From assembly GCF_963665995.1 (NCBI RefSeq), contig NZ_OY762512.1, positions 620,001-684,000 on the forward strand: DNA of 64,000 bases. Direction: 5' to 3'. The translations under genes and the position numbers were made by a program. The stretch is from Pleurocapsa sp. FMAR1. GTDB lineage: Bacteria > Cyanobacteriota > Cyanobacteriia > Cyanobacteriales > Xenococcaceae. The notes under the pieces were generated by a model. The model was not told where the DNA came from. It saw only the letters and a program-made list of their open reading frames with translations, and did not search any database. Below are positions 1 to 64,000 of this stretch, one piece after another (positions within the stretch are counted from its first letter, which is position 1; each line of letters starts with the position of its first letter).

Positions 1-840
1 CTGAGTCGGGAATTAATAGCAGGGTTAAATATTAATCCACAAGGTCATTACTTAGATGCAACCGTTGGTGGTGGCGGACACAGTGAACTAATTTTAGATC
101 GCGGAGAAAATATCAGGCTGTTGGCAATAGATCGCGACGAGACGGCGATCGCGGCTACTAAAGCCAGATTAGCAGGTTACTATCCTCAACAGCTAGATTT
201 TTGGCAGGGAAATTTTGCTGACTATCAGCCAGACAATTTGTTATTTGAGGGAATTATTGCCGATTTGGGCGTTAGCTCTCCCCAGCTAGAGGTTCGGGAG
301 CGAGGATTCAGCTTTCGTAATGCTGCTCCTTTAGATATGCGTATGGATCGTTCAGACGGCATTACCGCAGCGGAGATTGTTAACCACTGGAAAGAGGTTT
401 CTTTAGCTGATTTGATTTATGAATATGGAGAGGAAAGATTTTCCCGTCGGATTGCTAAGAAAATTGTGCAGCAACGCCCTTTTCAAACCACTACGGATTT
501 AGCCACGGCGATCGCCTCTACTGTACCAGGAAAATATCGTCATGGCAGAATTCACCCTGCTACCCGTACTTTTCAAGCTCTGCGGATTGAGGTTAATCAA
601 GAACTAAAGTCATTAGAAAAATTTATCGACCATGCACCTAGTTGGCTCAAGCCTGGGGGGATTATTGGGATTATCAGCTTTCATAGTCTAGAGGATCGCA
701 TTGTTAAACATCGCTTTCGAGGCAGCGAGCTATTAGAAGTTATTAGCAAAAAGCCAATTACGGCTCAACCAGACGAACAACGAGACAATCCGCGATCGCG
801 ATCGGCTAAGTTAAGATTTGCGCGAAAAACCAGCAAATAA
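1..840 (+). CDS. rsmH: 16S rRNA (cytosine(1402)-N(4))-methyltransferase, 5' end outside window
   Basis: Class I SAM-dependent methyltransferase RsmH (MraW), which N4-methylates C1402 in the decoding centre of 16S rRNA in the cytoplasm. The frame is open from base 1, so the true start lies upstream; 279 residues are visible and the family is about 300, so only a short N-terminus is missing. The glycine-rich SAM loop (ATVGGGGHS) begins near base 58. Further family motifs visible are AIDRDE, the block [19 protein letters not shown] and the C-terminal [14 protein letters not shown]. The TTG at 121 is internal and not a start. The next gene is convergent, only 8 bases away, so this is the last gene of its transcription unit. 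Very secure by motif content. Confidence 0.96.
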
Positions 841-848
841 GCTAAATC

Positions 849-1100
849 TCAGTCGCTTTCTGTCATTGTTTCGATACAAAGAGCGTTGGCTTCTGGTTTA
901 GATAGAGTCAAAATTTTATCTTGCAACATAATTTGCGCGCCTCCTTGAGCCACAGAAAAATCTAACACTACAAAAGCCGTACCAGGAACTAGCCCTTTAG
1001 AAATCAACTTGCCTATATAACCACCATAAACTCTGTTATAGCTAATAACGATCGCTGCCGAACCCAAAGATAATTCAAAGATATTAATAGTTATTCTCAT
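849..1100 (-). CDS. Small FeoA-domain protein
   Basis: 83-residue protein that looks like a stand-alone FeoA (SH3-like) domain. FeoA is a small cytosolic protein thought to modulate the ferrous-iron transporter FeoB. The sequence follows the FeoA pattern: an N-terminal strand with ELSLGSAAIVIS, a loop ending in KLISKGLVPGTAF (the usual 'L..LGL.PG' signature) and a C-terminal strand with alternating hydrophobics and the Ser/Glu-containing 'LSKPEANAL' end. It begins with ATG at 1100, 9 bases downstream of a second FeoA-domain gene on the same strand, so the two are probably cotranscribed. No feoB follows; the next gene downstream is convergent rsmH. Function in iron transport is inferred from the family only. 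Confidence 0.75.
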   Translation of the reverse strand: MRITINIFELSLGSAAIVISYNRVYGGYIGKLISKGLVPGTAFVVLDFSVAQGGAQIMLQDKILTLSKPEANALCIETMTESD

Positions 1101-1109
1101 AAACCCTCT

Positions 1110-1469
1110 TTAGCTGGCAAAAGTAACCATGATTTTTTGAGCAATTTCTGAGCCAACACCAATTAGCTTGTCCTCAAAGCTGAGAATTACTGAACCATTA
1201 TTAGTTTTGCTGATTAACTGCACTACTTGCCCTGGTTTTAACCGTAAATTTCGTAATTGGCGAGTGACTTTGCCTGAAGTATAGAGCTTGGTAATTAACC
1301 AGGAGTTTTCTGTAGGTATCTGATGCAAAAAATGGCAGTCGGAATTAGGATCTAGCTGTTTTACTGGCTCTAAAGTCGATTTAGAAGATATATCGCCAAT
1401 AAAGGTAAATTCCTGAAATCCTTTAGATTCCTTAGCATTTAAAGATTGAATATCTACAGAGTGAGTCAT
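1110..1469 (-). CDS. FeoA-domain protein with N-terminal extension
   Basis: About 119 residues. The last 60 or so residues form a second FeoA-like domain: VTRQLRNLRLKPGQVVQL is the characteristic 'L..L.L.PG..V.L' turn, followed by NGSVILSFEDKLIGVGSEIA. The first ~60 residues are polar and not recognised; they include a short Cys/His-containing segment (NSDCHFLHQ). I take ATG 1469 as the start; an in-frame TTG six bases earlier is less likely. It is the first gene of a two-gene unit with the 83-residue FeoA protein. An AT-rich perfect inverted repeat lies just upstream and may be an operator. A regulatory or FeoB-partner role is inferred; no transporter is nearby. Confidence 0.65.
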   Translation of the reverse strand: MTHSVDIQSLNAKESKGFQEFTFIGDISSKSTLEPVKQLDPNSDCHFLHQIPTENSWLITKLYTSGKVTRQLRNLRLKPGQVVQLISKTNNGSVILSFEDKLIGVGSEIAQKIMVTFAS

Positions 1470-1493
1470 GACCAAATTTATTGAGAGAAATTA

Positions 1494-1514
1494 CTATTTA
1501 TATTCTATAAATAG
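1494..1514. promoter_or_regulatory. AT-rich perfect inverted repeat, candidate operator of the FeoA pair
   Basis: Arms ctatttata (1494-1502) and tataaatag (1506-1514) are perfect reverse complements separated by three bases. The element starts 25 bases upstream of the ATG of the first FeoA-domain gene, a position that would overlap a promoter. The sequence is AT-rich like iron-regulator boxes, but it does not match a consensus I can assert. A regulatory role is an inference from position and symmetry. Confidence 0.4.
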
Positions 1515-1620
1515 ATATAGCGCGATTTGGTCTTGTTGACAATTATTTTTAAGTAGATTTATTTTATTCGTGGCGATCGAGAACTTTAAGCTCCAGATTA
1601 TCTGTAGAGATGCGATCGCC

Positions 1621-3327
1621 TTAATAATTATCAGCTTCTCTGAGTTCCCAAGTTTCATCTTCTCGCATTTCTAATATTCGACTGTGATACTGGGCTAAAC
1701 TAGGGCGATGACCAACGCTAACAAAGGTAATATTGGCTTTGAGCAGATGTTGATAAAGACTGTCCTCATTTTTGATATCCAAAGCACTAGTAGCTTCGTC
1801 AAGAATTACGTAACTAGGTTGATGAATCATGATTCTGGCAAATGCTAGTCTCTGCTGTTCCCCTAGAGATAAAACCTCATCCCAATCCTTTTCGACATCA
1901 AAACCACCAGAACGTTCAGCCAGATCGGGTAAATTAACGGCATATAGAGCAGCGTTTAATTCTGACTCCAAAGTTTTCAGATCGTCGTAAGGATAGCTTA
2001 GTTGACTACGCAGACTCCCCAAAATCATGTATGGTTTTTGGGGTAAAAAGAGCATTTCCTCTAGGTGAGGTCGATATATTGCCCCATTCCCCGAATCCCA
2101 CAAGCCAGCGATCGCTCTTAAGATAGAACTTTTACCACAGCCACTAGCGCCGATGATCAGTAAGCCTTCACCTTTGGGTACATTGACAGATAAATTCTTA
2201 ACTAGAGTTCTCCTATAATTAGGAGTCTGTAGAGTTATATTTTCCAAAGCCAGTCTATTTTGATAAACCGTGCTGATGTTAGGGCGATTTATTACACTCT
2301 TATCTAAAGTTAGTTGAGGACGCTCTAAATAATTTTCAAAGACATACAAACGATCAACGCTGGCAGCAAAAGAGGTCAAGGATTGAAATCGATCGACAAT
2401 AAAATTTAGCGAGCTAAATATTACGGCAAAAGCACCTGCTGCTTCGGTGACTTTTCCCACCTCTAGTTCCCCAGAGAAAACTTTAGGAGCAATAATAACT
2501 GCGGGCAAAATATAGGGAAAGAAATTGTAGGCAAGGGTGAATGAACCTAAATATATTTCTTGCCAAAGAACTAATAAATTGAAGTTTGTAAAAGCTTCAT
2601 TAAACTTGCGTTTAAGACTTTGATTTTCTTGAGGCTCTCCTTGATAAAAAGCAATGGATTCAGAGTTTTCTCTAATCCTAACTAATCCAAAGCGAAAATT
2701 AGCCTCTTTTTTAATTTGATTAAAGTTAATTTTGACTAGTATTCTACCGTATACGCCGACTACAATTAACGTACCGACGAAGGAGTATAAAATTAATATA
2801 TAAACCAACGTATTGGAAATTTTCCACAAAGCAAAACTAAAGGCAATCACCTGAAACAGAGAACTTACCAAAGACAGCAGAAAACTAAGAGAATCGACGG
2901 TAAAGCCTTTTATGTCTTCGGAAATTCGTTGGTCGGGGTTATCAATATCAATGTTAAAATTACCCAACTTATAAAAGGCGCGTTGACTAAAATAGCGGTT
3001 AAGGAAATGATTTGTCAGCCATCTGCGCCAGAAGTTACCTAATATTCCCTGAACGTAGCTAAAACCAGAAAACAGAGGTACATAGATAACTAAAATGATA
3101 AAAAAAGCCTTGATTGTTTTATAGAATCGATCGACCTCTTTAGCCGAAAGAGAAGAGATAATATCACCCTGTTGCTGATTTAATAAAACACTGAGTTTAG
3201 TGTATGCCACAAGTAAAACAAATAAAAGAGCTAGTAGAGTTAAAGCTCCTTTTTTTTCATTTCCGCTCCAATACAGCTTGGCAAGTGACCAAAATTTCTT
3301 TAATACTTTTAAATTAAATCGATTCAT
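1621..3327 (-). CDS. ABC transporter, fused permease and ATPase (SbmA/BacA/YddA type)
   Basis: Half-size ABC exporter with an N-terminal transmembrane domain of the ABC_membrane_2 (SbmA/BacA, peroxisomal ABCD-like) type and a C-terminal nucleotide-binding domain. Residues are counted from ATG 3327. The membrane part spans about 1-330, with hydrophobic stretches near 28-50, 75-95 and 150-195. The family feature 'WRRWLTNHFLNRYF' is near 100. In the ATPase, Walker A is GASGCGKSS (about 392-400), the signature is LSLGEQQR (about 485) and Walker B is VILDEATSALD (about 505), followed by the H-loop GHR. All catalytic motifs are intact. An in-frame start 36 bases upstream exists, but the ATG before NRFNLK suits the family better. 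Substrate is unknown; relatives move peptides, cobalamin or acyl compounds. Confidence 0.85.
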   Translation of the reverse strand: MNRFNLKVLKKFWSLAKLYWSGNEKKGALTLLALLFVLLVAYTKLSVLLNQQQGDIISSLSAKEVDRFYKTIKAFFIILVIYVPLFSGFSYVQGILGNFWRRWLTNHFLNRYFSQRAFYKLGNFNIDIDNPDQRISEDIKGFTVDSLSFLLSLVSSLFQVIAFSFALWKISNTLVYILILYSFVGTLIVVGVYGRILVKINFNQIKKEANFRFGLVRIRENSESIAFYQGEPQENQSLKRKFNEAFTNFNLLVLWQEIYLGSFTLAYNFFPYILPAVIIAPKVFSGELEVGKVTEAAGAFAVIFSSLNFIVDRFQSLTSFAASVDRLYVFENYLERPQLTLDKSVINRPNISTVYQNRLALENITLQTPNYRRTLVKNLSVNVPKGEGLLIIGASGCGKSSILRAIAGLWDSGNGAIYRPHLEEMLFLPQKPYMILGSLRSQLSYPYDDLKTLESELNAALYAVNLPDLAERSGGFDVEKDWDEVLSLGEQQRLAFARIMIHQPSYVILDEATSALDIKNEDSLYQHLLKANITFVSVGHRPSLAQYHSRILEMREDETWELREADNY

Positions 3328-3378
3328 TTTGCTTTTATTAACTATAAGAATAATGCTCGGCAAATATTTGGCATCAAG

Positions 3379-3870
3379 CTAACTCTTAGCCTGATGTTTT
3401 TCCAAATTCACAACGTAATCCAATAAACCTGCACAAGCATCAAATAGTAGTTCAATCACATAATTAAAACCATCTTGACCACCGTAATAGGGATCGGGGA
3501 CTTCTCGCTCATTTCGCTCAGTAGCAAAGTCACACATCAGGCGCACTTTGGATTCATATTTTCCTTCTCGATCTAAATACAAAATATCCTGGTAATTTTC
3601 TCGATCCATAGCTAAAATCAGGTCAAACTGCTGCAAGTCTGAAGGTTTTAGTTTGCGGGATTTTCCCTGTAGCTCAATCCCTTTTGTAATAGCAGCAGCG
3701 TTCATCCGCCGATCTGGAGATGCACCGATATGATACCCCGAAGTTCCAGCCGAATCACAGATAATTTTGTCGGACATACCAGCTTCTGTTATCAGGTAGT
3801 TCATAATGTTTTCTGCTGATGGAGAACGACAAATATTACCCAGGCAAACAAATAACAATTTATAGGTCAT
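3379..3870 (-). CDS. Low-molecular-weight protein tyrosine phosphatase
   Basis: Cytosolic phosphatase of the low-molecular-weight PTP / arsenate-reductase-like fold. From ATG 3870 it has 163 residues, the usual length. The P-loop CLGNICRS lies at residues 9-16 with nucleophile Cys9 and Arg15. The general acid loop DPYYGG sits near residue 126 and the tyrosine-rich segment is as expected. A TTG six bases upstream is a possible but weaker start. It is upstream of, and on the same strand as, the ABC exporter, about 50 bases apart, so the two may be cotranscribed. In cyanobacteria and other bacteria such enzymes often dephosphorylate BY-kinases of exopolysaccharide assembly; this genome carries one at 46399-48588. 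That link is inference. Confidence 0.9.
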   Translation of the reverse strand: MTYKLLFVCLGNICRSPSAENIMNYLITEAGMSDKIICDSAGTSGYHIGASPDRRMNAAAITKGIELQGKSRKLKPSDLQQFDLILAMDRENYQDILYLDREGKYESKVRLMCDFATERNEREVPDPYYGGQDGFNYVIELLFDACAGLLDYVVNLEKHQAKS

Positions 3871-4149
3871 GAACAATTGAAGGTGATTTACTGTACTAAG
3901 TATTTTTATTGTTTATGGAAGGATTTGATACCGCTTGCGGTAACTACTTAAACTGGATTAATTATCAGAACTTAAAATAAGATAGTAAGTTTTTCTTTCT
4001 AAGATCGACAATCATTTTGTCAATGTACCACAGAGTTAACAAAACAGACTGGTAAGGAAAATTTCTAATAAAATTAGAAACCGATGATGCCTATCTATTT
4101 CTAGCTATTTTTATCGCTTATCAACACATATAGACAGGAAAGTAATTTT

Positions 4150-5556
4150 ATGTTTAAGACTAAAACCAGAGGAAGAAGAGTTTTTTCCTATCGTCAGCAG
4201 AAACGTCGTCGTTTTTCGCTCTTTTCAGCGATCGCATCTTTGGCTCTATTTTTGCTAATCTTAGAATTGCTAACTCGCATATTTGTCGATCTTTCAGGCA
4301 ATAGAGATAAGTTTGCTCAAGGCAAGACAGGCTCCGAAATAATTCAGGCTTATCAGCTTAAGTTTGTCCCGAATGAATCTCAAATAGATCGAACCAAAGA
4401 TCAGCAAGCACTGTTTGCTAAACCTGCTTTATCAGTTGGTTATCAGCTATTAAGCAATCAAGAAAGCCAGTTTTGGCAAATTAATCCCCAGGGATTTCGC
4501 GATCGCGATCCTGTACCATTAGTTAAACCCAAGGATGAGATTAGGATATTTATCTTGGGCAATTCAACTGCCTTTGGCTACGGCAGTCGTGAAAATGGAG
4601 CTACGATTAGCGAACAGCTAGAACAACGTCTAGAAGAGCGTCTGCAACAGCAAAAAACTTCGCCTCAGCTATATAAAAGCGGCTTGTTATCTGGCGATCA
4701 AGCAGAAAAACCAAAATCTCCAGCCAAACCAGCTAAAATTAAGCCTGGAAATTATCGTGTTATTAACGCTGCTGTTCCTGGTTATGTTTCGGGTAACGAA
4801 TTGGCTCAACTGGCTTTACAAATTTTAAAATATAAGCCTGATCTAATTATTGTCATGGATGGCTATGAAGACTTTATGCTTCCTAGCAATGAAGATGCTA
4901 CCCAAGTACCTCAACTCAAAAATTATCTTGAGGATCGGCAAACTGGGTTTAAGGGATATATTAACCAGTTAATTGAGCCAATAAAAAATAAAAGTTATTT
5001 GGTTAAAATAGCTCAGGAACGTTGGCTAAATAGTAAACAAGCTGACGAAAAAACTGATTTTATTCTTGATGAACAAAGCTCTAAGCTGGTTCAATATTTA
5101 CCTCAAAACCAAAAGGAACTACAAGCCAGGATAGATCGCTATGTAGAACATCAAAAACAAATGCTTAGTCTTAGTACAGCATCTCTTGTTCCTTTAATAG
5201 TGGCAATACAGCCTGAAATTACTGGACGCAACCCCGCTCAACTAACCGATACTGAGGGAACAATTACTACTGAGCTTGGCAGAACCTATATCGAGCGGAT
5301 GAGAAATGAATATCCAGCTTTAATCGAAGCAACACAGCAGCTAGCTGAAGCCTTTCCTCAAAATTTAAAAGCTGTTGATTTATATAAGTTAAGCGATCAA
5401 TATCCTTCCCCCAGCTTTATCGATCCCATTAATCTAAACGAAGCAGCTAATCAAAAAGTAGCCGAACAGCTTTACTACGCTATTGCTAGCTTTTCTAAGA
5501 TGCAGGTTACATCCAAACAAGCACCAACTCCAAAACCCGTAGATCAAAATCGATGA
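4150..5556 (+). CDS. Membrane-anchored SGNH-hydrolase-like protein with altered catalytic triad
   Basis: 468 residues. A very basic N-terminus (RRVFSYRQQKRRRFS) precedes one transmembrane helix at about 24-42, so the rest is probably periplasmic. The body has the SGNH/GDSL fold motifs: block I is ILGNSTAFGYG with Ser139, block II contains NAAVPGYVSGNE, and a third strand reads PDLIIVMDGYED. In the last block the usual 'DxxH-L-N' is DPINLNE: the catalytic His position is Asn428. A lysine/proline-rich insertion at about 183-196 separates blocks I and II. The stop codon overlaps the start of the isomerase gene (ATGA), so the two are translationally coupled. A role on acyl or acetyl groups is family knowledge; the missing His makes normal hydrolysis doubtful. 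Confidence 0.7.
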   Translation: MFKTKTRGRRVFSYRQQKRRRFSLFSAIASLALFLLILELLTRIFVDLSGNRDKFAQGKTGSEIIQAYQLKFVPNESQIDRTKDQQALFAKPALSVGYQLLSNQESQFWQINPQGFRDRDPVPLVKPKDEIRIFILGNSTAFGYGSRENGATISEQLEQRLEERLQQQKTSPQLYKSGLLSGDQAEKPKSPAKPAKIKPGNYRVINAAVPGYVSGNELAQLALQILKYKPDLIIVMDGYEDFMLPSNEDATQVPQLKNYLEDRQTGFKGYINQLIEPIKNKSYLVKIAQERWLNSKQADEKTDFILDEQSSKLVQYLPQNQKELQARIDRYVEHQKQMLSLSTASLVPLIVAIQPEITGRNPAQLTDTEGTITTELGRTYIERMRNEYPALIEATQQLAEAFPQNLKAVDLYKLSDQYPSPSFIDPINLNEAANQKVAEQLYYAIASFSKMQVTSKQAPTPKPVDQNR

Positions 5557-7256
5557 AGGAAAAAGTTTTACAGCTTGATGATGATATAAACACCGATGAC
5601 ATTATTCCCGCACATCGGACGACTAACCCAGATCCAGAACATCTCAAGCATTATGTTCTAGAACACATAATCGGTATTGATACTTTATTAGAATATGACC
5701 TAATAGAAGCAGGAAAAAACTTTGGCTGTGGTTCGAGTCGAGAGTATGCACCCGTCGCTATCAAAGCTGCGGGAATCAAGCTTGTTCGCGCTCATTCTTT
5801 TGCCGAGATTTTTTATCGCAACAGTATTAATATTGGCTTAAATTTAGAAATAATTGGTGATAGTCCAGATAATCCCCTGGTTACAGCTATTTCCGCAGCA
5901 GGGGGATTAACAGCTTTTAATCAACAAAGGTTACAAAATAAAATATCTGTTCCCAAGAACAATACTGCACCTTGTCCGATGACAATGGCAGAGAAGATGT
6001 TAGCCAAAGCTTCGGGGAATGACTATGTAAAGCCTGGAGAGATAGTGTTTGCTAAGGTAGATTTGGCAATGTCCCATGATGCGATCGCCGCACCCGTATT
6101 TCGGCTCTTTCATCACTATTTCGGTAAAAATGCCCAGATTTGGGATTCTAGCAAAGTAGTTTTAGTAGCCGATCATTTTATTCAAGTTAATGATATTAGA
6201 GTAGATCCTCAAGCTACTAAGCTTTACCAGGATATGATTGATTTTGCTCATCAGCATGGCTGCAAGCTATTTGACCTAATATCTCCTGGGGAGGCATCAG
6301 GAATATGTCATGTTTTGTTACCAGAACAAGGTTTAATTCGTCCAGGAATGATCATTGCGGGGACAGATTCTCATAGCTGCACCTATGGCGCATTTGGTAG
6401 TTTTTCCACTGGTGTAGGCACTACCGACATGGCAAATATTTTAGCTACAGGAAATATGTGGCTGCGTGTCCCTGGGACGATTGTTTTTGAGCTTTTTGGA
6501 ACACTACCTAAATATCTTAGTGCTAAAGACATCATGCTGTTTATTTTGGGCAAAATTGGCTGTCAGGGTGCAATTGGTAAGGTAATGGAGTTTCGAGGCA
6601 GCGTTATTGAACAGCTATCTATTGATGAACGAATGACTCTAAGTAATATGGCGGTTGAGTGTGGCGCAATGTGTGGCTTAATTGCCCCTGATGCTGTAAC
6701 TGAGGAATATCTAAAAGACAAAAGTAAATCTGAGTTTGACACTGTAGTCGGTGATAATGACGCAGAACATGACCACGTATATCAGTTCGATCTCAGTAAG
6801 CTTGAGCCACAAATAGCCTGTCCTCCAAAACCCGATCAAGTGTTAAATATTAGTGAATTACCTGATACACCAATTACTTTAGCTTTTGTTGGTTCATGCA
6901 CAGGGGGTAAATTAGCAGACTTAGCTCAAGTGGCAAAGGTATTAACCAACCAGCGTATTAACCCAAACGTGCAGATGTACGTTGTTCCTGCTTCGCAGTT
7001 AGTTCGTCAACAAGCAGAAGAAGTAGGCTACTTTGATATTTTTCGACAGGCTGGGGTACAAATTCTCAAGTCTGGTTGTGGTGCCTGTATTAATTCTGGA
7101 AAGGGAGTTCTAGGCAAGCAAGAAACGGGTATTTATGCTACTAATCGTAACTTTACAGGGCGTACTGGCGATCCAACTGGTAAAAATTATTTGGCATCTC
7201 CAAGAGTAGTAAGCATCTCGGCTATCAACGGCAAGATAAGCGATAAATTAGTCTAA
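5553..7256 (+). CDS. Fused LeuD-LeuC isomerase (3-isopropylmalate dehydratase / aconitase family)
   Basis: 567 residues joining the small (swivel) and large [4Fe-4S] subunits of an isopropylmalate-isomerase-like enzyme in one chain, small domain first. The LeuD part (about 1-140) has DDDINTDDIIPAHRTT, the substrate loop FGCGSSRE (57-63) and RAHSFAEIFYRN. The LeuC part (about 155-567) has AGTDSHSCTYGAFG, cluster ligands Cys449 in GSCTGGK and Cys509/Cys512 in GCGAC, and the LeuC hallmark NRNFTGRTGDP. Start ATG 5553 overlaps the upstream SGNH stop by four bases. The chemistry is dehydration and rehydration of an alkylmalate. The substrate is not known; with the synthase-like gene at 16469 it could carry out one round of 2-oxo-acid chain elongation. 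A dedicated dehydrogenase (LeuB-like) is not in the window. Confidence 0.88.
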   Translation: MKEKVLQLDDDINTDDIIPAHRTTNPDPEHLKHYVLEHIIGIDTLLEYDLIEAGKNFGCGSSREYAPVAIKAAGIKLVRAHSFAEIFYRNSINIGLNLEIIGDSPDNPLVTAISAAGGLTAFNQQRLQNKISVPKNNTAPCPMTMAEKMLAKASGNDYVKPGEIVFAKVDLAMSHDAIAAPVFRLFHHYFGKNAQIWDSSKVVLVADHFIQVNDIRVDPQATKLYQDMIDFAHQHGCKLFDLISPGEASGICHVLLPEQGLIRPGMIIAGTDSHSCTYGAFGSFSTGVGTTDMANILATGNMWLRVPGTIVFELFGTLPKYLSAKDIMLFILGKIGCQGAIGKVMEFRGSVIEQLSIDERMTLSNMAVECGAMCGLIAPDAVTEEYLKDKSKSEFDTVVGDNDAEHDHVYQFDLSKLEPQIACPPKPDQVLNISELPDTPITLAFVGSCTGGKLADLAQVAKVLTNQRINPNVQMYVVPASQLVRQQAEEVGYFDIFRQAGVQILKSGCGACINSGKGVLGKQETGIYATNRNFTGRTGDPTGKNYLASPRVVSISAINGKISDKLV

Positions 7257-7346
7257 TTTGCTTAAACCATATTCTTAATTAAATTGTTAGGATTGTTGGT
7301 TGTTACTTTTCAATTCATGCTTAATAACTTTAGGTTGAGCGATTTT

Positions 7347-7973
7347 ATGTTTAATTATCCTATTAGGTTTAAAAATAGTAGCTTTTTAATTAAACTTATT
7401 GCTTCATTAATTATTAGTTTGGGAATGAGTTTTACTGTACTAGCTCAAGACACTATTGATCAGGTAAAGCTATCTCCTCAAGAACAAACTAAGTTAAATC
7501 AAGGTCAAGTAGTACTTAAAGGCAGCAAAGGGAAATATGTCGGGGAGGTAATTGCCACGGGGAATGTGAATACTGCTTGGCAAGTATTGACTGACTACAA
7601 TAACTTTCGCAATTTTCTGCCAAATGTTTCTGCAAGTAGAATAGTTAAAAGTAATGGCGATCGCAAAATATTTGAGCAGGTAAATAAAGTTGATTTATTC
7701 TTTTATACGCAAGAGTATACAGTACAAATCGAGTCGTCAGAAGTGAAACCACAAAAGATAACTTTTAAACTGTATAAAGGAGACTTAAAACATTTATCAG
7801 GAAGTTGGCAAATTAAAAAAATTGATGCCAATAGAATTATGGTTATTCATACTGCTGATGTTGTACCTAAAACTACTACAGAGAAAGCTTTCTTTTACGG
7901 TATTTACGAAAATTCTATTGAAAAAACATTAGCAGCGATCTCTTTAGAGATTACTAAACGGTCTAAAAATTAA
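7347..7973 (+). CDS. Exported SRPBCC (START/Bet v1-like) domain protein
   Basis: About 208 residues from ATG 7347. A signal peptide is visible (positive MFNYPIRFKNSS, hydrophobic core LIKLIASLIISLGMSF, cleavage near VLAQ), so the protein is exported or lumenal. The mature part resembles cyanobacterial SRPBCC / 'cyclase-dehydrase' proteins: GEVIATGNVNTAWQVLTDYNNF and FLPNVSASRIVK give the helix-grip pattern, with GSWQIKKID and an amphipathic C-terminal helix. This fold binds lipids or polyketide-like ligands in a hydrophobic pocket. An earlier TTG at 7284 would put extra residues ahead of the signal and is less likely. It lies 90 bases after the LeuDC fusion on the same strand, and its end overlaps the convergent synthase gene by 11 bases. 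Specific function unknown. Confidence 0.65.
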   Translation: MFNYPIRFKNSSFLIKLIASLIISLGMSFTVLAQDTIDQVKLSPQEQTKLNQGQVVLKGSKGKYVGEVIATGNVNTAWQVLTDYNNFRNFLPNVSASRIVKSNGDRKIFEQVNKVDLFFYTQEYTVQIESSEVKPQKITFKLYKGDLKHLSGSWQIKKIDANRIMVIHTADVVPKTTTEKAFFYGIYENSIEKTLAAISLEITKRSKN

Positions 7974-10900
7974 AATTTTTTAATTGTTCTATTAATAGTG
8001 ATTCTGCTTCTGTTTCCAATAAATTATTAATTTGATTTAAATCATTATCTAGATCTATATTTTGTTCGCTTACATTTTTATTAAACATAGTTTTTAATAA
8101 ATAGTTAGCTAACTTATTTACATTGGAATAGTCAAAAATAACTGTTGCCGATAATTTGAGGTTGTAGCTAGACTGAAGTTTATTTCTTAGTTCAACCGAA
8201 CCTAAAGAATCTAATTCTAATTCAGCAAAACCTAGTTCTAAATCAATTTGATTGATATTTTTAATCCCTAATATATTTGCTACCTGCTGACTAATTTGTT
8301 CTATTAATAAACCTTGGCGTTGAGAAGCTTCTACATTTAATAGCTGCTGTTTAAAATCAAGATTAGCTATAGAAATAGGATGAGAATCAATAAAATTATT
8401 ATAGAATGGTATAGCAGAATTGTTTTTATTCCATACGTTCCAATCAATCGGAATTACGCCAATTTGCGTTGGAGAATGCAATAGCAACTGCTCTAATATT
8501 TCAATCCCCTCTGTTGGTTTAATACTGCCTATTCCCTTTTGTTTTAAACTTTCTATTATTTGAGTGTCAGCAGCTAGCCCAGTGTTTTGCCATGCACCCC
8601 AATTAATTGCGCTCGCAGGTAAACCTAAACGACGACGACCATGAGCTAAAGCATCGAGAAAAGCATTGGCAGCACAATAATTGGCTTGTCCTGGCGAACC
8701 AACTAAAGAACTAGCTGAAGAAAACAAAATAAAGCTTTCTAAGTCATATTTTTGCGTTAAAAGGTGTAAATTCCATGCCCCCTGAACTTTAGGCGCGAGA
8801 ACCTGGCTAAAGCTTGACCAATCTTGTTTTAAGATAGTGCGATCGCTTGTTACTCCAGCACAGTGAATGACTCCTCGCAGGGGAGGTAGTGTTGATTCGA
8901 TTTGTGATAAAGCCTGGGCTAGTTGATTTGTATCAGCAATATCTGCTTTAATAAGATTAACTTGGGCATCCCCTTGTATTTTTTGCAGCTTGCTCTGTAA
9001 TTCAGGTTTTACTGCGCTACGTCCAAGTAAAACAATATTTTTTATTCCTTTAGTTGTTAACCACTGAGCTACCTCTAAACCAATTGCACCCATTCCTCCT
9101 GTTATTAAATATGTGCCGTCGAAATGAGGGAGTAACGGGGTGATGGGGTGACGGGGTGACGGGGTGATTATAATTTTGCCTTGATGTTTTCCTTGCTGCA
9201 TATAGCGAAAAGCATCAATAATTTTATCGCTAGAGAATATAGTGTGGGGTAAGGGTTTGAGTTTTTCTGTAGCAAATTGCGACAACACATCACCAAGCAT
9301 CTGTTGAATTAATTCAGGCTGATCTTGGGTAATTCGCCACAGATCGATAATAAAGTAATTAATATTTGGTTTAACTTCAGCCACATCTTGCTTAGACCAA
9401 ATACCCTGCTTACCTATTTCGATAAAATGCCCGCGATCGTTTAACACGGACACACTTTTAGAAATAAATTCACCTGACAAGGAATTAAGTATTACATCTA
9501 CACCTTTACCATCGGTGGCAGATACAATTTCCTCAGCAAAATCCAGACTGCGGGAGTTCATAATATTTTTTACTCCCATTGATCTAAGCAATTCCCATTT
9601 GGGAGTTGAGGCAGTAGCAAATATTTCTGCGCCTTGCTGTTGGGCTATCTGTATCGCAGCCAAACCAACACCACCTGCTGCTGAGTGAATTAAGACTTTT
9701 TCCCCTGGCTGTATTCGTGCCAAATAAATAAGGGTGTAGTAGGCAGTAAGGAAAGTTACGGGAATAGTTGCAGCCTCTTCATAGCTGAGAGATTCTGGTT
9801 TAGGGATAGCCAGCAGAGAATTAACGGTAAGATACCGACTAAAGCTATTATCTGAAATAGCAATTACTGCATCTCCAAGTTTAAAATCGTTTACCTCTTT
9901 ACCTAATGCGGTAACTATTCCTGCACATTCTAAGCCCAAGAATTTCGTCTCGTCGGGATATAAATCTAAAGCAACCATCACATCACGGAAGTTCAAACCA
10001 GTTGCTTTAACTTCTATTTCTATTTCATGATCTTGAGGCTGTTGTCGGCTGATTGATTTCCACTGTAAGCTATCCAAATTACCAGGATCATTAATCTCTA
10101 ACTGCAAATTAAATTCAGTAGAGTTTTCTCTTCCAGTCTCCTTGTCTCCCAGTCTCCCAGTCTCCTTGTCTCCTCGTCTCCTCGTCTCTTCGTCTCCTTG
10201 TCTCTTCGTCTCCTTGTCAAATCTAACCAACCTAGCTACATAACGCTGATTATTTCTATAGCCAACCTGTTCATTTAATACCGCGCAAATTTCCTGGAAG
10301 ATAGTCTCTGCTTCGTTGTTTGTAGAATTGCGATCTAGATCTATCCCTACACATAATAACTCTGGATGTTCCAAGGCGATCGCTTTCTGCATCCCCCAAA
10401 GACAAGACTGTTTTATTGCCGATGTCAGTTGATAGTTATCTACAGGTTGGGCATTACGGGTAACAAACCACAAGGGAGGATTATCATTGTGTTGTATTAA
10501 AGCCTGTACCAAATATAAATAACTTTCACACTCTCGCCAATCTTCGATCTCATCTAAACTGCAAAGATAAATAACCCCTGCTAGATCTTGATGTTGCTGT
10601 ATTAAACTTTGAAATGCTTCAGGGTTATCTTTAATAATATGGCGGGTAACAAGATGACATTGTTGCTGCTGTAATTCTAAAAGCGTAAGTAACTTGTTAC
10701 CAATACCTGTACTATCGGCAAAAATCAACCACGTACCAGTTTCAATAGCCAGAGAAGATTTAGATGATAAAGGCTGCTGTATCCATTGCTGCTGATATAG
10801 CCAATTTTGCCAACGAGGTTGGGAATTTACTGCTTGAGATTTCAAGCCTGTGAGTTTGGCAACCAAATCGCCGTAATCGTTATATAGCTGGATTTTGGCT

Positions 10901-13900
10901 GACAAGCCTGTGTTATATTTACTGTCTTGTTCTAATTCTAGATAACTCCAGACTTTATTACCTGGCAGACTATACAAATCTAATTTATCCAAGCCGACAG
11001 GAATATAGGTTGCGGTAGACAACTCGCTTGGTAAAGCTGCAAATAATATTTGTAGACAAGAATCTAATAGTGCAGGATGGAAATAATACTCATTGCTGTT
11101 TAAATGATTTGGTAATTCAATTAATCCTAAAGCCTCATTTTCATTTGCCCATAATTGTTTTATTCCCTGGAAGCTTTTACCGTAATTAATTCCTCTTTGC
11201 TGACACTGTTGATAGTACTGAGTAACGTCTAACTCTAAATTTTTGAACCAAGATTTAATAACTTCTAGCTGTAACTTATCTGCTGTAGCTTCTAGAGGCA
11301 AAACTTGACCAGAACTATTTAATTGCCATTGTTCATTATCATTATCAAAACTGTAAACTTCACAAGCTGCGGTATCTTGTTCAGGAGACAAGATTAACTG
11401 AATTTCAGGTACATAACTTTCTTTTATATAGAGAGGGGAATCAATAGCTACATCTTTAATAGTTAGTCGCTTAGTTTTAAACTGAAATACTCCAGATGCT
11501 ATGACCATTTCTAAATAAGCAGTACCAGGAAGGACAGGCTTGTTAGCCAAACAGTGATCTTGCAGCCAAGTAATACTATTAGACTGGAGGTGAGATTGAA
11601 ATATTGTTTGTTTTAAAGGAGAGGATAAAGGCTTTCCTAATAAAGGGTGAGTAGTCTGTAGCGTATTATTTCTATATTGCCTAATAATGTCTGGTTTAGG
11701 GATATCAAACCAGTATCTTTGTCTTTGAAAAGGGTAAGTGGGCAAAGATATTTTTTGACCGTTATAGTTTTTGCTGACTTCTGACCAATTAATATCTACT
11801 CCTGCAATATATAACTGTGATAATGCCTCTAATATTTGTAGCCAGTCATCATGTTTAGGATTAAGACTATACAAAAATAGTTTATTATCTGAAATACTTT
11901 GTGCCATTCCTGTCAATGTTGGTTTTGTGCCGACTTCTAGAAATATACTCACTTGCCGATCTAAATATTTGATACTTTTGGCAAATTGAACTGGCTTTAA
12001 AATATGATCTGTCCAATACTGTGGAGTAGCTACAGGTTCGTTAGCCAATTCTCCTGTAATATTGGAAATCATTAGTATCTGTGGTAAAGAATAATTGATA
12101 GTTTTAGCAACTTTTTCAAAATCCTCTATAATAGGCTGCATTAAAGGAGAATGAAAAGCATAATTTACATTTAATAATTGCGTTTTTATTTCTGATGATT
12201 CTAGCTCTTTGATAATGTTATCTATATCAACTTTTAGTCCAGATAATACAATATGCGAGCCATTATAAGCAGCAATACTTATATTTTTATTTAAGACAAA
12301 ATCTATCTTTTCTTGATCGCAAAAAACAGCCAGCATTGCGCCATTTGTTGGTAAGCTTTGTATTAGCTTCGATCTGGCTGAAACAAGTTTTAAAGCATCT
12401 TCTAAACTAAATACCCCCGCAAGACAAGCTGCTACATATTCACCTATACTATGCCCCATTACTACATCAGGTTTGATTCCCCAAGATAGCCACATTTGCG
12501 CCAGGGAGTATTCAATCGTGAATAATAAAGGTTGGGTGTATTGGGTTTCGTTGATTGTATATAAACTTGTAATTCCAATCTTGGCGCTCTTCTTTGCGTC
12601 TTTGCGTCTCTGCGCGAGATAATTTTCATTCAAGTCAATAAATACTTCCAGCAATGCCTTATCATAATCAGGCTGTAGAATTTCCAAACAGCGATCGCAA
12701 TTCTCCTTAAACACAGGTTGGGTATTGTACAATTGTTGTGCCATGCCGACATATTGCGAACCTTGTCCTGTAAACAAAAAGGCTATCTTGTTGTTATTTT
12801 GAATCCTATTGACTATATATATTTGATTTAATTTAGCGGCTAATTCTTGTTTATCCCTCGCTACTACACCCAGTCGATAATCAAAGTGATATCTACCAAT
12901 ATTACTGGTAAAACATATATCTCGTAGGGGCGAACAGCCGTTCGCCCTTAGATAATCCTGATAGCTTTTTACTAACTCCTGTAAGGCAGGTTCGGTTTTC
13001 GCTGATAGGGTTAATAAATATCCTGGAAGCTGTTGCTTATTGCTTTTTTCAACAGTAAACTCTTCTAAAATTAAGTGAGCATTAGTACCACCAATACCCA
13101 AAGAATTTACTCCAGCACGACGGGGATAGTTATCGCTTTTCCAGTCTTGTAACTGAGTATTAATATAAAAAGGACTGCGCTCAAAATTTATCTGGGGATT
13201 AGGATTATTAAAGTGTAGACTAGCAGGTATTTTTTGGTGATATAAACAAAGGGTAGTTTTAATTAAACCAACTATCCCCGATGCCATTTGTAGATGTCCC
13301 ACATTGGTTTTAACTGAACCAACCGCACAATAACCTATTTTTCTGGTATCATCATGATATGCTTGAGTCAATGCCTTGATTTCAATGGGATCGCCTAGCT
13401 TTGTTCCCGTACCGTGTGCTTCAATATAGCTAACAGATTGCGGTGGTATGTCTGCGTATGCTAATGCTTCGGCTACTGCTCTAGTTTGCCCATCTACATT
13501 CGGAGCAAAATAACCGACTTTGGTGCCACCATCATTATTAACTGCCGATCCTTTGACAATTCCATAAATGCGATCGCCATCTTCTATTGCTTTATCTAAT
13601 AGCTTCAGCACCACCATCCCCGCACCACTACCAAAGATCGTTCCACCCGCTGACTCATCAAAAGCGCGACAGTGACCATCAGGAGATAAAATCATTCCTT
13701 CTTGGTATAAATAGCCCATTTTCTGCGGAGAGTGAACAGAAACTCCTCCCGCCAGGGCTAGATCGCATTCGGAGTTGATTAAGCTCTGACAAGCTAAGTG
13801 AACTGTAACCAAGGATGTAGAACAAGCGGTTTGCACATTTACACTAGAACCTGTAAGATTTAGTTTATAGGATATTCTAGTAGTAAGATAATCCTTGTCG

Positions 13901-16320
13901 TTTGCAGTACTGGCTTGAAAGCCTCCCATCGAGCTTAGATTTATTACCTTTAGGTCATCCTGCTCATCAATGGTATGACGGTTGGGATATATGTTATTTA
14001 ACAGATAGGTATTTGTTGCTGCACCACCGTAGAGCGCGATCTCTCCTTTGTAAGTAAAAGGATCGTACCCCGCATCTTCTAAACTTGACCAAGCGCATTC
14101 GAGAAATAAACGCTGCTGCGGATCTAATAGTTGTGCCTCTTTGGGACTATAGCCCCAAAAATCCGCATCAAAACCTGCTATGTCGTCGAGAATTGGACTA
14201 GCTTTTACGTAGTTGGGATTATTGAGTAACTCTTGATCGACTCCAGAGTCGAGAATTTCTGCATCTTCAAAAAAGCTAATGGACTCTACGCCATTGCAAA
14301 GATTATGCCAAAACTCCTCTATATTATTTGCCCCAGGAAAACGACAGGACATCCCAATAATTGCCACGTCTTTATTGACTGTAGCTTGACGACGTAATTC
14401 TCCCCGACGTTTACCCTGCTGTATTGCAACAGACTCTCGATCGCAGTTGAGATAATCAGCTAAAGCAGAAATAGTAGGATATTGAAACAACGTTACCGCA
14501 GATAGATGATTATGTTCAGGCGTTAATTTGCTCAATACCTGCATTAGTAATAGAGAATTACCGCCTAACTCAAAAAAGTTATCGTTTACGCTTACGGTAG
14601 CCAAATTTAAAACTTCTTTCCATACTTCAACCAGTTGTTGCTCGATCGCATTACTTGGCAACTCCTGCTGACTTAAATCTCTTTGGTTAAATGACTCGGC
14701 AACTTCTTCTACTACCTCATTAAATTCTCCTGCTGCAAATCTTTGACCAAGCTGGGATCTTTGAATTTTACCGATCGCCGTTTTGGGAATAGCATCTTTA
14801 GTAACGGGGATAATATAGGCTGGTGCGATTCCTATCTGCTCAAAGACTGCTTTACGTATTTGATTGATTAATTCTCTTAGCTTGTCTTGCTTCTGGTTGG
14901 TATTAAAAAAGATTGCTATTTGTTCTTGCTCGTTACTGTCTTTTACGCCACAAGCAGCCGTATAAGAAATAGTAACATTGGCGATCGCTTCGACTACAGT
15001 TTCGATATCATGGTTGTAATAGTTAACCCCGTTAATAATCATCACGTCTTTTTGACGACCAGTAATCGTCAGTCGTCCTGCGCTCAAAAAGCCTAAGTCT
15101 CCCGTATTGAACCAGCCATCAGCAGTAAATATCTCTTCGTTTAATTCTGGCTGCTGATAATACCCCGCCGTAACCGTTTCGCCCTTTACCTGTAACAAGC
15201 CTATCTTTCCTTCGGGGACAAGCTCATTTTTCTCATCCACAATTCTTAGAGATATTCCAGGGATAGGTGCGCCTACTTGCACAAACTGCCGATTCATATT
15301 ATGATAAAAGTCATTAGAATGGGCTATCCCTGATGTCGTTTCTGACATTCCATAGCCAGGACTAACTACAGAAGATTTTAAGCCATAGGGTGCGAGTAAT
15401 TCTAAAAAACGCTGAGTAGTTTGACCCACAACCGCTTCTGCACCATTGCCCATCCAGCGCAAACAGGACAAATCCCAGTTATGTTCTGCTGTAGATGCCA
15501 GCTTCTCATTAACTAAGTTATAGGCAAAATTTGGACTCCAGGTAGCGGTAACGCGATATCGATCGATCAAATCTAACCATTGCAACGGATTTTGGAGAAT
15601 CAATTCACTTTTGACCTGAATTTGTTGACATCCAAGGTAAACCTCAGTCAAATGAAACATTACTAAACTAGCAACGTGTTCTATGGGCATCCAATTCAAA
15701 GTAATATCCTGTTGAGATAGATTATTTACTTTCGCCATGCCGTAAACACTAGCCAAAAGATTACGCGCCGACAACATTACTCCTTTTGGCTTTCCCGTAC
15801 TACCAGAGGTAAATAGCAACAAAGCTAAGTCGTCTAGCTGACTACAATGCCAATTACCGTCAGGTTCGTTAGCCAATAAGCTCTTGAGTGCGATCGCTTT
15901 TAAATCTTTGATGTCGCTGTCGGTAATAATTAAAGGAGACTGGCATAGTTCCCACGTTTGATGTAATTTGCTGCTATTAAAATTCAAATCCACACTTAAG
16001 GGAATTGGCACAAATCCCCCCAAAAAACAGCCCCACAAACCAGCAAAAAAACACCGAGTATCTCGCAGATACAAAATCACCCGATCCTTGGGCTGTAAAC
16101 CTTTTTGACGCAATCCGCTTAAAATAGCTTCAGCATCTCGGAGTAAATCGCTGTAAGATAAAAAAATCTTTGTCTTAGGGTCACTTTTAATCGTGATTCC
16201 TGTTTCATAAGCTGCCGCGCGCACAAGAATTTCTGATAACGTCATGGTTAAAACAGAACTTGGTAAAGCATCCCCGTGACTAATAGACAGATTAGCTGAC
16301 TCTTGTTCAGACGAATTCAT
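7963..16320 (-). CDS. Type I polyketide synthase: acyl-AMP ligase-ACP-KS-AT-DH-ER-KR-ACP
   Basis: 2785 residues from ATG 16320 (GTG 16341 is an alternative). Domains in order: an acyl-AMP/CoA ligase (about 20-540; SGSTGKPKG near 175, GYGMSETT near 335, NTGDLG near 405); ACP1 with Ser589 in ELGGNSL; KS with Cys833, His969 and His1009; AT with GHSIGEY Ser1291 and a YAFH signature suggesting malonyl-CoA; DH with His1589 and Asp1753; ER with HSAAGGVG near 2215; KR with GGMGAIG and Tyr2548/Asn2552; ACP2 with Ser2705. It should activate a free carboxylic acid, add one two-carbon unit and reduce it fully. There is no thioesterase or methyltransferase; the acidic C-terminal helix (ETEAESLLIEQL) looks like a docking segment for a missing partner. 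In DH the motif HxxxGxxxxP has Asn1593 instead of Gly. Four DNA repeat elements are embedded in the linkers. Product unknown. Confidence 0.92.
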   Translation of the reverse strand: MNSSEQESANLSISHGDALPSSVLTMTLSEILVRAAAYETGITIKSDPKTKIFLSYSDLLRDAEAILSGLRQKGLQPKDRVILYLRDTRCFFAGLWGCFLGGFVPIPLSVDLNFNSSKLHQTWELCQSPLIITDSDIKDLKAIALKSLLANEPDGNWHCSQLDDLALLLFTSGSTGKPKGVMLSARNLLASVYGMAKVNNLSQQDITLNWMPIEHVASLVMFHLTEVYLGCQQIQVKSELILQNPLQWLDLIDRYRVTATWSPNFAYNLVNEKLASTAEHNWDLSCLRWMGNGAEAVVGQTTQRFLELLAPYGLKSSVVSPGYGMSETTSGIAHSNDFYHNMNRQFVQVGAPIPGISLRIVDEKNELVPEGKIGLLQVKGETVTAGYYQQPELNEEIFTADGWFNTGDLGFLSAGRLTITGRQKDVMIINGVNYYNHDIETVVEAIANVTISYTAACGVKDSNEQEQIAIFFNTNQKQDKLRELINQIRKAVFEQIGIAPAYIIPVTKDAIPKTAIGKIQRSQLGQRFAAGEFNEVVEEVAESFNQRDLSQQELPSNAIEQQLVEVWKEVLNLATVSVNDNFFELGGNSLLLMQVLSKLTPEHNHLSAVTLFQYPTISALADYLNCDRESVAIQQGKRRGELRRQATVNKDVAIIGMSCRFPGANNIEEFWHNLCNGVESISFFEDAEILDSGVDQELLNNPNYVKASPILDDIAGFDADFWGYSPKEAQLLDPQQRLFLECAWSSLEDAGYDPFTYKGEIALYGGAATNTYLLNNIYPNRHTIDEQDDLKVINLSSMGGFQASTANDKDYLTTRISYKLNLTGSSVNVQTACSTSLVTVHLACQSLINSECDLALAGGVSVHSPQKMGYLYQEGMILSPDGHCRAFDESAGGTIFGSGAGMVVLKLLDKAIEDGDRIYGIVKGSAVNNDGGTKVGYFAPNVDGQTRAVAEALAYADIPPQSVSYIEAHGTGTKLGDPIEIKALTQAYHDDTRKIGYCAVGSVKTNVGHLQMASGIVGLIKTTLCLYHQKIPASLHFNNPNPQINFERSPFYINTQLQDWKSDNYPRRAGVNSLGIGGTNAHLILEEFTVEKSNKQQLPGYLLTLSAKTEPALQELVKSYQDYLRANGCSPLRDICFTSNIGRYHFDYRLGVVARDKQELAAKLNQIYIVNRIQNNNKIAFLFTGQGSQYVGMAQQLYNTQPVFKENCDRCLEILQPDYDKALLEVFIDLNENYLAQRRKDAKKSAKIGITSLYTINETQYTQPLLFTIEYSLAQMWLSWGIKPDVVMGHSIGEYVAACLAGVFSLEDALKLVSARSKLIQSLPTNGAMLAVFCDQEKIDFVLNKNISIAAYNGSHIVLSGLKVDIDNIIKELESSEIKTQLLNVNYAFHSPLMQPIIEDFEKVAKTINYSLPQILMISNITGELANEPVATPQYWTDHILKPVQFAKSIKYLDRQVSIFLEVGTKPTLTGMAQSISDNKLFLYSLNPKHDDWLQILEALSQLYIAGVDINWSEVSKNYNGQKISLPTYPFQRQRYWFDIPKPDIIRQYRNNTLQTTHPLLGKPLSSPLKQTIFQSHLQSNSITWLQDHCLANKPVLPGTAYLEMVIASGVFQFKTKRLTIKDVAIDSPLYIKESYVPEIQLILSPEQDTAACEVYSFDNDNEQWQLNSSGQVLPLEATADKLQLEVIKSWFKNLELDVTQYYQQCQQRGINYGKSFQGIKQLWANENEALGLIELPNHLNSNEYYFHPALLDSCLQILFAALPSELSTATYIPVGLDKLDLYSLPGNKVWSYLELEQDSKYNTGLSAKIQLYNDYGDLVAKLTGLKSQAVNSQPRWQNWLYQQQWIQQPLSSKSSLAIETGTWLIFADSTGIGNKLLTLLELQQQQCHLVTRHIIKDNPEAFQSLIQQHQDLAGVIYLCSLDEIEDWRECESYLYLVQALIQHNDNPPLWFVTRNAQPVDNYQLTSAIKQSCLWGMQKAIALEHPELLCVGIDLDRNSTNNEAETIFQEICAVLNEQVGYRNNQRYVARLVRFDKETKRQGDEETRRRGDKETGRLGDKETGRENSTEFNLQLEINDPGNLDSLQWKSISRQQPQDHEIEIEVKATGLNFRDVMVALDLYPDETKFLGLECAGIVTALGKEVNDFKLGDAVIAISDNSFSRYLTVNSLLAIPKPESLSYEEAATIPVTFLTAYYTLIYLARIQPGEKVLIHSAAGGVGLAAIQIAQQQGAEIFATASTPKWELLRSMGVKNIMNSRSLDFAEEIVSATDGKGVDVILNSLSGEFISKSVSVLNDRGHFIEIGKQGIWSKQDVAEVKPNINYFIIDLWRITQDQPELIQQMLGDVLSQFATEKLKPLPHTIFSSDKIIDAFRYMQQGKHQGKIIITPSPRHPITPLLPHFDGTYLITGGMGAIGLEVAQWLTTKGIKNIVLLGRSAVKPELQSKLQKIQGDAQVNLIKADIADTNQLAQALSQIESTLPPLRGVIHCAGVTSDRTILKQDWSSFSQVLAPKVQGAWNLHLLTQKYDLESFILFSSASSLVGSPGQANYCAANAFLDALAHGRRRLGLPASAINWGAWQNTGLAADTQIIESLKQKGIGSIKPTEGIEILEQLLLHSPTQIGVIPIDWNVWNKNNSAIPFYNNFIDSHPISIANLDFKQQLLNVEASQRQGLLIEQISQQVANILGIKNINQIDLELGFAELELDSLGSVELRNKLQSSYNLKLSATVIFDYSNVNKLANYLLKTMFNKNVSEQNIDLDNDLNQINNLLETEAESLLIEQLKNFNF
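9129..9168. repeat. 8-bp tandem repeat inside the synthase (ER-KR linker)
   Basis: Five 8-base units, four of them ggggtgat or ggggtgac and one imperfect (ggagtaac). They encode a proline/serine/threonine-rich piece of about 13 residues between the ER and KR domains (about residues 2385-2398). The reading frame is preserved although the unit is not a multiple of three. Repeats of this style are usually intergenic in cyanobacteria. Confidence 0.85.
10136..10218. repeat. 8-bp tandem repeat, ten units, inside the synthase before the ER domain
   Basis: Ten consecutive units of gtctcctt/gtctccca/gtctcctc/gtctcttc followed by gtc. Three units equal 24 bases, so the protein carries an 8-residue charged repeat (KETKRQGD, EETRRRGD, KETGRLGD, KETGREN) at about residues 2035-2062. 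The segment is highly charged and almost certainly a disordered linker. It sits exactly at a domain boundary, between the post-DH region and the ER. Confidence 0.93.
12581..12619. repeat. Dispersed-type repeat (ctttgcgtc direct repeats) inside the AT domain region
   Basis: Contains ctttgcgtctttgcgtctctgcgcgag, with two direct copies of ctttgcgtc and a variant. I recognise this type as a common intergenic element in cyanobacterial genomes, from memory. Here it encodes an AQRRKDAKKSAK segment between the N-terminal GQGSQ motif and the GHSIGEY motif of the acyltransferase, where it should form a basic surface loop. Confidence 0.6.
12925..12950. repeat. REP-like palindrome inside the synthase (KS-AT linker)
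   Basis: taggggcgaac and gttcgccctta form an 8-bp perfect stem (gggcgaac/gttcgccc) with a four-base loop, agcc. Related GGGCGAA/TTCGCCC sequences occur at 21438-21452 and 39291-39317 outside genes. Here it is read as NGCSPLR, in frame, in the KS-AT linker. Confidence 0.75.
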
Positions 16321-16468
16321 AAACACACCAAACTCACTCACTACCGATTTATCAAATTTAGAGTTACTTTATAGCAAATTGTTGTGATTGAAGGTAAGTT
16401 TCCCATCAGAGTGTATTTAATTTAATAAATTCGTATATTTTGTATTACTACTGTGATAATCTTTGCTG

Positions 16469-17611
16469 ATGAAAACGGTTACACTGACTATTTTTGATGA
16501 AACTCTAAGAGATGGCGAACAACAGGTTGGCATCTTTTTTGATGAAAAAATTAAGCGCACTCTAGCTAACTTAATTATCAAAACAGGAGTACATCATTTG
16601 GCTTTAATGCCAGCCATTCATCATACAGAAGCCAAGTTAGTCAAAAGTTTAATTGACCAAGGATCTAACAAAATTATCGTCGCCTCTACCATGATGGGAG
16701 AAAGCTATATAGACGAGTCAAAAGAGTGTGGTGTAGAAACAATTATTCTGTTTAATGCAGTCAGCGATCGCCTATTATGTTTAAGAGATCCTCAGTTACG
16801 CTACCAAACTAGTCAGGATCTAGATCCCGCAACAATTCATCAAATCCGCCAACGAATGCTAGACAAAGTTTTAGCACATCTAAAATATGCTGCTGCTAAA
16901 GGTTTAAAAATATGTTTTGCAGCCGAAGATGCCAGTCGTGCCGATTTTGACTTTTTGGTAGAGTGTATTACAAAATTTCAGCCTTATATTAAGCAATTCC
17001 TACTCTGCGATACCGTCGGCATTCTTACCCCTGAAAATACTAAGCTTTGGATCAGAAATTTAATCGAGTTTACTGGCAACCAAACCCCTTTGTCTGTCCA
17101 TTTTCACAACGATCGCGGTTTAGCTTTAGAAAACACTATTCAAGCAGTTTTAGCTGGGGCGACGGGCATTTCGGGTACGTTTGGTGGTATTGGCGAAAGA
17201 GCGGGAAATGTGGCACTAGAACAAGTTTTAAATGGTTTAAAACTGCGCTATGGTTGGCAGGTAGCAGGAATCAACTACGATGCTTTTACCAAAGTGACTG
17301 ACTATCTATCCAGTCAGGGATTTACTGCCAATACTCCTTATTCCCCCGCCAGCTTACGTTATGAAACAGGAATTCATGTAGATTCCTTATTTTGTGACTC
17401 CACTAGCTACTATCTTTTCTCTCATGGTCAACCTGAAATCTGGTTTGGCAAATTTAGTGGTGCGAGTAACTTTAAATATTTTTTTGAGCATCATCTAAAC
17501 CAGCCTCTAACCAAAGAAAAATATCAAGAGTTTAGGGAAAAAATAAAAAATCTTGCTATTCAACAAAAACGCTCTTTTTCTGGGGAAGAGGTATTGAAAT
17601 ATCTAATTTAA
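16469..17611 (+). CDS. 2-isopropylmalate/homocitrate-synthase-like enzyme (HMGL family), short form
   Basis: 380 residues from ATG 16469 (a TTG six bases earlier is weaker). A DRE-TIM metallolyase that would condense an acyl-CoA, usually acetyl-CoA, with a 2-oxo acid. Visible motifs are DETLRDGEQ (about 9-17), the metal-binding HFHNDRG (about 211-217) and GTFGGIGERAGN (about 236-247). It stops after the catalytic and subdomain regions and lacks the ~130-residue LeuA regulatory domain, as in NifV or benzylmalate synthase HphA. It is divergent from the polyketide synthase across about 150 bases. With the LeuDC fusion at 5553 it supplies two of the three steps of keto-acid elongation. Substrate is not determinable here; homocitrate, alkylmalate or benzylmalate are all possible. 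Confidence 0.85.
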   Translation: MKTVTLTIFDETLRDGEQQVGIFFDEKIKRTLANLIIKTGVHHLALMPAIHHTEAKLVKSLIDQGSNKIIVASTMMGESYIDESKECGVETIILFNAVSDRLLCLRDPQLRYQTSQDLDPATIHQIRQRMLDKVLAHLKYAAAKGLKICFAAEDASRADFDFLVECITKFQPYIKQFLLCDTVGILTPENTKLWIRNLIEFTGNQTPLSVHFHNDRGLALENTIQAVLAGATGISGTFGGIGERAGNVALEQVLNGLKLRYGWQVAGINYDAFTKVTDYLSSQGFTANTPYSPASLRYETGIHVDSLFCDSTSYYLFSHGQPEIWFGKFSGASNFKYFFEHHLNQPLTKEKYQEFREKIKNLAIQQKRSFSGEEVLKYLI

Positions 17612-17642
17612 CTCCTTCTGACCCTAAAAAAGAATTAAAGTT

Positions 17643-18041
17643 TTAGCGGATGAAAATAATTTTTATTGGCAATAATGACTGGACGTTTTGCCAAGCTTTA
17701 TCTGCTGTTACTACAGAATAATCTTGTGACTCAGCAAAAGCTAAACAAGCACGATCCCCCAGGGATAAACCAAACTCGTGGGTTTTCATAATCAGATTCC
17801 CTGCTAATATTGCCATGTTCATATCAAAGTCAACCAGATCGATGTTTAGCCCTGTAAAAATCATCTCGATTTCAGAAAGTGGAATACCTAATTGAGCTAG
17901 CTTTGTAATAACCTCAGCAATATTGACTGTATTCATAGTTGCCCGATCTATTACAGCAGCTACTTTTTCGTGTCCTTTTTCCTTATTTAGCAGTGCCAAT
18001 AGTGCCGAGGCATCTAAAACAATCTTATTCTTCGACTTCAC
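17643..18041 (-). CDS. vapC: PIN-domain toxin, VapC family
   Basis: 132-residue PIN-domain ribonuclease, the toxin of a type II toxin-antitoxin module. The acidic cluster that binds Mg2+ is visible: Asp10 in VLDASALL, Glu43 in NIAEVITK, Asp in SLGDRACLA and Asp in VVTADKAW. Length and order of motifs match VapC. Its start lies inside the upstream antitoxin gene (17-base overlap), the usual coupling of toxin to antitoxin. It is convergent with the synthase-like gene, 31 bases away. Targets (typically tRNA or rRNA) cannot be read from sequence. Confidence 0.88.
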   Translation of the reverse strand: MKSKNKIVLDASALLALLNKEKGHEKVAAVIDRATMNTVNIAEVITKLAQLGIPLSEIEMIFTGLNIDLVDFDMNMAILAGNLIMKTHEFGLSLGDRACLAFAESQDYSVVTADKAWQNVQSLLPIKIIFIR

Positions 18042-18294
18042 GCTTGGCCTCTTTTCGTCTTTCTTGCATTAGCTCATCAGAAAGCGATCGCCTAGGGTCA
18101 ACATACTTAGCAATGATATTTTGAGCGCGTTTAATAACTTCCAACTGAGGCACTAAACGAATCTCGCCATCAATAACGGTCATGACTAATCGATCGCCCG
18201 CCTTAAGATTAAGTGATTTTCTAATTTCGGCAGGAATTAAAACTCTGCCATTCTCTGAAAGATTTGTTAAATGATGAGGCAATTTAGTAATCAA
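18025..18294 (-). CDS. AbrB/SpoVT-type antitoxin
   Basis: 89-residue antitoxin. The N-terminal swapped-hairpin AbrB DNA-binding fold is evident from LSENGRVLIPAEIRKSLNLKAGDRLVMTV (about residues 11-40, split here by the glycine turns). The C-terminal half is highly charged (RRSLSDELMQERRKE) and should wrap around the toxin. The gene precedes and overlaps vapC by 17 bases. A palindrome immediately upstream (18301-18328) is a plausible autoregulatory operator. Antitoxins of this class repress their own promoter, more strongly in complex with toxin. Confidence 0.85.
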   Translation of the reverse strand: MITKLPHHLTNLSENGRVLIPAEIRKSLNLKAGDRLVMTVIDGEIRLVPQLEVIKRAQNIIAKYVDPRRSLSDELMQERRKEAKREVEE

Positions 18295-18300
18295 TTATTT

Positions 18301-18328
18301 TATGTCATTATTTATTCAAATTGACATA
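18301..18328. promoter_or_regulatory. Inverted repeat upstream of the toxin-antitoxin operon
   Basis: Arms tatgtca (18301-18307) and tgacata (18322-18328) are perfect reverse complements with 14 bases between them, starting 7 bases from the antitoxin start codon. Spacing and position suit an operator bound by a dimeric AbrB-type antitoxin. Binding is inferred. Confidence 0.45.
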
Positions 18329-18348
18329 TTAAGCAAAAAAGTCACAAA

Positions 18349-18517
18349 TTACTCCGTTCTTAAATCGAAATTTTTATTTTCACCTTCAGACATTTTGGTA
18401 AAGTCAGATGAAAAATCGGCTGGAATGAATCGAGATACGCCAGCAGCGATCGCTGCATCTTTTTGAAATGGATTCGTCCCTGGCAGCATCAAGTATCAAT
18501 AGCTGTTCTCTAGTCAT
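18349..18517 (-). pseudogene. Remnant of an NmrA-like NAD(P)-binding reductase
   Basis: Reading the minus strand from ATG 18517 gives REQLLILDAA, then after a frame change KDAAIAAGVSRFIPADFSS and EGENKNFDLRTE, ending at the stop at 18349-18351. This is the middle part of an NmrA/isoflavone-reductase-type Rossmann protein (the 'AGV.RFIPS.F...FDLR' region). The N-terminal GxxGxxG part and the C-terminus are missing, and at least one frameshift is present, close to a HIP1 octamer. The rest of the 18518-18830 interval shows no gene and presumably holds the ndhF4 promoter. Confidence 0.65.
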
Positions 18518-18830
18518 GGTTCTTATACTGGCTGTTGAACTCTTACCAAACTTAACAAATACTTGAGTCGGAAAGCATTTTCGCTTATAGTACTCTTTTC
18601 AAATTACTAAAGATATTCGTCATTTTGGGGGGTGCAAGAGGCGATACATAAGTAACCTTGGTAAACAGGATTTAGTGTCAGCTAGTTTTCGGATTATTAT
18701 TTGTTAGGCTTATCATAGTAATTAATAAATAGTAATTTACAAAGTATTGATTTTAATCTATAGTAATTTTTAGAATCAATTGAGTAAAATACCTAGTTTT
18801 TAACCAGCAGTTATAACTACATCATCTATT

Positions 18831-20660
18831 ATGCAGATATTTAGTGAAAGTATCTGGCTAGTACCTTGCTATGCACTAGTCGGGACGACATTAGCCTTAA
18901 TGTGGTCGCCAGGAATTATAAAAAAAACTGGCTCTAGACCAGCAGGATATATTAATTTAGCTATAACCTGCGTGGCATTTGCTCACAGCATCTTGGCTTT
19001 ACAAGCAGTTTGGCAGCAGCCAGTCCAAGAAATAAGATTTCCCTGGCTAACCGCAGCGGGTTTGTATATCTCCTTTGATATTAAAATCTCTGCAATTACC
19101 GTGGGGGCATTAGTTTTAATCACGGGATTAAACATTTTGGCACAGCTATATGCCGTTGGTTATATGGAGATGGACTGGGGCTGGGGGCGATTTTATGCCT
19201 TGATGGGCTTCTTTGAAGCGGGTTTATGTGGTCTAGCTTTATGCAACACTCTCTTTTTTAGCTATGTGTTTTTGGAATTGCTTACCTTAGCTACCTATTT
19301 AATTGTCGGCTTTTGGTTTGCTCAACCTCTGGTAGTTACAGGGGCGAGGGATGCCTTTTGGACAAAGCGGGTAGGAGATTTATTACTGCTGATCGGGATA
19401 ATATCCCTCTGGTCTTTTACAGGTACTCTGAACTATGACGATTTGGCAGAGTGGTCAAAGGTGGCTAACTTAAGTCCATTGACGGCTAATTTACTCTGTT
19501 TGGCTTTGATTTCTGGACCTTTAGCTAAATGCGCTCAGTTTCCCTTACAGCTATGGCTAGATGAAGCGATGGAAGGACCAGTTCCCGCCTCCATGCTACG
19601 TAACTCGATTGTGGTAGCAACAGGGGCTTATGTGCTAATTCAGCTACAGCCTGTGCTGGCACAGTCGGCTATTTCCAATTTAGTAATGATCGGCGTTGGT
19701 TCATTTACAGCCATTAGCGCGTCTTTAATTGCGATCGCCCAAGTAGATTTTAAACGCACTTTGTCTTATTCGGTCAGTGCCTATATGGGCTTTGTCTTTA
19801 TTGCCGTAGCAGTAGGGGCAAACCATGCAGCCTTACTCTTGATTTTGATTCATGCTGTGGCAATGACTTTGTTATATATGAGTGCAGGCTCGATCATCAT
19901 CAGCAACATTACCCAAGATATTACGCTGTTGGGCGGTATATTTGGTCGTCGTCCCGTGAGTGGAATTACATTTCTAGTTGGCGCTGCTAGCTTGATTGCC
20001 ATTCCTCCTTTGGGTGGTTTTTGGGCATTGCTGGAATTAGGGGATTATTTATTGGATGTGCAGCCTATTTTGTTCGGGGTGTTGATATTAGCAAACGGTT
20101 TAACTGCGTTTAATTTAATGCGGGTATTTGGCTTAGTCTTTGGGGGTAAAGTTCAAGCGATGAGCAAACGTTGTCCCGAAGTTTTGTGGGCAATGATCTT
20201 GCCGATGACTATCTTAACGGGAGTTGCCCTGCATTTTCCTTTTATCTTGCAGCAGTTTGACTTATTACCAACCTGGGCTAATTTAGATCAAAACGTAGCG
20301 TTACTTTTGATTGGTTCAAGCCTTACGGGTCTTAGCTTGGCTGCATTTTTATATCTAAGAGACAGCAAGAACAAACCTGTAGAGTTAGTTCCCTCGTTCC
20401 TGCAAAAATTACTGGCTAACGATCTTTATATTCAAGATATATATCGTTTAACAATTGTCAGTTTAATTGGGGTAACTTCTAAAGTTGTGGCGTGGTGCGA
20501 TCGCTATATTGTCGATGGCATAGTCAACCTAGTGGGAGTCGGTACTTTGTTTAGCGGTCAAGCTCTTAAATACAGCACTTCTGGTCAGTCACAGTTTTAT
20601 TTTCTTTCCATTGTGCTGGGAACTATCTTGCTCGGCTTAATGTTTGCTTTAACACTTTAA
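18831..20660 (+). CDS. ndhF4: NDH-1 proton-pumping subunit NdhF4 (CO2-uptake complex)
   Basis: 609-residue polytopic membrane protein of the NuoL/NdhF family, part of the thylakoid NDH-1MS' complex that drives inorganic carbon uptake. The antiporter-like core is visible: KRVGDLLLLIG, then PLAKCAQFPLQLWLDEAMEGPVP with the conserved Lys and Glu/Asp of the proton path, and VDFKRTLSYSVSAYMG. Gene order with ndhD and a Cup gene but no cupS points to the constitutive form (F4/D4/CupB) rather than the low-CO2-induced F3/D3/CupA/CupS set. The next gene starts 21 bases after the stop, so this heads a four-gene operon. The F3 versus F4 assignment rests on context and is less sure than the family. Confidence 0.85.
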   Translation: MQIFSESIWLVPCYALVGTTLALMWSPGIIKKTGSRPAGYINLAITCVAFAHSILALQAVWQQPVQEIRFPWLTAAGLYISFDIKISAITVGALVLITGLNILAQLYAVGYMEMDWGWGRFYALMGFFEAGLCGLALCNTLFFSYVFLELLTLATYLIVGFWFAQPLVVTGARDAFWTKRVGDLLLLIGIISLWSFTGTLNYDDLAEWSKVANLSPLTANLLCLALISGPLAKCAQFPLQLWLDEAMEGPVPASMLRNSIVVATGAYVLIQLQPVLAQSAISNLVMIGVGSFTAISASLIAIAQVDFKRTLSYSVSAYMGFVFIAVAVGANHAALLLILIHAVAMTLLYMSAGSIIISNITQDITLLGGIFGRRPVSGITFLVGAASLIAIPPLGGFWALLELGDYLLDVQPILFGVLILANGLTAFNLMRVFGLVFGGKVQAMSKRCPEVLWAMILPMTILTGVALHFPFILQQFDLLPTWANLDQNVALLLIGSSLTGLSLAAFLYLRDSKNKPVELVPSFLQKLLANDLYIQDIYRLTIVSLIGVTSKVVAWCDRYIVDGIVNLVGVGTLFSGQALKYSTSGQSQFYFLSIVLGTILLGLMFALTL

Positions 20661-20681
20661 AACTATTAATTTTCTAAAAAC

Positions 20682-21401
20682 ATGAAAGACAATTTTTCAA
20701 CCTCTAGAAGAAAACTATTACAATACGGAGCGATCGCTTTTGGCTCAACGGTCGTAGCCAAAAGCTTTATCGACAATTCAGTTCTTGCTGAGTCTGCCGA
20801 TGACGCTCCAAAGGCTACTAACGAAGATATTACTCCAGATGAGGCTTTAAATATGCTGATGGAGGGCAATAAAAGATTTGTGACTAACAAACGTAAATAT
20901 CCCGACCAAAATTTTGAACGTATAGCTGAAGTTGCCAAAGAACAATTTCCTTTTGCTTCAATTCTTGGTTGCTCTGATTCTCGTGTTCCTTTAGAAATCC
21001 TTTTTGACCAGGGATTTGGCGATATTTTTGTGGTTCGCAATGCAGGAAACATAGTAACTCCCGAAGAAACTGGCAGTTTGGAATTTGGCAGTGCTGTAGC
21101 GGGTGCTAAGGCAATTTTAGTGATTGGTCATGAAAAATGTGGTGCTGTAACAGCAGCCGTTGCAGGTAAACCAGTCCCAGGAAGTATTGGCAGTATTTTA
21201 GCAGCAATTCAACCAGCCATGAAAGAAGGAGATAAAAATGATAAAAACTATCTAACGGAAACTATTAAAAATAACGTTTTTCTGCAAATCAATAACTTAA
21301 AATCATCCCCTGTACTCGCACAATTAATTAAGGAAAACAAATTAAAAATTTTCGGTGGTTATTACGATTTAGATACAGCCCAAGTGCAAATAATCACTTA
21401 A
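20682..21401 (+). CDS. Tat-exported beta-carbonic anhydrase in the CO2-uptake operon (EcaB-like)
   Basis: 239 residues. The N-terminus SRRKLLQYGAIAFGSTVVA is a twin-arginine signal, so the folded Zn enzyme is sent across the plasma or thylakoid membrane. The mature part is a beta-class carbonic anhydrase: Cys97-Ser-Asp99-Ser-Arg101, and His150 with Cys153 in GHEKCGA, give the Zn ligands and the Asp/Arg dyad, followed by a typical C-terminal helix. It lies between ndhF4 and ndhD4 on the same strand, 21 bases after the first. It would interconvert CO2 and bicarbonate on the far side of the membrane carrying the NDH-1 uptake complex. EcaB of Synechocystis is, from memory, a thylakoid-associated homologue linked to NDH-1 CO2 uptake. 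Catalytic residues are intact. Confidence 0.9.
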   Translation: MKDNFSTSRRKLLQYGAIAFGSTVVAKSFIDNSVLAESADDAPKATNEDITPDEALNMLMEGNKRFVTNKRKYPDQNFERIAEVAKEQFPFASILGCSDSRVPLEILFDQGFGDIFVVRNAGNIVTPEETGSLEFGSAVAGAKAILVIGHEKCGAVTAAVAGKPVPGSIGSILAAIQPAMKEGDKNDKNYLTETIKNNVFLQINNLKSSPVLAQLIKENKLKIFGGYYDLDTAQVQIIT

Positions 21402-21437
21402 GTCATTAATTATCAAAAGTTTTTAGTTGTTAGTTAC

Positions 21438-21482
21438 AGGGCGAATGCCCTGCACTAATTACTACGGCGCAGCCGTTTTATT
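21438..21482 (+). terminator. Two small hairpins and T-rich tail between carbonic anhydrase and ndhD4
   Basis: First hairpin cagggcgaatgccctg; second acggc-gca-gccgt (21464-21476) followed by ttttatttaattt. The second looks like a weak intrinsic terminator and could reduce read-through into ndhD4. The first belongs to the REP-like GGGCGAA family also seen at 12925 and 39291. Confidence 0.4.
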
Positions 21483-21506
21483 TAATTTATTGTCAAAACT
21501 TTACTC

Positions 21507-23012
21507 ATGCTTAGTTTTCTAGTTTGGCTACCTATAGCAGGTGCGTTGCTCGTTGCTTGTTTACCCAACAAAAATCCACAATTAACACGGACAACGAGTT
21601 TAGTAATTAGTCTTGTGGCATTTTTGCTTTCCTTGTCATTAATCTTTCGCTATGACTTCCAAATTCAAGGTATACAATCAACCGAATTCTTACATTGGAT
21701 TGAGGTTTTAGGACTTAATTACAATCTGGGCATTGATGGCTTATCTCTACCCTTAGTTGTCCTCAACAACTTATTAATTTGTCTAGCTATTTATAGTAGT
21801 GATTTAGCTCTAAAAGATGAAAAAAGTTTTGCTAGACCCCAGCTTTTTTACAGTCTAATCCTAATTTTAGCAGGCTGTATTAATGGGGCATTAACAGCAC
21901 AAAACCTACTATTGTTTTTTCTTTTCTACGAAATCAAGCTAATTCCCACCTATCTCTTAATTAATATTTGGGGAGGAAAAAATCGTGGTTATGCAGGTAC
22001 AAAGTATCTGCTTTATACGGCATTGTCTGGTATTTTTATTCTGGCGGGATTCTTAGGAATTGCCTTTTTGACCGACAGCAGCTTTGACTATGAGATGGTT
22101 CAAACCCAGATATTACCCTATGGCAAACAGTTAATTCTTTTAATCACTTTAATTGTCGGTTTTGCCATCAAAATTCCTCTTGTTCCTCTACATACTTGGT
22201 TGCCCGATGCTTATACAGAATCCCCAACGCCAGTGTCGATGATTTTAGCGGGGATACTTTCTAAACTAGGGACTTATGGCTTAATCCGCTTTGGCTTGGG
22301 GTTATTTCCTCAACTATGGAATGATGTTGCTTTTTGGCTAGCTGCGATCGCAACTGTTAGTGCTTTATATGCTTCGTTTGTAGCTATTTCTCAAACTGAC
22401 ATTAAGAAAATGGTGGCGTATAGTTCCATTGCCCATATCGCCTTTGTAGTTTTAGCAACGGCAGCCGGAACATCTATTGCGATATCAGGGGCAATTTGCC
22501 AGATGTTTGCCCACGGTTTAATTGTGGCACTCTTATTTTACTTAGTCGGGGTTGTAGAAAACAAAACTGGCGATCGCGATCTCAGCGTTCTTAATGGGTT
22601 GATGAATCCGCAACGAGGTCTACCCGTCATTGGTGGCTTGATGATTCTTTCCGTCATGGCAAGTGCGGGTATTCCTGGTATGGTCGGTTTTATCGGCGAA
22701 TATATTTCTTTTCAGGGAAGCTTTACCGTATTTCCAATTTTCACGATACTTTGCTTGATTGCGACTGGTCTAACTTCAGTTTACTTTGTCATTCTGCTTA
22801 ATAAAGCATTTTTTGGCAAAATTGACTGTCGCCAAACGACCACTGTATATCCTAAAGTCAGATTAGCCGAACGTTTGCCCGCATTTATTTTGGCTTTCTT
22901 AATTGTCATCTTGGGAATACAGCCAGCCTGGCTAACGAACCTCACCGAATTTAGCGTTATCGCTAGCCATCCAATCAATACAACTATTGTGGCAGTGAAC
23001 AATGAACAATGA
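21507..23012 (+). CDS. ndhD4: NDH-1 proton-pumping subunit NdhD4 (CO2-uptake complex)
   Basis: 501-residue NuoM/NdhD-family membrane subunit with about 14 helices. Motifs: LGIDGLSLPLVVLNN near 75, NLLLFFLFYEIKLIPTY with the conserved Glu in helix 5, IKIPLVPLHTWLPDAYTESPTP, QTDIKKMVAYSSIAHIAF, and MFAHGLIVALLFYLVG. It pairs with NdhF4 at the distal membrane arm and with CupB. It is separated from the carbonic anhydrase gene by about 105 bases with hairpins. The last residues (VNNEQ) are encoded by a TGAACAA tandem repeat that also supplies the stop codon, so the C-terminal end is repeat-derived. F4/D4 rather than F3/D3 is inferred from the absence of cupS. Confidence 0.86.
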   Translation: MLSFLVWLPIAGALLVACLPNKNPQLTRTTSLVISLVAFLLSLSLIFRYDFQIQGIQSTEFLHWIEVLGLNYNLGIDGLSLPLVVLNNLLICLAIYSSDLALKDEKSFARPQLFYSLILILAGCINGALTAQNLLLFFLFYEIKLIPTYLLINIWGGKNRGYAGTKYLLYTALSGIFILAGFLGIAFLTDSSFDYEMVQTQILPYGKQLILLITLIVGFAIKIPLVPLHTWLPDAYTESPTPVSMILAGILSKLGTYGLIRFGLGLFPQLWNDVAFWLAAIATVSALYASFVAISQTDIKKMVAYSSIAHIAFVVLATAAGTSIAISGAICQMFAHGLIVALLFYLVGVVENKTGDRDLSVLNGLMNPQRGLPVIGGLMILSVMASAGIPGMVGFIGEYISFQGSFTVFPIFTILCLIATGLTSVYFVILLNKAFFGKIDCRQTTTVYPKVRLAERLPAFILAFLIVILGIQPAWLTNLTEFSVIASHPINTTIVAVNNEQ

Positions 23013-23023
23013 ACAATGAACAA
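22996..23023. repeat. Heptamer tandem repeat (TGAACAA x4) over the ndhD4 stop codon
   Basis: Four exact seven-base units run through the end of ndhD4 and 11 bases beyond. It is a short tandemly repeated repetitive (STRR) type element. The stop codon TGA is part of the repeat. Confidence 0.9.
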
Positions 23024-23093
23024 TTAACAACTACGATACTCCCTACTTCCGAACTAATAACTTTACTGTTCTAACTAATTAACTGCGATCGCC

Positions 23094-24377
23094 ATGACTC
23101 AAACACAAACCAAACTACCACCTTTAAAACATCCCTTTGCCGATGTAATCCAGCGTTTAGAAGCGGGGGGTTCAATGCTGCCTGAAACTCCCGAAAACTT
23201 GATGCAGATCATTGGTATCTATAAAGCTTACGCTATCCCGATGGATTTTTATTGGCGGGATTTACTTTATATTGCCGAACGAGTTTTCTTAAATCCTCTG
23301 CCTTTTTTCAAATACTTTTTGCCCCAAGAATATCTAGACTTACCTAATCACTATGCAGGAAAAGATGCAGATCTTGGAGTCTGGCGAGGTGAAGCATCGG
23401 CACACCCCGAACTATTAGAGTTTATCGCCCAGGGTGAAACGGGTAAGATGCCCAAGTTACTGCATCATCTCAACCACGATCGCATTAATATGGAGTTTGC
23501 TGAAGCCTGTATGCGGGCAATGTTTTGGCATGAGGATACAAATCCTAGGTTCAACGCTTATCTAGATAGCGATGAATATAAAGCCAATGCAGATCGGGCA
23601 ATTAAGGCATACTTTAAAAACAACCCTGTAATGTTGGGAATGTATAAGCTGTTTCCTGATATGTTTCTCGAACAGGTGCGACAGCTATCTTACTATTCTA
23701 ATTTGGGACTATTTTGGGAAGTGATGTGTCCTGTGTTTCTCGAAATGTCCGATCTCTTTGACGAAGGTAAAATGACCACTGTCAAAGAGGCAATGGATTT
23801 TCTAGTTAACGGCATCTTTGCAGTAGCAGGTAGACCAATTTACCATCATGTCTATATTGGAGATGAATGCTATGAAATCATTCCTAAATCCCAAGGTTTT
23901 ACTTGGTTATATGAGGCTGCATTGCCTTATGTAGAAACTGTTTTTTATCGCACTTCTCCCTTCCGTGGCACAAAATCTTATAATGCCCAAGCCAAGCAAA
24001 TACCAGAAAATCAAGCAGAATTTCACTATGGCATTCTCTATGCCGATGTCTTACCTGTGGGCATGGCGGGAATTCCCCCTACACTGCTAATGGATGATAT
24101 GTGGCATTTTCTACCCGACTATCTGGTGGACTATTACAAACAACACTGTCGAGGTGAAGACGATATGCTGGTGCAGTTAGGAATTACTTTTCAGCGATCA
24201 ATGTACAACGTTACTTCGGCAGTAATTCAAGCTTTGCGTCAGGCTTTACTATATCCTCTAGACGATACTAATCCCGAACATTTAGCCAAAAATCGCGCCT
24301 TTTTTACGGCTCAAATAGATCGTTTTTTACGGGATGAAGCTCGTTTGCAAGATATTCAAACTTCTGAATATCGTTAA
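23094..24377 (+). CDS. cupB: CO2 hydration protein CupB (ChpX/ChpY family)
   Basis: 427 residues, the soluble partner of the NDH-1MS-type complexes that converts CO2 to bicarbonate at the expense of electron-transfer-driven proton pumping. The family is recognisable across its length: PETPENLMQIIGIYKAYAI, FYWRDLLYIAERVFL, LPKLLHHLNHDRINMEFAEAC near 120-145 with the conserved His cluster, MFWHEDTNPRF and RGTKSYNAQAKQIPEN. No cupS follows, which favours CupB over CupA. It starts about 80 bases after ndhD4, past the heptamer repeat, as the last gene of the operon. CupA/CupB discrimination is by context. Confidence 0.88.
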   Translation: MTQTQTKLPPLKHPFADVIQRLEAGGSMLPETPENLMQIIGIYKAYAIPMDFYWRDLLYIAERVFLNPLPFFKYFLPQEYLDLPNHYAGKDADLGVWRGEASAHPELLEFIAQGETGKMPKLLHHLNHDRINMEFAEACMRAMFWHEDTNPRFNAYLDSDEYKANADRAIKAYFKNNPVMLGMYKLFPDMFLEQVRQLSYYSNLGLFWEVMCPVFLEMSDLFDEGKMTTVKEAMDFLVNGIFAVAGRPIYHHVYIGDECYEIIPKSQGFTWLYEAALPYVETVFYRTSPFRGTKSYNAQAKQIPENQAEFHYGILYADVLPVGMAGIPPTLLMDDMWHFLPDYLVDYYKQHCRGEDDMLVQLGITFQRSMYNVTSAVIQALRQALLYPLDDTNPEHLAKNRAFFTAQIDRFLRDEARLQDIQTSEYR

Positions 24378-24508
24378 TTTGCAAAGGCGGGAACGATCGC
24401 ATTTTCTCCATACACACCGTATTTTTTCCTCGAAAAACTAGGAATAGTTGAAATGCGATCGCTTATTTTAAGAGTAATTGATTTAGCTGAAGCTTATCAC
24501 TCTAGCAT

Positions 24509-24794
24509 CTAATATTCAGCTTCCAGGCTATAAAGATCGCGAACTGATTCAATATCTAATTGCTTTTCAAAAATTTCTACATTAGATTGAGCAGTTTTGA
24601 AAGCTTCTGCACTTTCCCAATGAGCTACATTAATAAACTGAAACTTCCCATCTTTTTTAGATTACGGTGCAGTTTGGTATCAATAAATCCTGGTTGCTGT
24701 TTCATTTGCTCGGCTGTTTTATGCCAGCTTCGACTAAATTGGGCTTCTATTTCTTGAGGTACAGAAAATAAATTAATTAGAGTTACGATCGCCA
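24509..24794 (-). pseudogene. Frameshifted antibiotic-biosynthesis-monooxygenase (ABM) domain gene
   Basis: From ATG 24794 the minus strand reads MAIVTLINLFSVP, then EAQFSRSWHKTAEQMKQQPG and TKLHRNLKK, and hits a stop soon after. One frame over, it continues seamlessly as DGKFQFINVAHWESAEAFK and ends DLYSLEAEY at 24509. Together this is a complete ~95-residue ABM (ferredoxin-like, heme-oxygenase-related) protein. The break is at a run of six A (six T on the plus strand, 24652-24657); seven would restore the frame. It is a recent frameshift, a sequencing error, or slippage-dependent expression. Confidence 0.72.
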
Positions 24795-24836
24795 TTTTTA
24801 ACTTAATAAATGTTTAATATAATTATTAAACATTTA

Positions 24837-25022
24837 TTAGGTAGCGCGAATATTTTGTCTAATCCAGCTAGCATCATCGCTTACTAGCATGGCAATTACA
24901 CTAGCAATTTCTTCAGCTTGTTCTTGATTGCTGTGATAGGTGACAACAACATTGGTACTTTCTTGAGCTAATCGAGTTGCGATCGCTTGTCCAATACCGC
25001 GAGTAGTAATTCTTCGATGTTC
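24837..25022 (-). pseudogene. Short-chain dehydrogenase remnant with internal deletion
   Basis: The minus strand encodes RGIGQAIATRLAQESTNVVV and YHSNQEQAEEIASVI, the N-terminal TGxxxGIG cofactor region of an SDR. This runs directly into AMLVSDDASWI and QNIRAT with a stop at 24837, which resembles the SDR C-terminal 'LASDDASYITGQ' segment. About 170 residues including the YxxxK catalytic site are deleted in frame. The start side abuts the thrC stop. Confidence 0.65.
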
Positions 25023-25026
25023 GCGG

Positions 25027-26139
25027 TTACAAGCCCATTACTCTTGCTACTTTTTCTATTTCTAGAGGAACGCCTAATTTCACCTCGTTAAGGCTATGAT
25101 CTACTGCGCTACTAGGATCTTTTAGACCATTACCTGTAAGGACGCAAACTACCGTAGCGTTGTCTAGGACTCGATCTTTAACCTTAAGCAAACCTGCTAC
25201 TGAAGCTGCACTAGCTGGTTCACAAAATATTCCTTCTTCTGAAGCTAAGAGACGATAAGCATCAAGAATTTCTGTATCGGTTACAGAATTAAATTCTCCT
25301 TGGCTGGCTTCTTGAACGGCGATCGCTTTTTGCCAACTGGCAGGATTACCAATTCTAATTGCTGTTGCTATGGTATCAGGATTATGCACACGCTCACCTG
25401 AAACTAGAGGAGCAGCACCTGCTGCCTGGAAACCCATCATTTTTGGTAGCTGAGAAGATTTTCCAGCGGTATGATATTCGCAAAAGCCCATCCAATAGGC
25501 AGTAATATTACCAGCATTGCCTACAGGAATACATAGCCAGTCGGGAGCATTGCCCAAGACATCAACTATCTCAAAAGCTGCGGTCTTTTGTCCCTGGAGA
25601 CGATAAGGGTTAACAGAATTGACTAACTGAACTGGATAATTTTCAGAAAGCTGACACACAATAGTCAAGGCATCATCAAAGTTACCGTCTACGGCAATTA
25701 TTTCCGCACCGTATAATAAAGCCTGAGCTAGTTTACCTAAAGCAACATAACCATCGGGAATTACTACAAACGCTTTTAAGCCCGCACGACGAGCATAGGC
25801 TGCTGCGGATGCTGATGTATTGCCTGTACTAGCACAGATAACCGCTGTTGCCCCATCTTCTTTAGCTTTGGAAATAGCCATGGTCATACCTCGGTCTTTG
25901 AAACTGCCTGTAGGATTTAGACCATCATATTTGACATAGACTTTGACCCCACGACCAATTTTAGACGAGATGCCATTAGCTAGAATTAAGGGAGTATTAC
26001 CCTCTAGTAAAGTAACTACGGGAGTGGCTTCGCTTACAGGTAAATAAGAGCGATAAGTTTCGATCAAACCCTGCCAGTTATTTGCTGCTTTGGCAACGCT
26101 TGGATAGGATAGGTTGGTCAAGGGGATACTTAGTGTCAC
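25027..26139 (-). CDS. thrC: Threonine synthase
   Basis: 370-residue PLP-dependent enzyme that converts O-phospho-L-homoserine to L-threonine, the last step of threonine biosynthesis. The PLP lysine is Lys81 in GSFKDRG, preceded by KYDGLNPT; the cofactor phosphate loop appears as [13 protein letters not shown] and later PVGNAGN. Length matches the cyanobacterial class II-like short form without the SAM-binding N-terminal extension of plants. It is upstream of an SDR remnant and stands alone, with about 190 bases to the crhR stop. No regulatory element is obvious in its leader beyond dispersed short repeats. Confidence 0.95.
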
Positions 26140-26331
26140 GAGGGCTATGGAGGGTTATTCGGTAAACTTTGGCTCAAAGCTTTTAGCTACTAGTTATGGT
26201 CTGCTGACAATAGCTAGTAGCTAATAACTTATTGAATAATAATCTTTATTTAACCATAAGAAGCTCACAGTTTTGCGTCCGTCGGCATAAATTATACCTT
26301 GGCTCAAAACTGCTGACTTAATCATAATTAT

Positions 26332-27801
26332 TTATTGTTCAATAATCACTTGGGATCTGACTTTACCTTGGGGCTTAGTTCTAGGAACTAATTTAGACTT
26401 ACTGCCACTGCTGTAGCTGCCTCTACGAGAAGAACGACCTTTTTTGCCTTTAACAACTGGTTTGGAAAAGCTATCTTCAGGAATCTCCCAATCGCCTTTC
26501 ATCCAGTTAGGACAGTCACGGTCATAGACCATTTGCAAGGCTGCTGCTGCGATCGCTTGAGCATCATATTCGTCGCTCAATTCTCTAACTAAAGGCAAGA
26601 ATGATGCCATTCTTTCCCCTGCTAGGGTTTCTTTAATTTTTGCCTGAAGCTTGCCAATGCGCTTGGCTTCTACCTGCGCTCTATTAGGGATTTGAGCAAC
26701 ATCTAGCTTAGAACGGATGCGACGCTCAATTTGATTGAGACTACGACGATCTCCTGATTGGGCAATGGCGATCGCTGTACCTGTTTTACCTGCACGACCA
26801 GTCCGCCCAATACGGTGAATATATGTCTCGGCGTTATCAGGTAAGTCGTAGTTGATTACATGACTCAAATCCTGTACGTCTAGTCCTCTGGCTGCAATAT
26901 CTGTAGCTACTACCATTCTAACTTTGCCATCACGGAAGCGTTTTACTAGTCTTTCTCGCTGCACCTGACTCAAGTTGCCATGATACTCATCAACGCTGTG
27001 ACCTGCTTCTTGCAACTTGCTGGTTAACTCGCTAGCAGTCCGCTTAGTACGAACAAATATAAGCGCAGATTCTGGCTCTTCTAGCTCTAAGATAGGCTGT
27101 AGTGCCTTAATTTTTTGCCAACCACGAGGCACCATATAAACGTGCTGGTCAATTCTAGTCGGTGCTGCTTCTTGTTGCTTAACCGTGATGTATTCGGGAG
27201 AGTTTAAAAAGTTTTTGATCAGATCTTTAATTTCTCTCGGCATAGTGGCGGACAAACAGGCAGTTTGTCTTCCTTCAGGGGTACGACGCAGAATTTTTTT
27301 AATATCGTCGATAAATCCCATACTCAGCATTTCGTCAGCTTCATCTAGAATGGCTAACTTTAGCTCATCTAAAATTAGTTCACGACGTTCTAGAAGATCG
27401 ATTACTCGTCCTGGAGTACCGACAACAATCTGAACTCCTCGGCGCAGTTTACTGATTTGTCTTTCAATAGATTGACCACCATAAACTGTCATAGAAACGA
27501 CTTTTTGTTCTCTGGAGGTGAAATCTTGAATTGCCTGACCCACCTGTTGAGCTAGCTCTCTAGTAGGTGTCAGAATCAAAGCCTGTACGGCCTTGTTATT
27601 GGGATCGACAATTTCTAGTGCAGGAAGGGAAAAAGCTGCGGTTTTCCCTGTCCCTGTTTGAGACTGACCAACAATATCCTTACCTTCTAATAAAGCTGGT
27701 ATGGCATCTTGTTGAATCTGGGTAGGTTCAGTAAATTCTAGCTGTTCTAGCTGTGCTAAACAAGCGTCTGATAGTCCTAAGTCTTGGAAAGTGGTTGTCA
27801 T
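26332..27801 (-). CDS. crhR: DEAD-box RNA helicase (CrhR type)
   Basis: 489 residues, close to the length of Synechocystis CrhR. All helicase motifs are present: Q-motif FTEPTQIQQDAIP, motif I SQTGTGKT, Ia PTRELAQQV, DEAD in AILDEADEMLS, SAT in LSATMP, motif V ARGLDV and motif VI HRIGRTGRAGK. A basic Ser/Gly-rich tail (KGKKGRSSRRGSYSSGSKS) follows the dimerisation/RNA-binding region. It lies 128 bases downstream of rimO on the same strand; a rimO-crhR dicistron is known in cyanobacteria and its helicase is cold- and redox-responsive. It unwinds or anneals RNA in the cytoplasm. Confidence 0.9.
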   Translation of the reverse strand: MTTTFQDLGLSDACLAQLEQLEFTEPTQIQQDAIPALLEGKDIVGQSQTGTGKTAAFSLPALEIVDPNNKAVQALILTPTRELAQQVGQAIQDFTSREQKVVSMTVYGGQSIERQISKLRRGVQIVVGTPGRVIDLLERRELILDELKLAILDEADEMLSMGFIDDIKKILRRTPEGRQTACLSATMPREIKDLIKNFLNSPEYITVKQQEAAPTRIDQHVYMVPRGWQKIKALQPILELEEPESALIFVRTKRTASELTSKLQEAGHSVDEYHGNLSQVQRERLVKRFRDGKVRMVVATDIAARGLDVQDLSHVINYDLPDNAETYIHRIGRTGRAGKTGTAIAIAQSGDRRSLNQIERRIRSKLDVAQIPNRAQVEAKRIGKLQAKIKETLAGERMASFLPLVRELSDEYDAQAIAAAALQMVYDRDCPNWMKGDWEIPEDSFSKPVVKGKKGRSSRRGSYSSGSKSKLVPRTKPQGKVRSQVIIEQ

Positions 27802-27929
27802 AAGTTATGTACTTTTACTGTTTATTTGCTAAAAAACTGTGCAGTTTAATACCGCTATAGATTGTCAGCACCTTAAAATTGCTTTAGCTGAAGGTACTAG
27901 AGACTTTCTACGAATTCCCAACAGTCTGT

Positions 27930-29267
27930 TTAGACTGCTGCATAAGCTGCTACGGGAGCAACTTCCCCATAAAGGTCGTAAACATCTGCGGCAGTGATAT
28001 TTACAGGAATTATTGAACCTAGAGAAGCTTCACCACGAACATATACAAGTCCGTCAACTTCTGGAGCAAATTGTGTAGAGCGACCAATTAACTGCCCCGA
28101 ACTAGGATGTTCTTGTTCGACAAGAACATTTAATTTTTTACCGACATAAGCTTGGTTTTTAGCAGCAGCAATTGGTTGCTGGGTCTGCATTAAAATATCT
28201 CGGCGATTATTGCTGATTTGGGGATCAACTTGATTTTCCATGCTGTGAGCAGGGGCTTCCTCTTCAGGAGAGAATGTGAACACCCCAACGTGGTCAAACT
28301 CATGTCGTTTGACAAATTCTACTAAATGCTGGAAATGAGCTTCTGTTTCCCCAGGAAAACCAACTATAAAAGTAGTCCTCAATACTGCCCCTGGTAATTC
28401 TTGTTTAATACGCTCAATAATGGCATCGTTTACCCTTCCCTGCCAAGGGCGATTCATGGCTCTTAAAATTTCGGGATGGGAATGCTGTAAGGGTAAATCT
28501 AGATAAGGAAGAATATTAGGTGTATCTCTAATGGCAGCTATGACATCTGAAGTTAATCCTGTGGGATAAGCATAGTGAATCCTGATCCAAGGCACGTCAA
28601 CCTTGCCCAACTCGATTAAAAGCTCTGCCAGCATCGGTTTGCCATAAAGATCTTTGCCATAGTTGGTGGTGATTTGGGAAATCAGAATTATTTCTTGTAC
28701 TCCCTGGGAAGCTAAAGACTTAGCTTCAGCGACAATTGATTCAATCGAACGCGATCGCTGATTACCCCGCAGATGAGGAATAATGCAAAAAGCACAGCGA
28801 TAGTCGCAGCCTTCTGCCACTCTCAGGTACGCTACCCCTTCAGTAGTAGTTCGGTAGCGAGGAACTGTCTCATCGGCAATATAAACTGGTTCTTCAGTGA
28901 TTTCGATGACTCTTTCCCCTGTTTGGGTGCGCTCAATCACGTCAACTATTTTGTGATAGTCGCCACTACCCACTACCGCCATTGCTTCAGGTAATTCTTC
29001 TAAAAGTTCCCCCTGAAAGTGCTGCGCCATACAGCCAGTAATGACAATCTTTTTATCTGCTTCTGCTAATTCTACTAATGTACGAACTGATTCTTCTCTA
29101 GCTTCTTGAATAAAACTACAGGTATTGACAATTACATAATCAGCTAATTCTTCGTTGGAATCTACTTGATAACCTGCTTGAGCTAATAAGCCCAGCATAT
29201 GTTCTGAATCTATACGGTTTTTTTCACATCCCAAATGGGATATAGCTATAGTTGGCTTATTTGCCAT
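27930..29267 (-). CDS. rimO: Ribosomal protein S12 methylthiotransferase
   Basis: 445-residue radical-SAM enzyme that adds a methylthio group to the conserved Asp of ribosomal protein S12. The N-terminal UPF0004 domain has [21 protein letters not shown] and ITGCMAQ, giving three cluster cysteines. The radical SAM motif is Cys154-x3-Cys158-x2-Cys161 in [15 protein letters not shown] domain closes the protein ([19 protein letters not shown]). RimO rather than MiaB is favoured by '[11 protein letters not shown]' and the 'FSPEEEAPA' block. First gene of the rimO-crhR unit. A candidate structured RNA lies about 110 bases upstream of its start. Confidence 0.95.
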
Positions 29268-29376
29268 TTTTCATCCTAATTTTTAAAGACCAAATACAAA
29301 GGTTGCTACTAATTTGCACGATTGTCTGAAACTTTTACACCCAAAGGCAATAAAAATTTCTCCTATCTATATATAT

Positions 29377-29550
29377 GGTCAGACTCAATATCTTGTCTGC
29401 GTGGAGCGTTAACCTCCTGGTCTTGAACAACTATAAAATATAATTTATAAAATATAAATATTTAGACCAACTGTTGGATTATGCTTCCTTAGTTTCGCGG
29501 CGGAGCAGGAGCTAACCAGACAGTTTGTATTCCGCAAAACTATTTTTTAT
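29377..29550 (+). ncRNA. Candidate structured non-coding RNA between rimO and btpA
   Basis: A TATATATAT stretch (29367-29375) is followed by a region that folds on itself. Outer helix: gtctg (29395-29399) with cagac (29517-29521), then gttaacctcct (29408-29418) with aggagctaac (29507-29516). Inside: ggtct (29419-29423) with agacc (29464-29468), a small ccaactgttgg hairpin, and gcttcc/ggagc (29483-29506). Immediately after comes agttt/aaact and a T-rich run (29541-29546), like an intrinsic terminator. No ORF fits. This could be a 6S-like or other trans-acting RNA, or a leader element of btpA; I could not match it to a named family. The rest of the 29268-29763 interval shows no gene. Confidence 0.4.
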
Positions 29551-29799
29551 TGAAGACACCGCTTCTGAGGGAGTTTGACTTTTGGCTATACATATCAATC
29601 GAAATACGTAAATAACCCTTTCGTTAAATTATATTAACAGATAAATTACTTCAGTGGGAATCAAAAGCAGCAAAATTATCGGATCTAGCTTCAAAATTAC
29701 ATTTAGTTGGGACTTGATGAGAGTATATACAGTATCTAGCTTTGTCTGAGATAATAGTAACTTTTGCAGAGGAGAAACAATAGTCGTGGTGAATTCATA

Positions 29800-30648
29800 G
29801 TGGAATTAAAACAAATTTGGCAAACAAATCGTCCAGTGATTGGGGTGGTTCATTTATCTCCTTTACCTACCTCTGCTCGTTGGCAAGGTAAACTTCAAGA
29901 GGTCATTGCCAGAGCCGAACAGGAAGCTACTGCCCTAGCAGCGGGGGGAGTAGACGGTATTATTATTGAAAACTTTTTTGATGCTCCTTTTACGAAAGAC
30001 TGTGTCGATCCTGCGGTAGTCAGTTCTATGACCCTGATTGTCGATCGCCTGAAGGGAATGGTGATGTTACCCATTGGCATTAATGTTCTGCGGAACGATG
30101 CTAAAAGTGCTATGGCGATCGCCACCTGTACAGATGTGCAGTTTATTCGTGTCAACGTTCTAACGGGAATTATGGCAACGGATCAGGGATTAATTGAGGG
30201 AAAAGCTCATGAATTACTCAAATATCGTCGAGAATTAGGCTCACAAGTAGCAATTTTGGCAGATGTTTTAGTTAAGCACGCTCGACCTTTGAGTACGCCT
30301 AATTTAACCACCGCAGTCAAAGACACCATCGAAAGAGGTTTAGCAGATGGAGTAATTTTATCAGGCTGGGCGACGGGCAGCCCACCAACTCAAGAAGATC
30401 TCGAATTAGCATCCGCAGCAGCAGGAGATACTCCTGTATTTATTGGCAGTGGAGCAAATTGGGAAAATATAACCCAACTTATGCAGGCTGCTGATGGTGT
30501 GATTGTTTCAAGCTCTCTCAAACGCTATGGCAAAATCAGCGAAACTATCGATCCCATTCGCGTATCTCAGTTTGTTGAAGCAGCCAAATCTGCTCCCAGA
30601 GAGGAAAAGCAAGCAAATTCTAATTCCTCAGTTAAGCAATTTAGTTAG
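29800..30648 (+). CDS. btpA: Photosystem I biogenesis protein BtpA
   Basis: About 282 residues of the BtpA family, a TIM-barrel-like protein attached to thylakoids and needed for stable photosystem I reaction-centre accumulation in Synechocystis. The family start 'RPVIGVVHLSPLP' is at residues 10-22 from GTG 29800; GGVDGIIIENFFDAPF and GVILSGWATGSPP are further signatures. I prefer GTG 29800; a TTG at 29764 in frame would add residues not shared by the family. A Shine-Dalgarno-like gaggaga lies at 29770-29776. A Ser/Asn-rich tail of about 20 residues ends the protein. It is followed after 168 bases by the VKOR fusion on the same strand. Confidence 0.9.
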   Translation: MELKQIWQTNRPVIGVVHLSPLPTSARWQGKLQEVIARAEQEATALAAGGVDGIIIENFFDAPFTKDCVDPAVVSSMTLIVDRLKGMVMLPIGINVLRNDAKSAMAIATCTDVQFIRVNVLTGIMATDQGLIEGKAHELLKYRRELGSQVAILADVLVKHARPLSTPNLTTAVKDTIERGLADGVILSGWATGSPPTQEDLELASAAAGDTPVFIGSGANWENITQLMQAADGVIVSSSLKRYGKISETIDPIRVSQFVEAAKSAPREEKQANSNSSVKQFS

Positions 30649-30816
30649 TCAGGGATCGAGCCTTATTTAAACTCAAGCTATAATTTGGACAACAAACCAT
30701 TGATCGTAATGTTATTTACCATTTATCAATATTTCAGTGGCTTAATGATAAATGTTTAATGTTTACTGTTCAATGAAAAAACGAACTCATAAAATTGACA
30801 TATACATATAGTTGTT

Positions 30817-31815
30817 ATGCGCCGTAGACGTTCTTTACCCTGGATATATCGCTGGTCACGTCCTTTAATTGGGGCAGTAGCCATTGCAGGAACAGTTTTA
30901 ACTGCTTTTTTAACGGTCAAAAAGCTGACTGGAGCCACCTTGGAATGTGGCATAAACTCTGCTGGTGGTGGTTGCGGAGGTGTCTTAAATAGTCCTTACG
31001 CCGAAGTATTTGGATTGCCTTTAAGTTTGTTTGGTTGTTTGGCATATATTTCCATGGCAGCTTTTGCTCTTGTTCCCTTAGCAATTAGTTATGACAAACA
31101 GAAAAACCGTAAAAAGCAGCTAGAAAGCCTCACCTGGTGGTTATTGTTAGCAGGCAGTATTGCTATGGCAGTATTTAGTGGCTATTTGATGTATATTCTT
31201 GCCACAGAATTAAAGACAGTTTGTCCTTACTGTATTGGTTCGGCAGCATTTTCTCTAAGTCTATTAGTTTTGACTATCACAGGTAGAGACTGGGAAGATA
31301 TAGGACAAATATTATTTACGGCAGCCATAGTGGCATTGCTTACTATAGTTGTCACTTTGGGAATTTATGCTAACGTTAATCCCTCCATTGCTCAAGCAGA
31401 TAGCTCTCCATCAGAAGTAGTCGATCCCCAAGATGGCAAGATTGTTATTCCTGAACCTATGGGAGCTCCTACACCACCTAAAGGCTGGGAAATTACTACT
31501 GTTTCTGGAGAGGCGGAAATTGCTTTGGCTAATCATTTAAAATCCACTGATGTCAAGATGTATGGAGCGTTTTGGTGTCCTCATTGCTACCAACAAAAGG
31601 AATTATTTGGTAAAGAAGCGTTTGCCGAAATTGATTATGTTGAATGCGATCCCCAGGGAAAAAATCCGCAGCGAGATACTTGTATAGCCAAAGGCATTCA
31701 GTCTTTTCCTACTTGGGAAATTGACGGTCAACTTTACCCAGGCACAAAGGAACTAGACGAATTTGCCAAACTATCTAAATATGAAGGCGAGAAGAACTTC
31801 AAATACAAGCTGTAA
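30817..31815 (+). CDS. VKOR-thioredoxin fusion, thiol oxidoreductase of the thylakoid lumen
   Basis: 332 residues. The N-terminal half is a vitamin K epoxide reductase homologue with about five helices; the loop cysteines are in LECGINSAGGGCGG and the quinone-linked active site is Cys136-Pro-Tyr-Cys139. A linker (about 190-220) leads to a thioredoxin-like domain with Cys254-Pro-His-Cys257 in AFWCPHCYQQKE and two more cysteines (ECDPQ, DTCIAKG). This is the cyanobacterial/plant LTO1-type fusion that makes disulfides in lumenal or periplasmic proteins and passes electrons to quinone. The basic start MRRRRSLPW fits the positive-inside rule. A perfect 11-bp inverted repeat lies 56 bases after the stop. 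Confidence 0.95.
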   Translation: MRRRRSLPWIYRWSRPLIGAVAIAGTVLTAFLTVKKLTGATLECGINSAGGGCGGVLNSPYAEVFGLPLSLFGCLAYISMAAFALVPLAISYDKQKNRKKQLESLTWWLLLAGSIAMAVFSGYLMYILATELKTVCPYCIGSAAFSLSLLVLTITGRDWEDIGQILFTAAIVALLTIVVTLGIYANVNPSIAQADSSPSEVVDPQDGKIVIPEPMGAPTPPKGWEITTVSGEAEIALANHLKSTDVKMYGAFWCPHCYQQKELFGKEAFAEIDYVECDPQGKNPQRDTCIAKGIQSFPTWEIDGQLYPGTKELDEFAKLSKYEGEKNFKYKL

Positions 31816-31870
31816 TTTTGTAGCCTTTTTGTATATTTCTTTATACCTCATCCTTTCTTATCTCTATTTG

Positions 31871-31902
31871 TACAGCAAGCTGATAGTATCTAGCTTGCTG
31901 TA
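31871..31902. repeat. Perfect 11-bp inverted repeat after the VKOR gene
   Basis: tacagcaagct (31871-31881) and agcttgctgta (31892-31902) are exact reverse complements around a 10-base loop. There is no T-run after it, so it is not a canonical intrinsic terminator; it may stabilise the 3' end of the mRNA or mark an operator for the following broken gene. Confidence 0.6.
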
Positions 31903-31962
31903 ATCAAAATTGAAGCTATATATATGTAGTTTTCAACCCAGTAGGTAGTAAAAAGCGATCGC

Positions 31963-33786
31963 ATGAGTAAATTGTTGGTTGGGCTAGTTGGTGGGATTTC
32001 GCTACTCCTATTAAAACCAAGCGTCACTAATGCTCAATCAACAAAAATACCAAGTGAAAATAAGTTAGAGCCGACTAAAATTACCTTTACACCTTTAGCC
32101 AAACAGTTATTTGCTCAACCTACAGCTAAACATTTAGGTCAAGGAGAAGTTTTAATCAATCTCGATACCCGCAGCTTTTTCTTTCCTGATTTGGTCAGAG
32201 ATACTGTCGATAATAGTGATAGTGCGGTCAACTTTAATACTGGCTTTAGCTGGGGTATTAGCGATGATTTACAGCTAAGTCTTCAGTTTCAGCACGTAGA
32301 CAGTAGCTCGCCTATTAAGCAGGGCAATTTTACTTTAGAACGCACTGAAGATAACGAAGTAGCCTTAGAACTTAAGCAAAGACTTTGGAGTAATAAAGCA
32401 TAAACACAAGCTTTAAGCGGTGTATTTGCAGCTTCTTGGGGAACTCGTGGCTTTATGTTTACTCAAGGGCAAGAATCAACGGAATTTAATAATTGAGATG
32501 TATTTGTCTCTTTAGCTGTGCCTTTTATGGCTGATGTTGGCAATCGCTGGCAGTTTAATCTTGCGCCGACGGTGGCATTCTTTAAAGATGAGAGTGCAGA
32601 GTTTTTTCGTCGCCTGCCTAATGATAACGAGAGTTTTGGTACGGTTTTAGGTTTGGCTGGAGCAGTTTCTTATCAGCTAAACCCCAGATTATTTGTTTTT
32701 GGCGATGTATTTTTGCCTTTGACTGGCAATAACAGTATTAATCGAGATTCAGGCAAACTAGATAAAGAGATCGCCTACAATGCAGGAATACGTTATTTAA
32801 CTAATCCCCGTCTGGCTTTAGACCTATATGCTACTAATACTGCTGCTAGTTTTGTCCCTCTTTCACTGACTGCTGACAGAGACTTCGTGGGTTTGGGAGC
32901 TAATTTGGTCTTTATGCCTGATGTATTCTCAGCAAATCGTAAATATAATGATGACTTCTCAGCAACTTCAACTGATACAGAATCTTTAACTACAGATGGT
33001 TTAGCTTTTTTTGATGGTGGCACTATACCCAGTTGCAAACTAGCTTTGCAACTTCAACGAGGCAGTCAGGGAGTTTTAACTGCTATCCGCTACGGCTTAC
33101 TCAAAGACTTGGAAGGAGGAATTTTTCTTGACTACGTTGCAGGAGATATTGACGAATCAGAACAGGGGATCGGCGGTAAAGTACGTTTTTTAAATCAAGC
33201 TAAAAATGCGCCTTTTACCTTAAGTGCTGCTGTAACTGCTAGTTTAACTAACGAACCCTTTCTTAATTTCTTTGAGAACGATGCAACTGCTTTTGAACGT
33301 TCTGGGTTAGATAAAACCGTACCTATTTTTACTCCAGGAGGAGACGATGCTTTTAGAGTAAAGCGACTTATTCTAAATTTTGCCTTACCCGTCCACTACA
33401 AAATAAATGATGGTGCAGCAGTCTGGATAACGCCCATACTTGGTTATGTACAACGTCAGAGTATGGAAACTGGCGGATTTAATTTGGGTGGCGCGATCGC
33501 TGTTCATCAAGGAGTTAGTCTTACAGGAGAAGTCTGCGTAAACCTGGTTGGCGAAGGAAATAGCCTTGTTGACGGACAGCGAGAGAATAAGATTCCTTGG
33601 ACAGTTGGGGTGCGTTGGACACCATTATTTCTGTTAGGCAAAAAGGCTAATAGTGATAACGGCGATCCTCATTTAGAACTGTATTTGACTAATCGAGTTG
33701 GTTCTTCTACTTGGCATCAATTAAGGGTTGGAGAAAACAATAATATAGGTGTTGGAGTTGGTTTGTTTATACCTTTTTCTTTGTAG
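31963..33786 (+). pseudogene. Exported beta-barrel-like protein gene with two in-frame nonsense codons
   Basis: One continuous reading frame of 607 codons interrupted only by TAA at 32401-32403 and TGA at 32494-32496; no frameshift. A signal peptide opens it (LVGLVGGISLLLLKPSVTNAQ). The rest has the alternating aromatic/hydrophobic pattern and glycine-rich turns of an outer-membrane barrel: FNTGFSWGISDDLQLSLQFQ, LFVFGDVFLPL, AYNAGIRYLTNPRLALDLYA, LPVHYKINDGAAVWITPILGY and a C-terminal GVGLFIPFSL. I do not recognise a named family. The stretch between the stops (about 30 codons) still reads as protein. Either it is newly inactivated or the stops are read through. Confidence 0.75.
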
Positions 33787-33820
33787 TCTTAACTTAGGAT
33801 TAAATTACATTTTTGTAGCT

Positions 33821-34300
33821 ATGATGAAAATTAGATTATTTCAATCAGAAGATACAGAACAAATAGCTCAACTATTTTACGATACGGTTAGACATATAAA
33901 TATTCAAGACTATTCTAAAGAACAGGTTGAGGCTTGGTCACCTGATAATATTTGTTTCAGAAATTGGCTGGAAATATGTTCGAGCAGATTTACCTATGTG
34001 GCTGAACAAGATAATAAAATAATTGGTTTTGGCGAATTGGAAGCAAGTGGTCATATTGATCGTTTCTATTCTCATCACAAGTATCAACGTCAAGGAGTCG
34101 GCAACAAAATATATAAAGCCATAGAAAACAAAGCTTTAGAGTTAAATTTAACTCGTTTATTTACTGAAGCTAGCATTACCGCTCAACCATTTTTCATTAA
34201 GCAAGGATTTTCAGTTGTCAAAGAACAACAGGTAGCTTGTAGAGAAGAAACTTTTAAGAATTATTTGATGGAAAAGCAACTAACTACTAAGTCGTTTTGA
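33821..34300 (+). CDS. GNAT-family N-acetyltransferase
   Basis: About 160 residues from ATG 33821 (a second ATG follows directly). The acetyl-CoA binding signature RQGVGNKIYKAIE is at about residues 89-101, preceded by the beta4 strand with GFGELEASGHIDRFYSHH. The C-terminal TEASITAQPFFIKQGF is the usual beta6-beta7 region of small-molecule acetyltransferases. Substrate is unknown. It follows the broken barrel gene by 34 bases. Confidence 0.88.
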   Translation: MMKIRLFQSEDTEQIAQLFYDTVRHINIQDYSKEQVEAWSPDNICFRNWLEICSSRFTYVAEQDNKIIGFGELEASGHIDRFYSHHKYQRQGVGNKIYKAIENKALELNLTRLFTEASITAQPFFIKQGFSVVKEQQVACREETFKNYLMEKQLTTKSF

Positions 34301-34349
34301 TTTTATTGGAGAGGTGGATGTAAACTTAATTGACAAAACACTACGGTTA

Positions 34350-34685
34350 CTAAATAAATTCTACTCTCCCTTCAATATCATCTAATTCTACCCATTCCCA
34401 AATTAAAGCTAAAGTATTAATAATTTCGCCAATATTTCGACTTCTTTGACGACAATATGTAATTCCACAATGAGAAATGCCAGCTTGATGCAACTTCAAA
34501 AAGTCATCATCTTGAGTAAAAACGACTCTTTCTTCGATAAATGCAAATGCCATTTGTTCTTCATCGGATGCACTAATCAAACCTACTTCTGAAGTTGTAG
34601 TAACATCAATTCCTCTTCGTCTTAATCCGTTGGCGATTGCATTACTTACGTTTTCATCCAGATGAAACTTAATCCTGCCTGACAT
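34350..34685 (-). CDS. DUF5615 PIN-like toxin
   Basis: 111 residues of the DUF5615 (Mut7-C-like, PIN-related) family. The start FHLDENVSNAIANGLRRRGIDV carries the typical 'LDEN' acidic pair, and VVFTQDDDFLKLH the second acidic cluster. The gene overlaps the preceding DUF433 gene by 17 bases. DUF433/DUF5615 pairs are regarded as a VapBC-like type II toxin-antitoxin system; ribonuclease activity is assumed from the fold. Downstream is the convergent acetyltransferase gene. Confidence 0.85.
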   Translation of the reverse strand: MSGRIKFHLDENVSNAIANGLRRRGIDVTTTSEVGLISASDEEQMAFAFIEERVVFTQDDDFLKLHQAGISHCGITYCRQRSRNIGEIINTLALIWEWVELDDIEGRVEFI

Positions 34686-34992
34686 TTCGCTCTTTCAATT
34701 TACCTCGAAGGATAGAAGGTGTTTTTGCTGCTAACTCCTGAGCAAAAGTTTCACTGTCTCTGATATTTTGTCTAATTTCTTCTAGATGGTCGTAATAGTA
34801 AGATAATGCAGCGTATACGTCAGCTAGAGTGATACTGGGATGATGATCAATAATTTCATCGGCAGAAAGACTCATCATTTCATGCCAAATAACTATATCT
34901 TGCACTCTAATGCGATGCCCAGCAATACGAGGCTTTCCATCACACACTCCAGGGGTAATTTCAATGTGTTGAGTTACTGATGTTGGAGACAC
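34669..34992 (-). CDS. DUF433 antitoxin
   Basis: 107 residues. DUF433 proteins are small winged-helix-like antitoxins; the signature 'ITPGVCDGKPRIAGHRIRV' (about residues 12-30) and 'LTLADVYAALSYYYDH' style helix (here SITLADVYAALSYYYDH) are plain. The C-terminus is charged and overlaps the toxin start by 17 bases, exactly the same overlap as the VapC/AbrB pair at 18025-18041. It probably neutralises the DUF5615 toxin and represses the pair. Confidence 0.87.
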   Translation of the reverse strand: MSPTSVTQHIEITPGVCDGKPRIAGHRIRVQDIVIWHEMMSLSADEIIDHHPSITLADVYAALSYYYDHLEEIRQNIRDSETFAQELAAKTPSILRGKLKERNVRQD

Positions 34993-35128
34993 TATTTTTA
35001 TTTACTATTTAATTTTTATGATATTCATATTTTACTTTACAAGCCAATAAGACAATGCCGATCGCTAGCTTTGCGAGCGCTAATATTGAAATATTGTTCT
35101 CTTTCTCTGATTGGCGCCGAATGCTAGT

Positions 35129-36295
35129 TTAGTAGGTTCGACCACGCCATTTTGTTGGCTTTTTCAAGGAAGATAAAAATATTCGCAACACGGCAAGGGA
35201 ATCGGCAAAAGGAGATAGCCAAAAGAAGAAAGACGAACCAGAATAGGAAGGTGCAATCGCGATCAACATTCCCCAGCGCATCAAAACTAAGAAAGTATTT
35301 ATGCTAAGTAAGGCAATGACGACGGGATAATTAATGCCTGAGCTAAGAAGATATAAGTTCAGAAATAGCATCGGTAAAGGTAAAGCCTGTACAAACAAGA
35401 GAAACAACACATCACCCCATACCTGGGCATTTGAGGCTGCGTCTTTAAGATCGAGCGATCGCCCCCATTCATTCCAGGTTTCTTTTGCGCCTTCGTACAT
35501 TTTGACCTTAATTACTTTTGAGCCATCAAAAAAGCCCACTTTATAACCCGCAGCAGCAATATTTCTAGCTAAGGTCACATCATCACAAAAAGAGCCAGCA
35601 GCAGTCGTATAGCCATCTAGTTTTGCCAAAACTGAACGACGACATAAAAAACACTGCCCATTTGCCATGACTCTACTAGAGCTAGCTGCATCTACCCCAG
35701 CCGAATCAAAGCGATACAACAAAGTCATCAGCAAGGCTGGCTGTAAAAACCATTCACCCCTGTATTGCAGCACAAATTGCGGTGCCAGAGATACCATGTC
35801 GTAGCCTTCTGCCTCAGCAGCATTAAGCAAACTAGGAATTAAACCAGGCTGAGGTTGAGTATCTGCATCTATGCCTAAAAACCATTCACTGTGGCGCGAA
35901 GTGTGTAAATAGCCTGTGTGTAAAGCCCAAGGACGACCAATCCAGCCAGGAGGCAAAGGATCGTCGGTAATTAGGCGAAATCGAGGATCTTTTTTTTCCT
36001 CTGCTTTGACTAGATCCTGAGTGCCATCTTGGGAATTGCTATCAACTACAATGATTTCTCGAAGTTCATAAGTTTGAAGAGTCAAACCTTCTAAGCAAGG
36101 AGTAATGCGTTCGGCTTCATTGAGCGTAGGCACAACAACGCTTACCTTACCTATTAAATCAGGGTTAGCCAACTGAGGTAGTAAAGGCGATCGCCTTTTG
36201 GCACCCTTGAGTAAGCGAGATAATAAAATTGCGGTAGCTACTATTTGAGATAATAAAATCCCCAAGATTAATACATATAAAAGCTCAGAATCCAC
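35129..36295 (-). CDS. cruG: Carotenoid 2'-O-glycosyltransferase CruG (GT2 family)
   Basis: 388-residue membrane-bound family-2 glycosyltransferase, GTG start. The GT-A core shows VVVPTLNEAERI, VVDSNSQDGT, the DXD-like DADTQPQPG near 145 and CDDVTLARN as the ED-like acceptor motif; hydrophobic helices lie at the N-terminus and at about 295-365. It is 19 bases downstream of cruF on the same strand. In cyanobacteria CruF (1',2'-hydratase) and CruG together make the hydroxylated, glycosylated end of myxoxanthophyll. The assignment rests on the conserved pairing plus the membrane GT2 architecture. Confidence 0.85.
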   Translation of the reverse strand: MDSELLYVLILGILLSQIVATAILLSRLLKGAKRRSPLLPQLANPDLIGKVSVVVPTLNEAERITPCLEGLTLQTYELREIIVVDSNSQDGTQDLVKAEEKKDPRFRLITDDPLPPGWIGRPWALHTGYLHTSRHSEWFLGIDADTQPQPGLIPSLLNAAEAEGYDMVSLAPQFVLQYRGEWFLQPALLMTLLYRFDSAGVDAASSSRVMANGQCFLCRRSVLAKLDGYTTAAGSFCDDVTLARNIAAAGYKVGFFDGSKVIKVKMYEGAKETWNEWGRSLDLKDAASNAQVWGDVLFLLFVQALPLPMLFLNLYLLSSGINYPVVIALLSINTFLVLMRWGMLIAIAPSYSGSSFFFWLSPFADSLAVLRIFLSSLKKPTKWRGRTY

Positions 36296-36306
36296 TCATT
36301 ACTCCG

Positions 36307-36356
36307 AAAAGTTGTTAGTTATTAGTTGCTAGTGCATTGTCGGCAGAAGCTGCCGA
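36307..36356. repeat. Short repeats and palindrome over the cruF 3' end
   Basis: Contains ttgttagttattagttgctag (quasi-heptamer repeats) and the palindrome tcggcag-aag-ctgccga (36340-36356). The last residues of CruF (SAASADNALATNN) and its stop are encoded here, so the C-terminus appears to come from repeat DNA. Confidence 0.7.
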
Positions 36357-37199
36357 GGGGTTGGTTGCTATTCCATATAAAATTATTAGAGGCAAGATAC
36401 CCAAGACAAACCCTAGTAGTACAGGTACATAAAATCCTGCTGCCAAACTCAAAACCGTAGCAAAAGTGAAGTTTGCCAAGTAAATCGCTAAGGGTAACTT
36501 TAGATCATTATTGGGCAAGGTAAAAGGTTTTACTCTCCAAAGTAAAGCAGCCACCGTCATAAAAATAATTCCTGTACCCATCCAGCCTGCAAAGTTCTGA
36601 TAGGGCATCCCAAAAAATGCTCCTGGTTGATCCCATACCCAAAAAGGAATAGGTGCTTGACTCATGGCAGGATCGAGGACAAAATCCCAGGATGTTAAGC
36701 ATAAGGCACCGCAAATAATTGCTCCCAACTGGCAGACCCAGTTTTTAATATCTAATCTGCTTAAGCCAGCTAAGGCAATAATGTAAGCACTAAAACCCAA
36801 ATAAAACCAAGATAAGGGGATGGTAAACGGCACCAAACCCGCAATTTTATAGCCTAAACCGCTAAGATAACGATATTCGCCAAAAGGAAAGCCTGTACTA
36901 GTACCTAAAAGCTCGCTTCCTAATGATAAAGCGATCGCAGGAATCATAAAGCTTAACCAATGCCACAATCCTAAAGTGCGATAAGCATAAAGAGCCACGG
37001 CAGCCGTAGCAAGCACCATATAGGCTACACCACCACCAGCCATAGACCAGCCAAAAATTGTCAGACCCCATTCAAACTCGCCTAACTTTGCCAAAAAATT
37101 AGGATTGGGCAACACTAAAATAATTCCTGCCAAACCAAAAGCCATCGCCAAAATATGACTAACTAATAAATAATTTTCGGTACTGGATACTCGTTTCAT
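36315..37199 (-). CDS. cruF: Carotenoid 1',2'-hydratase CruF
   Basis: 294-residue integral membrane protein of the carotenoid-biosynthesis (DUF422) family, with about eight hydrophobic helices. Typical family blocks are GSELLGTSTGFPFGEYRY, VPFTIPLSWFYLGFSAY, SWDFVLDPAMS and GAFFGMPYQNFAGW; the acidic residues in ELLGT and DPAMS are candidate active-site residues. It hydrates the psi end of gamma-carotene-type intermediates for myxoxanthophyll. First gene of the cruF-cruG pair. The C-terminal tail is repeat-encoded. Confidence 0.9.
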   Translation of the reverse strand: MKRVSSTENYLLVSHILAMAFGLAGIILVLPNPNFLAKLGEFEWGLTIFGWSMAGGGVAYMVLATAAVALYAYRTLGLWHWLSFMIPAIALSLGSELLGTSTGFPFGEYRYLSGLGYKIAGLVPFTIPLSWFYLGFSAYIIALAGLSRLDIKNWVCQLGAIICGALCLTSWDFVLDPAMSQAPIPFWVWDQPGAFFGMPYQNFAGWMGTGIIFMTVAALLWRVKPFTLPNNDLKLPLAIYLANFTFATVLSLAAGFYVPVLLGFVLGILPLIILYGIATNPSAASADNALATNN

Positions 37200-37334
37200 A
37201 GGTGAAAAAATTGTTTTATAAAAATAAACTTCCTCAATTAGTCTACAAATATCTAAAAAAGAATGTAGGATAACGGCGGTAAATCATGCTTAATTAACGC
37301 TAATTTTAGGTTAAGACAATTAATTAAAGTGTTG

Positions 37335-37362
37335 ATGTAGCTTTTAGCTTTTAGCTCTTAGC
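37335..37362. repeat. AGCTTTT-type short tandem repeat
   Basis: tagcttttagcttttagctcttagc: three seven-base units downstream of the 113-residue acetyltransferase gene. Intergenic STRR-like element, one of several in the window. Confidence 0.7.
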
Positions 37363-37369
37363 CGACAGG

Positions 37370-37711
37370 TTAAAAATTTAACCTAAATTCTAAACCTCGT
37401 TCATAAAAACCTAATTTTTGATATAGTTGATGGACTTGAGGACGAGATTTTCTACTAGTAGCAATTAGCTTATAACAATTCTGTTCTTTGGCGACCTTAA
37501 CTGCTTGTTCAATTACTTGCGTCCCTAAACCTCTGCCTCGATGATTTTCAGCAACATAAACATCTTCGAGTAAACCAAAAGGCTCTTCGTGCAAATCATT
37601 GTGCATGATGTATAGATAAGCTCTTGCTATTTCATTTTCTTCTTCGACAAAAAATTTAATTCCTTTGGCGTTGACAGTTTTTGATTTAATTTTCATGTTA
37701 GCGATCGCCAT
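37370..37711 (-). CDS. Small GNAT-family N-acetyltransferase
   Basis: 113 residues, a compact GNAT protein. Motif A reads VYVAENHRGRGLGTQVIEQAV (split about residues 51-71), with the pyrophosphate-binding RGRGLG; the C-terminus HQLYQKLGFYERGLEFRL is the expected beta6/beta7. The N-terminal ~15 residues are variable and Met6 is an alternative start. Substrate unknown. Stands alone between cruF and pepP. Confidence 0.88.
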   Translation of the reverse strand: MAIANMKIKSKTVNAKGIKFFVEEENEIARAYLYIMHNDLHEEPFGLLEDVYVAENHRGRGLGTQVIEQAVKVAKEQNCYKLIATSRKSRPQVHQLYQKLGFYERGLEFRLNF

Positions 37712-37958
37712 AAAAGCTCAATTTTACTTTAGATGCCATGTTGACCAACGCTCAGAACAAAATTTATTATTTTTGTCTAAAGCATAACAACCAATAAAAG
37801 ATTAGCGATCGCACTTTAAACAAAAATCGGCGTTAGTAAATCCTCTGCTGAAATTTGCATTTAATTAGCTACAAACGTATGACACCACAGATATTTGTTC
37901 TATTGCATAATAAACTATATAAATCTTTCTACATAGAGTGCTAGGGAATTAAAACAGA

Positions 37959-39275
37959 ATGGGGATTGAGCAACAAGAATACCGCCAACGTCAGCAAGAA
38001 TTAATGTCAAAGATTGGCAACGGTACGGCAATTTTCCGTAGTGCGCGATTGGCTACTATGCACAACGATGTTGAATATACCTACCGCCAGGAAAGCAGCT
38101 TTTATTATTTAACTGGATTTAATGAACCAGAAGCGGTGGCGGTGTTCGCGCCTCATCATGAAGAACATCAGTATATTCTCTTTGTGCAGCCTAAAGACCC
38201 AGAGAAAGAAACTTGGACGGGCTATCGTTGTGGTGTAGACGCAGCCAAAGAGATATATGGTGCGGACGAAGCTTATCCTATTGCTGAATTAGATGAAAAA
38301 CTACCTCAATACTTAGTTAATGCCGATCGCATTTATTATCATTTAGGTAGTGAAGAAAGTTTTAATAACACTATCATCTCTCACTGGCAGAGACTAATGC
38401 GAGGCTACCAAAAACGTGGCAAAGCTCCCCTAGCACTTGAAGATACTCGACCTCTCACCTTTGCGATGCGCTCAGTCAAAAGCCCTGGAGAAATTGCCAT
38501 GATGCGTCAGGCAACCAAAATATCCGCCATGGCTCATAATCGCGCCCGTGAATTTGCTCAACCAGGGCTTTATGAATACCAAGTACAGGCAGAAATAGAG
38601 CATATATTTCGCAAGGAAGGAGGAATTGGTATTGCCTATCCTTCGATTGTGGCATCAGGTGAAAATGCCTGTATTTTGCACTATATAGAAAATGAACGCC
38701 AGATGCAGGACAATGAACTGCTGCTAATAGATGCTGGCTGTTCCTATGGCTATTACAATGGCGATATTACCCGTACTTTTCCAGTCGGGGGCAAATTTAC
38801 CCCAGAACAAAAAGCCCTGTATGAAATTGTTTTAGAGGCGCAGCTAAAGGCGATCGCTGAAGTTCAGCCAGGTAAGCCTTATAATGAGTTTCACGACATG
38901 GCTGTCTGCGTAATTGTTCAAGGTTTGTTGGATTTGGGGTTACTTCAAGGCGACCTAGAAGAAATTATCAAAGAAGAGAAGTACAAACCTTTTTATATGC
39001 ACCGAACAGGACATTGGCTAGGTTTAGATGTCCACGATGCAGGAACATATAGGCATAACGAGGATTGGCAAAATCTTACTCCTGGACATATAGTCACAGT
39101 TGAACCAGGAATTTATGTTTCTCCCCATATCAAACCTGCCGAAGGACAGCCAGAAATCCCCGACAAGTGGAAAGGTATTGGCATCAGGATTGAAGACGAT
39201 TTACTCGTAACTATCGATGGACACGATGTTTTAACTTCAGATGTACCTAAATCTGTTGCGGAAATGGAAAGATAA
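37959..39275 (+). CDS. pepP: Xaa-Pro aminopeptidase
   Basis: 438-residue cytosolic metalloaminopeptidase (M24B) that removes the residue before proline. The N-terminal AMP_N domain (about 1-130) contains SSFYYLTGFNEPEAV. The catalytic pita-bread domain holds the five metal ligands: Asp in LLIDAGCSY, Asp in NGDITRTFPV, His in HRTGHWLGLDVHD, Glu in VTVEPGIY and Glu in IRIEDDLLVT. Length and order match PepP of cyanobacteria. Preceded by a ~250-base intergenic region with no gene. Confidence 0.95.
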   Translation: MGIEQQEYRQRQQELMSKIGNGTAIFRSARLATMHNDVEYTYRQESSFYYLTGFNEPEAVAVFAPHHEEHQYILFVQPKDPEKETWTGYRCGVDAAKEIYGADEAYPIAELDEKLPQYLVNADRIYYHLGSEESFNNTIISHWQRLMRGYQKRGKAPLALEDTRPLTFAMRSVKSPGEIAMMRQATKISAMAHNRAREFAQPGLYEYQVQAEIEHIFRKEGGIGIAYPSIVASGENACILHYIENERQMQDNELLLIDAGCSYGYYNGDITRTFPVGGKFTPEQKALYEIVLEAQLKAIAEVQPGKPYNEFHDMAVCVIVQGLLDLGLLQGDLEEIIKEEKYKPFYMHRTGHWLGLDVHDAGTYRHNEDWQNLTPGHIVTVEPGIYVSPHIKPAEGQPEIPDKWKGIGIRIEDDLLVTIDGHDVLTSDVPKSVAEMER

Positions 39276-39290
39276 TTACTGATTACTACT

Positions 39291-39317
39291 GTACGGGCAA
39301 ACAGCCCTTCGCCCCTA
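39291..39317. repeat. REP-like palindromic element (GGGCAAA/TTCGCCC)
   Basis: gtacgggcaaacagcccttcgcccc between pepP and the PhyH gene is a variant of the palindrome found at 12925-12950 inside the polyketide synthase. The stem is imperfect. Confidence 0.6.
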
Positions 39318-39341
39318 GCAAATTACAAATTACTAACTAAA

Positions 39342-40100
39342 GTGAATTTAACTAAATTAACTGAGGAAATCATTCAAGGGAAAGGGTATATTATCCTACC
39401 TGATTTGCTAAGTCTTAAAGAAACAACAGAAGCAAGAAATTTAATTCTTGAACTTGCTCAACAGGAAAAACAGGAAAACAAACTGGTTGTTCAGGGTAAA
39501 AAAGAAAGACTGTATGGCTTGATTTATAAAGGAGAGTTTTTCACTAAATTAGTCCAAGACAAGTTAATCCTGGCAGTTATTGAAGCAATTCTTGGGGAAG
39601 ATATTGTCTTAGGCGGTTTCTCGGCGCATATTCTGAAGCCTGGGGCAGAAAGAATGGGCATTCATGTCGATTATCCATACTGGGCAATGACTTCTCCTTT
39701 TCCTAGCCAACCAATTTTAGAGATTCAAGTTATTTGGCTAATGGAAGATTTTACTGCGGATAATGGCGCACCTTTGTTTGCTGCGGGAACACAAAACCTA
39801 GCCACCAAGCCAAATAAAATACAGTTTGAAAAAACGGCAGAAAAAATTACGGGAACAGCAGGAACAGCCATTATTTCCCATGGTCTATGTTGGCATGATA
39901 CTTCGGTTAACAAAAGCGATCGCCCTAGAGTATCTTTACTGGGTAACTATACACCCCAATATGTTCATCCTTTAGAAAATAGTCTATTTGATTATCAACC
40001 AGAAACAATCGCCAATTCTAGCCCCAAGCTAAAAAAGCTATTGAGACACACCTGGATTTCTAAAAACCAGCCTATGTATGGCATGAGTTTTGTTAAATAG
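39342..40100 (+). CDS. Phytanoyl-CoA dioxygenase (PhyH) family oxygenase
   Basis: 252 residues, GTG start. A non-haem Fe(II)/2-oxoglutarate oxygenase fold: the facial triad is His-x-Asp in GIHVDYPYW (about residue 107-109) and a distal His in SHGLCWHDTS, followed by RPRVSLLGNY with the 2-oxoglutarate-binding Arg. The WLMEDFTADNGAPLFAAGT block is typical of PhyH hydroxylases acting on small secondary metabolites or lipids. Substrate unknown; no pathway partners adjacent. The following 500 bases contain only a gene remnant. Confidence 0.82.
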   Translation: MNLTKLTEEIIQGKGYIILPDLLSLKETTEARNLILELAQQEKQENKLVVQGKKERLYGLIYKGEFFTKLVQDKLILAVIEAILGEDIVLGGFSAHILKPGAERMGIHVDYPYWAMTSPFPSQPILEIQVIWLMEDFTADNGAPLFAAGTQNLATKPNKIQFEKTAEKITGTAGTAIISHGLCWHDTSVNKSDRPRVSLLGNYTPQYVHPLENSLFDYQPETIANSSPKLKKLLRHTWISKNQPMYGMSFVK

Positions 40101-40116
40101 TAAATGTTGTAGGTCA

Positions 40117-40470
40117 TCACTGTCTTGAACGGGCTGCTTGAATTTTGTCATCGGCACAATTGAGTTGAGCGATCGCGCGATCGCGTTGGACTAAATCTAG
40201 TTCCTCTCGCGCTAATGCTCCTTGTTCTACCAAAATTGACGACGGCGATATTGCTCGTTTTGTAGTTTTACATCGGCAGCAGCAGTAGCTCGTGACTGTA
40301 CCGATTGTAGTTTTGCTTGGGCGTTAGCTCTTGCAGTCTGGGCAGAATTAAAGGCTGCTTAACTGTCCCGTTTGAATATTTGGTCTTAGCTGAATTAATG
40401 GTTCTCCTGCTTGCACTTTATCCCCTTCTGTGGCATAAATCTGACTAACTCTACTGAAAATTAAACATAA
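40117..40470 (-). pseudogene. Remnant of an HlyD-family membrane fusion protein
   Basis: Three minus-strand frames in turn read RVSQIYATEGDKVQAGEPL, then NSAQTARANAQAKLQSVQS and ATAAADVKLQNEQYRRR, then LVEQGALAREELDLVQRDR ending at 40117. This is the lipoyl-like domain and coiled-coil hairpin of a HlyD/DevB-type periplasmic adaptor of an efflux pump. At least two frameshifts and loss of both ends make it non-functional. No adjacent ABC or RND partner remains. Confidence 0.7.
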
Positions 40471-40610
40471 GTTGCTAAATGATTAGTCATTTGTTTCAAC
40501 TGAAAAGCAAAAAGAAAGATATAAGAACTCAAAAACTGGAATTTATTTTTATCAAATATTATACATTATTATTTATTGGAACTATTTAATATACCTATTT
40601 ATTCAGCATT

Positions 40611-41252
40611 TTAAGCTTTAGTCAAAATAAATAAGCTACCATCTCCACCACGACCAATTCTCATTGTTTCATCAATATAGGTAATATCTAAACTGGGAAT
40701 TCTGCCTTGAGGATTTCGAGCTTCTAAAACTTTGAGCGGATCGAGTATCTTTGTCTTAATTCCTAATATTTTAGTAATGGCAATAAAGCGTTGTCTAAAA
40801 TTTACGTTAATTTTTTGATTGGGAAGCCGATCTTCCTCTGTTAATGCTGGTTCAAACGTGGCTGTTATCCTGACATATCCTGATAACAAACCCGTCTTGT
40901 GTTTTACCCAAGCTCTATTTTCAAAGGATGCAGTTTTAATGTCGATTATTTGGTATATTTTACCAACCAAAAAACCGAAGGGTAAACGTCTTAAAGAGCG
41001 AATTTCTCTGGCGGTTGAATATTCTAATAGCCAAGCACCGTCAAGTAGCTGACTACCATAAGTCAGAGGACGAGGAAAAGGAGTAAGGTTTTCTAGATTA
41101 ACCGTTAATGCTTCTATCTTTTGAACCTTTTTTTGGCTAATTTCTAAATCTGTAATTGGTGAATCATTAAAGGCTTGAAGATTGTTTTGTAGTTCCTTAA
41201 TTTCTGCAAGTAAATTCTGTTTGACTTCCAGTCTATTTTGTACTTTTGGCAT
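40611..41252 (-). CDS. PAP/fibrillin family protein
   Basis: 213 residues from ATG 41252 (an upstream in-frame start adds 12 residues). Plastid-lipid-associated protein / fibrillin family, beta-barrel lipocalin-like proteins bound to thylakoids and lipid droplets in plants and cyanobacteria. Signatures are LDGAWLLEYSTAREI, the central strands IYQIIDIKTASFENRAWV and the C-terminal YIDETMRIGRGGDGSLFIL. A helical N-terminus (about 1-45) with Leu/Lys heptads precedes the barrel. Role in stress protection or lipid binding is family knowledge. Confidence 0.85.
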   Translation of the reverse strand: MPKVQNRLEVKQNLLAEIKELQNNLQAFNDSPITDLEISQKKVQKIEALTVNLENLTPFPRPLTYGSQLLDGAWLLEYSTAREIRSLRRLPFGFLVGKIYQIIDIKTASFENRAWVKHKTGLLSGYVRITATFEPALTEEDRLPNQKINVNFRQRFIAITKILGIKTKILDPLKVLEARNPQGRIPSLDITYIDETMRIGRGGDGSLFILTKA

Positions 41253-41288
41253 TTGAAATCTGGTGTAGGTAAATAAATTGAATATCAT

Positions 41289-41861
41289 TAATCAGAATAT
41301 TGCTAACAAAACTAACTATATGAAAATGTTTTAATCATGTTTCGTAATTGAATTGTCTTTTTCAAAATACTGACTTCTCCTTCCCTTTGTCAACTCTCCG
41401 AGTCTTTTGTTTTCAACGTTTCTAAACTTTTCCAGTAAGGCAATAATTGTCAGCAGAAACTTAGTAACTTTCGCAGGAGATAAATTATAAGCTGGCAGGT
41501 TAAACTCTCCTGCAAAATTGCTAGACTTCATATATCTTTACTAAATAAAAACCAAGGAGTATTTCATTAATATTACCTTAACCTATGGATAACTTTAGTA
41601 TCAAAAAATCAAGCTGATTGGTTATTGAGAGCTAAAGCTGTTCAAGTCTATATTGCATCTAAAAAAATGCCAAGGCAACTACATTTAAAGCAATAGCATT
41701 GCCAACGTGAAGAGTTTAAGGCAAATATAAAAGTGTTATTAATTATTTTAGGTTTTGGCTTTTTAATTATTTGATTTCTGGCTAAACTAGTTTACCTATT
41801 GTTAACTAACTATTACCCAACGCTCACAGATTACTTCGTCCGTTTAGAAGTAATCTGTGGC
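41289..41861. other. 573-base interval without a supported gene
   Basis: Holds one 66-codon minus-strand frame (41331-41531, starting MKSSNFAGEFNLP) with a plausible helical stretch but no recognisable family and no good ribosome binding site; I rate it about 0.2 as a gene. The part 41580-41700 contains a short open piece (plus strand, TLVSKNQADWLLRAKAVQVY) that may be a gene fragment. Nothing else seen. Confidence 0.5.
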
Positions 41862-43103
41862 TTAAGTTCTGTTGGGAGCTTCTCGTAAAGCTCTGGCTAC
41901 TGCATTCCAGGCGGGTTTTCGTAAATAGCCTCGATCTAACAATAATGGACGAACATCCGCATCATCTTTTCTAGGAGCAAAGCCACTTAGCCAAGTATAG
42001 CGATCGCTCAGGCCCCAACTAACAATTGTGGTGACGGCAGGTTCATCTAGAACAACAGAAAGATACTGATAATATGCCTCTGCTACTAAGCGATCGCGAG
42101 TTGCCATATCTTTGGGGAGTTTAGCATCCCTGACATCCAATTCAGAAATGATAATTTGTAATCCCATACTGGCAACATCACTGAGAAATTTCCTAAACTT
42201 CTGACCATCAAATTCTTGGTTTCTACTCCCATCTAAATGGCTTTGAATACCCAAAGCGTGAACAGGTGTTCCCTTTGCTTTTAATCGTTCTAACAATTTC
42301 AAAACGGCTATTCGGCGTTTTCCGTCCCAACTGCTGTTGTAGGGATTGCTGTAGGTTAAACCATTATCGTTATAAACTAAGATCGCTTTAGGGTCAGCTT
42401 GAGCAGCAATATGAAAAGCACGTTCAATATAGTCTGGTCCCAAAAAATTAAGCCAGGCTGGACATTTTTCACCTCTAATACCACTTTTGGTAGTGTCTTT
42501 TAAATTATCGCTTCTGCCATCATCAACGTTAATTGCTTCATTAATTACATCCCAAGAATGTATTCTGCCTGCATGACGTTTGGCTAAAGTAGCAACGTGA
42601 TTAGTAAAGATTTTATCGATTTCGGCACTAGTAGTATCAGCAGCCTTAAATTTCTCTACTAGCCAAGGCGAATTAAATTCATTCCAAATTAAAGGATGCG
42701 CGCGAAAAATCAGATTATTTTGAGTTGCAAAGTTAAAGAAAGCGTCAGTTTGTTGAAAATTATAATTGTTGTAGCCGAAAGGACCAACGGTAACTCCAAA
42801 AAAGCCACCTACTACCATGGCATATTCTCGACAAAAATTTTCTTTAAACTTTATATCGTGAGGCAATTCATCATAAGCCCTTTGAGTATATCCGCCATAA
42901 ATTATGCCTTTAGATGCTGCTATTTGACGCAGAGTTTCTCCTCTAACACTTTTATTTTGTTTAGTTAATTTACTCAAATATAAATTAAATTCTGGCTCTT
43001 GGGCTTGAGAATCTTGCTGTTGACAAGTTAAACTTGTCGCACCAAATCCACCAAAAGCTAATAATAATGAACGTCTACCGTATTTAAATAATTTTCTGGT
43101 CAT
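41862..43103 (-). CDS. Exported GH10 glycosidase (endo-1,4-beta-xylanase family) in the EPS operon
   Basis: 413 residues. The N-terminus GRRSLLLAFGGFGATSLTC has a twin-arginine pair, a hydrophobic stretch and a possible lipobox-like Cys, so the protein is exported. The catalytic domain is GH10: acid/base Glu189 in DVINEAIN and nucleophile Glu321 in IISELDVRD, with HPLIWNEF, HVATLAKRHAGRIHSWD and the C-terminal VSWGLSDRYTWL. Both catalytic glutamates are intact. It begins 30 bases after the Wzx gene in the same direction, forming a wzy-wzx-GH10 unit. It may trim or release the polysaccharide made by this locus; xylan as substrate is only the family default. Confidence 0.9.
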   Translation of the reverse strand: MTRKLFKYGRRSLLLAFGGFGATSLTCQQQDSQAQEPEFNLYLSKLTKQNKSVRGETLRQIAASKGIIYGGYTQRAYDELPHDIKFKENFCREYAMVVGGFFGVTVGPFGYNNYNFQQTDAFFNFATQNNLIFRAHPLIWNEFNSPWLVEKFKAADTTSAEIDKIFTNHVATLAKRHAGRIHSWDVINEAINVDDGRSDNLKDTTKSGIRGEKCPAWLNFLGPDYIERAFHIAAQADPKAILVYNDNGLTYSNPYNSSWDGKRRIAVLKLLERLKAKGTPVHALGIQSHLDGSRNQEFDGQKFRKFLSDVASMGLQIIISELDVRDAKLPKDMATRDRLVAEAYYQYLSVVLDEPAVTTIVSWGLSDRYTWLSGFAPRKDDADVRPLLLDRGYLRKPAWNAVARALREAPNRT

Positions 43104-43133
43104 AGAACTATATTCTTTGACTATATTAGTTTG

Positions 43134-44414
43134 CTAAATATTTGATGCCGATTGTTTAGAATATCGATAAACAAAACCCCAGAGAAAAACCATTAATAAA
43201 AATTCAGAAGCAATTGTTGCCCAAATAGCACCAAGCCAACCATACTTAGGAATAAGCCAGAAATTTAATAAGCCATTGATAATAGCTACTAATACTTGAG
43301 CAGTAGTTCGAGAGCTTTGATAATTTGCTCCTGTTAAAGTATCTGCTGCAAAAAAGTGCATTGTTCGCAAAAAAATTGTTGGCGAAAGCCAGATTAAAGC
43401 ACGAGCAGAAGCCTGATATTGGGAGCCTAATATAATCGGTAATAGAGGTGCAAGGACGACTAGACCTACAACTGCTAATAAGGAATACGCAAGAGAAAGA
43501 GGTAGGAGCTTCTTACATAGTTCAAAACTCCCTTTAATTCCTGAAGCGCCGTGTTGAAAGAATTTTCTAAACGAAGCTAAGGCAACTGATTGAATTGGAG
43601 TCAAGGCAACATTTAGTATATGATATGCTGCCCCATATATTCCAGTCGCTTCTAAGGTAGATAACTTAGCCAGCATCGATTTATCTAAATCATTATAAAT
43701 ATTTTGGGCAGATACGCTGACGGCAAATGCAAAACCAAGTCGCAACTCTTGTTTTACTCTAGATAAGTTGAATTTGGGATAGCCAACTAGCTTAATAACC
43801 AGATAGATAGATGCTGCTCCAGAAACAAACGTAGCAACGCAATAGAGTATGCACCATGTAAGTATACTGGGCTGGTCAAAAAAAGCAATGAATACTAGCA
43901 CTGCGACAAACCTGTTTAATGACATCAAGACAATAGTTTTAGCTGTGTAATTTAAGAGTCCCACAGCCATAAAAGCATCCCTGGCAATATCATTAAACTT
44001 TAAAAAGGTTAGATTAGCTAAAGTCACAAAAAATACCGAATATATTGAAATATTTGGTATAGAAAAAAAATTATAAGCTATTAATATTAAAGCTGTAAAT
44101 ATTGAGCTAAATAAAAGGGTTTTGAGAATTGTAGCTCCAAAATACTCTCTAAATAGACTGCGATCGCGTGCAACATTTTGGATGAATACTTCTCCACTAC
44201 CCCAGCCTGCAAAAGGAATAAAAATAGATACTATTGCCACTATGCCTACATATGCCCCGTATTTTTCTGGGGCGAAAGTACGAGCTAAAATAACGAAGTA
44301 GAAACCTTGAATAACTAATCTTAAAATAAAAGATTGAAATATTGTCCAAGTATTCTTGAATAGTTTATTTTGTAATAAATTGCTAAGTATTAAACTAAAC
44401 TTTTCTTTAAACAT
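43134..44414 (-). CDS. wzx: Polysaccharide flippase, Wzx/MATE-like
   Basis: 426 residues with about 12 hydrophobic helices, the oligosaccharidyl-lipid flippase (MOP superfamily, Polysacc_synt) that moves undecaprenyl-linked repeat units across the plasma membrane. Family cues are the N-terminal FARTFAPEKYGAYVG, SAQNIYNDLDKSMLAKLS and the C-terminal NFWLIPKYGWLGAIWATI. It starts three bases after the Wzy stop, so translation is coupled. Part of the exopolysaccharide locus. Confidence 0.88.
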   Translation of the reverse strand: MFKEKFSLILSNLLQNKLFKNTWTIFQSFILRLVIQGFYFVILARTFAPEKYGAYVGIVAIVSIFIPFAGWGSGEVFIQNVARDRSLFREYFGATILKTLLFSSIFTALILIAYNFFSIPNISIYSVFFVTLANLTFLKFNDIARDAFMAVGLLNYTAKTIVLMSLNRFVAVLVFIAFFDQPSILTWCILYCVATFVSGAASIYLVIKLVGYPKFNLSRVKQELRLGFAFAVSVSAQNIYNDLDKSMLAKLSTLEATGIYGAAYHILNVALTPIQSVALASFRKFFQHGASGIKGSFELCKKLLPLSLAYSLLAVVGLVVLAPLLPIILGSQYQASARALIWLSPTIFLRTMHFFAADTLTGANYQSSRTTAQVLVAIINGLLNFWLIPKYGWLGAIWATIASEFLLMVFLWGFVYRYSKQSASNI

Positions 44415-44417
44415 AAA

Positions 44418-45665
44418 TCAACTGGGAGATGCCACAATTTTAGGCGTTGTTTTCTGAGTCTTTACTTTCATTGAATAGAGTGAAGCTAGGGTAATGATCC
44501 AGATATTGCCTCCAGTAAAAAAAGAAACTTCTGTACAATTTGAAAACAAATCGTACATTAAAAATAAAAATATCCAGAGCATCTTCAAATCTTTAGAGGC
44601 TAAATATCCATATAAAGATCTAAATAAACAGTTAGCATATCCTAGTAAAAATACAACCAAGCCAATAAGTCCTAAATCAATCCAAAGTTGTATATAGCCA
44701 TTGTGAGAGTGGACAGGAGACCAATCATGTATTTGCCATAATAAATAAGCCGTTCTACTTTGTCCAGAAAAAAAGCTCCCATAACCATAGCCTAGAAGTG
44801 GCTTTTGCTGTATAAACTGCCATAAAGTGTGCCACAAAAGAGTCCTGCCAGACAAAGTTATGTCTTTACCATTAACGCTTAAAAATGTATTGAAGTTAAT
44901 TAAAAACAAAAACAAGATTAAAGAGGTAAAAATTAAAAATAGTAATATTAAAAACACGCTTTTCTTGGACTGCAATGATAGTCTTTTTAATCCTTGAGCA
45001 GTCACAAAAATAAATAAAACGCTCATTAAAGAAGTGGCAGATTCCGCAAAATAAATTAAAATTACTGATAAAAAACAGCAAATTTGGAAAAATAACCGTC
45101 TTTCTTTATGTAAAAGTGACAAAAAATAAAAGCTAATAAAGCTGGCAAACATACTTTCTCCCAAGCCATTTTTGTGAGGAAAAATACCCTTCCAAGCACC
45201 AACAATAGCATCGGTATTCATTATTCCGTATTGTGGCAGAGCCAAAGCCAATAAGAAGCTAAAAAATATAGAAATACCAAAAGTCCAGCCATATATTCTT
45301 AGCTGTTGCTTAAAATCGTAGCTAGAACCTAGATATAATGCGAATAAAGTTCCTCCAATCAAAGCTACTACTTTTCTAAAGGCTATCTCAGGAACAGATG
45401 ACCAGGATATTGAGGCGAGCGCCAAACCAAGCAAAAACAATACCCATAAGTGGCTACTTAAAAACATTAAAGTTCTTTGCCAACGAAAAGCCAGTAATGA
45501 AATAGTAATGAAATATATGCCTATAAAAGCAAGGCGGAGTGCTGGGCTATCTATATCCCCCTGTCCAACAGTTTCTCCTAAGATAATAGAATAAAACCCA
45601 TTTGAAAATAGCAGTAATGATATAACTGAAAATACGTTTTCAAAAGGACGAATTGACTTTTTCAT
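44418..45665 (-). CDS. O-antigen ligase / Wzy-type polysaccharide polymerase
   Basis: 415 residues, about 11-12 hydrophobic helices, Wzy_C / WaaL type. The conserved periplasmic loop motif is PLLGYGYGSFFSG followed by HSHNGYIQLWIDLGLIGLVVF (His-x-His-Asn), with an Arg in SGRTLLWH. It polymerises or ligates lipid-linked repeats; in a Wzx/Wzc neighbourhood polymerase is more likely. Followed closely by wzx. Upstream is the GC-rich island at 45790-46150. Confidence 0.85.
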   Translation of the reverse strand: MKKSIRPFENVFSVISLLLFSNGFYSIILGETVGQGDIDSPALRLAFIGIYFITISLLAFRWQRTLMFLSSHLWVLFLLGLALASISWSSVPEIAFRKVVALIGGTLFALYLGSSYDFKQQLRIYGWTFGISIFFSFLLALALPQYGIMNTDAIVGAWKGIFPHKNGLGESMFASFISFYFLSLLHKERRLFFQICCFLSVILIYFAESATSLMSVLFIFVTAQGLKRLSLQSKKSVFLILLFLIFTSLILFLFLINFNTFLSVNGKDITLSGRTLLWHTLWQFIQQKPLLGYGYGSFFSGQSRTAYLLWQIHDWSPVHSHNGYIQLWIDLGLIGLVVFLLGYANCLFRSLYGYLASKDLKMLWIFLFLMYDLFSNCTEVSFFTGGNIWIITLASLYSMKVKTQKTTPKIVASPS

Positions 45666-45789
45666 GTTGTCTAATTGCAGCCAGTTTTTCTAGACAATAT
45701 AGCCGTATTTTATAATTAAGTTATTTCTTAATATCAAAACTAGATGAATATTTGCTTCAATAATTATCCCTTAGGCAAGATTATTCAGA

Positions 45790-46150
45790 GCAGGCTCCGC
45801 CACGTCCCGGACGAAGCCTACATGCGGCTTAAGCCTTTGTTACGAAGTTTGCTCGCCCTCGACAGTACATGCGGACAAGTACGTGCGGACAAGTCCTTCG
45901 TTTGTTTCAACGCGACGGGGCTGTGTGGGCGCGATGCAATCACGCCCACAGCCCCGAACCCGCGCAACTGCTTCACCGCAACGCAACTGTCTCGCAACGG
46001 GCGAGTGGAATATGCTCTCGCGGACTCTCTGTCCGCCGCCGTTGCAAAGCGCGAAAAGAGGAAAGACCCCGCGTCGCCGTAGGGCGCAAGGGGAATGCTT
46101 CCCTCATTTCCTCGCCCCAAAACGCGCCTTAACTTCGCGCTGCTGAGATC
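45790..46150. repeat. GC-rich, hairpin-dense island in the exopolysaccharide locus
   Basis: About 360 bases, visibly GC-rich, inside strongly AT-rich DNA. Hairpins: ggggctgtg(tg)ggcg/cgcccacagcccc (45917-45955, 13-bp stem), gcggac-tctct-gtccgc (46020-46036), cgtcc-c-ggacg (45803-45813), aagcc/ggctt (45815-45831), gggaa-tgc-ttccc (46091-46103). A 14-base unit, acatgcggacaagt/acgtgcggacaagt, is duplicated at 45867-45894. Several overlapping frames are open on both strands, a by-product of GC richness; none looks like a protein. Probably a mobile or repetitive palindromic element or a structured RNA. Confidence 0.6.
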
Positions 46151-46180
46151 GTTGGTCAAAATTAACGTTCATTAAATATT

Positions 46181-46222
46181 GTTTGATGGGTGAGTATAAC
46201 TATTTATACCCACCCATCAAAC
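46181..46222. terminator. Long perfect hairpin downstream of the Wzc gene
   Basis: gtttgatgggtg (46181-46192) pairs with cacccatcaaac (46211-46222), and inside it gtata (46194-46198) pairs with tatac (46205-46209). The 12-bp outer and 5-bp inner helices make a very stable structure. It lies about 180 bases past the Wzc stop, towards the island. There is no clean T-run, so rho-independent termination is uncertain; mRNA 3' protection is an alternative. Confidence 0.55.
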
Positions 46223-46398
46223 ATTCGATTTTAGTTAATGTCAAGTGACGCGTTGTTAAGCATTTAATTAACTCTCGCTCGAACAGAGGAAGCAAAGAGA
46301 TAAAGGGCTAATGTTTAACAAGTAAATATATAGTTTAAATGCACATCCGCATATCATGAACAATTGACAATTTAAATAGCAATTACGCCATAAGCAGC

Positions 46399-48588
46399 TT
46401 ACTTATTACTTTTTTCTGCATAGTAATAGCTATTGTAATAATCAGGTTCTCTGCTCATGTCTGCTCCATTAACAATTACACCTAATACCTTTTGTCTAGT
46501 ACTATCTAAAGTTTTTTTCGCTGCACTAGCACTGCCATAGTCAGCAACTCCAGGTCTGACAACGAACAAAAAGCCATCTATCAGCTTGCCAATAATTTTT
46601 GTGTCTGCAATACCATTAATAGGAGGTGTATCAAAGATAATCTGATCGTAATGTTTGGATACACTATCGATAAATTCTCTCATTGTTGGAGAATCCAAAA
46701 GAGCGACAGGATTATTTGGTATCGATCCCGCAGTCAAAACATCTAAGTTAGGCATAGTGTTTTGGATTGCATCTTCCCATTGAACCTCACGCCTAAGAAT
46801 GTCGATTAAACCTACTTGGTTAGAAATTTCCCAAATATGATGCTGGGTTGGGCGACGCATATCTGCATCTACCAGTAAAATTTTTTGACCACACTCAGAG
46901 CGTGCTACTGCCAAATTAGCTGAGACAGAAGATTTTCCTTCTTGGGGGACTGAACTAGTTATGGCAATAACTTTTTTTCTAGCATCAGCATCTAAAAGCT
47001 TAAGATTGACCTGTATATTTTGATACGCTTCTTTCAAAGGCATCATCGACACTTCGCTGGCTAGCTTTTGCTTTTGTGGAAGATTCAAGTTTGCTGGTGT
47101 GGCACTTCCAGGAAGTTGCGGTTGCCGATCATTACGCCCTGGTAAATCTATATTAGGGACTATGCCATGTAAAGGATAAGCAAACATATTCTCAACTTCT
47201 TGAGTATTTTTGATTGTGTTGTCTTTGAGATCTAAAAGAAAAGCCAGCGCCATCCCGAATAATACGCCCATCATAGCTCCTGCTGCAACAATTATTTTGC
47301 CACTTGGATTTACCGGGTCTTCTAAGATGGCTGCATTAGCAACTACCCGCACTTTATCAATGTCACTGGGAAGCACATCTAACTCTTTTGATTTACTTAA
47401 AAGACCTTCATATGCAGATTGAGCAGCCGTTACTTTTCGCTGTAGCTGTCTTTGTTGTTCTTGTAACTGAGGAAAGTTATCCGATCGCTTTTGGTATGCA
47501 GTGTAGGTATTTTGTAAAGATGCTAGCCTTTGATCTAACCCTTCTTTTTGCAGTCCTAATTCGGCATAATTAGCTAGCTGAGCCTGCTTCAATTCTCCCA
47601 AACTTAAAACATTGACGCTACTGGCTAAGCTTTGCTGAGATCCTAACGTACTAGCAACTTGCTGTTTTAGTAAAGCAGTTAAATCTGCCTGCTCCTCTTT
47701 TAAACTGATAATCTGTGGAGAGCTGTCAGATAAAACGTTACCCTTCTGGGCTAAAGCTAACTTGACTTTCTGTAGCTGTTCTAAAGTGCTTTGTACTCCA
47801 ACAGATTGACTCAGTGAACTAACGGCAGAAGCTTCTTGCCAAGTCATACCTAATTGGCTTTTTAATCTGCTGTATCGGGCATCAACATCTTGTAACTGTG
47901 CTTTTACCTGATCTATTTCATTTTCAACTGCCGATATAGAACCGATTGTGGCAGTTGTTTCCTCGTTTAGATTAGCAGTGCGATTACGGTTTTGAAACAG
48001 ACGTAAGTTTTCTTCTGCTTCTCTTACGCTCTTTTCGGCTTTAGGCAATTCTTTCTTAACATAATCTTTGGCGCGCACATTTCCACTACGGGTAAACGAA
48101 GCATAGTCTTCTGAATAAAGCTCTACGGCTCGTTGAACGACGGCAACAGCTATGTCTGGATCGGGATTATCGTATGTAATTTGCAGTATATCAGTGCCTA
48201 AAACTGGGTCTGCCTTAAGAGAGCTTTTTACGTTCTTGTAAGTTAGAGGTTTGCCACTATCACTTTTTAGATCCAGTTCTTTAATTAATTTTTCAATAAC
48301 TGGTCGAGATTGAAAAATTTTCGCTTCTGTTTCTAAAGGATCTTTATCTTGGGTCAATCCTTTAAGACCGTCTGGATCTCCATTAATGTTAAGAATAGCA
48401 GAGGTGCGATCGGGTCTAATTTGTAGTTGAGCTTCAGCCTCATAAACTTTTTCAGAAGCCAGAGCAGCAGCTACAGATAGTGCCACAATTCCAGCAAAGG
48501 TTGCCGTTGCAGGTACCCAACGACGTTTTAATACCTGCCAATACTTATTAAAGTCTATATACTCTTCTAAATGTAAGTTAGAATCCAT
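46399..48588 (-). CDS. Polysaccharide co-polymerase with C-terminal tyrosine autokinase (Wzc/BY-kinase)
   Basis: 729 residues. The N-terminal Wzz domain has a first transmembrane helix near 28-48 and a second near 425-445, with a long coiled-coil periplasmic region between them (leucine/glutamine-rich, about 170-405). The cytoplasmic CpsD-like kinase has Walker A SVPQEGKSS with Lys552, Walker A' LLVDADMRRP and Walker B QIIFDTPP. The tail EPDYYNSYYYAEK is the tyrosine cluster that is autophosphorylated and dephosphorylated by a low-molecular-weight phosphatase (a candidate is at 3379-3870). Controls chain length in Wzy-dependent export. It is 53 bases downstream of the initiating transferase. 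Confidence 0.94.
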   Translation of the reverse strand: MDSNLHLEEYIDFNKYWQVLKRRWVPATATFAGIVALSVAAALASEKVYEAEAQLQIRPDRTSAILNINGDPDGLKGLTQDKDPLETEAKIFQSRPVIEKLIKELDLKSDSGKPLTYKNVKSSLKADPVLGTDILQITYDNPDPDIAVAVVQRAVELYSEDYASFTRSGNVRAKDYVKKELPKAEKSVREAEENLRLFQNRNRTANLNEETTATIGSISAVENEIDQVKAQLQDVDARYSRLKSQLGMTWQEASAVSSLSQSVGVQSTLEQLQKVKLALAQKGNVLSDSSPQIISLKEEQADLTALLKQQVASTLGSQQSLASSVNVLSLGELKQAQLANYAELGLQKEGLDQRLASLQNTYTAYQKRSDNFPQLQEQQRQLQRKVTAAQSAYEGLLSKSKELDVLPSDIDKVRVVANAAILEDPVNPSGKIIVAAGAMMGVLFGMALAFLLDLKDNTIKNTQEVENMFAYPLHGIVPNIDLPGRNDRQPQLPGSATPANLNLPQKQKLASEVSMMPLKEAYQNIQVNLKLLDADARKKVIAITSSVPQEGKSSVSANLAVARSECGQKILLVDADMRRPTQHHIWEISNQVGLIDILRREVQWEDAIQNTMPNLDVLTAGSIPNNPVALLDSPTMREFIDSVSKHYDQIIFDTPPINGIADTKIIGKLIDGFLFVVRPGVADYGSASAAKKTLDSTRQKVLGVIVNGADMSREPDYYNSYYYAEKSNK

Positions 48589-48641
48589 AAATTTTAATTA
48601 ATGAACTTACTATATTAATATTAATTTTGTTTATTTTGAGC

Positions 48642-50123
48642 TTAGTACGCGCCTTTGGCACGGAAAACTACTCCTACTGTTTGCAAAAGAATTTTGAAAT
48701 CTAGTGCCAAAGACCAATCCTCGATATATTCAAAATCTAAATTGAATACCCCATCTGACCCAGTATCTGAGCGTCCGCTAACTTGCCATAATCCAGTAAT
48801 GCCTGGCAAAACTTCTTGGCGAAAAAAGTGATTTTGAGCAAACTTAGCAACGTCTCTTACAGGTAAAGGTCGAGGTCCTACTAAGCTCATTTCCCCCCTT
48901 AAAACGTTAAATAGCTGAGGTAGCTCATCTAGGCTGAACCGACGTAGATATTTCCCAACTCTGGTAATACGAGGATCTTCTTTGATTTTAAATAAAATTC
49001 CACCTTTGATCTCATTCTGCGCTTCCAACTGATGCTGCAGCTGGCTAGCATTGTCAACCATAGTGCGGAACTTCCAGATTTTAAAATGTTTGCCTTTTAA
49101 GCCAACTCGCGTTTGCTTATAGAGAATTGACCCTGAAGAATCAAGCTTAATTAAAGCTGCGATTATAAGCATCGGTAGACCAATAATCATTAACAAAAAC
49201 AGTGAACCCACTACGTCAAAAATGCGTTTGCTGAAAAAATCAATGCCTACAATTGCTGAATGAGCAAATCTAATTGTGGGAACTCCCAAAATGGTGTCGA
49301 TTTCTGCTTGTCTTGCTGGTAATTTAATATTAATTGGTAAGATTCGCCAATTGACACCAACAGTTATAAGCTTCCAGTATAAGCTGGTTGCACTTGCGAT
49401 CGTTTCCCATGAACAGATAAAAACTTCGTCAAGTTCTTTATAATCTACTCGATCTAAAGCTAGGTATAGCGATTCATCATTATCAAAATCTGATAAGTCT
49501 AATTGCCCTGCAATTAAATAAACTTCACTGGTTTCTAACAGATGCTTAGATTTTTCTAATTCCTCAGAATTGCCAATCAACAGTATTTTCTGCCTTAAAG
49601 GATAATATTTTTGGCGTGCATATGCCCAAACCCAGTTTAGGCTCATGCGTTGAACAACAATTAGTAATGTGGTTGCCATCGCCGCCACTAATAATTGATA
49701 AAAATAACTGGTGCTATAAAATCTGACAATAATCGGTGCTATAGATAAATGAGCAAAAAAAACTGCCTTAATTGAATTAAAAATATTCCTGCTTTTATCC
49801 CCCTTACGGTATAAATTAAAGGCATAAAATAGACAGAGCATAAATATCAGGACAGTTAGAAACAAGCTATACTTCTCAGGCTTTTGCCAGACTGTAATCA
49901 AACTAAATTGATGCCAGCTATGACCCAAAGAAATAGACCAGCCTAGGCAGAGTGATAAACTATCCAGCACAAGCAAAACAATTATTTTGAATCTGTAGGA
50001 AAACTCTTTCTCGGCTAACTTTAAATATCCTGGAGATCTAAGATCTCTACCCTTAGCTATCTCATTATTCAAATAATTTTTACCCACTCCATAGTCTGGA
50101 GTACTGGAAAACTTGTCTAACAT
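48642..50123 (-). CDS. Polyprenyl glycosylphosphotransferase initiating EPS synthesis (WbaP type)
   Basis: 493 residues. Four or five N-terminal hydrophobic helices (about 45-165), a Rossmann-like CoA_binding_3 central domain, then the bacterial sugar transferase domain: FDVVGSLFLLMIIGLPMLIIA membrane hairpin, KIWKFRTMVDNA, RITRVGKYLRRFSLDELPQL and GLWQVSGRSD. The catalytic Asp-Glu pair lies in the RFSLDELPQ motif. It transfers a sugar-1-phosphate to undecaprenyl phosphate, starting repeat-unit assembly on the plasma membrane. First gene of the polysaccharide locus. No other glycosyltransferase is nearby. Confidence 0.92.
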   Translation of the reverse strand: MLDKFSSTPDYGVGKNYLNNEIAKGRDLRSPGYLKLAEKEFSYRFKIIVLLVLDSLSLCLGWSISLGHSWHQFSLITVWQKPEKYSLFLTVLIFMLCLFYAFNLYRKGDKSRNIFNSIKAVFFAHLSIAPIIVRFYSTSYFYQLLVAAMATTLLIVVQRMSLNWVWAYARQKYYPLRQKILLIGNSEELEKSKHLLETSEVYLIAGQLDLSDFDNDESLYLALDRVDYKELDEVFICSWETIASATSLYWKLITVGVNWRILPINIKLPARQAEIDTILGVPTIRFAHSAIVGIDFFSKRIFDVVGSLFLLMIIGLPMLIIAALIKLDSSGSILYKQTRVGLKGKHFKIWKFRTMVDNASQLQHQLEAQNEIKGGILFKIKEDPRITRVGKYLRRFSLDELPQLFNVLRGEMSLVGPRPLPVRDVAKFAQNHFFRQEVLPGITGLWQVSGRSDTGSDGVFNLDFEYIEDWSLALDFKILLQTVGVVFRAKGAY

Positions 50124-50426
50124 AACGTTGGTAATTGGTTTAGTTTAAAGTTCTAAATCAAATCGCTTAAATATTAGGAAGTAGTCTTACTAATATTTAA
50201 CATAATTAGTCATAAAACTAAATGCTCTAACTAACACCAATTTGACAGCATCCTGGTTAAAGGATAATTGAGCTTCAAAAAACACTAATAAGTATTTGCA
50301 TAAATAATAACTAAAATAAAAACTCAGTGTTTCCATTTACGGAATAATACGTAAGTCATTAACAATGTATAACTCAAGTTTTATGGTGCTGTCAATGGCT
50401 TTACGTAAAACTATCTCTTGCTTTAC
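50124..50426. other. 303-base interval, no gene seen
   Basis: AT-rich, no open frame of interest and no strong hairpin. It should contain the promoter of the exopolysaccharide operon at its left side and the tail of the decayed transporter at its right. Confidence 0.6.
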
Positions 50427-52100
50427 TCAAACTTTACTAGGCATGAAGATAATAGTCAAAAATCCTAAGCAAAAAATGCGTAATTTAAAAATATCTTTTC
50501 GTCGCTGTATTATCAAAGCCATAGTTGTATAAATTAGGGTATGAGCAATCAAAATTCCCCAATTCAAACCTAGATTTCCCCACGTGGCATTGTATACAGG
50601 AGTGGATTTGAATATTTCATTCAGCATTTGGAGACTTAAAGTTAAGTTTGGTTTTGGCGCCATAGCGTTAACGTTTGCTAACGAACCATATGCTCCAATT
50701 GACCAGCGACTAAGCATTAACCAAGAGAGTTTGCAAGGCCAGCCTTTTAAAGTAAATAAAACTCCAGAAAAAATAATTTGAGGAATCATTATTAAAGGTA
50801 AAATACCATTACCTCCATTTTCAGTTTTAACCAATACAGAAAGCATTAAATTAAGACTAGTGCTAGCTGGTAGAGTCAAAAAAGTAGTGATAGCGAAACC
50901 GACTGACCACGAGATTAAATTAGATTGAAAAGCTTCAAAAATCAGTAAGACTACAGCAGTAATTAAAATAGTTTGAGCGATCGCTTCTACCACCACGAAT
51001 AAAAAGTTTTGAGGTAACATAAGGCAATAGACCAAGATTAAGTAGCCGCTCACGAAAATATATTGCCCTTTCCTTGACTATTTCGCGAATCGAGTTAGAC
51101 AATCCAATCCAAATAGCCACACAGCTAAAGATAAACAGCAATCGTAGTGCTAGAGAGGCTTGGGTAACGCTTGGACAACAATCCTTAAAGGCTGTTCATT
51201 ACGTAACGGTAAGCCAGTTAAGGCGATAGTAACTGGACTAGCTAACAAGGTCAGCACTAAGCTAGTGGTATCTCTGCTGACTAACTTCCAGTAGCGTTGA
51301 CAGAGTAGAGATAGTTGAGCTAAAGCTGAAACACCTGTTTTAGAGACATTTGATTTGGCTACCTGCTGATTTTCTTTGCCTGGAGAAAAAGAATTTTGAA
51401 TATAGGTCTTATATTCTGGAGAATTAGTATATTTTTCTGTCCAATACTTGACTCTTTCGGCGATCGCTGCTTTATTTTTACCCTTATTAAGTTCGATATA
51501 AATATCGGCAAAGTCGTCAAATTTCTCATCTAGAAAATTACCTGAATGCTGTTGAAAAAAGCTGATTGCTGATTTTGGAGCATAGTAACAAAGACTACCT
51601 CCTAAGCCCATAAAGGCAATGCGATCGCCCCAATTTCACAGACCAATTCTGCAATCCTTTAAAATTTAAGCGTCGTACCCTAGGCATATTCATTTCACTA
51701 CGCTTCGGATTATAGCAGGTCAAAATTATCTGCTGACGAGGATCTTGACTAACCTATAATTACTCACCGTTTTTAAGAATATGTCCTTCGGTAAGATTTA
51801 TCCATAATTGATTGATAAAAATACCGTTACCGCTAGGTTTTTGACTGTGGCGATCGCCATCATAGAGCCGAAAATTATTACCTTCTTTGACAATAATAGC
51901 TTGCCTACGAGAAACAACTTTCCATTCTCTAGGAACTTGCATATTTGCCCACTTAGGATCTCGTCCTAGGTAGTTGATGTTCTGGGTCAGATTGAGAATC
52001 TTTTTTTGCCCCTGATTGTCTAACTTAATATATGGTCTGCCGACAGTCGCCAGAATTGTTTCCTTGGACTAATTGCCACTCATCGCCCTGCAAATAAATT
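50427..52100 (-). pseudogene. Collapsed FHA-ABC transporter gene (ABCG-like)
   Basis: Read on the minus strand: a first FHA domain with INYLGRDPKWANMQ and VSRRQAIIVKEGNNF (51960-51800), a stop at 51760, then in another frame DPRQQIILTCYNPKRSE and RRLNFKGLQNWSVKLGR, which is the start of a second FHA domain. At a HIP1 octamer (51621-51628) this jumps to DRIAFMGLGGSLCYY, the end of an ABC ATPase. The rest of that FHA domain and the whole ATPase core (Walker A to H-loop) are gone. The ABC2 membrane part follows with two more frameshifts (IWIGLSNSIREIVKER near 51100, then 51053-50427). Originally about 1000 residues, an ABCG-type exporter. Confidence 0.8.
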
Positions 52101-52129
52101 GTTATTTTAAAAATTAAGTTGTAGAAGCT

Positions 52130-52804
52130 TTGACTAGTGAAAGACTCAATCCTGAAGTAGTCGAAAGCTACGTTTTAGCTTGGACTTGTTTAAAGATCAT
52201 TTGTGTAGCACAAGATAGTTCAATTCGCCAATTGCCAAAGCCTGAACCTGAAACTTGGAAAGCGATCGCCTTTCTCCACAACCAAAAGCGTCAAAGCCAA
52301 TTACGGCAACCCACACAAGCCGCTACTGCCGAAAATATAGAAAAATGGATGTTAATTTGCGCTAAAGCTGCTCGTTCTTTTTTATTTCCTGACGTTATAT
52401 CTATTAATAAGCCCAAACCTGGATATGAATCGGGAGAAATTGTTGATTCTATTGTGGGCGAAGTAGATGACTCTCTTTTGAGCGACATGATTGCCAAAAA
52501 GGAAATACAGCAGCGAGGTCAACAGCAAACAGATATCAATCAATTTTTAATTGATGCTGTTGCTCAATTAAAGCCAGAGTCGCAAAAGTTACTAAAGCTT
52601 TACTACTCGCAAGGACTCAAACAGGCAGACATTGCCCAGGAATTGAAAACTCAACAATACACAATTTCTCGCCAACTATCTAAAGCCAGAAAAGTTACTA
52701 AAGCTTTATCACAACGGACTCAAGAAAAACTGCATATATCTTTGACATCGGACATACTCGACAACATAAGCTCATTATTAGAAGAATGGTTAGCTAGTTA
52801 TTAG
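52130..52804 (+). CDS. Sigma-70-like protein with C-terminal sigma4 helix-turn-helix
   Basis: 224 residues, probable TTG start. The C-terminal part (about 145-195) is a sigma region 4: AVAQLKPESQKLLKLYYSQG, then the HTH KQADIAQELKTQQYTISRQL followed by SKARK. The N-terminal half is helical and only weakly like region 2. It is divergent from the decayed FHA-ABC gene and is followed 49 bases later by a DUF1822 gene; such sigma/DUF1822 pairs recur in cyanobacteria and are poorly characterised. The downstream partner is truncated here, so the system may be inactive. Confidence 0.7.
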   Translation: MTSERLNPEVVESYVLAWTCLKIICVAQDSSIRQLPKPEPETWKAIAFLHNQKRQSQLRQPTQAATAENIEKWMLICAKAARSFLFPDVISINKPKPGYESGEIVDSIVGEVDDSLLSDMIAKKEIQQRGQQQTDINQFLIDAVAQLKPESQKLLKLYYSQGLKQADIAQELKTQQYTISRQLSKARKVTKALSQRTQEKLHISLTSDILDNISSLLEEWLASY

Positions 52805-52853
52805 GGCAGCGACCAATAAGAAATAATATTTTAAGATTTTAACTAGGAGTAAG

Positions 52854-53399
52854 TTGATGACTGCTGCCGACCAAAGTTTGTTTAACCCGACTCAATTAGT
52901 TTTGGAACTTGAGCCAGCTACAGTAGAAGCAGCTTGGAAAAGCCAAAACACTCCTAACCCTAGTAGTCGCTGGCAAAGGTATCTCAATCAGATAACCTTA
53001 AACGTCTTTTTGCCCTGGTTACAGATAAAAGAAGATGCCACAGCCAAGACTGAGTTTAATAGATCTACTCAGGCTGATATTTGGGAAATGGTCAACGGCA
53101 CGGCAATTAAGCTCAAAGATGCCAAACTAATTTTGATTCCCTCCGAGGCGGAAGATTTAAGTGAGTTACGAGTTGCTCAAGAATGGATTGACATTCTTGG
53201 ATGGACAGCAGATTACTACTTAGCAGTACAGGTAAATATTGATGCTGGTTATGTTCGCATCTGGGGTTATACAACTCACCAAAAGCTAAAAAATAACGGC
53301 AATTTTAACCAAAGCGATCGCACTTATAGTTTAAATGATGATCGATTAATTACCGATATAAATGTTTTATGGGTTGCTAGAGAGTTATGCCCACAATAA
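52854..53399 (+). CDS. DUF1822 family protein, C-terminally truncated
   Basis: 181 residues of the cyanobacterial DUF1822 family. Recognisable features are WQRYLNQITLNVFLPWLQ, GTAIKLKDAKLILIPSEA and LRVAQEWIDILGWTADYYLAVQVN. Ribosome binding site taggag lies 9 bases before the ATG pair. The TAA stop at 53397-53399 is followed in the same frame by about 28 more codons that read as protein (VTQVAVEPIAPIPQVQ and on to KLAK), then TAG at 53475-53477, so the frame was probably longer and has acquired a nonsense codon. Function unknown; cotranscribed with the sigma-like gene. Confidence 0.7.
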   Translation: MMTAADQSLFNPTQLVLELEPATVEAAWKSQNTPNPSSRWQRYLNQITLNVFLPWLQIKEDATAKTEFNRSTQADIWEMVNGTAIKLKDAKLILIPSEAEDLSELRVAQEWIDILGWTADYYLAVQVNIDAGYVRIWGYTTHQKLKNNGNFNQSDRTYSLNDDRLITDINVLWVARELCPQ

Positions 53400-53521
53400 G
53401 TTACCCAGGTTGCAGTCGAGCCAATTGCTCCTATCCCCCAAGTTCAGGCTGAAAATTTAATTAAGCTTGCCAAGTAGAATCAACATTTGGCAATTATCAA
53501 GCAGAATTTTGGCAGTTTTAA

Positions 53522-53872
53522 ATAACTAATGTTACGTGCTAATTAACCTGTGATGATCGGGTGAAGAGCAAAGCTATTTCCTTAAGAAGTATTGTATACT
53601 ACTGTGACTAATACTTCTCGTTTAAGCCTTTTTTATTGATTGGTTTTATTTAGGAAAAGGTTCAAGAAAAAAGGGGAAAAAGCAACTAGATCAAGCAAGA
53701 GGCTGCTTAAAGCTTATTTTTCTGCTTAGTTTCACATTTCAGCTTAAAATAGCTAAAATGTTTTATGCTGATTTTTTTAGTCTAAACTACAGGCACAATC
53801 ATTTGCAGGAAATATATTTAACTAAAAAAAAATACATTTTACCAAGCGATCGCTCTACTTTAAGCTGCTATT
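53522..53872. other. 351-base interval, nothing recognised
   Basis: AT-rich and without a supported frame. It follows the DUF1822 remnant and precedes the 3' end of the TldD gene; there is a pyrimidine-rich tract around 53625-53650 but no convincing terminator or RNA. Confidence 0.5.
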
Positions 53873-55360
53873 TTAAGAAGCCCTACCAACATGAATATCT
53901 CTCACCCTGACAGGCACACAAGCATGAGTCATTTGAGCTATCTGCATTGGTTCTCCTTTGCCACACATATTTGTGCCACACTGAACTAATTCCGATTCAC
54001 CACCAAGAGCATCAATGCTATTCCAAAAGTCGGTGGTCATGCTGTGATAGGTAATGTTTTTGAGCATTTTAGTTACTTTGCCATTCTTCACTTGCCAGAA
54101 AGCGTCACCCCCAAACTGAAAGTTACGTCGTTGCTGATCGATAGAATAGCTACCGATACCATCAATTAAAATGCCATCTTCTGTGTCAGCAATCATTTCT
54201 TCTAGAGTTGCAGTATGGCTATCGTCTGGTTTTCCTGGCTCTAGTCCTAAATTGGGAATACGTACCATCGGCGTGCTTGACCAACTATCGGCATAAGCAC
54301 TACCGTTACTGCTACCTCTACCTAAACGATAAGCAGTTTCCCTATCTGTTAGATAGTCATTTAGAATGCCGTCTTTAACTATATGCCAACGCTGCGCTGG
54401 TACACCCTCATCGTCATAAGCCATAGTGCTACGTCCTTGAGGTTGAGTGCGATCGGCAACCAAGTTTACCCAAGGCGCTGCATATTGTAGCTTGTGTAGT
54501 CGATCGGTTGTAGCAAAGCTTGTACCAGCAAAGTTGGCTTCGTAACCATAGACTCGATCCAACTCGGTGGGATGTCCTACAGATTCGTGAATGGTAAGAA
54601 ATAAATTACTTGGTTTTAAAATTAGAGTTGTCTTACCTCCACTAGTTAATTCTGGGGCATAAGCTTTTTCAACTGCCTCATGAGCAACTCGTTCAATGTT
54701 GCCTAATAAATCTGCTGGATCAATATGTTCATAACCAGTATTGAGGGGCGGGCGTTCATAATTTCTGCTTTTAGCATCTCCATTGGCGATCGCCGTACAG
54801 CCCATGCCAGGAAAACTGCGATAAATGGTTTGCTCAATTACCGAACCAACGGTAGAGGCAAATATTTTGTCTTCTTTGCCAAAACTTAGAAAAGAATAGG
54901 CCTTTTTGATGCCTTGTTCTCCATAGCTGAGAAATTTATCATTGATATTTAACAGCAATTCTGCTTTTTCTTGGATCGGCACTTCAAAGGGATCGATTTG
55001 AATTGGCGTAATATATTTATCCTTATAGGCTTCTACAGGAACTAGCTTAATCGGATTTTGCTGAGTAAGCCGACTGCCTTTAGCGGTTTCAATAGCCAGG
55101 TTAACCACTCTAGTAATTTCTTCTGGAGTCAGGCGATGGGAAGCTACAAAACCCCAGGCACCATCTAATAAAACTCTTACCCCAAAGCCAGAACTAACGT
55201 TGTCAGACAATCTGCTCAAAGAGCGATCGCGCGCCGATAAGCTTTGTTTACGATAGTGGCAAACACGAATATCGCCATATTCACAACCAGCCTGACGAAT
55301 TAAATCTACGGCTAAAATGGCTAATTCTTGGTTTGTTTGTTTTACAGGTGTTTGTACCAT
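53873..55360 (-). CDS. tldD: TldD/PmbA family metallopeptidase
   Basis: 495 residues of the U62 family. The metal site motif is HESVGHPTE (about residues 255-263), matching TldD's HExxxH and not PmbA, which lacks it. Other family blocks are YGDIRVCHYRKQSLSARD at the start, SSGFGVRVLLDGAWGFVASH near 55-75, and DDEGVPAQRWHIVKDG. The C-terminal Cys-containing end NMCGKGEPMQIAQMTHACVPVRV is characteristic of the family. TldD with PmbA degrades or processes unfolded peptides and some natural-product precursors. No pmbA is visible in the window. Confidence 0.9.
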   Translation of the reverse strand: MVQTPVKQTNQELAILAVDLIRQAGCEYGDIRVCHYRKQSLSARDRSLSRLSDNVSSGFGVRVLLDGAWGFVASHRLTPEEITRVVNLAIETAKGSRLTQQNPIKLVPVEAYKDKYITPIQIDPFEVPIQEKAELLLNINDKFLSYGEQGIKKAYSFLSFGKEDKIFASTVGSVIEQTIYRSFPGMGCTAIANGDAKSRNYERPPLNTGYEHIDPADLLGNIERVAHEAVEKAYAPELTSGGKTTLILKPSNLFLTIHESVGHPTELDRVYGYEANFAGTSFATTDRLHKLQYAAPWVNLVADRTQPQGRSTMAYDDEGVPAQRWHIVKDGILNDYLTDRETAYRLGRGSSNGSAYADSWSSTPMVRIPNLGLEPGKPDDSHTATLEEMIADTEDGILIDGIGSYSIDQQRRNFQFGGDAFWQVKNGKVTKMLKNITYHSMTTDFWNSIDALGGESELVQCGTNMCGKGEPMQIAQMTHACVPVRVRDIHVGRAS

Positions 55361-55545
55361 CAGAAAATTAGATCGTTATAAAAATATTAATTTAGCTTTA
55401 TTGTAGACAATAAGGACGCAATAGAATTAAATCAGAATTTAGCCATAAAAAAATTCCCATAGATTTATCAGAAAGTTTTCATCATTTTTTAAGGATCGTT
55501 AGTCATAGTTAATCTAACCAAACTAGCGACAACAAAATAAACTCA

Positions 55546-57033
55546 ATGGAACTTTCTGATTTGGTTAATCAAACAACTATATTTAGACGAAAAGTTAATC
55601 ATGTCGCCAGTCAGAAGAAGGATCGTTTAGCCAAAACAGTGGGAAAAGTATTTGATACAGCTTCACTAAAAGTAAGATTAACAGTTGGCATTGCTGCGGT
55701 GGCAGCATTAGGATTAGGTAGTTTAGCAGCTTGGACAAGTGCCAAAATGCAGCATATTCTCGTCTCGACACACAAAGAGAATATGGATTATATTGCTGGT
55801 CGCTTTCCTATGGACGTTGAGATATATAGCGAAATGATTCCTCTAGAAACAGGCGCTCAAAGAGCAATTGATAGTCTATCTACCAAGGATCAGCTTATCT
55901 GGATCGAGAATACTACAGGTAAAATAACAGCTAGGTCTACTGCCTTAAATAAGGCAGAAATTGGTAATATTCTCTTAGCTGTCAAAAATGTGCCTTCAAT
56001 CCCCACCGTTCAAGACCTAAATGGAAGCTATTGGTTAATGTGTGCTACGCCATTAAAGGTCAAAGATGTCAATTTAGGCACATTATATTTGGCACACAAT
56101 ATTACTGAAAATCAGGTCATGTTTCGGCATTTAATTCGTAGCTTAACTGTAGCGACGATAATTGCGATCGCAGCTATGACCATGATCATTGCCCTGTATA
56201 TTGACCGTTCAATGCAGCCTCTTAAAAAGGTTAGTCAGCTCACGGCGACAATTTCGGCTGATAAACTAGACCAGGCTCATCTCAACTTGGAGCAGGCCCC
56301 GACTGAAGTTAAAGAACTAGCCCAAACCGTCGATCAGATGTTAGTTAGATTGTCCGAAGCTTGGGAACATCAACGAGAATTACTAAGCAATGTTTCCCAT
56401 GAGTTACGTACTCCCCTAACAATTGTTTCTGGCTATATTCAAAGTATTCTAAGGCGGGGTGACAACCTATCGGAAATGCAAAAAGAAGCCTTGACTATCG
56501 CTGCATCAGAAGCCGATCGCACTGTACAGTTATTACAAGATCTATTAGATTTAGCGCGGGCTGATAGCGGTAGAATTCAGTTTCAGTCAGAAAAAGTTGT
56601 GCTAAATGATCTGATTCAAGAAGTAGCTGGCATGGCACAACAGTATAGTAAAAGAACGATTACAGTTAATTCCTCTGCTCCAGAAATTGCGATCAAAGCC
56701 GACAGTCATCGCCTTAAACAGGTATTGCTAAATTTGATTGACAATGCGGTCAAGTATTCCGATGCCCAAACGCCAATAACCATAGAATTAGATAAACACA
56801 ACAATCAAGCAGTTATTCAAGTTTGCGATCGCGGAGTAGGTATTCCCCTACAGCAACAAGGGCGCATTTTTGAACGTTTTTTCCGTGTAGACGAGTCTCG
56901 TAACCGCGCTGGTGGAACTGGATTAGGGTTATCAATTGTCAAAACTCTCACCGAAGGAATGGGCGGCAATATTACAGTCCGCTCTCAACTGAATCAAGGC
57001 AGCACCTTTACAATTAATTTTTCTTTACTATAA
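55546..57033 (+). CDS. Membrane sensor histidine kinase
   Basis: 495 residues. First transmembrane helix about 47-67, a periplasmic sensing loop of about 130 residues containing a PAS/Cache-like LIWIENTTGKITARS stretch, second helix about 200-222, then a HAMP domain (YIDRSMQPLKKVSQLT). The dimerisation domain has phospho-acceptor His285 in VSHELRTPLT. The ATPase domain has N box NLIDNAVKYS, G1 CDRGVGIP, F box FERFFRVDES and G2 GGTGLGLSIVK. All catalytic boxes are intact. No response regulator lies next to it, so the partner is elsewhere. The sensed signal is unknown. Confidence 0.93.
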   Translation: MELSDLVNQTTIFRRKVNHVASQKKDRLAKTVGKVFDTASLKVRLTVGIAAVAALGLGSLAAWTSAKMQHILVSTHKENMDYIAGRFPMDVEIYSEMIPLETGAQRAIDSLSTKDQLIWIENTTGKITARSTALNKAEIGNILLAVKNVPSIPTVQDLNGSYWLMCATPLKVKDVNLGTLYLAHNITENQVMFRHLIRSLTVATIIAIAAMTMIIALYIDRSMQPLKKVSQLTATISADKLDQAHLNLEQAPTEVKELAQTVDQMLVRLSEAWEHQRELLSNVSHELRTPLTIVSGYIQSILRRGDNLSEMQKEALTIAASEADRTVQLLQDLLDLARADSGRIQFQSEKVVLNDLIQEVAGMAQQYSKRTITVNSSAPEIAIKADSHRLKQVLLNLIDNAVKYSDAQTPITIELDKHNNQAVIQVCDRGVGIPLQQQGRIFERFFRVDESRNRAGGTGLGLSIVKTLTEGMGGNITVRSQLNQGSTFTINFSLL

Positions 57034-57161
57034 ATTGTATGATTGTCGGTAATTACTAACCCGATTTGTATTTCTATCTGCATAGCTTTCCCTTTAAAAT
57101 AGTAGAGTTATGATAATTACACCAAACCAAATATTAATTTACTTCGGAGTTGCTTAAATTT

Positions 57162-57440
57162 ATGAATTTAGTAATTACTAGTCTCGTTCAATTTCTTAAT
57201 ATCTATTTTGTATTATTGATTGTTAGAATTTTGCTTTCTTGGTTTCAAACTGCTGAATGGGCAGGACAAATTATTTCTTTCTTGAGTCCTATAACCGATC
57301 CCTATCTCAATATCTTTCGCTCGATTATCCCACCTCTCGGCGGGATCGATATCTCAGCAATTTTGGCGATATTTCTCTTGCAGATTGTACAAGGCTCTTT
57401 GGCATCTTACTCTGCTGCATCTTTGGCTAGCGGATTTTAA
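57162..57440 (+). CDS. YggT family membrane protein
   Basis: 92 residues from ATG 57162 (a TTG at 57150 adds four). Two hydrophobic helices (about 4-25 and 63-88) flank the family motif ILLSWFQ and LSPITDPYLNIFRSIIPPLGGIDIS, which define YggT/CcmB-like small membrane proteins (Ycf19 in plastids). In cyanobacteria and chloroplasts relatives act in membrane or nucleoid organisation; the exact role is unsettled. Convergent with the following secreted-protein gene, 3 bases apart. Confidence 0.88.
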   Translation: MNLVITSLVQFLNIYFVLLIVRILLSWFQTAEWAGQIISFLSPITDPYLNIFRSIIPPLGGIDISAILAIFLLQIVQGSLASYSAASLASGF

Positions 57441-57443
57441 TTT

Positions 57444-57905
57444 TTAGTTATCGTACTCAAAATCGTCGTAATAGTAAGGGCGAACTTTTCCTGCAAACCC
57501 AGAAGCTTTAAAGTTTTTTAGCTTTAGAGGTGTTGGTTGGTTTGCAGGAACACTGACTCTAATTGCAAAGTCGCTGACTCCTGGCGGAATTTCTTCTATT
57601 GTGCCAACGCGCCCCCGATTCTCATAAGTTAAATTGTCATTGGCATCATATATACGCCCAAATACATCGGCATCCACTACGGTTTTACCTGATGTGTTTT
57701 TGGCTTTACCTTTAATGGTATAACAATTAGCTGGTCTAAGATCTCCGCTAGCAACGCTGCCATTAGCATCATCTCCAGCACAGGGTTCATAAGTAAGATT
57801 GGACAATTTGATCGAAGTCGTTGCTTCTGCTGTGGGACTCACGATCCAGCTACTTAGCCAAAAAAGACTTGAAACTAGCAATATTGCTATAAATCGAAAT
57901 ATCAT
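57444..57905 (-). CDS. Secreted protein of unknown function
   Basis: 153 residues. A clear signal peptide (FRFIAILLVSSLFWLSSWIV, cleavage near AEA) puts it in the periplasm or lumen. The mature protein looks like a small beta-sandwich of the FxLYD/immunoglobulin-like kind: CYTIKGKAKNTSGKTVVDADVFGRIYD is the usual 'G.V.N.S...V..V.V....D' pattern, followed by RGRVGTIEEIPPGVSDFAIRV. Two cysteines could form a disulfide. The C-terminus is aromatic and acidic. It is the last gene downstream of crtP-crtB on the same strand, though 68 bases apart from crtB. Confidence 0.7.
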   Translation of the reverse strand: MIFRFIAILLVSSLFWLSSWIVSPTAEATTSIKLSNLTYEPCAGDDANGSVASGDLRPANCYTIKGKAKNTSGKTVVDADVFGRIYDANDNLTYENRGRVGTIEEIPPGVSDFAIRVSVPANQPTPLKLKNFKASGFAGKVRPYYYDDFEYDN

Positions 57906-57973
57906 AAGTAATTCTTGTTATTGGTAATTTTTTTATTGTTCCAGCTTAGCTCGAAATACCCATCCAACAAAAA

Positions 57974-58903
57974 TTACAATACCTGCGCCCTCAACCAAGC
58001 TATGGGTAAAGAAAGAGTTTTCTTGGGTTTTGACACAAAAGCTCTTTTCTTAAAAACATCATAACCATTGGCTTCAATTTCATTAAGAATACCCTGATAA
58101 AGCATCAACGAAGCCCACACTGGTAAGCGAGAATCACGAATTAGATAGCGAATACCTATTTCTGCTTGTTTATAATACTTTCTAGCGCGCTTAATTTGGA
58201 ATTTCATCATGGCTTTCCAACGTTCATCAACTACTCCAGCTAATAGATCTGCCTCTGTATAGTTAAAGGCGTGAAGATCTTCAAGAGGAAGATAAATGCG
58301 ATCGCGCTGCACATCTTCCCCAACATCTCGCAAAATATTGGTTAGCTGCATTGCCATCCCTAAAGAGATAGCTTCTTGGGTTGGTACATAGATGGGCTTT
58401 TCTCTTTCCCAAGGCACACCATTGGCATCTGCCCCAATACCTAATACTGCATTGGACATTAAGCCTACTGTACCCGCAACGCGATAACAGTATAATTGAA
58501 GTTCATCAAAGGTCTGATAGCGGTTTTTGACTAAATCCATTTCTTGACCCGCAATCATGTCCCGAAAAGGCTTAATGCCCATAGGATAGTGCTGGATGGT
58601 ATCAACTAGTGCTACATCCGTATCATCTAGGGGATATCCTGCAAAGATGGATTCTAGCTGTTGTTCCCATTCTGCCAAAGTTTCGTTAGTAGTGAATTGT
58701 GCCTTAGCACCGTCTACTAACTCGTCTGTCAGACGACACCAGGCATAGATTGCCCAAATAGCTTTGCTTTTTTCCTTCGGCATCAATAGAGTACCAAGGT
58801 AAAAAGTTTTGGCATATTCTGCCGTGATTTGACGACAGAGTTCATAAGCCTCATCTACCGAGACTAGATTTTTTTTCGTTTTTGTTTTTGGTAATTGCAA
58901 CAT
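57974..58903 (-). CDS. crtB: Phytoene synthase
   Basis: 309 residues. Head-to-head condensation of two geranylgeranyl diphosphates to phytoene, the first committed carotenoid step. The two Asp-rich motifs are DELVD (in WCRLTDELVDG, about residue 57-65) and DVGED (in LTNILRDVGEDVQRDR, about 190). FAKTFYLGT-type start is seen as YAKTFYLGTLLMP. It follows crtP by 127 bases on the same strand, the usual cyanobacterial crtP-crtB order. Products feed the carotenoid pathway that ends in CruF/CruG at 35-37 kb. Confidence 0.97.
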   Translation of the reverse strand: MLQLPKTKTKKNLVSVDEAYELCRQITAEYAKTFYLGTLLMPKEKSKAIWAIYAWCRLTDELVDGAKAQFTTNETLAEWEQQLESIFAGYPLDDTDVALVDTIQHYPMGIKPFRDMIAGQEMDLVKNRYQTFDELQLYCYRVAGTVGLMSNAVLGIGADANGVPWEREKPIYVPTQEAISLGMAMQLTNILRDVGEDVQRDRIYLPLEDLHAFNYTEADLLAGVVDERWKAMMKFQIKRARKYYKQAEIGIRYLIRDSRLPVWASLMLYQGILNEIEANGYDVFKKRAFVSKPKKTLSLPIAWLRAQVL

Positions 58904-59030
58904 TCACAAAGCAAGCAGATGTACTATCTTTGATTTGGCAGGAGTTAGGGTTATATGCGTTTGTTACCCTAGCCATTTAGCATTGTCTCATCCTATTAGC
59001 TACTAGGGACAAATCACAAGCAACAAATAT

Positions 59031-60449
<1,419 letters not shown>

Positions 60450-60658
60450 TTACAAATACTAATCTCAAATAATGGTTTGTACAAAAGTCGGTATATTTCA
60501 CGACCTAATTTGATTATTATACTTTGCATTTCGTTACAAATGCCCGTTATTAATTAATAATTGTCGATCGCCCGATTATAAAGCGATCGCATTTATCTAG
60601 CTATTTACCTGAAACTGGCTGCGGGGTGCTGGTGCGCCTCGTAATAATCCCTAGGTAC

Positions 60659-60745
60659 TCAAATCTTCGTCAATTTCTGACCTTCGTTGGGTTCGTAACT
60701 GTAGAAATAAAAACGATATGCTCCTATTCTCAAAACTATTGGCAT
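60659..60745 (-). pseudogene. DUF4160 fragment
   Basis: From ATG 60745 the minus strand reads MPIVLRIGAYRFYFYSYEPN followed by EGQKLTKI and stop. This is the N-terminus of a DUF4160 protein (the family begins with an 'RFYFYS.E..EPPHIHV' block), cut off just before the PHIHV motif. The usual DUF2442 partner is absent. The rest of the 60450-60826 interval contains a short GC-richer patch (60615-60655) but no gene. Confidence 0.65.
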
Positions 60746-60826
60746 CTTGGAAATGTTGCATTTATCATTGTTTTGTGATTTTTAAGCAATTTTTTAATTC
60801 TTCAATTGAATTGCGATTGCTATTTA

Positions 60827-62029
60827 TTAATTCTCATACCAAATTGATTCAATTTGTTGAATAATTGATTTGGCTTGAGGTAGTTGTTCCGCATCCAAAA
60901 TAACTGTAACGTGACCTAATTTTCTACCAGGATGAGATGTTTTGCCATACCAGTGAACAAAAGAGTTAGGAACTTGCAAAATTTGAGTGCGTTTTTCTAA
61001 ATACTCAGACTCAGATTCTTCGTAACCTAATAGGTTAACCATCAAAGCACCTGCGGATTTTAATTCTGTTGAACCCAGAGGTAAACCTGTTACTGCCTGT
61101 AACTGCATAGCAAACTGAGAGGTATGACAGCCATCTAGGGTATAGTGTCCCGAATTGTGGGTGCGGGGTGCAATTTCGTTGACTAAAACTCGACTATCAC
61201 TGGTGAGAAAAAATTCAATGCCAAATACGCCAACTACCTTGAGTCTATCTAAAATGGTACGGGCGATCGCCTTTACTTCCTTTACAACCCGATCATCGAT
61301 ATTGGCAGGAGTAATTGTCCAGTGACATACCTGATTTACTTGATGAGTTTCGGTAACAGGATAAACAGCAATTTCTCCAGAAGCATTACGAGCAGCAATA
61401 ATACCTAATTCTCGTTCAAAGGGAATAAATTCCTCTACTAGCAATTCCTGTACGGAAACTTTGTGGTCTAGTGTAGCTAAAGCTTGAGCATCCTTAATAA
61501 TAAAAGTTCCTTGTCCATCGTAACCATGGCGACAAGCTTTTAAAACTACGGGAAATCCATAGTTAGATTCAATATCACTTTGAGGAGAGGAAACGCGCCT
61601 TTGTAAGTCGCTTGTTCCACTCTCTTGAGATGACCATAGGCTGAATTTGGGTACTGGGATACCAATATCTTTTAAATAGCTACGCTGATCGTGTTTATCT
61701 AGTAAAGGCACGAGAGTATCTAAGCTAGGACGAAAACATATTCCTGATTGAGCTAGTTTTTGTAACGCTTCTAGATCGATAAATTCGTTTTCAAAAGTAA
61801 CAACATCGCACATACTGGCTAATTTAGCTGTGGCATCCGCATCATCCACGTCAGCTAAAATTATCTGCTCAGATAGACATACGGCTGGATCATCTTGGTT
61901 GGGAGTTTGCACAACTATCTCGATACCTAGATCTGGTGCTTCTGCTGCCATCATCCAAGCCAATTGTCCACCACCGATCACGCCGACTCGTTTGCCTTCC
62001 ATGCTTCCTCTAGCTGTTTTCGCTAACAA
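60827..62029 (-). CDS. purK: N5-carboxyaminoimidazole ribonucleotide synthase
   Basis: 400 residues, ATP-grasp enzyme of purine synthesis making N5-CAIR from AIR, ATP and bicarbonate. Start region KRVGVIGGGQLAWMMAAEA is the PurK Rossmann motif; the grasp domain has FPVVLKACRHGYDGQGTF and the metal site NEIAPRTHNSGHYTLDGC. Met10 (62002) is an alternative start closer to the family N-terminus. A 6S RNA gene is often found beside purK in cyanobacteria; I saw no convincing one here. Confidence 0.95.
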   Translation of the reverse strand: MLAKTARGSMEGKRVGVIGGGQLAWMMAAEAPDLGIEIVVQTPNQDDPAVCLSEQIILADVDDADATAKLASMCDVVTFENEFIDLEALQKLAQSGICFRPSLDTLVPLLDKHDQRSYLKDIGIPVPKFSLWSSQESGTSDLQRRVSSPQSDIESNYGFPVVLKACRHGYDGQGTFIIKDAQALATLDHKVSVQELLVEEFIPFERELGIIAARNASGEIAVYPVTETHQVNQVCHWTITPANIDDRVVKEVKAIARTILDRLKVVGVFGIEFFLTSDSRVLVNEIAPRTHNSGHYTLDGCHTSQFAMQLQAVTGLPLGSTELKSAGALMVNLLGYEESESEYLEKRTQILQVPNSFVHWYGKTSHPGRKLGHVTVILDAEQLPQAKSIIQQIESIWYEN

Positions 62030-62122
62030 TTAGTTTACTAGCTAGCTTGAATTTTTAAAGCTTTTGCCAAAATCTATCAGAACGAAGCTTATTTATCTCA
62101 TTGCAACATTTCTTAATATTCT

Positions 62123-62443
62123 TTAAACATCGTCCAGAATCCATTCAGAACTGCGTTCACCCAAATCTAATTGCAGGCTGACAGCCTTGCCTAATCTAGG
62201 ACGTTCTTTAGTTTTCTGAATAAAAGACTGTAGCTGCTCTACACCATTCCAAGCGTTGAGATAATTAGCGATCGCATTTAAATTCTCCGCATACTCTTGA
62301 GGAGACAGGGGAAAAGAGGCTTGTTCAAGGTATTTCCACATTACCTGCACAAAAATTCGGCCCTTGACTTTTCTTAGTTGCACATCATAGGAACAGCCCC
62401 ACTTTTCTAATAAAAGCTGGTGTAATTGTTCGCCTGTAATCAT
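62123..62443 (-). CDS. DUF3067 family protein
   Basis: 106 residues of a cyanobacterial/plastid conserved family (DUF3067). Features: LHQLLLEKWGCSYDVQLRK near the start, FVQVMWKYLEQASFPL in the middle and SLQLDLGERSSEWILDDV at the end. It is divergent from petC with 117 bases between the starts, an arrangement I recall as common; plant homologues have been linked to cytochrome b6f or Fe-S assembly, but that is from memory and not secure. Confidence 0.85.
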   Translation of the reverse strand: MITGEQLHQLLLEKWGCSYDVQLRKVKGRIFVQVMWKYLEQASFPLSPQEYAENLNAIANYLNAWNGVEQLQSFIQKTKERPRLGKAVSLQLDLGERSSEWILDDV

Positions 62444-62560
62444 ATTTTTATTAAAAAAGAAACTAACTTGGAGTGGAATCGATACTCAATCTCTGTAATA
62501 ATTTAATACATTGGTTCATAATCCTAGTTTACAAAAAATACAATTTATCTATAGTTAGTT

Positions 62561-63118
62561 ATGGCTCAAATTTCTGGCAACGTTCCTAACATGGACGACA
62601 ATGATGTCCCTGATTTGGGGCGAAGACAATTCATGAACTTGCTCACCTTTGGCTCAATCACAGGAGTAGCCTTGGGAGCTTTATATCCAGTTGTAAAATA
62701 TTTTATTCCTAACACTGGCGGTAGTGGTGCTGGCGGTGTAACTGCTAAGGACGCTTTAGGCAACGATCTTGTTGTCAGCGAATTTTTAGCCGAACATCAG
62801 CCAGGCGATCGCACTTTGGCACAAGGTCTTAAAGGTGATCCTACCTATGTTGTAGTTGAAGGAGATTCTACCTTACGCAACTACGGTATTAATGCCGTGT
62901 GTACTCACTTAGGTTGTGTAGTGCCTTGGAATACTAGTGAAAACAGATTCATCTGTCCTTGTCATGGCTCTCAGTATAACGAGGCTGGTAAGGTAGTCAG
63001 AGGCCCTGCACCTTTATCATTGCAACTAGTTCATGCTGAAGAAAAAGATGACAAACTAATATTTAGTCAGTGGACAGAAACAGATTTTCGTACCGACAAA
63101 AAACCTTATTGGGTGTAG
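62561..63118 (+). CDS. petC: Rieske iron-sulfur protein of the cytochrome b6f complex
   Basis: 185 residues. The N-terminus has the Tat-like pair GRRQFMNLL followed by one membrane anchor ([20 protein letters not shown]). The lumenal Rieske domain binds the 2Fe-2S cluster through Cys114/His116 and Cys132/His135, with Cys119 and Cys134 forming the stabilising disulfide (CTHLGC, CPCHGS). It passes electrons from plastoquinol to cytochrome f. Followed by petA 132 bases later as the usual petC-petA operon. Confidence 0.98.
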
Positions 63119-63250
63119 AGAAAGGATGAAAGATAAAAAATGAGGGATGAGGAAATAAAAAAATTTCCTTACCCGTGGATTTTGAGTCTCTTTATCAACA
63201 TCAAATATTTATTCATAAAATTAATCTTTTTGGGATTATCGATCAAACAA

Positions 63251-64000
63251 ATGAGAACATTGAAACCATTGGCAGTTATTAAATTTGCCAAAAAGGTGAT
63301 TGCTAAATCTGCCGTTGTGGCGATCGCGACTATTGCTATTTTCTTTGCTAGTGATATTGCTATTTCCCAGTCGGCTGCTGCATATCCTTTTTGGGCGCAA
63401 CAAACTGCTCCAGAAACTCCTAGAGAAGCTACAGGCAGAATTGTTTGTGCTAACTGTCACCTAGCAGCAAAAGAAGCAGAAGTAGAAATTCCGCAGTCAG
63501 TCTTACCTGACACTGTATTTGAAGCCGTAGTCAAGATCCCTTACGACTTAGAAAGTCAACAGGTGCTTGGAGATGGTTCAAAAGGCGGTTTGAACGTCGG
63601 TGCAGTCTTGATGCTGCCTCAAGGATTTAAAATCGCTCCTGAAGACCGTATTCCTGAATCCATGAAGGAGGAATCGGCGGGTGTTTACTTCCAAGAATAC
63701 AAAGAAGGCGATGATAACGTAGTTCTTGTCGGACCTCTTCCTGGAGATCAGTATCAAGAAATTACTTTCCCCGTACTTTCTCCTAATCCCAAGACAGACA
63801 AAAATATCCGTTTTGGTAAGTATCCAGTTCACTTAGGAGCTAACCGAGGACGCGGTCAAATATATCCTACTGGTGAAGCAAGCAACAACAACCAAATTAA
63901 AGCTTCTGCTGCGGGAACAATTGCTTCTATTGCACCTCAAGAAGCTGGTGGTTACGAAGTTACTATCAATACTGAAGATGGCACTGCAACTGATACTGTT
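63251..64000 (+). CDS. petA: Cytochrome f, 3' end outside window
   Basis: 250 codons visible from ATG 63251; the family is about 330, so roughly 80 residues are missing beyond the window. A long signal peptide ends in SAAA, and the mature protein starts at Tyr45 in YPFWAQQ, whose amino group is the sixth haem ligand. The c-type haem motif is Cys66-Ala-Asn-Cys69-His70. The lumenal large-domain sequence ([36 protein letters not shown]) is standard. Cytochrome f hands electrons to plastocyanin or cytochrome c6. Confidence 0.98.

What the first reader, a model, noticed from the sequence alone, without database searches (positions are those of the whole stretch)
4150..17611. Candidate biosynthetic locus: acyl-AMP-ligase polyketide synthase with keto-acid chain-elongation enzymes
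Seen: a one-module fully reducing polyketide synthase with its own acyl-AMP ligase; a divergent isopropylmalate-synthase-like enzyme lacking the regulatory domain; a fused LeuD-LeuC isomerase coupled to a membrane SGNH protein; and a secreted SRPBCC protein. Family knowledge: a short IPMS-like enzyme plus a fused LeuCD-type isomerase is the HphA/HphCD logic for homo-amino acids such as homophenylalanine. Inference: the pair makes an unusual chain-extended carboxylic or oxo acid that the ligase loads as starter, or the locus supplies a precursor to a partner assembly line elsewhere. I know of no described cluster with this combination.
Basis: partly seen in the sequence, partly recalled or inferred. 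Interest (0 to 1): 0.78.

Follow-up and report, generated by a model that had tools for sequence, protein, structure and literature searches.

The report
Phenyl-primed sphingolipid-like pathway in cyanobacteria
This cyanobacterium carries one fragment of a scattered gene set that probably builds a sphingosine-like lipid capped with a benzene ring, and the gene set recurs as a unit in other cyanobacterial families, which gives a testable genetic lead for sphingolipid-like lipids in this phylum.

Summary
The window encodes HphCD (fused LeuD-LeuC), an HphA-like synthase, a secreted SRPBCC protein and a one-module reducing PKS with its own adenylation domain. HphA and HphCD are extra copies beside LeuA, CimA-like, LeuC and LeuB genes.

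The ligase is not a canonical FAAL. It lacks the FAAL insertion, scores twice as high with McyG and the keto-acid domain StsA, and keeps McyG residues that hold a benzene ring.

In 73 chosen cyanobacterial genomes the same 15 carry this PKS type, HphA, HphCD, a close alpha-oxoamine synthase (AOS; visibly fused to a second PKS in 13) and an SDR; HphB, searched in 36 genomes, is in all 15. HphA is divergently adjacent to the PKS in 14 of 15. One genome holds everything in about 33 kb. In the window's genome the parts lie at five places.

Best reading: Hph enzymes supply an aryl oxo acid, the PKS uses it as starter, and PKS-AOS releases a phenyl-ended, sphingoid-like amino ketone. Gene association is strong; the chemistry is inferred. 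Main rival: Hph makes the amino acid that the AOS uses. The SGNH protein is not conserved with the set.

The parts
5553..7256 (+). HphCD: fused LeuD-LeuC type isomerase (benzylmalate isomerase family)
   Evidence: PF00694+PF00330; 23 of 388 class genomes, its own included, hold a close copy, the others at 63-70%; one clade of cyanobacterial sequences 99/99
7284..7973 (+). secreted SRPBCC (START-like) protein, tail to tail with the PKS
   Evidence: PF03364 54.6 bits; homologues lie between KS-only and SDR genes downstream of the PKS in G024, G193, G141
7963..16341 (-). A-ACP-KS-AT-DH-ER-KR-ACP polyketide synthase, one reducing module
   Evidence: relatives at 50-67% over the A domain in 14 other genomes of 73
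14719..16245 (-). adenylation domain of the PKS (about aa 33-541), McyG/keto-acid-selecting type
   Evidence: McyG 4r0m 442 bits and StsA 6ulx 442 bits, every chain after the three best at 207 or less; V223, W268, G331, S337
13210..14373 (-). KS domain (aa 657-1044)
   Evidence: PF00109/PF02801; TACSTS, EAHGTGT
10819..12780 (-). AT and DH domains (aa 1188-1841)
   Evidence: PF00698, PF21089, PF14765
8587..10032 (-). ER and KR domains (aa 2104-2585)
   Evidence: PF08240/PF13602, PF08659
16463..17611 (+). HphA-like synthase (likely start ATG 16469), divergent from the PKS
   Evidence: PF00682 147 bits; 22 of 73 genomes, all HphCD-positive; apart from own LeuA/CimA-like 99/99
16342..16462 (.). 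121-bp AT-rich divergent intergenic region between PKS and HphA genes
   Evidence: arrangement kept in 14 of 15 genomes; no promoter-like site of the scan falls in it
4150..5556 (+). membrane-anchored SGNH protein, 4-nt overlap with HphCD; probably not part of the conserved system
   Evidence: PF00657 34.4 bits; no hit over 80 bits in 57 related loci

Best explanation
The window holds one piece of a scattered pathway for a phenyl-ended, sphingoid-like amino lipid. SHOWN by sequence: the gene set co-occurs, the main catalytic motifs are present, and the adenylation pocket is McyG-like. INFERRED chemistry: (1) HphA (window), HphCD (window) and HphB (3,270,133-3,271,278) lengthen phenylpyruvate, or a similar hydrophobic 2-oxo acid, by one carbon to 2-oxo-4-phenylbutyrate. 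(2) The A domain of the window PKS activates this acid, or a derivative after loss of C1 as proposed for McyG, and loads its ACP. (3) The module adds and reduces a C2 unit; the KS-only protein (4,690,387-4,692,390) and the second PKS (2,181,414-2,189,237) extend further. (4) The AOS domain at the end of the second PKS releases the chain by decarboxylative condensation with an amino acid, serine by analogy with SPT. (5) The SDR (3,662,239-3,663,021) reduces the ketone to a 2-amino-3-ol. (6) The SRPBCC protein may handle the lipid in the periplasm; glycosylation is possible in relatives. In most relatives without Hph the same kind of AOS is accompanied by ordinary FAAL enzymes, so Hph plus the aryl-loading PKS looks like an alternative acyl supply.
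For: Co-occurrence in 73 genomes (23 HphCD-positive, 50 negative picked by me): the P0004-type PKS and AOS of 62% identity or more are in the same 15 genomes; all 15 also have HphA, the SDR and HphB (36 genomes searched). Synteny: HphA divergent to the PKS in 14 of 15; HphB directly downstream of PKS-AOS in 10 of 15, with 4-nt overlap of the mechanical ORFs in 5; all genes in about 33 kb of G024. A domain: McyG and StsA chains 441-442 bits, all others 207 or less; FAAL insertion absent; Val, Trp, Gly and Ser of the McyG benzene pocket kept (residues from PMC11253843, passages). Sister A domains sit in A-KR-ACP modules of three other Hph genomes. HphA position 157 is Cys in 12 of 15 PKS-type rows and Asp, Glu, Asn or Lys in the 6 NRPS-type rows. 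AOS is closest to SPT (246 bits) with SHNS, DEAHS and TLSKS motifs. FAAL-like genes lie near the AOS in 5 of 6 HphCD-negative loci viewed. Precedent: PKS + AOS makes sphinganines in P. fluorescens (PMC12134224, abstract and passages).
Against: No chemistry was measured and no product is known. The genes of the window's genome lie at five distant places. HphB is coupled to PKS-AOS, not to the A-domain PKS, which would also suit a role in making the AOS amino acid. McyG was crystallised with Phe-AMP (PMC11253843), so the pocket speaks for an aromatic ring but not for one acid; the Met typical of StsA is also in 4 of 5 FAAL rows. The Asn near the cofactor in SPT (number recalled) is Tyr throughout this AOS family, so serine is not assured. 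HphA position 157 is Tyr, Trp and Ser in three PKS-type rows, which might fit smaller substrates. The SDR scores 106.6 bits against the 400-bit cut-off of the ketosphinganine reductase model, below generic SDR models, and is missing at my threshold in G022 and G097, which have AOS relatives of 51-55%. In G227 and G145 the A domain is split over two ORFs. The DH motif of the window PKS is atypical and its AT motif reads YAFH where most orthologues read HAFH, so dehydration and extender are not certain. No enzyme for removing C1 was found. The 15 genomes belong to 8 genera in 3 families and are not independent.
Confidence: 0.5

Rival explanations
1. Same gene set, other end: HphA/B/CD plus a general aminotransferase make a homo-aromatic amino acid (homophenylalanine type), and the AOS condenses this amino acid, not serine, with the polyketide chain, giving a vitroprocine-like amino ketone. 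The A domain would load another aryl or alkyl acid.
For: HphB overlaps PKS-AOS by 4 nt in G145, G141, G125, G223, G118. In L072 HphCD overlaps an aminotransferase by 4 nt (one case). Vitroprocines derive from Tyr/Phe by a PLP-dependent release (PMC4523872, passages). Position 153 of the AOS is Arg in 15 of 15 full-set rows and in none of 7 other AOS rows (five HphCD-negative genomes, G097 and the window genome's ACP-AOS).
Against: AOS domains of full-set and HphCD-negative loci are 51-60% identical with few class-specific columns, so a new amino acid is not evident. The A domain keeps an aromatic pocket, and the A domain, not the AOS family as a whole, tracks Hph.
Confidence: 0.22
2. The window cluster is self-standing: the PKS and the Hph enzymes make an aryl-alkanoic acid or polyketide of their own, and co-occurrence with PKS-AOS is due to shared lineage or co-transfer.
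For: In the window's genome the PKS-AOS is 1.5 Mb away and the PKS carries its own loading domain.
Against: Exact match of 15 and 15 of 73 genomes; one contiguous cluster in G024; members of the same genera that lack one lack the other (G198; G071); no thioesterase in the PKS.
Confidence: 0.1
3. The Hph genes supply homophenylalanine or homotyrosine to an NRPS, as in anabaenopeptin producers, and the PKS neighbour is incidental.
For: Hph genes lie beside NRPS-like genes in G271 and G339 and near them in G129, G097 and G289.
Against: A condensation-domain search of the window's genome found four one-module genes (three half-C-A-PCP-TE and one formyltransferase-A-PCP-TE), none near Hph; NRPS without a C domain were not sought. 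PKS-context HphA rows fall outside the NRPS-context clade (98/99).
Confidence: 0.08
4. Housekeeping leucine or homocitrate enzymes that happen to lie beside a PKS.
For: Best curated models are LeuC/HacA-type and NifV/LeuA-type.
Against: Scores of the synthase lie far under the cut-offs (NifV 197.7 of 462.9); separate LeuA, CimA-like, LeuC and LeuB exist; close copies in only 23 of 388 class genomes.
Confidence: 0.02

Closest known systems
HphA/HphB/HphCD homologation pathway of Nostoc punctiforme and anabaenopeptin producers (PMC12961565, abstract and sections 5, 8, 16; PMC6562525, passages)
   Same: Same three-enzyme set, fused isomerase, HphA-type residues Ala159 and Ser242, clade with NRPS-context copies
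   Different: Ser/Cys/Leu at positions 73/157/186; partner is a PKS plus PKS-AOS, not a multimodular NRPS; HphB unlinked in this genome. The N. punctiforme sequence itself was not compared
McyG loading domain of microcystin synthetase (PMC11253843 and PMC11209926, passages)
   Same: Best-scoring solved relative of the A domain, benzene-pocket residues kept; A and carrier followed by a PKS module
   Different: Reducing module with ER; supply by Hph enzymes; no NRPS found downstream
SgaAB: iterative PKS plus alpha-oxoamine synthase that makes sphinganines in Pseudomonas fluorescens (PMC12134224, abstract and passages)
   Same: Type I PKS chain released by an SPT-like AOS
   Different: AOS fused to the PKS here; aryl-type loading PKS and Hph enzymes added; the main text has no occurrence of 'cyanobacter'
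Floridanemamide/portoamide clusters with adjacent isopropylmalate genes (PMC13252402, passages)
   Same: Leu-type enzymes proposed to supply a 2-oxo acid starter, taken by an A domain, to a cyanobacterial PKS
   Different: alpha-Ketoisocaproate, reduced by a loading KR, in a PKS-NRPS; no AOS in the passages seen
Vitroprocines of Vibrio (PMC4523872, passages)
   Same: PLP-dependent release joining a polyketide and an aromatic amino acid
   Different: Aromatic unit comes from the amino acid, not from a starter; no Hph enzymes in the passages seen

Membership tests
HphA (2-benzylmalate synthase) | LeuA-type catalytic domain without regulatory domain, metal and catalytic motifs present | tested here: met
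   382 aa, PF00682 only; DETLRDGEQ, HFHND, GERAGN, ETGIH
HphA (2-benzylmalate synthase) | Clade with HphA of hphABCD clusters, apart from LeuA | tested here: met
   99/99 split from own LeuA and CimA-like; no NifV row and no named HphA was included
HphA (2-benzylmalate synthase) | Substrate-site residues A73, D157, A159, M186, S242 | tested here: inconclusive
   A159 and S242 kept; S, C, L at 73, 157, 186; these three also vary among NRPS-context copies and in PMC12961565
HphA (2-benzylmalate synthase) | Condensation of phenylpyruvate and acetyl-CoA | not testable with these tools
   needs enzyme assay
HphCD | One-chain LeuD-LeuC fusion, cysteine motifs, partner HphA and HphB in the genome | tested here: met
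HphCD | Substrate loop as in NRPS-context HphCD | tested here: inconclusive
   PKS-context rows read KRGTN or QRGTN, the window HRTTN; of 5 NRPS-context rows one reads KRGTN, three NRATT/NRATN, one KWCTT; planctomycete fusions differ more
FAAL | FAAL-specific insertion (defined in PMC11837247, passages) | tested here: not met
   gap of about 20-25 residues after the A5 motif against own Ols FAAL and FAALs of G222, G168, G022; the FAAL-AOS of G164 is also shorter there
McyG / keto-acid-selecting A domain | No Asp at the amino-group position; hydrophobic residue there | tested here: met
   V223; EHV in all 15 P0004-type rows
McyG / keto-acid-selecting A domain | Residues around the benzene ring (W272, A333, G335, S341 of McyG) | tested here: met
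   W268, G329 (Ala to Gly), G331, S337; Trp in the 6 P0004-type and 4 A-KR-type rows aligned, Gly in 5 of 5 FAAL rows
McyG / keto-acid-selecting A domain | Activates an aryl or oxo acid | not testable with these tools
   needs ATP-PPi exchange
PKS-AOS sphingolipid pathway (SgaAB-like) | Type I PKS with SPT-like AOS, catalytic motifs present | tested here: met
   SgaAB sequences were not compared
PKS-AOS sphingolipid pathway (SgaAB-like) | Ketosphinganine reductase | tested here: inconclusive
   SDR co-occurs (20 of 73 genomes) but its G141 copy scores 106.6 of 400 on the curated model
PKS-AOS sphingolipid pathway (SgaAB-like) | Uses L-serine | not testable with these tools
   an SPT Asn position is Tyr here
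Housekeeping LeuA/LeuC | Sole copies, within housekeeping clade and above curated cut-off | tested here: not met

The most novel reading that the evidence does not exclude
Cyanobacteria of at least three families make omega-phenyl sphingoid bases by a two-part polyketide synthase primed with a homologated phenylpyruvate and released by a serine palmitoyltransferase-like domain; the same AOS/SDR core, fed by FAALs in other cyanobacteria, would be the missing genetic basis of cyanobacterial sphingolipids.
Probability: 0.37. Interest if true: 0.82.

Novelty: new variant of a known kind. Interest (0 to 1): 0.7.

Why it matters
According to the abstract and introduction passages of PMC8895605 only two ceramides had been reported from cyanobacteria, and no sphingolipid enzyme or genetic basis. 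The gene families named here (PKS-AOS, ACP-AOS and FAAL-AOS with a linked SDR) make that question directly testable by knockout and lipidomics. If the starter assignment holds, Hph homologation serves a lipid and not only peptides, and aryl-capped sphingoid bases would be an unusual lipid class whose role in membranes or defence could be studied.

Tried and rejected
FAAL reading of the ligase: used as a working label up, dropped. First idea that Hph makes the AOS amino acid: demoted to rival for the same reason and because AOS domains differ little between full-set and HphCD-negative loci. SGNH as a partner: rejected. Glycosylation: GT4 lies beside PKS-AOS in 4 of 13 viewed contexts, with a 36-41% relative in one HphCD-negative AOS locus, G164. 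A GT-C query matched 60 of 73 genomes at 1e-25, but its best matches (266 bits and more over the full length) are all in Hph genomes (13 of the 15 and G217), and no HphCD-negative genome passes 241 bits; the window's genome has only a 167-bit match, so glycosylation is left as a possibility for relatives. NRPS partner: only one-module genes found. AOS class-specific columns gave no clear substrate. The promoter/terminator scan was at background. In one search my fourth HphA site was the wrong column; one search corrects it (Leu, not Val, at 186). No listing described this combination; the library holds open-licence PMC papers only, and the Hph discovery paper was not held.
Full report
WHAT IS THERE. 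The window is part of a 5.43-Mb single-contig cyanobacterial genome (G000:C1:620001-684000). The five ORFs of the finding are present. Pfam and NCBIfam give: SGNH/GDSL membrane protein; LeuD fused to LeuC; secreted SRPBCC protein; PKS A-ACP-KS-AT-DH-ER-KR-ACP; LeuA-type catalytic domain without regulatory domain. The isomerase keeps cysteine motifs and the synthase its metal and catalytic motifs. The PKS keeps KS, AT, ER, KR and ACP motifs and the DH His and Asp; the DH motif has Asn for the usual Gly, and the AT motif reads YAFH where most orthologues read HAFH (meaning of the motifs recalled).

NOT HOUSEKEEPING. The genome has one other unfused LeuC-type gene and an AcnB-like gene, a LeuA and a CimA-like gene, and two LeuB-type genes plus Icd. 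One of the two LeuB-type genes, at 3,270,133-3,271,278, is an HphB: relatives at 58-68% identity occur in 20 of the 35 other genomes searched, all of them HphCD-positive, while the LeuB band stops at 46%; none of the 13 HphCD-negative genomes in that search has one, and of the HphCD-positive ones G136 and G217 lack it. The synthase scores 197.7 bits on the NifV model against a cut-off of 462.9.

FAMILY AND DISTRIBUTION. In 388 genomes of the class, 23 (its own included) hold a close fused LeuD-LeuC: 21 long matches and 2 fragmentary ones, 63-70% identity to the window copy. More distant fusions (31-36%) occur in Planctomycetota, marine archaea and other bacteria. Trees put all cyanobacterial HphCD rows in one clade (99/99; one very long, fragmentary thermophile row falls inside it and is unreliable) and HphA rows apart from the genome's own LeuA and CimA-like proteins (99/99), with an NRPS-context clade of six HphA rows (98/99). 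Gene contexts are of two kinds. In G271 and G339 hphA, hphB and hphCD are contiguous beside genes with A-domain matches that look like NRPS; G129, G097 and G289 have such genes near. In the others with visible context the Hph genes lie by PKS genes or alone.

CO-OCCURRENCE. I searched 73 genomes: all 23 HphCD-positive and 50 of the 365 others, picked by hand. HphA (E at most 1e-50): 22 of 73, all HphCD-positive; the exception is the fragmentary G247. A domain of P0004 (E at most 1e-70): 21 of 73, of which 15 are P0004-type PKS (the window and 14 others at 50-67%, some cut by contig ends), 3 are A-KR-ACP modules in NRPS-context genomes (51-52%), one is an A-KR-ACP-TE (G217, 44%) and two are 39-41% (G300, G168). 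AOS domain of the second PKS: 62% identity or more in 15 of 73, the same 15; a PKS fusion is visible in 13, the frames of G166 and G267 being too short to tell. In the 50 negatives the best are 58-60% (G080, G168, G198, G222) and 51% (G022); the HphCD-positive G097 has 55%. SDR (E at most 1e-50): 20 of 73, namely the same 15 plus G080, G164, G168, G198 and G222, which also have an AOS relative (G164 at 36%, fused to a FAAL); G022 and G097 have an AOS relative but no SDR at this threshold. G247 is not among the 15 but has an AOS fragment, HphB and HphCD in a row on one small contig. The 15 genomes fall in 8 genera of 3 families, so they are not 15 independent events. Within genera the set comes and goes together: G198 (genus of the window) and G071 (genus of G141 and G223) lack HphA, HphCD, HphB, the P0004-type PKS and an AOS of 62% or more.

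SYNTENY. HphA is divergently adjacent to the P0004-type PKS in 14 of the 15 (not G099; in G166 only a short piece of the A domain lies on that contig; in G227 and G145 the A domain is split over two ORFs). HphB is directly downstream of PKS-AOS in 10 of 15, with a 4-nt overlap of the mechanical ORFs in G145, G141, G125, G223 and G118 (G267 from coordinates). In G024 HphCD, HphB, two GT-C genes, a GT4, PKS-AOS, HphA, the P0004-type PKS, a KS-only protein, SRPBCC and SDR lie within about 33 kb. The order PKS, KS-only, SRPBCC, SDR recurs in G024, G193 and G141. The window keeps PKS and SRPBCC tail to tail; its KS-only homologue is at 4.69 Mb (47-57% to five cluster copies, against 46% and 38% to its own two PKSs), PKS-AOS at 2.18 Mb and SDR at 3.66 Mb.

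THE LIGASE. Against solved structures the A domain scores 442 bits with McyG and 441-442 with the chains that PMC11253843 lists as StsA; the next chains score 207 or less, among them chains named FAAL at 152 and 129. It lacks the 20-25 residue stretch after the A5 motif that the genome's own olefin-synthase FAAL and three FAALs of HphCD-negative AOS loci have; the FAAL-AOS of G164 is also shorter there. According to PMC11253843 (passages) McyG, solved with Phe-AMP, has V227 in place of the amino-binding Asp and holds the benzene ring with W272, A333, G335 and S341; the keto-acid domain StsA has Met415 where amino-acid domains have Pro. P0004 has V223, W268, G329, G331, S337 and M332. The Trp is in all 6 P0004-type and 4 A-KR-type rows aligned and is Gly in 5 of 5 FAAL rows; the Met is also in 4 of 5 FAAL rows and so does not discriminate. 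PMC11209926 (passages) states that McyG activates phenylpropanoids and that C-1 is truncated.

THE AOS. The second PKS of this genome is KS-AT-DH-ER-KR-ACP-AOS, 2607 aa. Its AOS is closest to serine palmitoyltransferase (246 bits) ahead of an AONS/KBL chain (224), with SHNS, DEAHS and TLSKS motifs. The Asn near the PLP in SPT (N52, number recalled) aligns with Tyr in this family. In HphCD-negative genomes the AOS stands otherwise: FAAL, ACP, AOS and SDR in G222; FAAL and ACP-AOS in G168; FAAL-AOS fusions in G164 and G022; a FAAL-like gene beside PKS-AOS-SDR in G080; ACP-AOS without a FAAL in the 13 kb seen in G198. The window's genome has such an ACP-AOS as well. PMC12134224 (abstract, passages) shows that a PKS plus AOS makes sphinganines in Pseudomonas. 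PMC8895605 (abstract, passages) says that no cyanobacterial sphingolipid enzyme had been characterised.

READING. The simplest account is that Hph enzymes supply an aryl 2-oxo acid, the P0004 type loads and extends it, and PKS-AOS releases it as a sphingoid-like amino ketone that the SDR reduces. That these genes work together is well supported (I put it near 0.9). That the aryl unit is the starter, and not the amino acid, rests on the A-domain pocket and on the near-constancy of the AOS (about 0.6 against 0.25). Phenyl as opposed to another hydrophobic group rests on Hph homology and the Trp (about 0.65). HphA position 157, charged or polar in the six NRPS-context copies (E, N, D, D, E, K), is Cys in 12 of 15 PKS-context copies and Tyr, Trp, Ser in the others; 186 is Leu in all 15. 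This is in line with an apolar side chain but does not fix it.

NOVELTY. Every part has a known relative; the combination was not found in the literature searches named above, within an open-access library. I class it as a new variant of a known kind (PKS/AOS sphingoid pathway).

Noticed in passing
window 10136-10218: An 8-bp tandem repeat (10.4 copies, unit GTCTCCTC) lies in the coding sequence of the PKS between DH and ER; a change of one unit would shift the frame, so the gene could be phase-variable.
   Followed up: partly
L214:8511-10139 (AOS match G000:C1:2663528-2664724): A second AOS in the genome, ACP-AOS of 542 aa, 60% to the PKS-fused one; the HphCD-negative genome G198 of the same genus has a like-sized one.
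   Followed up: partly
L255, L256, L257, L260, L261: FAAL with ACP-AOS, FAAL-AOS fusions or FAAL beside PKS-AOS in cyanobacteria without Hph, with the SDR adjacent or near in G222, G164 and G080: candidate genes for ordinary sphingoid bases.
   Followed up: partly
L113:5609-14065: An olefin-synthase-like PKS (ligase-ACP-KS-AT-KR-ACP-sulfotransferase-thioesterase, by eye) is in the genome, so it may make 1-alkenes.
   Followed up: no
L112:9415-17238: The PKS-AOS of this genome seems to carry a stretch of about 50 arginine- and serine-rich residues before its ER domain that looks inserted (read by eye).
   Followed up: no
L266, L267, L268, L269: Four one-module NRPS genes: three half-condensation-A-PCP-TE of about 1150 aa and one formyltransferase-A-PCP-TE.
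   Followed up: partly
L072:1-2983: In a Xenococcaceae MAG HphCD overlaps an aminotransferase gene by 4 nt and is followed by a GDSL protein.
   Followed up: partly
L111:12453-13904: Beside the KS-only gene at 4.69 Mb lies a DNA phosphorothioation restriction enzyme gene (TIGR04095, 633.7 bits, cut-off 600).
   Followed up: no
L077-L107: Distant LeuD-LeuC fusions (31-36%) in Planctomycetota, marine archaea and candidate phyla; the rows aligned have a different substrate loop.
   Followed up: partly
L251:7794-13049: G217, an HphCD/HphA genome without an AOS of 62% or more, has a lone A-KR-ACP-thioesterase protein.
   Followed up: no
L216-L227: A GT-C (PMT_2) subfamily query has its best matches (266 bits and more) only in Hph genomes, 13 of the 15 and G217, and is weak in the window's genome.
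   Followed up: partly
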